IMG/VR virus record: IMGVR_UViG_3300048771_000189
Coordinates: 1-23,125 of that record
Source: a virus
Length of the DNA: 23,125 nucleotides
Reading direction: 5' to 3' (one strand)
A program made the translations under genes and the position numbers. Of this stretch, positions 1 to 23,125 are shown piece after piece; position 1 is the first letter of the stretch; each line of letters opens with the position of its first letter. A model generated the notes under the pieces. That model did not search any database. It was not told the DNA's origin and saw only the letters and a list, made by a program, of their open reading frames with translations.

Positions 1-524
1 GAGAGGCTCACGTCTGGCGGGGTTATGTAAGTAAGTGTGCCACCTAGAATCGTGTAGTCAATGCCTTGCTCCTGCGGCTGTCGGGCGAGCCGGAGCTGCA
101 CGGATGCTGGATCGAAGGGAACCGGGGAAATGGTGAAGACGGTATTTACTCCGTCGATAACTCCTTGCACATCAATGTACTGCCACGACTTCTGAAGGTT
201 GCCCTGGATGTCCGTGATCATCTTTGCCGTGATGCCAAGGATCATCCGGTAGGTCTTTCCTGGCGTGTTCTTCGTGGATGCGACGGTGCCTTCCTGGCCA
301 CGCTCCACCGTGAGAGTATTTCCGCTAACCGCCGTCACGCGGACGATCTCCACATTCGGGTCGTCGGAGGGGTCGGCAAAGTCCGTGATGTTCCAATAGA
401 CCAGATTGAACGGCGCGCTCGGCAATGATGAACCGCCCGCGCTCAACACGATGGACGTAGCGGATTCGTCATAGCCCTGGCTGACGAGGAGCTTTATGAA
501 ATTCGCTACGGCATCTAATGTCAT
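1..524 (-). CDS. Phage virion-type protein, 3' part beyond the window
   Basis: An uninterrupted minus-strand reading frame starts at an ATG at 524 and is still open at position 1, so at least 174 residues are visible and the C terminus is missing. The start lies 7 bases after the portal stop codon, which suggests one transcript. The protein begins MTLDAVANFIKLLVSQGYDE and contains a stretch near residues 60-82 reading EIVRVTAVSGNTLTVERGQEGT. Short beta-rich segments of this type are common in phage structural and tail-associated proteins. Its place after the portal also suggests a virion role. I do not recognise an exact family and do not assign a head or tail function. Confidence 0.8.
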   Translation of the reverse strand, partial: MTLDAVANFIKLLVSQGYDESATSIVLSAGGSSLPSAPFNLVYWNITDFADPSDDPNVEIVRVTAVSGNTLTVERGQEGTVASTKNTPGKTYRMILGITAKMITDIQGNLQKSWQYIDVQGVIDGVNTVFTISPVPFDPASVQLRLARQPQEQGIDYTILGGTLTYITPPDVSL

Positions 525-531
525 GCGGACG

Positions 532-2844
532 CTAGTTGATGCTCACGTCTTCGGGACGCGCTACGCAGTAACAGTTCGGGTGCAAAGGCGGCGTGCCAAC
601 GTCGCCGTAGCTTGCGGTCATTGTTGCATCGTCCGCTGTGAGCGTCGCGCCGCTGTCGAGGAAGTTGCTGTCGATGGAAATGACCGTGCCGTCGAGCGCC
701 TTACAGAATGGGCATGGTTCGCCGGATGCCGTGTACCATTTGATTGTCTTTACGACGCCTGACTGTTTCCACGTCTCCTTGAGCGATGCGTTCGTTGTCC
801 GGAACGCCTCGGTCTTCGCGATGCGCTCGGCCCCGTAGTCGTCCGCCGCGCCGTACACTTCGCCTACCGCGCTCGTGATGTCGGCAAGGCTATCGCCTTT
901 CGAAAGGCCCTCGTTGATCGCCTTCTCAAGCTGCGACAGCACCGTGTTCTGGTAGCTGTCGGACATCTTGGCGATGGACTCGTGCAATGCCTTCGCCGCA
1001 TTCTCGTCCGAGATCGGATTGAGGTCGGTAATGCCAAGCTCTGACGCCGCTGCTTTGCCCTCCGACTCGTAGAGCGATTCCATGATCGGTGTCATGGCGT
1101 CTACCGTGATGCCGATCCATTTCTCAATATCAAAAAGCTTCGTGGGGTCTATGGCCTTCTCGATGACGGATGGGAGTTTGTCGGTCACTTCCTTGTACTG
1201 CTCGGCGTTGATGCGGCGGATCGATTCTGCGATCTCGCGTTCGGCTTCGGTCGTGCGCTCCGTCGCCGCCTTCCATGCAACCTCGTCCTGGGCCTTTGTG
1301 GAGAACTTCTTGGTCGGGTGGTCGAGTGCATCCTTGACGGCTTTTGCGACTTTCTCGGCGAGATCTTCGGACATCTTCGTCCGAATCTTTGCGCGCTTCT
1401 GAAGCTTTGTCCGAGCGGGCCGGAACGCTACACGCTGGCCGTTGGCCGCCTTCTGGATGCGCTGCAATGACTTCCCGCTGCGGTTTGCCTCCGGGGTAAC
1501 GTCGCCGTCGCCCGTTGGCTCCCCCGTCGGCTCCATAGCGGTCGGGTGCATGAGCTGATCTCCGCCGTCCACCGGACCTAAGCCCATGAACTCATCGCGG
1601 GCCTCGTTTATCGTGAGCACCGGCTGACTGCCGACGGATGCCTGCATCTCGGTCGTCCTGGCGGCGCGGTCTTCCGGTACTGGGTCGATGAATGTGATGT
1701 ATAGGTCGTCACCATAACGCGGGACAAGCTTCTCGTTCAAGAAGCTGCAAATAAGGATCATGCGCGGCTTGATGACGCGCTTTGAGAACACGTAGTCTGC
1801 CGTCTCGGCGGTCGCGCGGTTCGTGTCTGACTCCGCCGTGCCAAGGATCGTCTTGCTGACGCCGAACATGGCAAGGATGCGGTCGCGGGAATCGAGCGAG
1901 AGGTTGCGGAAGTCCATGTCCTTCGGGTTCGAACCGATGCCCGTCCACTTCACGCCCTTTGGGAGGACCAAGATGCTGTTCATGTTGTCCACGCCGACGT
2001 GCGTAGACTCGAAGCCGATCTTCAGAGAATCAACCTGCGTCTCGGATACGAACTCGGTCTCAAGCACTCCCGCCGGTCGTGCGCCGTTCTGGAAGAATTT
2101 GCGGTTGAACTCCTGGGCATAGTTGTCGTTGTCGATGTAGTCCGCTGCGGCCTGTACGACTCCGAGGCCGGTGAACGGGTCTGACGGGTCGGGCAAACGG
2201 AAGTGGAGTATTTGATAGGGTTCGAACTTGATGGTTTTCGTCTCAAGCTTCAGCTCGTAGCCTTTGACCTGGAACGGGAAGGATGACGTGTCGATGACCG
2301 TCTTCATGAGCGACGGGTCGAGCGGATAGATCGCGGTCGGCTCGTCGAGCTCGTTCTTCACGCCGTCGAGATACCAATAGGCATTGCCCGTGAGGTCGAG
2401 ATGCGCAGAGAGCATGTACTTCAGTTCCGGGCCGGTCATGTCCGGGTTTACGCCGTCCAAAAGATTGAGCAGGTCGTGGTCGGTCTGTTCCTCGTCGTTC
2501 TTGCCATCAACCTTGAAGAGACGCCAGTCGATGTTCATGATGTCGCGGGCGATCGCGTTCACGGATGCGTATACAAAGCCCCGGTTGTTTGCCATCGCCT
2601 TGCCGGCATCGATGCCGCTCGAACTGCCCGGACGATTGATCGCCATCGGGTTCGAGTCGCTGCCGAACTCGCCGAACTTCCCGCCAACGGCTTTGCGGAT
2701 GCCGTAGATGTCGAACGTGATGTTCTGACCCTGCGAGTAGAGCTCGGGGTCGATACGGGAGATGAGCTTGCGAAGCTGACGCGCGGGCCAGCTCGGTTTA
2801 TTTTTGGCAGTGAGGGAGGTTGGGATAAAGCGGTTTTGAGGCAT
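532..2844 (-). CDS. Portal protein fused to Mu gpF-like head morphogenesis domain
   Basis: This 770-aa protein has two parts. Residues about 80-430 look like an HK97/SPP1-type portal protein, the dodecameric ring at the packaging vertex: NNRGFVYASVNAIARDI, HFRLPDP, a FGVSKTILG segment and an ETADYVFSKR helix near 347-356. Residues about 540-762 resemble the Mu gpF/SPP1 gp7 minor head protein, ending in the family's cysteine-rich signature: GEPCPFCKALDGT (708-720) and PPLHPNCYC (752-760). A Pro/Gly/Asp-rich linker lies near 435-455, followed by a basic, helical segment. Portal-MuF fusions are known in other phages. No Shine-Dalgarno sequence precedes the ATG, and the stop of the upstream gene is 4 bases away, so translation may be coupled. 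The link to packaging is supported by the terminase genes upstream. Confidence 0.93.
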   Translation of the reverse strand: MPQNRFIPTSLTAKNKPSWPARQLRKLISRIDPELYSQGQNITFDIYGIRKAVGGKFGEFGSDSNPMAINRPGSSSGIDAGKAMANNRGFVYASVNAIARDIMNIDWRLFKVDGKNDEEQTDHDLLNLLDGVNPDMTGPELKYMLSAHLDLTGNAYWYLDGVKNELDEPTAIYPLDPSLMKTVIDTSSFPFQVKGYELKLETKTIKFEPYQILHFRLPDPSDPFTGLGVVQAAADYIDNDNYAQEFNRKFFQNGARPAGVLETEFVSETQVDSLKIGFESTHVGVDNMNSILVLPKGVKWTGIGSNPKDMDFRNLSLDSRDRILAMFGVSKTILGTAESDTNRATAETADYVFSKRVIKPRMILICSFLNEKLVPRYGDDLYITFIDPVPEDRAARTTEMQASVGSQPVLTINEARDEFMGLGPVDGGDQLMHPTAMEPTGEPTGDGDVTPEANRSGKSLQRIQKAANGQRVAFRPARTKLQKRAKIRTKMSEDLAEKVAKAVKDALDHPTKKFSTKAQDEVAWKAATERTTEAEREIAESIRRINAEQYKEVTDKLPSVIEKAIDPTKLFDIEKWIGITVDAMTPIMESLYESEGKAAASELGITDLNPISDENAAKALHESIAKMSDSYQNTVLSQLEKAINEGLSKGDSLADITSAVGEVYGAADDYGAERIAKTEAFRTTNASLKETWKQSGVVKTIKWYTASGEPCPFCKALDGTVISIDSNFLDSGATLTADDATMTASYGDVGTPPLHPNCYCVARPEDVSIN

Positions 2845-2847
2845 TCG

Positions 2848-3267
2848 TTAGACAGCGATAATGTTTCCCTCAGTGATGCGGAACGAGTGAGCCTTGGCAA
2901 TGTCGTGCGCCGAGTATGGACATGCGATCGGCTCTGCAATCGTAAGCGGGCGCTTCGATGAGATGTGCTGGGCAAGACTCGTCATGATCGGCAGGCCGCA
3001 GAACGGGCAACTGATGACGATGGTGTAAACGATCCGCTCGGTTATCGTGTACGGCTTTCCAGTCAGCTTCCAAATAAGGCGTTTGAAGAACGCTGTCGGT
3101 GGATCATCTGCTTTCACAACGAGATTCGCTCTGAAATAGAAATCACCCGCTTGCATTACGGGCTTGGTAGGGTCCGGCGAAAGCGCGTCTTCAAGGAACA
3201 ACGTCTCCGCTTCCGTGACGCTGGCTTTATCAATCTCTCGCGCCTGTGTGGCCTTGAGTTCTTGCAT
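2848..3267 (-). CDS. Small zinc-ribbon-like phage protein upstream of portal
   Basis: The gene encodes 139 aa and ends 3 bases before the portal start, so the two are probably co-transcribed. Residues 87-90 form a CPFC knuckle, and C116, H121 and H127 (CPYSAHDIAKAH) could supply further ligands, suggesting a metal-binding C-terminal half. The N-terminal 40 residues are acidic and probably flexible. A hydrophobic stretch, ERIVYTIVIS (77-86), precedes the knuckle but is too short and polar for a convincing membrane helix. The leader contains no Shine-Dalgarno sequence. The function is unknown. The location suggests a role in head assembly or packaging, but this is inference from position only. 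Confidence 0.8.
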   Translation of the reverse strand: MQELKATQAREIDKASVTEAETLFLEDALSPDPTKPVMQAGDFYFRANLVVKADDPPTAFFKRLIWKLTGKPYTITERIVYTIVISCPFCGLPIMTSLAQHISSKRPLTIAEPIACPYSAHDIAKAHSFRITEGNIIAV

Positions 3268-3329
3268 GTGGTGGGATTACTCAAACTCTAGCAAACCAGT
3301 CACTTTCGGCAAGGGGATAACTTAAACAG

Positions 3330-3371
3330 TTGACAGTGTGACGACAGTGCTGAGACACTGTGACTGCACTG
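3330..3371. promoter_or_regulatory. Four-half-site operator array overlapping a TTGACA box
   Basis: The divergent gap between the minus-strand gene at 3267 and the plus-strand gene at 3394 holds ACAGTG at 3333-3338, ACAGTG at 3344-3349, CACTGT at 3356-3361 and CACTGC at 3367-3372. Centre spacings are about 11, 12 and 11 bases, so all four lie on one DNA face. The inner pair is a perfect 6-bp inverted repeat and the outer pair an almost perfect one. A consensus TTGACA on the plus strand (3330-3335) overlaps the first half-site; no good -10 hexamer lies 17 bases downstream. This is the typical layout of a cooperative dimer-of-dimers repressor site. The binding protein is not identified. Confidence 0.6.
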
Positions 3372-3393
3372 CGAACCTTAGAAAGAGGACAAT

Positions 3394-3603
3394 ATGCGTT
3401 GGATCCATAAAGAGCGGGTAAAAGGGAGCAAGACAGATGAGCTGCGGCTCGGGGTCGCGTCCTGGGATAGCGGCGATGGCAAGGCAAAGTCGATCAAATA
3501 CACCTGGTTCGACAAGCTCAACCGGGCGGCACGCGGCGGTGAGATACCCGTCGATGCGTTGCCGCAGATGCTCGCCTTCGCCAAGCGGGAAGGTTATCTC
3601 TAA
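3394..3603 (+). CDS. Small basic protein, first plus-strand accessory gene
   Basis: The gene encodes 69 aa and starts at an ATG preceded by AGAAAGAGGA with a short spacer, a usable Shine-Dalgarno sequence. The protein contains GVASWDSGDGKAKSIKYTW and ends AFAKREGYL. Charged residues are dense and no membrane segment is seen. It sits behind the operator array at 3330-3371, so a repressor probably controls it. Its TAA (3601-3603) overlaps the stop codon of a converging minus-strand frame. No family is recognised; it could be a small DNA-binding or regulatory protein, but nothing in the sequence proves that. Confidence 0.65.
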   Translation: MRWIHKERVKGSKTDELRLGVASWDSGDGKAKSIKYTWFDKLNRAARGGEIPVDALPQMLAFAKREGYL

Positions 3604-3824
3604 AGCAGCCATTGCATGGTATTCTGTGGCCACGTCCATTCCGGACGGAGATATAGTCCAAGGGGGTCGTGAGGACTCGCGCCGACCACGACCAGCGCGC
3701 CGATCTTGTTGGAATCGCCAACGAGAAGCGATGTTTGAACTGCGTTGATTTCCGTTTTTCGTTGGTAACGCAGTGCAAGAGAAGACTCGACCCCCACTGA
3801 CTTCCCCAGCAAAATTGCCGCCAC
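3600..3824 (-). CDS. Possible small hypothetical protein filling the 3.6-3.8 kb gap
   Basis: This frame gives 74 aa from a GTG at 3824 (SVGVESSLALRYQRKTEINA early on; LGLYLRPEWTWPQNTMQWLL at the C terminus). The composition and the G/C-rich third positions look like real protein, and its stop overlaps the converging neighbour's stop by 2 bases, as expected in a compact genome. It would otherwise leave about 290 bases empty. The 5' end is uncertain: the frame is open for 8 more codons upstream, to a TAA, with no ATG and no clear Shine-Dalgarno sequence. A TTGTGG-N18-TGTAAG pair further upstream could be its promoter. No family is recognised. Confidence 0.45.
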   Translation of the reverse strand: MAAILLGKSVGVESSLALRYQRKTEINAVQTSLLVGDSNKIGALVVVGASPHDPLGLYLRPEWTWPQNTMQWLL

Positions 3825-3884
3825 CGTAAACGATTGAAATGAAGTAACTTACAGTTTCGTCTTTTATTTGCCCACAACCTATGG

Positions 3885-3890
3885 TGTAAT
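3885..3890 (+). promoter_or_regulatory. -10-like TGTAAT for the GIY-YIG gene
   Basis: TGTAAT lies about 45 bases before the proposed TTG start and is preceded by TGG, which approximates an extended -10. No convincing -35 element is seen. It is one of several similar boxes before plus-strand genes in this window. Confidence 0.35.
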
Positions 3891-3935
3891 TGGACATACC
3901 CGAGCCTATTAGTGGGCTCCAGAAGGAGAAGTCCA

Positions 3936-4349
3936 TTGCCCCTCACCAGTCTCATCTCAGCCCGTATCCCGCCAGTGACTCAGGGAATCAAGTTCTGCGA
4001 TCGACTCTTTACGGAACCCACCCGTCTGTCGTCGGCGCTCATTCCACCGGTGTCCGGGATTTACGCGATCCTCGTGCCGGATGCCGGCTGCTCACCGCGC
4101 CAGTTCCGCCCGGTCTACTTCGGCGAATCGAGCAACTTGAACGGCCGCGTCAGCACATCGCATGAAAAGTACAACGATTGGGTCCGTGCTGCAGCGGGCA
4201 GTCAGTTGTACCTGGCGCACCACGCGACGATCTTGATGAACGATCAGCAGCGGCGCGATGCCGAGTGCGAGCTTATCAATCACTATCGACCAGAGTGCAA
4301 CGATCGCATCAACACGCCGCCTCTACTGAAGTCGCTCTACGGGGTCTAA
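3936..4349 (+). CDS. GIY-YIG nuclease-like protein
   Basis: The gene encodes 137 aa from a TTG at 3936, chosen because AGAAGGAGAA lies 5-8 bases upstream; a GTG at 3912 is in frame but lies ahead of that site. The core matches the GIY-YIG fold in order: GIY at 41-43, YFG at 61-63 in place of YIG, R71 and H76 in LNGRVSTSH, E110/E112 and N122 in ECELINHYRPECN. In this superfamily the tyrosines, arginine and glutamate form the active site, so the protein may be catalytic. The N-terminal 40 residues are family-unlike. It is a lone plus-strand gene converging on the large terminase, as expected for a homing endonuclease or an anti-competitor nuclease. I infer nuclease activity and do not know the target. 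Confidence 0.75.
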   Translation: MPLTSLISARIPPVTQGIKFCDRLFTEPTRLSSALIPPVSGIYAILVPDAGCSPRQFRPVYFGESSNLNGRVSTSHEKYNDWVRAAAGSQLYLAHHATILMNDQQRRDAECELINHYRPECNDRINTPPLLKSLYGV

Positions 4350-4353
4350 AGGC

Positions 4354-5796
4354 CTACATCTCGATCCAGTGGATCTTCGGCAGTTCGAGGCCCTGGTTCG
4401 CAAGCCCCTGTAGCAGGTATACGAGCGCGTCGTTCAAGTCGTCGTGCGACTCCACCCCAAGGTTGAATATCTGGCCTAGCAGCTCCTCGCATCCGCTGCG
4501 GGGGAAGAGCACCGTGCCGTTCTTGATGTACGGCGCGACAACCTGCAACCGAGCCCGCTTGTCGCCCTGCGGCTTCATCGGCACGACGGGGATCATCATG
4601 CGCTCCATCTCCTGGATGGCCGCCTTCTGATACGCCACGTCCTCCACGAAAAAGATATTTGCGCCCTTGAGCTCGCCCGGAATGCTCCTCACTTTTTGCA
4701 GGAAGTTGTGGAACGTAACGTGTTCGTTGTAGGGGTTCTGGTTGATATAGATCTTTGGTGAACCGTCCACGTAGTAGACCTCGCCGCTCGCAATGGCCGT
4801 GAAGTCGGCATTCTCCTTCTGTGAAATGGCAAGGTCGATGCCGTGGCCTTTGATCGCCGCGAGCTGGCCCGTCGGCTTCTCATCGTAGTAGTGGATGTCC
4901 TCCGGCGTGATGATCTGGTCTTCTTCGGGGACGATCTTCAAAAGCATCTCGCGCTGCCATGGGATCGCACCCATGTCGCGTTCCCGGTCCTTGAGCGATT
5001 GTGCGGTGGGATACATCGCGGGCCATGTACATACGCCCTTGTCCGTGATGAGCGGAAATTCAAGGCATTTGAAGCCGGTTCCTGGCGCCTTTAGGCGAGA
5101 CAGTAACGCGTCCATATGCAGCAAATTGCCGATGACTACGAGCTTTCCCTTGCGGGCGTCGAGTCCAGGCATGACCTCCGAATGCAGCCAACGGTCGGTC
5201 TTATCGCGGTTCTCTTTCGTGCGCACCCATTCGCCGTCCTCGGGGTCGTCTACGACCACAAGCTTCGGTCTGTGCTGGAGATGGCGGAGTCCGCGCACCT
5301 TCTGGCCGCGTGATCGCGCAAGGATGCGGACGCCGTTCGAGAGCACGATGTTCTGCTTCTGCCATTCCTCGCCTTCACCTTTGAGCGCAAAGTCCTCGAT
5401 CACCTTCCCGGTGATCTCGCCGTAGTCCTGCTTGATGAGGCTGTTCGTCTCAAGCTCATGCTTGATGGCGGATATGTTGAGCGTTGCCTGGCGGGAAGAA
5501 TCGGCGATGAGGATGATAAACGGGTATTTGTCGGGATATTCGAGTGCAGCCCACAAGGGAAGGGCCAAGCTTCCGAACGTGCTCTTACCCGATCCGCGAA
5601 AGCCGATGATGAGCAGGCGGCGGAGTTCTTCAGTCTCTAGCGCGCGGATAAGTTCCGGATGGAATGCGGCGGGAGGATCGGTGAAATAGCCGGTGAGGTA
5701 TACCAGCGAAAAACCGAGCAGGTGTTGCCTGGTCGTCTTACGAGCTTCGAACGTGTCGAAGGGGTCAAGCTGCTGGAGCGTCTTGGTGCTGGACAT
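4354..5796 (-). CDS. terL: Terminase large subunit
   Basis: This 480-aa protein is the ATP-driven packaging motor and genome-cutting nuclease. The ATPase half shows Walker A GFRGSGKS (65-72), Walker B PKLVVVDDPED (177-187) and a coupling-type motif VIGNLLH (221-227). The nuclease half shows the three expected acidic clusters of the RNase H-like fold: GIDLAIS with D321, FFVED with D386, and HDDLNDA with D453/D456. Length is normal for the family. The ATG overlaps the end of the small-terminase gene by 32 bases, and GGAGG lies immediately before it, so translation is probably coupled. It acts at the portal during head filling. Confidence in the family is high. Confidence 0.96.
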   Translation of the reverse strand: MSSTKTLQQLDPFDTFEARKTTRQHLLGFSLVYLTGYFTDPPAAFHPELIRALETEELRRLLIIGFRGSGKSTFGSLALPLWAALEYPDKYPFIILIADSSRQATLNISAIKHELETNSLIKQDYGEITGKVIEDFALKGEGEEWQKQNIVLSNGVRILARSRGQKVRGLRHLQHRPKLVVVDDPEDGEWVRTKENRDKTDRWLHSEVMPGLDARKGKLVVIGNLLHMDALLSRLKAPGTGFKCLEFPLITDKGVCTWPAMYPTAQSLKDRERDMGAIPWQREMLLKIVPEEDQIITPEDIHYYDEKPTGQLAAIKGHGIDLAISQKENADFTAIASGEVYYVDGSPKIYINQNPYNEHVTFHNFLQKVRSIPGELKGANIFFVEDVAYQKAAIQEMERMMIPVVPMKPQGDKRARLQVVAPYIKNGTVLFPRSGCEELLGQIFNLGVESHDDLNDALVYLLQGLANQGLELPKIHWIEM

Positions 5797-6298
5797 CCTC
5801 CATGGGGGCTTCGATCTGAGCGGGTGCTATCAGTCCCCAGCTCTCGAAGACGGCGATGATGGCTTGCTTTTTATCTTCCGGAAGCGGGGTATTGCGGATG
5901 GTGGCGTCGATCGTGCCGAGCTTGCGTTCGAACACGCCGGCATCGAACAGCTTCTCGAACACGGCGTTGTATGCTTCGCGCACCTCGCGCAACGCTGCGG
6001 CGCGGTCCCGACCCGCTTCGCTCTTGTCGTTGGCGATCTCCCAGCCCACGCGGGCGATCTCGGCCATTGCGTCCTGGAACGATGAGAGCGCCATGTTGAG
6101 CGTCCAGGTGTCGGCCCGCTTCGCTCGTTCAGTATGGATAGCCTTGAGAAGCGAGCCGATGTAATGGCGGTCGAGTGGCAAGCCGTCCTGCTCAAGCCGC
6201 TTGCGTATGCCCTCGGCGCTGATATGCGGGTGCTGCACTATGAGGCTGCGGACGCGCTCACGATGGTAATGCTTAGTTTTAGTGGACAGAGGTGGCAT
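5765..6298 (-). CDS. terS: Probable terminase small subunit
   Basis: The gene encodes 177 aa from an ATG at 6298. It starts MPPLSTKTKHYHRERVRSLI, followed by a helix-turn-helix-like region up to about residue 58 (HISAEGIRKRLEQDGLPLDR is part of it), then long helices that could form an oligomer core, and a short acidic tail. Small terminases recognise phage DNA and load it on the large subunit. The position directly upstream of terL, with a 32-base overlap, supports the call, though sequence identity alone would not. The frame stays open upstream past 6700, but that part runs through the divergent promoter and an opposite-strand gene. No good Shine-Dalgarno sequence precedes the ATG. Confidence 0.8.
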   Translation of the reverse strand: MPPLSTKTKHYHRERVRSLIVQHPHISAEGIRKRLEQDGLPLDRHYIGSLLKAIHTERAKRADTWTLNMALSSFQDAMAEIARVGWEIANDKSEAGRDRAAALREVREAYNAVFEKLFDAGVFERKLGTIDATIRNTPLPEDKKQAIIAVFESWGLIAPAQIEAPMEDVQHQDAPAA

Positions 6299-6346
6299 GG
6301 TGCCGATGGGAGGTTTCCCTAATCCTACCCCGACGTTTAATCCTTG

Positions 6347-6352
6347 TACAAT
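6347..6352 (+). promoter_or_regulatory. TACAAT box before the zinc-finger/HhH pair
   Basis: TACAAT lies 24 bases upstream of the ATG at 6376 and is embedded in GTACAATTGCT, an 11-base word that recurs exactly around the box at 10915. It differs from the sigma-70 -10 consensus at one position. No matching -35 is visible. Confidence 0.5.
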
Positions 6353-6375
6353 TGCTCCACCCGGGAGGACTGGTG

Positions 6376-6819
6376 ATGGTTTGTCACGTGTGCGGCGATG
6401 CCGCAAGCGCGCAGTGTTGGGATTGTGAGCGATACGTTTGCAACACCCACAACTGGTCCGGGGGACAATGCTCCGCGTGTAGAGAAAGTCTAAACCGGCG
6501 AGTGGAGTACAGACAGAGTGAGGAACAAAGGAAAATAGAAGAAAGCAAGTGCGAATTTTGTGGCGCTGCTGATAAGGTCCATCTGAAATGTGCGGTCTGT
6601 GGGAAGTTCTTTTGCAATAGATGCGGCACGATAACGGTACTGCTCGGTAGGCACCGGGAAGGTGGTTCCAACGACGGACATAGTTGGATACGATGCAATG
6701 CCCATCCCCAAAAGAAGGTCTTTTGTCCCTATCCGCTTTTGTGGCTTTTTTCCTTCGGTTGGCCAAGTACTGATCCCGATCAGTTTGAGAAGCCGGATAA
6801 GTCTTGGAATCGTGATTAA
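6376..6819 (+). CDS. Cysteine-rich double zinc-binding protein
   Basis: The gene encodes 147 aa. The start at 6376 is chosen for GGGAGGA six bases upstream; an adjacent GTG at 6373 is possible. Two similar modules of Cys/His ligands are seen: C3, C6, C14, C17, C22, H25, C32, C35, and then C59, C62, C72, C75, C80, C83, with H93, H102, C107, H110 and C117 following. The spacing resembles B-box or AN1-type cross-braced zinc fingers. A hydrophobic patch, PLLWLFSFGWP (120-130), follows and might touch a membrane or a partner. It is the first gene of a plus-strand pair. Such fingers usually bind proteins or nucleic acid; the actual role is unknown. Confidence 0.75.
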   Translation: MVCHVCGDAASAQCWDCERYVCNTHNWSGGQCSACRESLNRRVEYRQSEEQRKIEESKCEFCGAADKVHLKCAVCGKFFCNRCGTITVLLGRHREGGSNDGHSWIRCNAHPQKKVFCPYPLLWLFSFGWPSTDPDQFEKPDKSWNRD

Positions 6820-6846
6820 TTTAGGAGTTTTCAGGAGAATTGCGCG

Positions 6847-7401
6847 ATGGCCACGGCGAAGACACCCACTCGGCGAATACGTACCTTCCCGGGGTTCCAG
6901 CTTAGATTTCCGGTGACTGAGATCCAATTGTGGGCTGACAAGTTTTCCCAGTTCGATGACGACACGGCCGCGCTTGATGCGGGAAAGCAAATTTGCCTCG
7001 GCAACTATAGCTTGAAAAACCTGCTCGTTATTGTGGAGTGGAAGTCGAAACGTCGTGCACAGTTGCTCGGAGACAATACCCAGAGTGAGCGTGATGAGGC
7101 GTTACGAATAGCCGTGAGCGCGTCTGAGCCCCGAACGGCGTTCGGTGTGCTCATGGGGCTTGCGGGTGTCGATACGCCAATGGCATCGGCAATTCTCACG
7201 GCCATCGATCCTGATCGGTACACGATCATCGATTGGCGGGCACTTGATGCGCTTGGCAGACCGGATTGGAACGCCAGTCTAAAGCTATATCTTCGGTACT
7301 ATTTCCCTGAATGCGCACGGATCGCAACCGCGGCTGGCGTGAGCCTACGCACAGTGGATAAAGCGTTGTGGAGTTGGTCAAAAGTGAACTCATCGGAATA
7401 G
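6847..7401 (+). CDS. Helix-hairpin-helix-like protein of unknown function
   Basis: The gene encodes 184 aa and starts 27 bases after the zinc-finger gene, preceded by AGGAG-type sequence, so the two form one unit. Residues 101-136 hold the most recognisable part, LAGVDTPMASAILTAIDPDR followed by YTIIDWRALDALG. This has the GhG-type hairpin and the conserved Asp of the helix-hairpin-helix DNA-glycosylase superfamily (HhH-GPD), although lysine and active-site details cannot be confirmed. A basic segment, VEWKSKRRAQLL (63-74), precedes it. DNA binding or base-lesion recognition is a reasonable inference, not shown. The gene converges on the minus-strand nuclease-like gene with a 10-base gap. Confidence 0.75.
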   Translation: MATAKTPTRRIRTFPGFQLRFPVTEIQLWADKFSQFDDDTAALDAGKQICLGNYSLKNLLVIVEWKSKRRAQLLGDNTQSERDEALRIAVSASEPRTAFGVLMGLAGVDTPMASAILTAIDPDRYTIIDWRALDALGRPDWNASLKLYLRYYFPECARIATAAGVSLRTVDKALWSWSKVNSSE

Positions 7402-7411
7402 TGCCGCTACC

Positions 7412-7834
7412 CTAGAGATCGACCAAGAATTCCTTGATGAACTTGCGGTTCTTGGCCGCGCTCTTTATCCGGTATCCCAGCTTGTCCTCTAGATGCTCGC
7501 GGATGATGCTGGCCCGTGGAATGATGGCGATCTTATACCGGTCGATGTTAGGAAAGAAGAACACCACGCACAATTCATCCGCTATCAACTGCCGGCTTTC
7601 CCGATCCACCTCGGTATGGTGCAGGTCGGGTATGCCGTATGGGTGCTCGCCGATCTTTACGAAGCGACCTTTTACTTCAACCTTGAGCGTCTTGGCATCG
7701 GTTGTGACAAGTAGGTCGTATCCCCCATGCCCTCCGCGAACACGGGCTTTATCCTCAACGGTGCAACCGGCGTATTTCCGTTCGTAGTAATCCTTTGCTG
7801 CGTTCATCGCGTCGTTCTCGACATCGCGTGCCAT
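7412..7834 (-). CDS. PD-(D/E)XK / DUF3883-like nuclease-fold protein
   Basis: The gene encodes 140 aa with GGAGAG eight bases before the ATG. Residues 37-56 read GGYDLLVTTDAKTLKVEVKG, which gives the D40...E53-V-K55 pattern of restriction-endonuclease-like folds, as in the C-terminal domain of 'protein NO VEIN' (DUF3883). The N-terminal helix contains E6/D8 and A-K-D-Y-Y, and the C-terminal half is mixed alpha/beta. In known relatives this domain occurs in restriction and defence proteins and in mobile elements. Here it stands alone, so it could be a DNA nicking or repair enzyme or a protein that recognises DNA without cutting. The fold call is fairly sure; the function is open. Confidence 0.75.
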   Translation of the reverse strand: MARDVENDAMNAAKDYYERKYAGCTVEDKARVRGGHGGYDLLVTTDAKTLKVEVKGRFVKIGEHPYGIPDLHHTEVDRESRQLIADELCVVFFFPNIDRYKIAIIPRASIIREHLEDKLGYRIKSAAKNRKFIKEFLVDL

Positions 7835-7846
7835 CGTTGCTCTCCG

Positions 7847-8125
7847 CTACGCCACCGGCGAAAGGAGCATCCACGGACCGAAGCCGTGACTTTGGACTCG
7901 TAAGATCTCGCCGTCCTGGGCCGTCAGTTGAAAGTATCCTGTGGGAAGGGCATCACCATTGATGGCTGTGACTGTGCCTTCGGTGTGGCTCTTTCTCATT
8001 GCCGGTGGGAATCCTGGGCGCGTTACCAAATTCGTCGTGATGACGAAGTGATACCGCACTTGCCATTCTGCGGGTGGCTGACCTTCCTGGCGCAGTGTGC
8101 CGTTTCCTTCGAGGACCTCTGTGAT
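7847..8125 (-). CDS. Small beta-rich protein with apparent ATC start
   Basis: A GTG at 8059 gives only 70 aa and has no ribosome site. The same frame continues upstream as ITEVLEGNGTLRQEG and PPAEWQ until a TAA at 8129-8131, with no ATG, GTG or TTG among those 22 codons. A strong GGGAG (8134-8138) lies 8 bases before an ATC at 8125, so I place the start there, giving 92 aa. The GGGAG overlaps the stop of the upstream gene, suggesting coupling. The protein shows alternating strands and turns, for example GTVTAINGDALPTGYFQLTA. No family is recognised. An ATG-to-ATC sequence variant is an alternative explanation. Confidence 0.65.
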   Translation of the reverse strand: MTEVLEGNGTLRQEGQPPAEWQVRYHFVITTNLVTRPGFPPAMRKSHTEGTVTAINGDALPTGYFQLTAQDGEILRVQSHGFGPWMLLSPVA

Positions 8126-8137
8126 GCGTTACGCTCC

Positions 8138-8428
8138 CTATGCGCGCTTACTGGGGCCGCGCTTGGTAACTCTCTTTTTAGTCCGCTTCTTCCCGCCGAG
8201 ACGTGGCCCGGAGCTGGATAGCGGCGAACGGGAAATTATCTTACGATGCGCGGCGCCTTTGCCACTCGATACATTGATACTCTCGGTTGTCCGCATAAGC
8301 ATAAGGCAATGCGGGCACTTCACCCGATCGTTGGGCGCACCGAAGCCGCTCATCTGCCCGACCATAACTGACTTCACCTGGTCAAAGGCCGGACACTGGG
8401 GATTCACACACTTCGCTTTGAGATTCAT
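8138..8428 (-). CDS. Zinc-ribbon protein with basic tail
   Basis: The gene encodes 96 aa. The N-terminal half has CVNPQC (7-12) and CPHC (38-41), a two-knuckle zinc ribbon; the last 25 residues are Lys/Arg/Ser-rich (GGKKRTKKRVTKRGPSKRA) and probably bind nucleic acid. The start follows AGGCAGG by a short spacer. It appears to be the first gene of a minus-strand unit with the next two genes downstream. The ligands are clear, but whether it acts as a transcription factor, a nucleic acid chaperone or a structural protein is unknown. Confidence 0.8.
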   Translation of the reverse strand: MNLKAKCVNPQCPAFDQVKSVMVGQMSGFGAPNDRVKCPHCLMLMRTTESINVSSGKGAAHRKIISRSPLSSSGPRLGGKKRTKKRVTKRGPSKRA

Positions 8429-8447
8429 TTGAACCTGCCTAATAAAG

Positions 8448-8469
8448 TATAATCCTCGTCCGTTATAAT
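8448..8469 (+). promoter_or_regulatory. Two TATAAT boxes before a membrane moron
   Basis: Two perfect TATAAT hexamers lie at 8448-8453 and 8464-8469, 16 bases apart, in the divergent gap. The second ends 13 bases before the ATG at 8483, which would give a leader of only about 7 bases. No good -35 is evident for either. Confidence 0.5.
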
Positions 8470-8482
8470 TACCGCAAATTCT

Positions 8483-8929
8483 ATGACATACGCGACACAG
8501 TTGGTGTCCCTCATTACCGGCATACTCGGCTCGCTTCTTGGCGCTACCGCCATTGTGATCTCGGTATTGAACTATCGTCGGGACAAGCCTCAGCTCAAGG
8601 TAACGCTCAAATGGGACATGACTGAACTGGGGACACAGCGAATGATGGGGCTAGTGAAAGTGGCGAACATCGGCAGACGCCCCGTGTATCTGAGCGTCGT
8701 CGGGCTGCATATAGGCGGTCACCACAAATACAGCCACCTGATCTTGAACGACTCGATACAAGGTAAACGCCTGGATGAAGGTGATAAGCCCGAAGGCTTC
8801 ATGGTGAATTATGACCAAATGGCTGAATACAAGGAAGTGTGGGATAAGATCCGCGCGGTGGCGGAGGATAGCACTGGGAAGTCGTACTACTCCGAGTATC
8901 CGAAGGACAAGCCCTCGTGGGCGAACTAA
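8483..8929 (+). CDS. Single-pass membrane protein, accessory gene
   Basis: The gene encodes 148 aa. Residues about 5-30 form one hydrophobic helix (LITGILGSLLGATAIVISVL), followed at once by NYRRDK, so the positive-inside rule predicts an outside N terminus and a cytoplasmic 115-residue domain. That domain starts with beta-like segments (LKVTLKWDM, GLVKVANIGRRPVYLSVVG) and contains a likely immunoglobulin-like sandwich. No Shine-Dalgarno sequence precedes the ATG, and the nearer -10 box implies a near-leaderless transcript. A lone plus-strand membrane gene in a phage structural region is typical of superinfection-exclusion morons; that role is inference. The family is not recognised. Confidence 0.75.
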   Translation: MTYATQLVSLITGILGSLLGATAIVISVLNYRRDKPQLKVTLKWDMTELGTQRMMGLVKVANIGRRPVYLSVVGLHIGGHHKYSHLILNDSIQGKRLDEGDKPEGFMVNYDQMAEYKEVWDKIRAVAEDSTGKSYYSEYPKDKPSWAN

Positions 8930-9079
8930 CATAAAAATTGGGAATGCACCGGGAAGTCCCATATGCCCGACAGATGGGGTGGGTTGCGCAACGTTCGTTG
9001 ATAGACGGGTTCTGCGGGGACCCGATCTGCCTATTCGCTGCCGCGGCCTTGCGGTTTCGCGTTCCCGGCCACTCAGTCG
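8930..9079. other. Short intergenic stretch with a weak terminator-like hairpin
   Basis: No convincing gene is seen. On the minus strand, GGGA...TCCC followed by AATTTTTA (about 8934-8970) could end transcription from the small-gene run at 9.1-10.1 kb, but the stem is only 4 bp. A CGGGT/ACCCG stem is also present near 9006-9024. Confidence 0.25.
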
Positions 9080-9250
9080 CTACGCTGCTGCTTCGCTGGA
9101 TTCGCTCGACTCTTCGCCCGATGCCTCGCCCTGACCTTCCGCGCTTTCGGCTACGGTCGATTCAGTCGTCTCCGCGCTGGTCGTCTCTTCCGAGGTTTCC
9201 GCACCTGCGGTCGTTTCCTCGTTCTTTACCTCTTCGTTGGTATCGCTCAT
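9080..9250 (-). CDS. Highly acidic 56-aa disordered protein
   Basis: The ATG at 9250 opens a 56-residue frame beginning MSDTNEEVKNEETTAGAETS and ending GEESSESSEAAA. It contains 16 Glu, 1 Asp and only one Lys, with many Ser, Thr and Ala and no aromatic residue, so it must be disordered and strongly negative. It is in line with the next minus-strand gene and has the A/C-rich leader seen before other minus-strand genes, with no Shine-Dalgarno sequence. Such acidic miniproteins in phages can mimic DNA, but simple linker-like or assembly roles are also possible. Codon use (GAA, GCG, ACG) fits the neighbours. Confidence 0.55.
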   Translation of the reverse strand: MSDTNEEVKNEETTAGAETSEETTSAETTESTVAESAEGQGEASGEESSESSEAAA

Positions 9251-9262
9251 TAAATTATCTTG

Positions 9263-9454
9263 TTATTGTTTTGCGACCTTTGTATCGGGATAGGTAAGCT
9301 CTGCCCAAAAGCCTTCGCCGGCATTCTTGCCGAACGGCTCGCTCGTGTAGACGTAGAGGAACACTCGGCCATCGTCGTACAGCACGGATGCAACGCGCCC
9401 GTCGTGCGTCATGCACACCTGGACGATCTTGGCGAGTTTCTTTGGTGTTGCCAT
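9263..9454 (-). CDS. Small hypothetical protein
   Basis: The gene encodes 63 aa beginning MATPKKLAKIVQVCMTHDGR. It has alternating hydrophobic residues (VASVLYDDGRVFLYVY) suggesting a small beta sheet. The start is 4 bases after the stop of the coiled-coil gene upstream, with TTTAGG as a weak ribosome site. The gene is probably translated in an operon with its neighbours. No family is recognised. Confidence 0.7.
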   Translation of the reverse strand: MATPKKLAKIVQVCMTHDGRVASVLYDDGRVFLYVYTSEPFGKNAGEGFWAELTYPDTKVAKQ

Positions 9455-9458
9455 CGGC

Positions 9459-9848
9459 CTAAAGTTTCCGGATCTTACCGGCTACGATGCGGCTGTTCTC
9501 AGCCATGCTGCGGAAGTATTGCGCGGTCTTCTCGCCTTCGGACACGTTCGTTGCTTCTGCTTCGGCGGCGCGGCGTTTCTCCGCGGCGATCTTCTTCGCG
9601 TCGGCCTTCTCACGGTCGGCCTCGTAGAGTTCTTTGCCAGCGAGCAACAGATACTCTTCACTTCCTTCCTCTTTAGCAATGTTCTCTTCAATCAAATCAG
9701 CCTCTTTATTGAGCTGCTCGATGAAGTCGCGCTTCTCCTTGGCGAGGTTCGAAGCAAGCTGAGCGTTGATCATGTTCGTTGCGCCTTCGTGTTCAAGTTT
9801 GAATATGTACTGCTTCTTCGCTATGAATCTGGCGATGAGTCGGATCAT
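9459..9848 (-). CDS. Small coiled-coil protein
   Basis: The gene encodes 129 aa from an ATG at 9848. The first 20 residues are basic and hydrophobic (MIRLIARFIAKKQYIFKL) and could be an amphipathic helix. Residues about 35-110 are Glu/Lys/Ala-rich with heptad spacing, a coiled coil. The frame is open further upstream, but that part overlaps the cysteine-rich gene at 9866 in another frame. The leader is A/C-rich with TATAACAA and no Shine-Dalgarno sequence. The role is unknown; scaffold-like or membrane-associated roles are possible. Confidence 0.7.
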   Translation of the reverse strand: MIRLIARFIAKKQYIFKLEHEGATNMINAQLASNLAKEKRDFIEQLNKEADLIEENIAKEEGSEEYLLLAGKELYEADREKADAKKIAAEKRRAAEAEATNVSEGEKTAQYFRSMAENSRIVAGKIRKL

Positions 9849-9865
9849 GGTTGTGAGTGGGATTG

Positions 9866-10108
9866 TTATAAGTTTAGGGCATCTGCGCGCGCTTGCAAGC
9901 TTTCGGCCTGTGGACAAGCGCACTTCCTCGAACCGTCCGGAGAGCTCACGGTGAACATGCAGCCACCGGTCCTGCTGTGGACATAGGCGAGGTGCCCGCA
10001 CGTCGAGCAAACTCCCTGCGAGTGGCCGGCGCACGTACACCGTCCATTGCGCTTATGGCACTCCGGTACGCGTACGGGCTCCGCGTCGAGGTCCTGGTCG
10101 TCATCCAT
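9866..10108 (-). CDS. Small cysteine-rich protein
   Basis: The gene encodes 80 aa beginning MDDDQDLDAEPVRVPECHKR. Cysteines and histidines cluster: CHKRNGRCTCAGHSQGVCSTC, then GGC and CAC. These could form one or two zinc sites, with HxxxxxxxxC spacing unlike standard fingers. The leader contains CAACAAATAAAC and no Shine-Dalgarno sequence. It appears to be the first gene of the 9.1-10.1 kb minus-strand unit and is divergent from the HNH gene. Zinc binding is likely; no family is recognised. Confidence 0.65.
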   Translation of the reverse strand: MDDDQDLDAEPVRVPECHKRNGRCTCAGHSQGVCSTCGHLAYVHSRTGGCMFTVSSPDGSRKCACPQAESLQARADALNL

Positions 10109-10139
10109 GAATCTGAATGTGATTAGGTGAGTTTATTTG

Positions 10140-10168
10140 TTGGGAGGGGCGTATCTAAATCGTACAAT
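10140..10168 (+). promoter_or_regulatory. Sigma-70-like promoter of the HNH gene
   Basis: TTGGGA at 10140-10145, then 17 bases, then TACAAT at 10163-10168. This is the best-formed promoter among the plus-strand accessory genes: 4 of 6 and 5 of 6 consensus matches at ideal spacing. It lies 32 bases upstream of the ATG at 10201. Confidence 0.6.
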
Positions 10169-10200
10169 AATTCCGCAAGCAGTCAATCCACAGGGGTTCT

Positions 10201-10671
10201 ATGGACACCGCCGAAACGATTCTGGCTCGCATAGACGTGGTGGCGAAGGAGGTGGAGGCAGTTCGGCTGGCTGGCGATTTGCCAGAAGATGTCGAGACGA
10301 TCGTTCAGCGACTGGGGTACAAAAGCTACAAACATTATCTGCGAAGCCCACTTTGGCTAGAGGAGATCAGACCCCGCGTCCTGCAACGCGATAATCACAT
10401 CTGTTACCGCTGTGGCGAGACAGCGAAGGAAGTCCACCATCGGCACTACACAGAAAAAGCGATGAAGGGAGAGGATGACCCGTTACTCGTTTCCCTTTGC
10501 GCACGCTGTCACAATACAGTGGAGTTTGGGAGCAAAGGGAGACGACGATCCCACGAAGAAAAGCTTCGGGTGCTTGAAGCGAAAATCGATCGGACCGTGA
10601 TTCCGGAACCCTACCTGCCTAAACGCCTTCGATCCCGGTTGCGGCATACTCTTCCCCCTTCCGCAGGATGA
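10201..10671 (+). CDS. HNH endonuclease
   Basis: The gene encodes 156 aa, with AGGGG before the ATG. The core contains LRSPLWLEEIRPRVLQRDNH (47-66), then C68-x2-C71, VHH at 78-80, and LCARCH with C100, C103 and H104. This is the usual order of the ββα-metal HNH fold with its structural zinc: CxxC, catalytic histidine pair, CxxCH. Residues 1-45 are helical and the last 40 basic. HNH proteins in phages act in packaging (next to terS), homing or defence. This one lies 4 kb from the terminases with its own promoter, so homing or an anti-competitor role is more likely than packaging. It converges with the next gene with one base between. Confidence 0.85.
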   Translation: MDTAETILARIDVVAKEVEAVRLAGDLPEDVETIVQRLGYKSYKHYLRSPLWLEEIRPRVLQRDNHICYRCGETAKEVHHRHYTEKAMKGEDDPLLVSLCARCHNTVEFGSKGRRRSHEEKLRVLEAKIDRTVIPEPYLPKRLRSRLRHTLPPSAG

Positions 10672-10672
10672 A

Positions 10673-10870
10673 CTAGCCGGGTCTCTTCGTAAGGCTCTCG
10701 CGCCAATCTCCCTCGAACCCAAAGAACGGCGCGGGTATCTGCTCCGCAAACCAGAAATTGGTGAATGGTGCGATGTCTGGCGCCTTGAACCAATGTGCGT
10801 TTCGATCCGCGTCCACGGCCCACCAAATTGCGTTCTTAGGTGCGGTCTTCCAATCGACACTATTGTGCAT
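10673..10870 (-). CDS. Small tryptophan-rich phage protein
   Basis: The gene encodes 65 aa, with GAGGA about 7 bases before the ATG. It begins MHNSVDWKTAPKNAIWWAVD and carries aromatic residues throughout (HWFKAP, FTNFWFAEQIPAPFFGFEGDW). The W-x-x-AP-x-x-A-x-WW-A-x-D pattern resembles a widespread small phage protein of unknown function; this resemblance is from memory and not verified. It stands alone on the minus strand between two plus-strand genes. Confidence 0.75.
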   Translation of the reverse strand: MHNSVDWKTAPKNAIWWAVDADRNAHWFKAPDIAPFTNFWFAEQIPAPFFGFEGDWRESLTKRPG

Positions 10871-10914
10871 AGAGGTTCCTCGCTCGAAAATACTCTCACG
10901 TTTTTAGAGTTGAG

Positions 10915-10920
10915 TACAAT
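10915..10920 (+). promoter_or_regulatory. TACAAT box before a membrane moron
   Basis: TACAAT ends 17 bases before the ATG at 10938, so the leader would be about 11 bases and just include GGAG at 10929-10932. It sits in GTACAATTGCT, identical to the word at the 6347 box. No -35 is seen. Confidence 0.5.
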
Positions 10921-10937
10921 TGCTGATTGGAGAATTC

Positions 10938-11387
10938 ATGCAAGTACAAGAGTTGCATCCCCACATGACTGTGTTCCTGACACTCTGGGCGGCGATAGGA
11001 CCAATACTTGGCTTGGTAGTTGGCAACTTTCTTCAGTCCAAAGGCCAGCATAAGCAGTGGCGGCGCGATACGGCCCGTGATGAGTGCCGTGAGTTGCTTG
11101 GAGAGTTATCCATAACCCGTTTCTCTATCCGTGACCTCAGACATGCACTTAAGCGTGGTGATGAGCAGGGACGCGCAGCGATGGACCAATATGATAAAGA
11201 CGCACGTGAGTTTCATCGTATTATCGGGAGTCGCATTGTGATTGCCAGAGAGCTTAAGGCGGCTAGAATTGCAGCGCGGTGGGAAAATGCGGTCCTTGAA
11301 TATCTTGGTGACAAAAATGAGGAAACCCTAGAATCTGTCTACGACAGCTTGGTAGACGATCTAGTAGAAATAGGTCTAAGGGCGTAG
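10938..11387 (+). CDS. Single-pass membrane protein with cytoplasmic helical domain
   Basis: The gene encodes 149 aa from an ATG at 10938 with GGAG six bases upstream; an in-frame start at 10920 overlaps the promoter and is rejected. Residues about 10-32 (TVFLTLWAAIGPILGLVVGN) form a membrane helix, followed by the basic QHKQWRRD. The remaining 110 residues are helical and charged, with no recognised domain. Topology predicts an outside N terminus and a cytoplasmic domain, the same design as the gene at 8483 but without sequence similarity. Its 3' end overlaps the converging RusA-like gene by 12 bases. A superinfection-exclusion role is a guess from context. Confidence 0.75.
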   Translation: MQVQELHPHMTVFLTLWAAIGPILGLVVGNFLQSKGQHKQWRRDTARDECRELLGELSITRFSIRDLRHALKRGDEQGRAAMDQYDKDAREFHRIIGSRIVIARELKAARIAARWENAVLEYLGDKNEETLESVYDSLVDDLVEIGLRA

Positions 11388-11705
11388 CTCCTCGATCTCG
11401 AACGCCGCGTACTCATCTCCCTTTGGAACAATGATCTTCTCCACGCGCCACTCGAATATGTCCCTGTCATTCACTCCATACTTCTCACAGAGCGTGTCCT
11501 GGAAGCTCTTGATGAGGTTGTCGCCGTCCGATGCCTTGGACGATACGCCGAAGACGTAATGCACCTTAAGCCTGCCCTTGGGGATCGTGAGCCTCGGCAA
11601 TAGGTAGCCAAGCGTTTCCTTGTACGCCTTGAGTTCGGGTGTTGCGAACCTCCGGCCCTGATAGCTCCGGTTTACTGATAAGGGCTTGATTGGTACTCGG
11701 TACAT
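11376..11705 (-). CDS. rusA: RusA-like Holliday-junction resolvase
   Basis: The gene encodes 109 aa from an ATG at 11705; a TTG at 11732 is in frame but would overlap a plus-strand promoter. The catalytic segment is D60-x-D62-N63-x2-K66-x3-D70-x-L, with D80 in VNDRDI, matching the Asp and Lys residues of RusA. PLSVNRSYQGRR (8-19) is the typical N-terminal substrate-binding segment. RusA cleaves four-way junctions as a dimer; phages use it to clear branched DNA before packaging. The length fits the family (about 120 aa). No Shine-Dalgarno sequence is visible. I regard the family call as firm and the activity as likely. Confidence 0.88.
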   Translation of the reverse strand: MYRVPIKPLSVNRSYQGRRFATPELKAYKETLGYLLPRLTIPKGRLKVHYVFGVSSKASDGDNLIKSFQDTLCEKYGVNDRDIFEWRVEKIIVPKGDEYAAFEIEELRP

Positions 11706-11726
11706 TTGGTGCGGGGTGGTTTCAGA

Positions 11727-11732
11727 ATACAA
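11727..11732 (+). promoter_or_regulatory. TACAAT box before the multi-pass membrane gene
   Basis: TACAAT lies 15 bases before the ATG at 11748; the leader then carries GGGTGG as a weak ribosome site. TTTGGT 16 bases upstream is a poor -35. The box lies in the 5' region of the divergent rusA-like gene. Confidence 0.45.
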
Positions 11733-11747
11733 TTTGGGTGGAAAACT

Positions 11748-12299
11748 ATGAATTTCAGATACCTAGTGCTCGGGGTCTGTTTTGCGACTCCAATTTGCGT
11801 CACGGCGATGATGATCTGCATCGACAGACTCGTTACGCCTCCTGCCGATGAGCGCACGTGGTGGAAAATACTTCGATTGTTTGTCGGCGATGAGCGGAGA
11901 AGACGTAACAGCGTAAAAGTGTTTGCAAAAACACTTGCTGCGCAATTGCTCCTGTCATTGCTTATCATCACGATCATCGTCTTCATCCCAGAGTATTGGC
12001 GTCCGGTCTTTGATTATTTGATTGACAGGTTGGGTACTCATGGAACTCAAGTGGTCATTGGAACGGGCATATGCCTAATGGGATTTGGAGCACACGCGTT
12101 CAAGAAACATAATCAGTTCCTCTACGGTGTGGTCGAGGTTATTTTTGGAGGAAGCTCAGCTTTTGCGGTAGCACTCGGAATATCATCACGTAGCGCTACT
12201 CCCTCTCAGTGGGCAACCCTCGTCGGTTGCGCATACGTGATCGCGCGAGGCCTCAACAATGTCAGTGATGCGAAAATGGCTGCACTTGTGAAGCCTTAG
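11748..12299 (+). CDS. Multi-pass membrane protein, accessory gene
   Basis: The gene encodes 183 aa from an ATG at 11748. Hydrophobic segments lie near 5-25, 63-80, 99-117 and 126-145, with a weaker fifth at 155-168, so four or five membrane helices are likely. A basic loop, GDERRRRNSVK (47-57), separates the first two and should be cytoplasmic. The C-terminal signature AFKKHNQFLYGVVEVIFG and YVIARGLNNV recalls small bacterial membrane proteins of unknown function. It is a lone plus-strand gene with its own -10 box, and converges on the HerA-like gene with 11 bases between. Superinfection exclusion or envelope change is plausible but unproven. Confidence 0.75.
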   Translation: MNFRYLVLGVCFATPICVTAMMICIDRLVTPPADERTWWKILRLFVGDERRRRNSVKVFAKTLAAQLLLSLLIITIIVFIPEYWRPVFDYLIDRLGTHGTQVVIGTGICLMGFGAHAFKKHNQFLYGVVEVIFGGSSAFAVALGISSRSATPSQWATLVGCAYVIARGLNNVSDAKMAALVKP

Positions 12300-12310
12300 A
12301 CCCACGCAGA

Positions 12311-14074
12311 TCATGGGAATAGTATTGACCGTGCTTTCACCTCTCCAGCTTCATATTCAATCAGTCCAAAGGATTTCAGACGACCGCGCGGATTTGTATA
12401 ACCAGTGCTGCGCTCGTGCATATAACCAGCAATGGAACACAAGTCGTTATTTGAGATACCATCAGGATATTTCTCAAGCAACGGTTTGAGTAATTTCTTT
12501 TCAGGACCGTCAAGCTTTGCCAAAACAGCCTCATGCAATGCTTCCGTTGTGAGAGGTGCCGAAGGAGTTTGTGCGAGTCCACGGCCGGCTTCGGTAAGCT
12601 GAACCGCACCATTGGAATAATCCAAAAGCCCTTTGGCCTTCAGATAGCCGCGGGGATTCGTGTACCCTGTGGATCGGAAGTGGCTGTAGCCAGACAGGAA
12701 TGCCACCAGCTCGTTCGGTGGGTTCGTCTGTCCGATGGATTCGCACCAAGCCAATGCATTCAAAACGCGCTGTTCGGGCCCGGAGAGATCATCTGAAGGA
12801 TGGAACTCGGTGACTGCTGGTCTGGGTGCCATCACGGGCTTTTGCGATCTAACGACCGGAGCGTTTATCGAAAGCCTCTGCTTCGCAGGGAGTTCTACAG
12901 CCATTGATTCTGGAGAGCTTATCCCTCCCACCTTGGCGATCAAGGGTCCGAGAGCCGTAATAACCTTTTTGAGATCCTCGGCGTATTTGATCCATGCATT
13001 CAGGAGGACTTGCCATTCTCTATTTGTCTTTGTTTGTTCGTCTCGCTCCCTCTGTATCTCCTGATTAGCGTTCCGCTCGATCTCTTTCCGAAGGGTCTCA
13101 ACCTGCTTAGAAACCGCTGCTTCTATGGCAACAGGATTAGCTCCCGGCGCTTTTTCCAAAATGTTCTTCTCGCGCTGAAGAGCCACGACTCGCAGACGTA
13201 GTTCGTCTACCGTCCTTGCTTCTTCCTCCGCCTCCTGGGGGAGGTCTGCAAGTTTGCCAAGTATCTTCTTTATCCCGTCTGTGGGAGGCACAACTTTCGT
13301 GAGTGATCGTGAACCAGCCTTGGGGTGGGTAGTATGAACGTCTCCAACGGTAACCTTCTGGACTTCATCCGATATGGCTGGGCCGAACGCATAAAACTCT
13401 CCTGGCTTCAATGCTCGTAATGACAGCATCTGCTCGCGGGAAGTGAACCCGAGCTCGTCCGCCGCACGCTTCATATCGATGTCTTGCGAGGCTCGACCGA
13501 TGAGCTTGTTGTTGCACTCTGCCGCTGCATCTTTGCTCAATTTAGAGATGCGCTGGGTGGCAAGAATAGCCGAAAAGCCGCGCTTGCGACCGAGAGCACA
13601 GAGACCTATCACCGCATCCATCGCTTCGCTCTGTCCTTTCTCGGGGGCGTAGGTATGGGCCTCATCGATGACCACAATGCAGTCGTGCCAGAGATCCTTC
13701 GGTGCGTTGATAAGCGATTCGAGAAACAGTCGTACGAAACGCTTCCGTTCCTGCGGATGAAGCTCATAGAGATCGATGATCGCGGAAACCTTAAGTTCCA
13801 AAAGTTTGCGGGCGAGTAGCGCTGCTGAACGGGGTTCGGCAGGTGTATCTCCTCCTTTGCCGGCGAGAACATAATCGTATTTCTCCCGGAGCGTAGCGAA
13901 CTCACCCTCCGAATCGAGAATGATGTGTTGGACCTTACCGTGCGACTGTTCGAGAATGCGACGGAGAGCCCAAGACTTTCCGCCCCCCGAATTTGCTTGA
14001 ACAAGAAGCTTGCTCTCGATCAATTTCGGGAGGTCTATTTCTGTTTGGTTGTTGAGTTTTATAAATTGATTCAC
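12311..14074 (-). CDS. HerA/FtsK-like ATPase with duplicated C-terminal domain
   Basis: This 587-aa protein starts at a GTG (14074) whose first bases overlap the upstream TGA. Residues 1-260 form a HerA/FtsK-superfamily motor: Walker A NSGGGKS (28-34), Walker B CIVVIDEAH (132-140) and a sensor glutamine in ILATQR (170-175). A Glu/Lys/Arg-rich coiled coil spans about 278-375. Two winged-helix-like repeats follow, with near-identical cores: GYSHFRSTGYTNPRGYLKAK (462-481) and GYMHERSTGYTNPRGRLKSF (550-569). HerA-like ATPases translocate or process DNA ends as hexamers, usually with a nuclease partner (NurA), which is not seen here. The winged helices probably bind DNA. The wHTH and zinc-knuckle genes upstream are likely co-expressed. 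Confidence 0.88.
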   Translation of the reverse strand: MNQFIKLNNQTEIDLPKLIESKLLVQANSGGGKSWALRRILEQSHGKVQHIILDSEGEFATLREKYDYVLAGKGGDTPAEPRSAALLARKLLELKVSAIIDLYELHPQERKRFVRLFLESLINAPKDLWHDCIVVIDEAHTYAPEKGQSEAMDAVIGLCALGRKRGFSAILATQRISKLSKDAAAECNNKLIGRASQDIDMKRAADELGFTSREQMLSLRALKPGEFYAFGPAISDEVQKVTVGDVHTTHPKAGSRSLTKVVPPTDGIKKILGKLADLPQEAEEEARTVDELRLRVVALQREKNILEKAPGANPVAIEAAVSKQVETLRKEIERNANQEIQRERDEQTKTNREWQVLLNAWIKYAEDLKKVITALGPLIAKVGGISSPESMAVELPAKQRLSINAPVVRSQKPVMAPRPAVTEFHPSDDLSGPEQRVLNALAWCESIGQTNPPNELVAFLSGYSHFRSTGYTNPRGYLKAKGLLDYSNGAVQLTEAGRGLAQTPSAPLTTEALHEAVLAKLDGPEKKLLKPLLEKYPDGISNNDLCSIAGYMHERSTGYTNPRGRLKSFGLIEYEAGEVKARSILFP

Positions 14075-14388
14075 TGGAACAGTGGTGAGTTAATTTGTGG
14101 CTTTTCTTCCCGCGCCGGCGGCAACACCGGATGCTTGGCCTTCCATGCATGAGCGCTATGGCCGGTCGCCTTGCATTTGCGGATTCCGGCATCAAGCACA
14201 AGGCCGGCCTTGCGGAGTTCTCCAACACGCGGCGTGATCGTGTTTATCTTCCAGCCCGTGTATTTCTCCAGCTCGGCGTTGGTAACGTCCGGGAAGAGCC
14301 TGATGGCGTCCAACACCTTCTTCTGCTTCGCGCCGAGATCCTTGCACGCCAGCTCGTAGGACCACAATGATGTGTCGGCGCTTCCCAT
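14071..14388 (-). CDS. Winged helix-turn-helix DNA-binding protein
   Basis: The gene encodes 105 aa. Residues 18-70 have the helix pattern of a winged helix: LGAKQKKVLDAIRLFPDVTN, then a recognition-like helix ITPRVGELRKAGL ending in VLDAGIR. The C-terminal 35 residues are Lys/His/Pro-rich. The last 4 bases overlap the GTG start of the HerA-like gene, so the two are translationally coupled and may act together. It could autoregulate the operon or target the ATPase to DNA. The leader has AAATAAG and no Shine-Dalgarno sequence. Confidence 0.8.
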   Translation of the reverse strand: MGSADTSLWSYELACKDLGAKQKKVLDAIRLFPDVTNAELEKYTGWKINTITPRVGELRKAGLVLDAGIRKCKATGHSAHAWKAKHPVLPPAREEKPQINSPLFQ

Positions 14389-14390
14389 GA

Positions 14391-14783
14391 TTACCAGTGC
14401 TTATTTACCTCGGTGAGCGTCGTGTGGAGCTTCGCCGCGATGCGTAGCGAGTCCAGGCCTTGCGCCCGTAATTCATCGACCTGTTCTTTTGTGACCTCCA
14501 CACGCTTCGCGGGCTCCTCCTCCGGTGGCAACGTACCCTGGCGATTCGGGCAGGAATCGCTCCTATGTCCAGACTTGCCGCAATTCTTACAATGCCGGAT
14601 GGTTCCTTTGCCGCCGGTCTTGGGTGTGGCGCTCTTTGCAACTCTGGTCTTGTACTTCCTCCGCAACGGAAGCGGAGGGATCGCGGATGTAGCCTCTGCT
14701 ATGGCGCCGAACTCCGGGAGTTTCTCGTAGAGGTCGTCTCCCGATACGGCGTACTGTTTACCGGCTATTTGGTAGATCTTCAT
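14391..14783 (-). CDS. Zinc-knuckle protein with C-terminal HTH-like segment
   Basis: The gene encodes 130 aa. C65-x2-C68-x4-H73-x4-C78 (CKNCGKSGHRSDSC) is an exact CCHC zinc knuckle, a fold that binds single-stranded nucleic acid. It is flanked by a basic Lys/Thr-rich linker. Residues 96-130 (TKEQVDELRAQGLDSLRIAA followed by KLHTTLTEVNKHW) look like a small helix-turn-helix. The N-terminal 30 residues may form a small beta domain. The stop is 2 bases before the wHTH gene start. CCHC knuckles are rarer in phages than in eukaryotic proteins. A role in binding replication or recombination intermediates is inference. Confidence 0.8.
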   Translation of the reverse strand: MKIYQIAGKQYAVSGDDLYEKLPEFGAIAEATSAIPPLPLRRKYKTRVAKSATPKTGGKGTIRHCKNCGKSGHRSDSCPNRQGTLPPEEEPAKRVEVTKEQVDELRAQGLDSLRIAAKLHTTLTEVNKHW

Positions 14784-14940
14784 GCGTTCGCTAGTTAGTT
14801 ATGTTTACGGTGTGGTTGTGTAAGTATTTGATACGGAAGTTGTTATTGTGGATTTAGCGGCTTGTCGGGGACTTTAGTGAACTTCGCGGTTCGTAGTGGG
14901 GGGCCGAACGCAATGGCTTTACCCAGAAAGACGGACAGCA

Positions 14941-15039
14941 ATGGTTCATCGCATTAAGTTTCTTGCTGCACTCGTGTTGTACGCGGGTCTCGACGCAATC
15001 GTGTACCACGTACTCGCCACTCTGCTTCACTGGAAGTAG
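14941..15039 (+). CDS. Possible 32-aa membrane peptide
   Basis: ATG to TAG gives 32 residues beginning MVHRIKFLAALVLYAGLDAI and ending LATLLHWK. It is a single amphipathic-to-hydrophobic helix long enough to span a membrane, with basic residues at both ends. The ribosome site (GGACAGCA) is weak and no promoter is obvious. Small toxins of type I modules and holin-like peptides look like this, but so can chance frames. Not recognised. Confidence 0.3.
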   Translation: MVHRIKFLAALVLYAGLDAIVYHVLATLLHWK

Positions 15040-15046
15040 TCCACGT

Positions 15047-15086
15047 CGGGTCGGTGGGGTTGTATTCCTGCCGACCCGCCAACCCC
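15047..15086. repeat. Interleaved inverted repeats (pseudoknot-like layout)
   Basis: CGGGTCGG at 15047-15054 pairs with CCGACCCG at 15071-15078, and GGGGTTG at 15056-15062 pairs with CAACCCC at 15080-15086. The order A-B-A'-B' allows either stem, or perhaps both as a pseudoknot, although the 1-base linkers make simultaneous pairing strained. A CCCGC/GCGGG stem lies just downstream. It could be a regulatory RNA switch or a protein-binding DNA site. Confidence 0.5.
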
Positions 15087-15165
15087 TATGCGGGAGGGCC
15101 GTTCATGTGGCCTGCGCCAACCGCATCCTATTGCCCCATGCTTATTCGGAGGGCGACCCTTAGAT

Positions 15166-15333
15166 TTATTGTTGCTTCGGGTGATACCACGGCTTCGCGA
15201 CTATCTCGTCGTGGTGCACGATGTCGTTCTTCGTAAACTGGCTGAGCTCGTTCCACATCTCGTCGCGGTGGCTGCACCGTCGCCCCTGGTAGACGAACCG
15301 GGGGCAGGTGCAATTGATGTTCGGATCTTCCAT
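15166..15333 (-). CDS. SWIM-type zinc-finger miniprotein
   Basis: An ATG at 15333 gives 55 aa with MEDPNINCTCPRFVYQGRR followed by CSHRDEM. C8-x-C10-x9-C20-x-H22 is the SWIM zinc-finger pattern CxCx(n)CxH, known to bind DNA or proteins. The upstream strand-like residues in the same frame (SLTYTTTIFWGGT) would complete the SWIM beta hairpin, but no start codon covers them except within the SSB-like gene at 15459, overlapping it by 77 bases. The start is therefore uncertain. The gene follows the SSB-like gene after 49 bases. Confidence 0.55.
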   Translation of the reverse strand: MEDPNINCTCPRFVYQGRRCSHRDEMWNELSQFTKNDIVHHDEIVAKPWYHPKQQ

Positions 15334-15382
15334 CGTGCCGCCCCAGAAGATCGTCGTGGTGTAGGTGAGCGACGGGTTGCTA

Positions 15383-15883
15383 CTAGAACGGAATGTCTTC
15401 TGGCGAAATGTCCTTGTCGTCGTCCAATCCTGGACGATCCTCTGCGCCGTTGTCATCTTCATCGAGCTGAATAGTTGGTATGCCGTTTTCGACCTTTTCT
15501 GCGTCGGCACCGCTCAATTTGATCAGCTCGATAAAACTCTTCATCCCGGCGCTTTTCATCTCGACGGAAAAGGTGTCGCCGTATTGCAATTCAGCGATCT
15601 TTGCGACCAGATAATCAAGCGTCTTGCCGTCCTTGCTCATGATCGGACGGTTCCAAAGTTTCTCTACGCCGTGCTCGGAAACGACCATCTGCAGCTCCTT
15701 GCGTGCCGCTCCTGTGATCGGGTCCTTGCCGTCGCCCTCTTTATCGGAAATGAATACGCAAATGTGCTTCCCCGTGGACTTCGACCCGCCGCCCTCCTGC
15801 TTGATGCCTAACTGGAGGTACTGCACCTGTGCTTTACCCGCTGCGTTTGCCCTGTCAAATAATTCCTTTGCCGCTGTGCTCAT
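15383..15883 (-). CDS. SSB-like single-stranded DNA-binding protein
   Basis: The gene encodes 166 aa. Residues about 15-125 appear beta-rich with basic residues, compatible with an OB fold (KHICVFISDKEG, TFSVEMKS), though no SSB signature is matched exactly. The last 25 residues are an acidic tail, with about 11 Asp/Glu, ending in DISPEDIPF. The terminal Asp-Ile-Pro-Phe is the tip through which bacterial SSB recruits repair and replication enzymes (E. coli SSB ends DDDIPF). I infer an SSB or SSB-mimicking function. An AAAGAG ribosome site lies immediately before the ATG. It is placed next to a coiled-coil protein gene as in many phage recombination modules. Confidence 0.75.
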   Translation of the reverse strand: MSTAAKELFDRANAAGKAQVQYLQLGIKQEGGGSKSTGKHICVFISDKEGDGKDPITGAARKELQMVVSEHGVEKLWNRPIMSKDGKTLDYLVAKIAELQYGDTFSVEMKSAGMKSFIELIKLSGADAEKVENGIPTIQLDEDDNGAEDRPGLDDDKDISPEDIPF

Positions 15884-15933
15884 CTCTTTGAATAGATTAT
15901 GTTTATGTTTCTTTCGGGGCGTTCGACGCGCCC

Positions 15934-16806
15934 TTACGCCGCCTGCAATTCGCTCACGATCTCGTCAATAAGCTTCTTTACCTTTGCGACCTTTGCCAGC
16001 GCCTTCTTGCTGGTAACCTCCGGGAACGGAATAGCCTGGAAGGTGCCGGCGAATGCGCGAAGCTTCTCGTTGTCCGGACGTTCTGCCTCGATCCGCTCCG
16101 CTTCGGCCTTCGCCGCAGCCTCCGCGGCGATGCGCTCGTCCTCTTTGCGCTTGGCGTCTATCTCGGCCTGGAGACGGGCATCATCGGCGGCCTTGCGCTT
16201 GGCCTCTTCAACCTCAACCTTGTGCCGCTCCTCACGCTCGGCATCCGCCTTCTGCTGTTCGATGGCCTTCTTTTCTGCCTCGATCCGCTCCGCTTCGGCA
16301 CGCTGTTGCCGGTCACGCTCCTCCTGTTCGAGGCGCTGCTTTTCGAGCTTGGCTGACAGGAACTTATTGAGGACTCCGACAAATGTGGGGCCGTCCATCT
16401 TCAAAAGTTCCTCTTCGCTCATGGTTGCATCGAGTTCGTCAAGCTTCGCCAGGCGCTCCGGAAGCTTCTCCCGCTGCTCTTTCTCGAACTTGATACGGGC
16501 TTTCTCATCGTCGATCCTCTTCTGCTCCGCGATAAGGTGGTTCTCCACTTCCTCGATGGCAACGGTGATGCGTTTTGCCTCGGCATCCACCGCGCGACCG
16601 TACTCCAACGCCGATGCCTTGAGCTCGACCCGCTTCTTTTCGACGTTCACGCGCTCACCCTTGATAAAGAGGCGCGCGTCCCGCACCGCATCGTAACCCT
16701 CCACATCGTCCAAGCCCTTGATGGTGAGGGGCAAGAATTCCTTGCGGTACTGCGCGAGTGCCTCATCGGTCACGCTGTACTTAACCAGCTCTGTAATGTT
16801 TTCCAC
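15934..16806 (-). CDS. Coiled-coil phage protein (DUF1351-like)
   Basis: This 290-aa protein starts at a GTG (16806). Residues 30-110 include VRDARLFIKGERVNVEKKRV, which resembles DUF1351-type phage proteins found beside recombination genes. Residues 95-250 are a long Glu/Lys/Arg/Ala coiled coil with repeated AEAERIEAE blocks. The last 40 residues (AIPFPEV, then KVKKLIDEI) form a small helical end domain. The leader carries AACAAAATAACC and no Shine-Dalgarno sequence. It sits directly upstream of the SSB-like gene, so a role with ssDNA or annealing proteins is likely, but no enzyme motif is visible. Confidence 0.75.
   Translation of the reverse strand: MENITELVKYSVTDEALAQYRKEFLPLTIKGLDDVEGYDAVRDARLFIKGERVNVEKKRVELKASALEYGRAVDAEAKRITVAIEEVENHLIAEQKRIDDEKARIKFEKEQREKLPERLAKLDELDATMSEEELLKMDGPTFVGVLNKFLSAKLEKQRLEQEERDRQQRAEAERIEAEKKAIEQQKADAEREERHKVEVEEAKRKAADDARLQAEIDAKRKEDERIAAEAAAKAEAERIEAERPDNEKLRAFAGTFQAIPFPEVTSKKALAKVAKVKKLIDEIVSELQAA
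16081..16107. repeat. 27-bp exact repeat, copy 1, within the coiled-coil gene
   Basis: Identical to 16273-16299, 192 bases (64 codons) away and in the same frame. Both encode the AEAERIEAE block. DNA identity at all codon third positions points to recent internal duplication or gene conversion. Confidence 0.85.
16273..16299. repeat. 27-bp exact repeat, copy 2, within the coiled-coil gene
   Basis: Second copy of the 16081-16107 repeat. The surrounding bases differ, so the duplicated block is limited to this segment. Confidence 0.85.
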
Positions 16807-16818
16807 GAATGTATTTGG

Positions 16819-16998
16819 TTATTTTGTTACGTCGTCCTGGACAGGGACGCCCGCTGTGCATGCGGTATGGCGCACAATCCATTTGGTACTTCCGAACCCC
16901 GCCTCCCCCGACTTCCGCGGAACCTGTTCCGCAACTCCTGCGCCCTCCATGACCACTTCGCCGCATATGTAGCAGTAGTCCTCATATTTGTTCTTCAT
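16819..16998 (-). CDS. Small putative zinc protein
   Basis: The frame encodes 59 aa beginning MKNKYEDYCYICGEVVMEGA and containing TKWIVRHTACTAG. C9-x2-C12 and H46-x2-C49 could be four ligands of one zinc site, giving a minimal zinc ribbon. The ATG follows the TAG of the upstream frame by 4 bases, suggesting translational coupling, and the stop precedes the coiled-coil gene. There is no Shine-Dalgarno sequence. Not a recognised family. Confidence 0.65.
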   Translation of the reverse strand: MKNKYEDYCYICGEVVMEGAGVAEQVPRKSGEAGFGSTKWIVRHTACTAGVPVQDDVTK

Positions 16999-17002
16999 AG
17001 GT

Positions 17003-17140
17003 CTAGTGGGCGATTTGATACTCCTGCGACGCGCTACCGACCATAGCGTCGTACATCCCTTCGATCTCTTCCTCTGTGGGAGGCTCGCCGTGCTTCATCT
17101 GGTCATCGGCAAGGATCTCCATAATGTCGTCGTTTGACAT
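17003..17140 (-). CDS. Small acidic protein
   Basis: The frame encodes 45 aa, MSNDDIMEILADDQMKHGEP then PTEEEIEGMYDAMVG. It looks like a short acidic helical protein. The leader contains CACAAATAAC, the same word as before other minus-strand genes. The stop lies 4 bases before the next start. The compact spacing supports a real gene; the function is unknown. Confidence 0.6.
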   Translation of the reverse strand: MSNDDIMEILADDQMKHGEPPTEEEIEGMYDAMVGSASQEYQIAH

Positions 17141-17170
17141 GGTGATGATGAGTTATTTGTGAATTCGAGA

Positions 17171-17215
17171 TTCGAGAGGGCGGAAAGGCTCTCGTCTTAG
17201 CCGCCGCTCTCTCGA
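17171..17215. repeat. Strong imperfect hairpin between two small genes
   Basis: TTCGAGAGGGCGG pairs with CCGCCGCTCTCTCGAA: 8 bp of TTCGAGAG, a small bulge, then GGCGG/CCGCC, with a 17-base loop. A direct copy of ATTCGAGA precedes the left arm. There is no T-run, so it is more likely an operator or an RNA-processing or attenuation site than a simple terminator. Confidence 0.5.
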
Positions 17216-17225
17216 ATGAGAGTCT

Positions 17226-17369
17226 TTACAGCGTTGCGAACCAAATCATAAAGGCGACGAACGCGGCGATTGCCAATGCCCCGAGGATTGCCTCAATAAG
17301 CTGGCGACGGCGGGAGATGCGGGGCTTGAAATAGCCGATCTCACTGCTTATAAGCTCTGTGTCATTCAT
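17226..17369 (-). CDS. 47-aa single-pass membrane protein
   Basis: The frame encodes 47 aa: MNDTELISSEIGYFKPRISR, RRQ, then a helix IEAILGALAIAAFVAFMIWF. The N-terminal half is cytoplasmic by the positive-inside rule (KPRISRRR). Size and topology fit a holin-like, lysis-inhibition or exclusion peptide, but a single helix is not diagnostic. The leader has AAACAATTCC and no Shine-Dalgarno sequence. Confidence 0.65.
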   Translation of the reverse strand: MNDTELISSEIGYFKPRISRRRQLIEAILGALAIAAFVAFMIWFATL

Positions 17370-17416
17370 GGAATTGTTTATGGGGTTTGTACGTGGCTCG
17401 ACCCAACCACCTCATA

Positions 17417-17455
17417 ACAATAGCAAGCCCACAGGTTGCGTCAAGCAACCCTGTG
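17417..17455 (-). promoter_or_regulatory. Promoter with overlapping dyad, minus strand
   Basis: On the minus strand TTGACG (17439-17444) and TATTGT (17417-17422) are separated by 16 bases. The -35 lies in the loop of an inverted repeat, CCACAGGGTTGC...GCAACCTGTGG (about 17429-17455), which looks like an operator. It would drive the small genes from 17369 leftward. The dyad also could act as a terminator for the gene at 17463, though the T-run is poor. Confidence 0.45.
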
Positions 17456-17462
17456 GACAACT

Positions 17463-17624
17463 CTAGGCCGCTCTAGCCGCTAGCTTGAAAGCCTTATACC
17501 GCGCCCGCTGGGCCGCATTGATGGCTGCGCGATTCTTGCGTCGATAAGCCTGTTGATATGCCCGGTAGCGCCTCCGTCCTTCCCGCTTGCCAAATTTCTT
17601 CTGATAAAAACTGAGGGATGCCAT
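17463..17624 (-). CDS. Small very basic protein
   Basis: The frame encodes 53 aa, beginning MASLSFYQKKFGKREGRRRY and ending RARYKAFKLAARAA. About a third of the residues are Arg or Lys, spaced in helical repeats (RRRYRAYQQAYRRKN), so nucleic-acid binding is likely. The ATG is preceded by TTAGAGCA, a weak ribosome site. It stands at the right end of the minus-strand block, divergent from the plus-strand pair. Confidence 0.6.
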   Translation of the reverse strand: MASLSFYQKKFGKREGRRRYRAYQQAYRRKNRAAINAAQRARYKAFKLAARAA

Positions 17625-17687
17625 TGCTCTAAGCAAAGCACACTTGCGGGTTATTTCAAGCGACCCGTTATCCCCAGGCCGGCGCCC

Positions 17688-17715
17688 TTGTGCATTCCTG
17701 CCAGTTTCCTATGCT
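17688..17715 (+). promoter_or_regulatory. Weak sigma-70-like promoter for the 53-aa/CHC2 pair
   Basis: TTGTGC and TATGCT are separated by 16 bases, about 40 bases before the ATG at 17755. Matches are partial, so the call is tentative. Confidence 0.25.
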
Positions 17716-17754
17716 CAAGGGGTTACTTATCTAGCACCTTGTCAGGGAGGAAAT

Positions 17755-17916
17755 ATGGCTGAACCGAAAGATGTGTTTGTCATCACGAAGAACGGCGACA
17801 AGTCGTACTGGAATCGGTGCGGTGTCGCATTTGAGAACAAGGACGGCTCCCTCAATGTGAAGCTCGACCTGTTCCCCGATGTCCAGCTTCAGATCCGGGA
17901 TAAGAAGCCGGAATAA
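17755..17916 (+). CDS. 53-aa mobile-element-type protein
   Basis: The gene starts at an ATG preceded by GGGAGG with ideal spacing. The protein reads MAEPKDVFVITKNGDKSYWN, then a strand pattern including VAFENKDGSLNVKLDLFPD. The order W-x3-GVAF-x-N/H-KDGS-NVKLD resembles small plasmid- and phage-encoded proteins of unknown function that I recall from mobile elements; this is from memory only. A terminator-like hairpin lies 20 bases after the stop, before the CHC2 gene. Confidence 0.8.
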   Translation: MAEPKDVFVITKNGDKSYWNRCGVAFENKDGSLNVKLDLFPDVQLQIRDKKPE

Positions 17917-17935
17917 AACCGCATCATCAACCGAG

Positions 17936-17967
17936 ACGCCCTGGCCATGTGCCGGGGCGTTTTCTTT
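17936..17967 (+). terminator. Intrinsic terminator or attenuator
   Basis: ACGCCCTGGC and GCCGGGGCGT form a GC-rich stem around CATGT, followed at once by TTTTCTTTT. It lies only a few bases before the GGAGGGG ribosome site of the CHC2 gene, so it could attenuate that gene or end most transcripts of the 53-aa gene. Confidence 0.75.
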
Positions 17968-17978
17968 TGGAGGGGACC

Positions 17979-18557
17979 ATGAGTCTCGATTTCAAAGTGA
18001 TAAAGGAAATACGAATGGTGGACGTGTGCGGACGGTACAAGATCGCACTGAAGTTCAGGGGCGACTATGCGAACGCTCCATGTCCGCTCCCGACCCATAA
18101 GGACGGGGATAAGGCCAAGAGCTTCTCGATCAACCTGGCCGGCAATTACTGGCGATGTTTCTCTGATTCCTGTAATGCGAAGAACGACGGCAAACGCGGC
18201 GGGGATGTCATCAACTTCGTCGCACTGATGGAAAACTGCCGGGAGAAAGAGGCCGCTCAAAAGCTGGCCGACTGGTACGGGGTAGGCAAAGAAAAAGCCG
18301 CGCCTCGCATGGAGACACGGCCACAGATAATAAAACCAAACATGCAAAAGGCTATTAGTCAGCCTAGCGCACTGAGCGGTAGCGTCAAGCCCTCGGGGGA
18401 TGCTCCGGTGAATTACATGGCATTGATCGACAAGTGGCTGGAGGAAGTATTCGAGCCCCGTGGGGACGAGACGGAGGAAGAATACTGGCTGAGACTGAAG
18501 AAGCAGTTCAAGTCAAAGCTGGTGGAGAGCTATCGGGCCGGCCAGAATCTGAAATAG
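17979..18557 (+). CDS. CHC2-type primase zinc-finger protein
   Basis: The gene encodes 192 aa from an ATG at 17979, chosen because GGAGGGG lies five bases upstream. Residues 35-100 match the DnaG-type CHC2 finger: CPLPTHKDGDKAKSFSIN, then NYWRCFSDSC, GGDVINFVALMENC and AAQKLADWYG. The two Cys/His pairs and GGDVI-F are the family's core. The usual TOPRIM catalytic domain is absent; instead there is a linker and a helical end (KQFKSKLVESYRAGQNLK). It may recognise template DNA for replication or a partner primase, but is probably not a full primase. It overlaps the end of the AT-hook gene tail to tail by 50 bases. Confidence 0.85.
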   Translation: MSLDFKVIKEIRMVDVCGRYKIALKFRGDYANAPCPLPTHKDGDKAKSFSINLAGNYWRCFSDSCNAKNDGKRGGDVINFVALMENCREKEAAQKLADWYGVGKEKAAPRMETRPQIIKPNMQKAISQPSALSGSVKPSGDAPVNYMALIDKWLEEVFEPRGDETEEEYWLRLKKQFKSKLVESYRAGQNLK

Positions 18558-18705
18558 CGTCCTTTGATGGACGACCACGCTTTTTACCGGGCGTGGTTTT
18601 TTTGTCCCCGAGCTGGGCGAGGCGCTGATCGATCTGCTCGCGCTCGGCAAGCAGGAGTTCAATGGCCTGCTGTGTGAGGGCGTCCGCCTGTTCAATAGCT
18701 GTCAT
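18508..18705 (-). CDS. Small coiled-coil protein with AT-hook
   Basis: The gene encodes 65 aa from an ATG at 18705 with AAGGAGG three bases upstream, one of the best ribosome sites on this strand. Residues 1-33 (MTAIEQADALTQQAIELLLA then EREQIDQRLAQLG) are a helix with heptads, and KKRGRPSK (41-48) is an AT-hook that binds the minor groove of A/T-rich DNA. The 3' end overlaps the opposite CHC2 gene, and the hairpin of that gene's terminator lies inside this coding region. It could be a small nucleoid-associated or regulatory protein. Confidence 0.75.
   Translation of the reverse strand: MTAIEQADALTQQAIELLLAEREQIDQRLAQLGDKKTTPGKKRGRPSKDAISDSGRPDSSPPALT
18574..18603 (+). terminator. Strong intrinsic terminator after the CHC2 gene
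   Basis: ACCACGC (18574-18580) and GCGTGGT (18591-18597) form a 7-bp stem around a 10-base loop, followed by seven T. It should stop plus-strand transcription before the minus-strand operon. It lies within the AT-hook gene and encodes part of its TTPGKKRG segment on the other strand. Confidence 0.85.
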
Positions 18706-18750
18706 AGACCTCCTTGGGGTCGCGTTGCAGAGGGAAGGGTTAATTAATTA

Positions 18751-19203
18751 CTAAATCGACGATACAGACTTCAATAGTTTGTCCGCGTCCTCAAGTGATG
18801 CAACGGTCATCATAGCGACTTGAACGCTATCGAAACGGGCTTCAAGATCATCGAGAGTGCCGACTTCCTTATCAACCTGCTCATCAATGAGCTTGCGGAG
18901 AATGCGGCCTGCATCCCCATTGGCTATGCGCACATCTTCATCATCGTCGTCATACAAAACAAACCCAAGTTTAGCGAGGTCTTTCTCCTGCTCCTTGAGT
19001 TTCTCTTTGGCGGCGGTGATGAGTGCGAGAGCCTTGAATGCGCCTTTCTTCTCGGCGTACTGCTTGATGAGAGATTCTTTAAGTGTGTCGCGCTTCTCGG
19101 TGAGTGTTCTTTTCACCCGTGATCGAAGGCCGTTGTAATCGCCATTTCCTACCACGTCGGCAAGCTGTTTCCTATTCGCCAACGAAAATTGATTAGTGTT
19201 CAT
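18751..19203 (-). CDS. Hypothetical helical protein
   Basis: The gene encodes 150 aa beginning MNTNQFSLANRKQLADVVGN. The middle is a Lys/Glu-rich helix (LKESLIKQYAEKKGAFKALA and further), then an Asp-rich loop, LYDDDDEDVRIAN, and a helical end. The leader contains ACAAATAACAAAAC before the ATG; a longer in-frame start at 19296 has no support. No family is recognised. It lies downstream of the ATPase operon after a 136-base gap and may share its transcript. Confidence 0.7.
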   Translation of the reverse strand: MNTNQFSLANRKQLADVVGNGDYNGLRSRVKRTLTEKRDTLKESLIKQYAEKKGAFKALALITAAKEKLKEQEKDLAKLGFVLYDDDDEDVRIANGDAGRILRKLIDEQVDKEVGTLDDLEARFDSVQVAMMTVASLEDADKLLKSVSSI

Positions 19204-19339
19204 GAGTTTTGTTATTTGTTTTGGTCTTCCCCCTGCTTCCGCAATAATGATGCTTCGAATGTCCGTCCGCACGCGGTGGCTTATCGTGAGCATCATGGAA
19301 CGATTATTCGGGAGAGACGCCTGGGGGTACAGCCGCTAG

Positions 19340-20665
19340 TTACGCAGAGCTGGAAAGGAAGCGATTTATCTCCGTCATCGTTTGCTCTTTCGGGGTGGCC
19401 CAGCGCATGAGGGATTGCTTGATGATCCGGGTCGCGTCCTCCCGCTTTGGCTTCAGGGGCTTGGGGGCCAGTACCTTCCGGACGATGGGCTGGTTATTCT
19501 CAAACGTCCGTGCGTAGAACTCGTACCGGGAGAGATCGGTTATGTGCGATGGCAAGACCTCGGGGACTCGCCAATTGTCGGCGAGCATCTGGGCGTCGTC
19601 GCCGGAAACGTTGAATGAGATCTGGGTTGCGGCATTGGTCAAAATGTCGCGCATGATAGGCATTTGATAGCTGCCCTGGAAGGCGGTAACGAGGGAGATG
19701 CCGTATTTCCTCGCCTCGGCCAAAAGTGTTCCGAACTTCCCGCCGTCGGTCCCGTTCTGTGCCTCGTCGGCAACGATAATAAAGTCGGGACGCTCCGTTT
19801 GCTTCTCGCGCTTCAGCGCGGCGATGGCGAACATCGAGATGATGAGGGAGTAGAGAACGCGGGCAGTCTCCTCTCCTAGCCTTCCCTTTGAGATCCTGCA
19901 TATCAGGATCTTTCGTTCGTTCATAATTTGCAGCGGATCGATCGAATCATAGTGCCCGATGATGGGAAGGATGTTCGGGCGCATCAGCTTTGAAAGCTTG
20001 TTTATCCCTGGTGCCAACTTCGCCGTCTGGTCGGTGTGCCGGAGTTTATCGAAGGCTCTCTTGAAGAGTGCGAGGAAAGGATTGCTCGAAGCCCCGAGAA
20101 GACGCTCCCGGTATTCATCGTCGATCAGGAACCGGTAGACATGGATGAGGGTGGGGTGCGGGACGTTCTCACACACCGCGTCGATGTCGGCGCGAATGTT
20201 GTGGGGAGTCTCGTTACCCCATGCGCTATCGCTTCCGGCCATGGCCTTTAGAAGGGAGACGCAGGTTTCTTTGGCCTGTTCGAGCGCTGCCGGATCGGTG
20301 AAGAATAGGGGGTTGAAGGTCGGGACGGAATCGAGATCTGGGTCGAAAAAGATGAAGTCTCGTTTGCGGGAGGACGGAAGGATGAGGCTCAAGCGGTCGT
20401 ATACGTCGCCGTGAACGTCCATAAAAAGGCCACCGTGCCCCTGCTTCACGAACTCCGTGAACAGATTCTCTAAGAGGGCTGACTTTCCCATGCCGGTAGC
20501 GCCGATGATGTTTACATGGCGGGTGGGGTCTATTTGGAATGGAGCGCGTGTGAGCGCGTCTCGGCCGATGGTTATGTTCATTATCACGGTGTCCCCGTCC
20601 CCATCTACTGACGGCTTTCGCGCATCCGAGGGGACGAGGAGGAGGTGAGTGCGCCGGAGCGCCAC
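19340..20665 (-). CDS. TraD/HerA-like DNA-translocating ATPase 2
   Basis: This 441-aa protein has Walker A GATGMGKS (55-62), a MDVHGDVYD segment (82-90), FFDPDLDSVPTFNPL (106-120) typical of TraD/TraG coupling-like ATPases, Walker B FIIVADEAQN (295-304) and a sensor AFQ (328-330). Such ATPases pump DNA and couple it to relaxases or replication machinery. No N-terminal membrane helices are seen, unlike classical coupling proteins, so it probably acts in the cytoplasm. The start is a GTG at 20665; an ATG at residue 29 is an alternative. It is the last of three closely packed genes with the relaxation-like protein and a second ATPase. Confidence 0.88.
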   Translation of the reverse strand: MALRRTHLLLVPSDARKPSVDGDGDTVIMNITIGRDALTRAPFQIDPTRHVNIIGATGMGKSALLENLFTEFVKQGHGGLFMDVHGDVYDRLSLILPSSRKRDFIFFDPDLDSVPTFNPLFFTDPAALEQAKETCVSLLKAMAGSDSAWGNETPHNIRADIDAVCENVPHPTLIHVYRFLIDDEYRERLLGASSNPFLALFKRAFDKLRHTDQTAKLAPGINKLSKLMRPNILPIIGHYDSIDPLQIMNERKILICRISKGRLGEETARVLYSLIISMFAIAALKREKQTERPDFIIVADEAQNGTDGGKFGTLLAEARKYGISLVTAFQGSYQMPIMRDILTNAATQISFNVSGDDAQMLADNWRVPEVLPSHITDLSRYEFYARTFENNQPIVRKVLAPKPLKPKREDATRIIKQSLMRWATPKEQTMTEINRFLSSSA

Positions 20666-20697
20666 CGCCCGTAGGCGATTATCTAAAGTATGTCGCT

Positions 20698-21531
20698 TTA
20701 TTTGACGATGTCCATGAGCGAAAGTGTCTTGCCGCTCGAAGTGTGGAGCACCGGGGCGGCGGGCGTCTCGATCATGTCGCGGTGGGTCGTAAAAGCGAGG
20801 ATGTCGGAGGTCAGCCTGAAAGGCGCTCCTGCGTGTTTCCGTTTGAGATATACGTCAACACAATTGCACGATCCCTTTAGATGGACGAGGAGATTGTTCA
20901 TCGCTTCGGCGTCGCGCATGGGAATGATGACGGTGTAATACCGAAATCCCCACACTTCCTTCATCTTCCCGCTGCCATGAGAATCGACATACGGCTTCAG
21001 CTTTTCGTAGAGGGCGTCAAAGTCCTTTTTCTTGTATTCCTCTTCAAGGAAGAAATGCGAGGTCTTGGTCTTGGTAAGTTCAAAGGTGTCGTCGGGCTTT
21101 ACGATATGAGTGCCGCCCTTTTTCCAGCCGATCTCCCACTTTTCCTTCCGGGCGAGCGCATCGATCGTGATGTGCGTCCGTGCCCGGCGAAGGTCGTGCT
21201 CAATCGTGTGCGGGGAATGCGTGAGCGGGAACTCTTTGGGGTAGGTCTGGGGCCAGCGTTCCTGAGCGAGCGCGACGCCCTTTTCGGACAGTCCAGATGC
21301 GCTGGGGAGAGTCCCTTTGCCAAGATACGTTTCAGGCCGGAAGAATATCTGATTAACGAAGCCGGAACTGTTGAGTTTTGAGATGGTCCGGTTGATCGTC
21401 CGCGTCGCGTCTTGTTCTTCATTGCCATAAATAATCCAAGCCAGGTCGCGTGTGGTAAGAACCTCGTAGCGGGCGAGGTTTTCAAGTATCTTGAGCTTTA
21501 GTTCTGTCGGGTAGAATAGTTCGTCCTTCAT
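20698..21531 (-). CDS. Replication-relaxation-like winged-helix protein
   Basis: The gene encodes 277 aa. Residues 8-60 form a winged helix (LTTRDLAWIIYG, then ATRTINRTISKLNSSGFVNQ). Downstream are H108-x2-EHDL (108-114), VKPDDTFEL (144-152) and FFLEEEYKKK (160-169). This order, wHTH, then HxxxND-like, PD and E-rich segments, fits the replication-relaxation family (Replic_Relax) of mobilisable plasmids and mobile elements. PDD...FFLEEE also has the look of a PD-(D/E)XK active site, but that is inference. The gene overlaps the ATPase upstream by 50 bases, so it is translated in the same unit. I consider it an accessory DNA-binding and possibly nicking factor for the two ATPases. Confidence 0.8.
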   Translation of the reverse strand: MKDELFYPTELKLKILENLARYEVLTTRDLAWIIYGNEEQDATRTINRTISKLNSSGFVNQIFFRPETYLGKGTLPSASGLSEKGVALAQERWPQTYPKEFPLTHSPHTIEHDLRRARTHITIDALARKEKWEIGWKKGGTHIVKPDDTFELTKTKTSHFFLEEEYKKKDFDALYEKLKPYVDSHGSGKMKEVWGFRYYTVIIPMRDAEAMNNLLVHLKGSCNCVDVYLKRKHAGAPFRLTSDILAFTTHRDMIETPAAPVLHTSSGKTLSLMDIVK

Positions 21532-22609
21532 CCTCCTCTAACTCAACCATTTCAGGGAGAGGTTGTGAAGCGTACTTGTCCACAGTGCGGCTCTTTATGA
21601 CTTTGGCGTAACTGGCGGGACTCGGGCCGAGGAAGGTAGGAGTCTTGATAGTGGTGACGCGGTCTTCAGTAGTGCGTTCGGCGCGGAACGGCGACGTGAA
21701 CTGTATCCTCGTAGCGATCGTTGGGAGTTTGGCCTGGATCTCCTTCGGAAGATCTGAGGCAAGTTGATTGGCGAGGATGAGGCAGAGCTTGTACTTCCTC
21801 GCGCGCGTGAGGATGGCCTCGAACTCGGGCGCACAGAACCGCATGATCGTGTGGCACTCATCGATGTAGAGGTAGTATGGCGTCCGCTGGTCTTCGGGGA
21901 TATAGCGGCGTCCGAATGTTGCCTGCTGGACTTTCGCCACAATGAGCGAGCCGATGAACAGGTCGGTGGGAGTGTCTTTGAGATTTACCAGTAGGATTTG
22001 CTTGTCCTGCATCACGTCCCAGATATTCAGCTTCGGCTTCGCGGCCCCGAACATCGTGCGGAGGGTTGGCGATTCGGTGAACGGTGTCATTCGCTCAACG
22101 ATAGAGACGGTTTCCGAGGGTTTTGGAAACGGCGTCCATTGCTCTCTGCGGTGCGGGGCGCGTTTGAGAATCTGCTCACGGCGCTTCTCTGATTCGAGAA
22201 AATGCTGGATGTCGAGAAACGTGCAGTCGCCGCCGTTATCGTTGGCGTCGAATAATGTGCCGATGACTCTTTGCAGTCTGGGGCGCGCGACCGGCGCGCC
22301 TTCAAGGTCGAATAGATTGAGTAATTGGTCAGCGAGTACCGTCCGCTCGGGCTCGTTGCGGTAGGAAAAGAAATCAATCGGGACAGGATTATCGGTATCG
22401 AAGAATATCGTGTCCCTCACCCGATACTTGGGAATCCAATGCACCAGGCGGTTCACGAGATCGCCGGTGGGATCTATGACGCACACCCCGTGGCCGTTCT
22501 CGATGTCCTGGAGCGCCATGCTTTGAATGAGGGAACTTTTGCCGGTGCCGGGGTTACCCGCGATGTAGGTGGACTTTGGCCGGAGGTCCCCTTTGAGCGT
22601 GGACTTCAT
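21482..22609 (-). CDS. TraD/HerA-like DNA-translocating ATPase 1
   Basis: This 375-aa protein has Walker A GNPGTGKS (18-25), VCVIDPTGDLVNR (42-54), a TraD-like FFDTDNPVPIDFFSY (69-83), Walker B YYLYIDECH (245-253) and a sensor ILANQLASDL (278-287). It lacks membrane helices and an all-alpha domain, so it is shorter than typical VirD4/TraD proteins. It shares architecture but little direct identity with the ATPase at 19340. The start overlaps the upstream stop by 4 bases (ATGA). The C-terminal 30 residues are acidic. It may work as a hexameric DNA pump with the protein at 20698. Confidence 0.88.
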   Translation of the reverse strand: MKSTLKGDLRPKSTYIAGNPGTGKSSLIQSMALQDIENGHGVCVIDPTGDLVNRLVHWIPKYRVRDTIFFDTDNPVPIDFFSYRNEPERTVLADQLLNLFDLEGAPVARPRLQRVIGTLFDANDNGGDCTFLDIQHFLESEKRREQILKRAPHRREQWTPFPKPSETVSIVERMTPFTESPTLRTMFGAAKPKLNIWDVMQDKQILLVNLKDTPTDLFIGSLIVAKVQQATFGRRYIPEDQRTPYYLYIDECHTIMRFCAPEFEAILTRARKYKLCLILANQLASDLPKEIQAKLPTIATRIQFTSPFRAERTTEDRVTTIKTPTFLGPSPASYAKVIKSRTVDKYASQPLPEMVELEEDEGRTILPDRTKAQDT

Positions 22610-23073
22610 TCAATGTCGCTCAGCTCTACGTCGTGGGTGGGGCGTTTCTTCTCCGGGAACTTCACGCCGGTTTTCTTCTCGATGAGTTGTTTCACTATCG
22701 GCCCTAAAAACCCACCGACGGCACGGCCTACATCCGCAAGCTGTTGTTCTTCAGCCGGGGTGAGATTGTCTGTTGCCGTGAGCAGGTCTTTGGTGGCTTC
22801 TCCTACGGAGTCGTTGGGCTTGCGGGGCTTTGATTCGCGCATAGCCTGAGTGAAGGCTTTGAGGAGGGGTATGGGCTTTTCATCTTCATCCTCCGCAGTG
22901 CTTCTCGTATTAGGGAAGAGCACGTCGCCCAGGGTGGTGTATTGCTTACCATCCGTAGATCCTCCAGTCCTTCGCTCGCGTTTCTCCCATTCTTCTTCGG
23001 TCGGGAAAGGCGGTAGCCCTTTCTTCTTACGGTCGATCGCTTCAGCGAAAGTAATCTCTCTTTTACCAGCCAT
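22606..23073 (-). CDS. Hypothetical protein at head of ATPase operon
   Basis: The gene encodes 155 aa with GGAGGACCT just before the ATG. It is charged and largely disordered: MAGKREITFAEAIDRKKKGL, an acidic patch (AEDEDEKP) near residue 63, then a helix with GRAVGGFLGPIVKQLIEK (115-132). It may be an adaptor for the downstream ATPase; the 4-base overlap supports coupled translation. No family is recognised. Confidence 0.75.
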   Translation of the reverse strand: MAGKREITFAEAIDRKKKGLPPFPTEEEWEKRERRTGGSTDGKQYTTLGDVLFPNTRSTAEDEDEKPIPLLKAFTQAMRESKPRKPNDSVGEATKDLLTATDNLTPAEEQQLADVGRAVGGFLGPIVKQLIEKKTGVKFPEKKRPTHDVELSDIE

Positions 23074-23125
23074 AGGTCCTCCAGTCGCCGCACCGTCCTA
23101 GCCGATAGGCGTACCCGATAGGGCG

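Follow-up and report, generated by a model that had tools for sequence, protein, structure and literature searches.

A conserved MobB-MobC-like gene module with a structured cis element in integrating tailed phages of Acidobacteriota, a candidate for helper-driven mobilisation

An operon encoding two coupling-protein-like ATPases and a candidate relaxase, preceded by a structured cis element, recurs in constant order in related tailed phages. We read it, with a probability of roughly 0.45, as a module of the MobB-MobC kind that processes DNA and powers its movement, and that would allow helper-driven mobilisation of temperate tailed phages of soil Acidobacteriota. The broader proposition, that integrating Acidobacteriota phages routinely carry a working mobilisation system with an oriT-like element and spread both as virions and by helper-driven conjugation, is put forward more tentatively. 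Phages and conjugative elements are commonly regarded as distinct classes. If these readings are true, integrating tailed phages that constantly carry a coupling-protein/relaxase module and a conserved candidate oriT would open dual transfer to direct testing, and would bear on gene movement in Acidobacteriota, where genetics is poor. Should the module serve replication, it would constitute an unusual membrane-linked phage replication machine. The structured element would be a cis element outside all Rfam families.

Results

Gene organisation of the operon

The window, i.e., the whole stretch of DNA analysed here, is an entire IMG/VR record of 23,125 bases and represents a genome fragment. An initial annotation had placed four minus-strand open reading frames between 19340 and 23073, all of which are present; two pairs of neighbours overlap, by 4 bases (22606-22609) and by 50 bases (21482-21531). 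The portal and the large terminase subunit were likewise borne out by profile matches. The features are as follows.

532..2844, minus strand: portal protein with a Mu F-like head domain (phrog_2662, 1.8e-115; Phage_portal, 2.5e-62)
4354..5796, minus strand: terminase large subunit (TerL) of the same phage (phrog_38, 1.3e-70)
17949..18557, plus strand: CHC2 zinc-finger primase-like protein, start probably at 17982 (Zn_ribbon_DnaG, 3e-9)
18751..19296, minus strand: 181-aa protein, next gene downstream of ATPase A, kept in some relatives
19340..20665, minus strand: ATPase A, VirD4/HerA-like motor, paralogue of ATPase B (profiles, HMM)
20698..21531, minus strand: predicted winged helix and PD-(D/E)XK-like nuclease, Replic_Relax/MOBC-like relaxase candidate (phrog_9381, hhalign, AlphaFold2)
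21482..22609, minus strand: ATPase B, VirD4/TraD-like motor (TrwB_AAD_bind, SXT_TraD, phrog_5156)
22606..23073, minus strand: soluble 155-aa protein, encoded by the opening gene of the operon as far as the window extends; its frame shares 4 bases with that of ATPase B
23082..23125, minus strand: 3' part of the structured element (candidate oriT or leader), cut at the record end

The 155-aa protein had been called adaptor-like, a label that found no support: profile searches gave no family match and helix prediction no membrane helix. The 181-aa protein shares 60% identity with its counterpart in prophage L137, 36% with that of G039, and 24% with that of G027. Because homologues of ATPase A begin near position 20581 in the alignment, its start is probably the ATG located there and not the GTG at 20665, which would leave about 116 bases to the winged-helix gene.

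Recurrence of the module among terminase-related phages

Relatives were obtained through a TerL search, which yielded 42 loci in viral contigs, and through alignment of ATPase A; scanning of the viral contigs with the ATPase A or ATPase B protein singly found nothing. The order ATPase B, winged helix, ATPase A is repeated in 15 other loci (16 with the window), so that the trio does recur near terminase genes in other phage genomes, the pattern that the initial annotation had named as support, and both chance and a misassembly of the two halves of the window are excluded. The primase-like gene is the conserved neighbour of the module and is present in 14 related contigs. With the module found in 7 of 14 long contigs, an accessory status was considered and rejected: the contigs without it stop short of its region, ending at most 1.5 kb from the primase gene or not extending to it, and absence is therefore not demonstrated. 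All seven TerL-related contigs that continue beyond the primase gene for over 3 kb carry the trio.

The two ATPases and their membrane partner

The description of both ATPases as TraD-like was confirmed by profile searches. ATPase A matched TrwB_AAD_bind (1.7e-8), DUF87 (1e-6), and phrog_5156 (1e-34), and ATPase B matched TrwB_AAD_bind (8e-6) and phrog_5156 (2.5e-33), as well as SXT_TraD. Separately, matches to TAL effectors in a PDB sequence search were dismissed as repeat artefacts. Both proteins contain a RecA-like nucleotide-binding domain with conserved Walker A and B motifs, which are intact across the aligned loci, and ATPase A evolves under purifying selection (dN/dS 0.03-0.10). Moreover, the ATPase B family aligned with the plasmid coupling protein MobB at an hhalign probability of 93.7% across 308 columns.

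Membrane helices were predicted in none of the window proteins, in agreement with what had been noted for the two ATPases; the suggestion drawn from this, that they may be cytoplasmic pumps, is not supported, as relatives encode a membrane protein. Its gene lies directly upstream of ATPase B in most relatives, a membrane domain is fused to ATPase B in one contig (L070), and the window record ends where relatives carry the membrane gene. In MobB, the membrane domain is essential (PMC7431656).

The winged-helix/nuclease protein

The middle protein of the trio had been annotated as a replication-relaxation-like winged-helix protein. This is in line with its match to phrog_9381, 'replication initiation by nicking' (5.6e-7), and with the Pfam model Replic_Relax (PF13814), which exceeds its cut-off in seven contigs from relatives that carry the trio, but is not reached by the window copy itself. 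PF13814 represents MobC in CONJscan (PMC5357655). Since the CloDF13 reference record lacks an intact MobC open reading frame, the MobC of a related plasmid was used for comparison; the winged-helix profile aligned with this CloDF13-type protein at 96.2% (hhalign, E 2.6e-9, 181 columns), whereas an unrelated control gave 0.1%. The nuclease domain alone aligned weakly (20%), and the NCBIfam MobC subfamily model NF041423, on which the plasmid MobC gave 246.7, had no match in the window protein or in four relatives.

Structure prediction with AlphaFold2 (pLDDT 79.7 for the whole protein, 84.8 for the C-domain) models the protein as a winged helix followed by a PD-(D/E)XK-like nuclease core. Residues 3-97 of the predicted structure gave MarR-type fold matches. 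As VIA-align with the whole protein returned winged-helix domains only, the C-domain was modelled alone, and its fold searches found mainly PD-(D/E)XK enzymes, among them the nickase Nt.BspD6I, with Z scores of about 7, a range also given by models without clear relatives. The residues H112, P146, D147, E163, and K177 (H...PD...E...K) are invariant in all 16 winged-helix proteins, and the gene is under purifying selection (dN/dS 0.08-0.26). MOBC relaxases are of the PD-(D/E)XK type, and the MOBC protein TraX has a winged helix-turn-helix and a direct-repeat binding site (PMC12857230).

A structured element at the start of the operon

Comparison of the relatives' DNA, and this alone, revealed a structured element of approximately 175 bp at the start of the operon, ending about 5-15 bases before the first start codon. 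The covariance model (CM) found it at this position in 13 loci and in the window, which ends within it. The 44 element bases of the window are 97.7% identical to those of Acidobacterium prophage L137, contain two CTAYCG repeats, and score 33.8 bits (E 1.9e-6) with model R1, with the 5' end truncated. Double compensation was observed in 13 of 35 pairs (0 of 500 shuffles), and the varying pairs are almost strictly Watson-Crick, with very few G-U states. The CTAYCG repeats reach a density of 21.6/kb in the element versus about 0.55/kb, and nearly all lie on the coding strand. Folded as RNA, the element is very stable (z -4.65). It is new and belongs to no Rfam family, a search of Rfam having given no match. 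One contig of 175 kb (L175) also matched the pattern, but this was attributed to chance, since the contig has neither the element by CM nor the ATPase.

The initial annotation had suggested looking for an oriT or relaxase. Neither the window nor L137 showed oriT-like iterons to tandem and direct repeat finders, but the element at the operon start is a candidate oriT, and the MobC-like profile match supplies a candidate relaxase.

Integration and host

One copy of the module resides within a prophage of 52 kb that has inserted into a tRNA-Met gene in an Acidobacterium MAG and is flanked by 23-bp att repeats, and a tyrosine integrase is encoded in 15 related contigs. The MobC profile match, the invariant nuclease residues, and the conservation of the cis element all lend weight to the idea of a mobilisable phage, but its designation as a phage-plasmid is unsupported in view of the integrases and the integrated copy, a judgement made on relatives. 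The module occupies the end of the prophage, a position that would place it next to the integrase upon excision. VirB4 (PF03135) was absent from nine phage records, which are fragments, and one such gene was found in the single host genome examined; transfer of the phages would therefore need a helper.

Discussion

Mobilisation of these phages, as we infer it, would start with excision of the prophage, after which the winged-helix/nuclease protein would bind and nick the repeat-bearing structured element, serving as oriT. The neighbouring or fused membrane protein would hold ATPase B at the membrane, and ATPase B and its paralogue ATPase A could then drive the DNA to a type IV secretion channel provided by the host or another element, enabling the phage to spread through conjugative mobilisation besides virions. 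Counting against this scheme are the presence of two ATPases instead of one, the lack of membrane helices in the window ATPases, and the possibility that the element is a leader RNA. Moreover, the authors describing similar ATPase/Replic_Relax pairs in Bacillus phages interpret these as serving plasmid maintenance (PMC9703825).

The main rival, which we consider rather unlikely, is that the module acts in phage DNA replication or segregation within one cell, with the element serving as an origin that the nuclease nicks while the tethered motors move or partition the copies. The phrog_9381 label fits this role, as do the primase-like gene that always adjoins the module and the finding that every contig reaching the region has the module, as for a core function. 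On the other hand, the module at the prophage end would adjoin the integrase once excised, the closest characterised pair is MobB-MobC, and to our knowledge membrane-anchored VirD4-like motors are not among the known parts of phage replisomes. A further point in favour of this rival is that Bacillus phages with type IV secretion-like and Replic_Relax genes also have ParM-like genes (PMC9703825; PMC10454425). Independent of the protein function, the element could be a structured leader RNA controlling operon expression. Its distance to the first start codon, its stability as RNA, and the strand bias of its repeats agree with this; nevertheless, the scarcity of G-U pairs is unusual for RNA helices, Rfam offers no counterpart, and the direct repeats resemble the MOBC type of binding site. 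We consider this explanation about as unlikely as a replication role.

A defence or superinfection-exclusion system, in which HerA-type ATPases would drive the PD-(D/E)XK nuclease against incoming DNA, is considerably less probable. The ATPases match PADLOC mad8 (1e-15) and, weakly, HerA, HerA complexes occur among the PDB profile matches of ATPase A, and a location at the prophage end would suit such a function. However, no further MADS gene was seen and no defence partner emerged from the remaining proteins of the module, the best Pfam and NCBIfam matches are of the TrwB/TraD/CedD kind, the trio is constant among relatives and not swapped, and a large conserved cis element is unexpected in such systems. 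That the module is a degenerate, non-functional remnant of plasmid-derived conjugation, for which the missing VirB4 might plead, is very improbable: this reading is largely refuted by the selection signal, i.e., the low dN/dS of ATPase A and the winged-helix gene, and it is opposed by the preservation of the Walker motifs and nuclease residues in all the loci and by the conservation of the compensated element.

Several known systems resemble the mobilisation module proposed here. TraX of pAD1 (MOBC), compared by description, also combines a winged helix with a restriction-endonuclease-like catalytic domain and binds direct repeats within oriT, but it is an experimentally established relaxase of a conjugative plasmid, whereas the phage protein is a candidate (PMC12857230). 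In the Tyrovirus Bacillus phages, a type IV secretion-like protein likewise adjoins a replication-relaxation protein (gp17-gp18) in a tailed phage; the accessible part of that description names a single such protein, together with ParM-like plasmid genes, and mentions neither a cis element nor a nuclease motif (PMC9703825). Streptococcal IMEs of class 8 are integrating elements that similarly carry a VirD4 coupling protein, Rel_PF13814/MobC, and an integrase close together; they differ in using serine integrases and in being mobilisable elements instead of phages with terminase and portal (PMC5357655). MobB-MobC of CloDF13 shares with the phage module the profile similarity of both proteins and the succession of a coupling-protein gene and a winged-helix/PD-(D/E)XK relaxase gene (candidate in the phages), the former lying immediately 5' of mobC in plasmids. 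Unlike that system, the phage module resides in an integrating tailed phage, encodes a protein outside the NCBIfam MobC subfamily model, has a second ATPase after the relaxase candidate and a membrane anchor that is a separate gene or variably fused, and is preceded by a structured element.

Composition of the operon

The window represents a phage fragment, although it is complete as an IMG/VR record (23,125 bases), and its portal and TerL assignments are both firm on the basis of profile matches. The coordinates and overlaps of the four operon genes in the initial annotation were confirmed in the sequence, and three of these genes form the module analysed here:

19340-20665 (start probably ~20581), minus strand: ATPase A; TrwB/TraD-type coupling-protein profiles, phrog_5156
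20698-21531, minus strand: winged-helix protein; phrog_9381
21482-22609, minus strand: ATPase B; TrwB/TraD-type coupling-protein profiles, phrog_5156

The two ATPases, which have phrog_5156 in common, are paralogues according to HMM comparison. The window also encodes a third, HerA/Zot-type P-loop ATPase (12311-14074, minus strand), on which the initial annotation was silent; it matched DUF87 (4e-8), Zot (1e-5), phrog_2666 (1e-19), and several PADLOC HerA models, and no counterpart was seen in the relatives mapped.

Recurrence of the module in an integrating phage group

TerL relatives of the window phage were found at 42 loci, and seven of these contigs encode ATPase A relatives (33-59% identity), all seven with the order ATPase B, winged-helix protein, ATPase A. 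Further contigs were gained by scanning with the ATPase A alignment, and HMMs built from the first eight loci brought the full ordered trio to 16 loci, including the window. The neighbouring primase is present in 14 TerL-related contigs, of which all seven that run >3 kb beyond it carry the trio, while the other seven end within ~1.5 kb of it. The module is thus a constant part of the phage group as far as visible, and misassembly of phage and transfer genes was rejected, since the same gene order recurs across loci. Purifying selection was detected on ATPase A (dN/dS 0.03-0.10) and the winged-helix protein (dN/dS 0.08-0.26).

TerL relatives with 78-84% identity reside in Acidobacteria MAGs. 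On the 232-kb contig PKVY01000081.1 of Acidobacterium sp. palsa_291, the prophage is flanked by two 23-bp copies of the tRNA-Met 3' end (at 116013 and 168104), with host genes outside both ends. The integrase lies at one end of this prophage and the module at the opposite end, so that they would adjoin upon excision. Of the 42 TerL-related contigs, 15 encode integrases of the same family. The group thus consists of integrating temperate phages, and the phage-plasmid proposed initially did not hold as far as tested.

Several variations were observed among relatives. TerL reading frames of 806 aa (G043:C67:147567-149987) and 824 aa (G027:C1:16398-18872), against 480 aa, point to inserted or intein-like sequence in part of the group, and the portal is a single 1129-aa frame at G027:C1:10550-13939 and two frames at G011:C1:17875-20224. 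The G027 prophage (L070, 10480-14710) has a second, broken integrase-like frame, located between the intact integrase and host genes such as that for phosphoglycerate mutase. Patescibacteria MAGs (L094-L103) contain TerL relatives (33-56% identity), and these genomes also encode long ATPases that match the profile of ATPase A.

The winged-helix protein and the motors

Residues H112, P146, D147, E163, and K177 are invariant in the 16 copies of the winged-helix protein compared. AlphaFold2 predicted a winged helix followed by a helix-strand-strand-strand-helix-strand core (pLDDT 79.7 for the whole protein, 84.8 for the separately modelled C-domain). The C-domain fold matched mainly PD-(D/E)XK enzymes (Foldseek, VIA-align), including BsaWI, PaqCI, the nickase Nt.BspD6I, Can2, FokI, and EcoT38I, at only moderate Z-scores of ~6-7 each. 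PF13814, equated with the MobC relaxase class in published work (PMC5357655), exceeded its cut-off in seven related contigs of the group but not for the window copy, and the winged-helix profile matched plasmid MobC at 96.2% (E 2.6e-9, 181 columns; unrelated control 0.1%), the nuclease part alone reaching only 20%. In plasmid MobC proteins, H, W, PD, and E are similarly spaced; MOBC belongs to the PD-(D/E)XK group, and TraX has an N-terminal winged helix (PMC12857230).

The alignment of ATPase B to MobB, a plasmid coupling protein, spanned 308 columns (93.7%), and that of ATPase A only 69 columns. The reported lack of membrane helices is correct for both window ATPases. Most relatives have a small membrane protein gene directly upstream of ATPase B or, in L070, its helices fused to ATPase B. 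CloDF13 mobilisation requires the membrane domain of MobB (PMC7431656). VirB4 was not found in nine phage records, all fragments, and one VirB4 gene is present in the Acidobacterium genome.

A structured element at the operon start

DNA comparison of relatives revealed a strongly conserved block, missed by the initial annotation, immediately before the first operon gene. At its end, the window includes 44 bases of this block (23082-23125), which are 97.7% identical to the copy in the Acidobacterium prophage L137, although the ATPase A proteins of these two phages have only 52% of residues in common. In the alignment of seven full copies, an outer 13-bp stem encloses an inner hairpin of 16-18 bp together with a third, short one. 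Both sides changed in 13 of 35 pairs, pairing cells amounted to 95.1% (32-51% with the partner slid), and the observed covariation was reached by 0 of 500 shuffles. Searches with a covariance model detected the element in the window and in six additional loci, always where the operon begins, and the stem sequences of some copies differ considerably; compensated pairs in the wider alignment rose to 25 of 35, with 2 of its 14 rows being reverse-strand reads of elements already counted. Rfam gave no match.

G-U pairs are nearly absent. The density of CTAYCG hexamers on the operon strand is 21.6 per kb within the elements versus ~0.55 per kb in the DNA around them, and the opposite strand holds a single copy. 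This strict Watson-Crick symmetry and the one-strand direct repeats would fit a DNA site for a MOBC-like protein, by analogy with the five direct repeats bound by TraX (PMC12857230); alternatively, the element may be a leader RNA. Between the winged-helix and ATPase A genes of the Acidobacterium prophage relative (L137, 2494-2637), a block without a clear gene, with up to 92% identity to L156 over 91 bases, is possibly a second cis element or small RNA.

Proposed function

Taking together module content and order, conserved residues, predicted fold, membrane partners, integration, the cis element, and purifying selection, we propose, at a probability of roughly 0.45, that the winged-helix/nuclease protein would bind and nick the element, that ATPase B at the membrane and ATPase A in the cytoplasm would drive the strand toward a helper channel, and that the excised phage would thereby be mobilised. 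The same genes could instead serve replication or segregation within the cell, which appears less likely, and a role in defence is improbable.

Relation to known systems

Plasmids and IMEs are already known to carry coupling-protein/MOBC modules, and Bacillus Tyroviruses have been described with a T4SS-like/Replic_Relax pair (PMC9703825). The Microcystis phage Mwe-JY31 (22 kb; L006, 8646-11422) has a two-gene version in which the gene for a coupling-type ATPase precedes that for a marginal Replic_Relax protein, both annotated 'hypothetical'. An Agrobacterium plasmid (L009, 7512-10059) carries another integrase-linked module, in which ATPase and replication-relaxation genes overlap by 14 bases and share their strand with a nearby phage-type integrase. 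A literature search, with subscription journals mostly outside its coverage, found no report of the present phage group. Relative to the known modules, the new features are the combination of two motors with a membrane anchor that is detachable, the constancy of the module across a group of integrating Acidobacteriota phages, the conserved putative active site of the winged-helix/nuclease protein, and the structured element.
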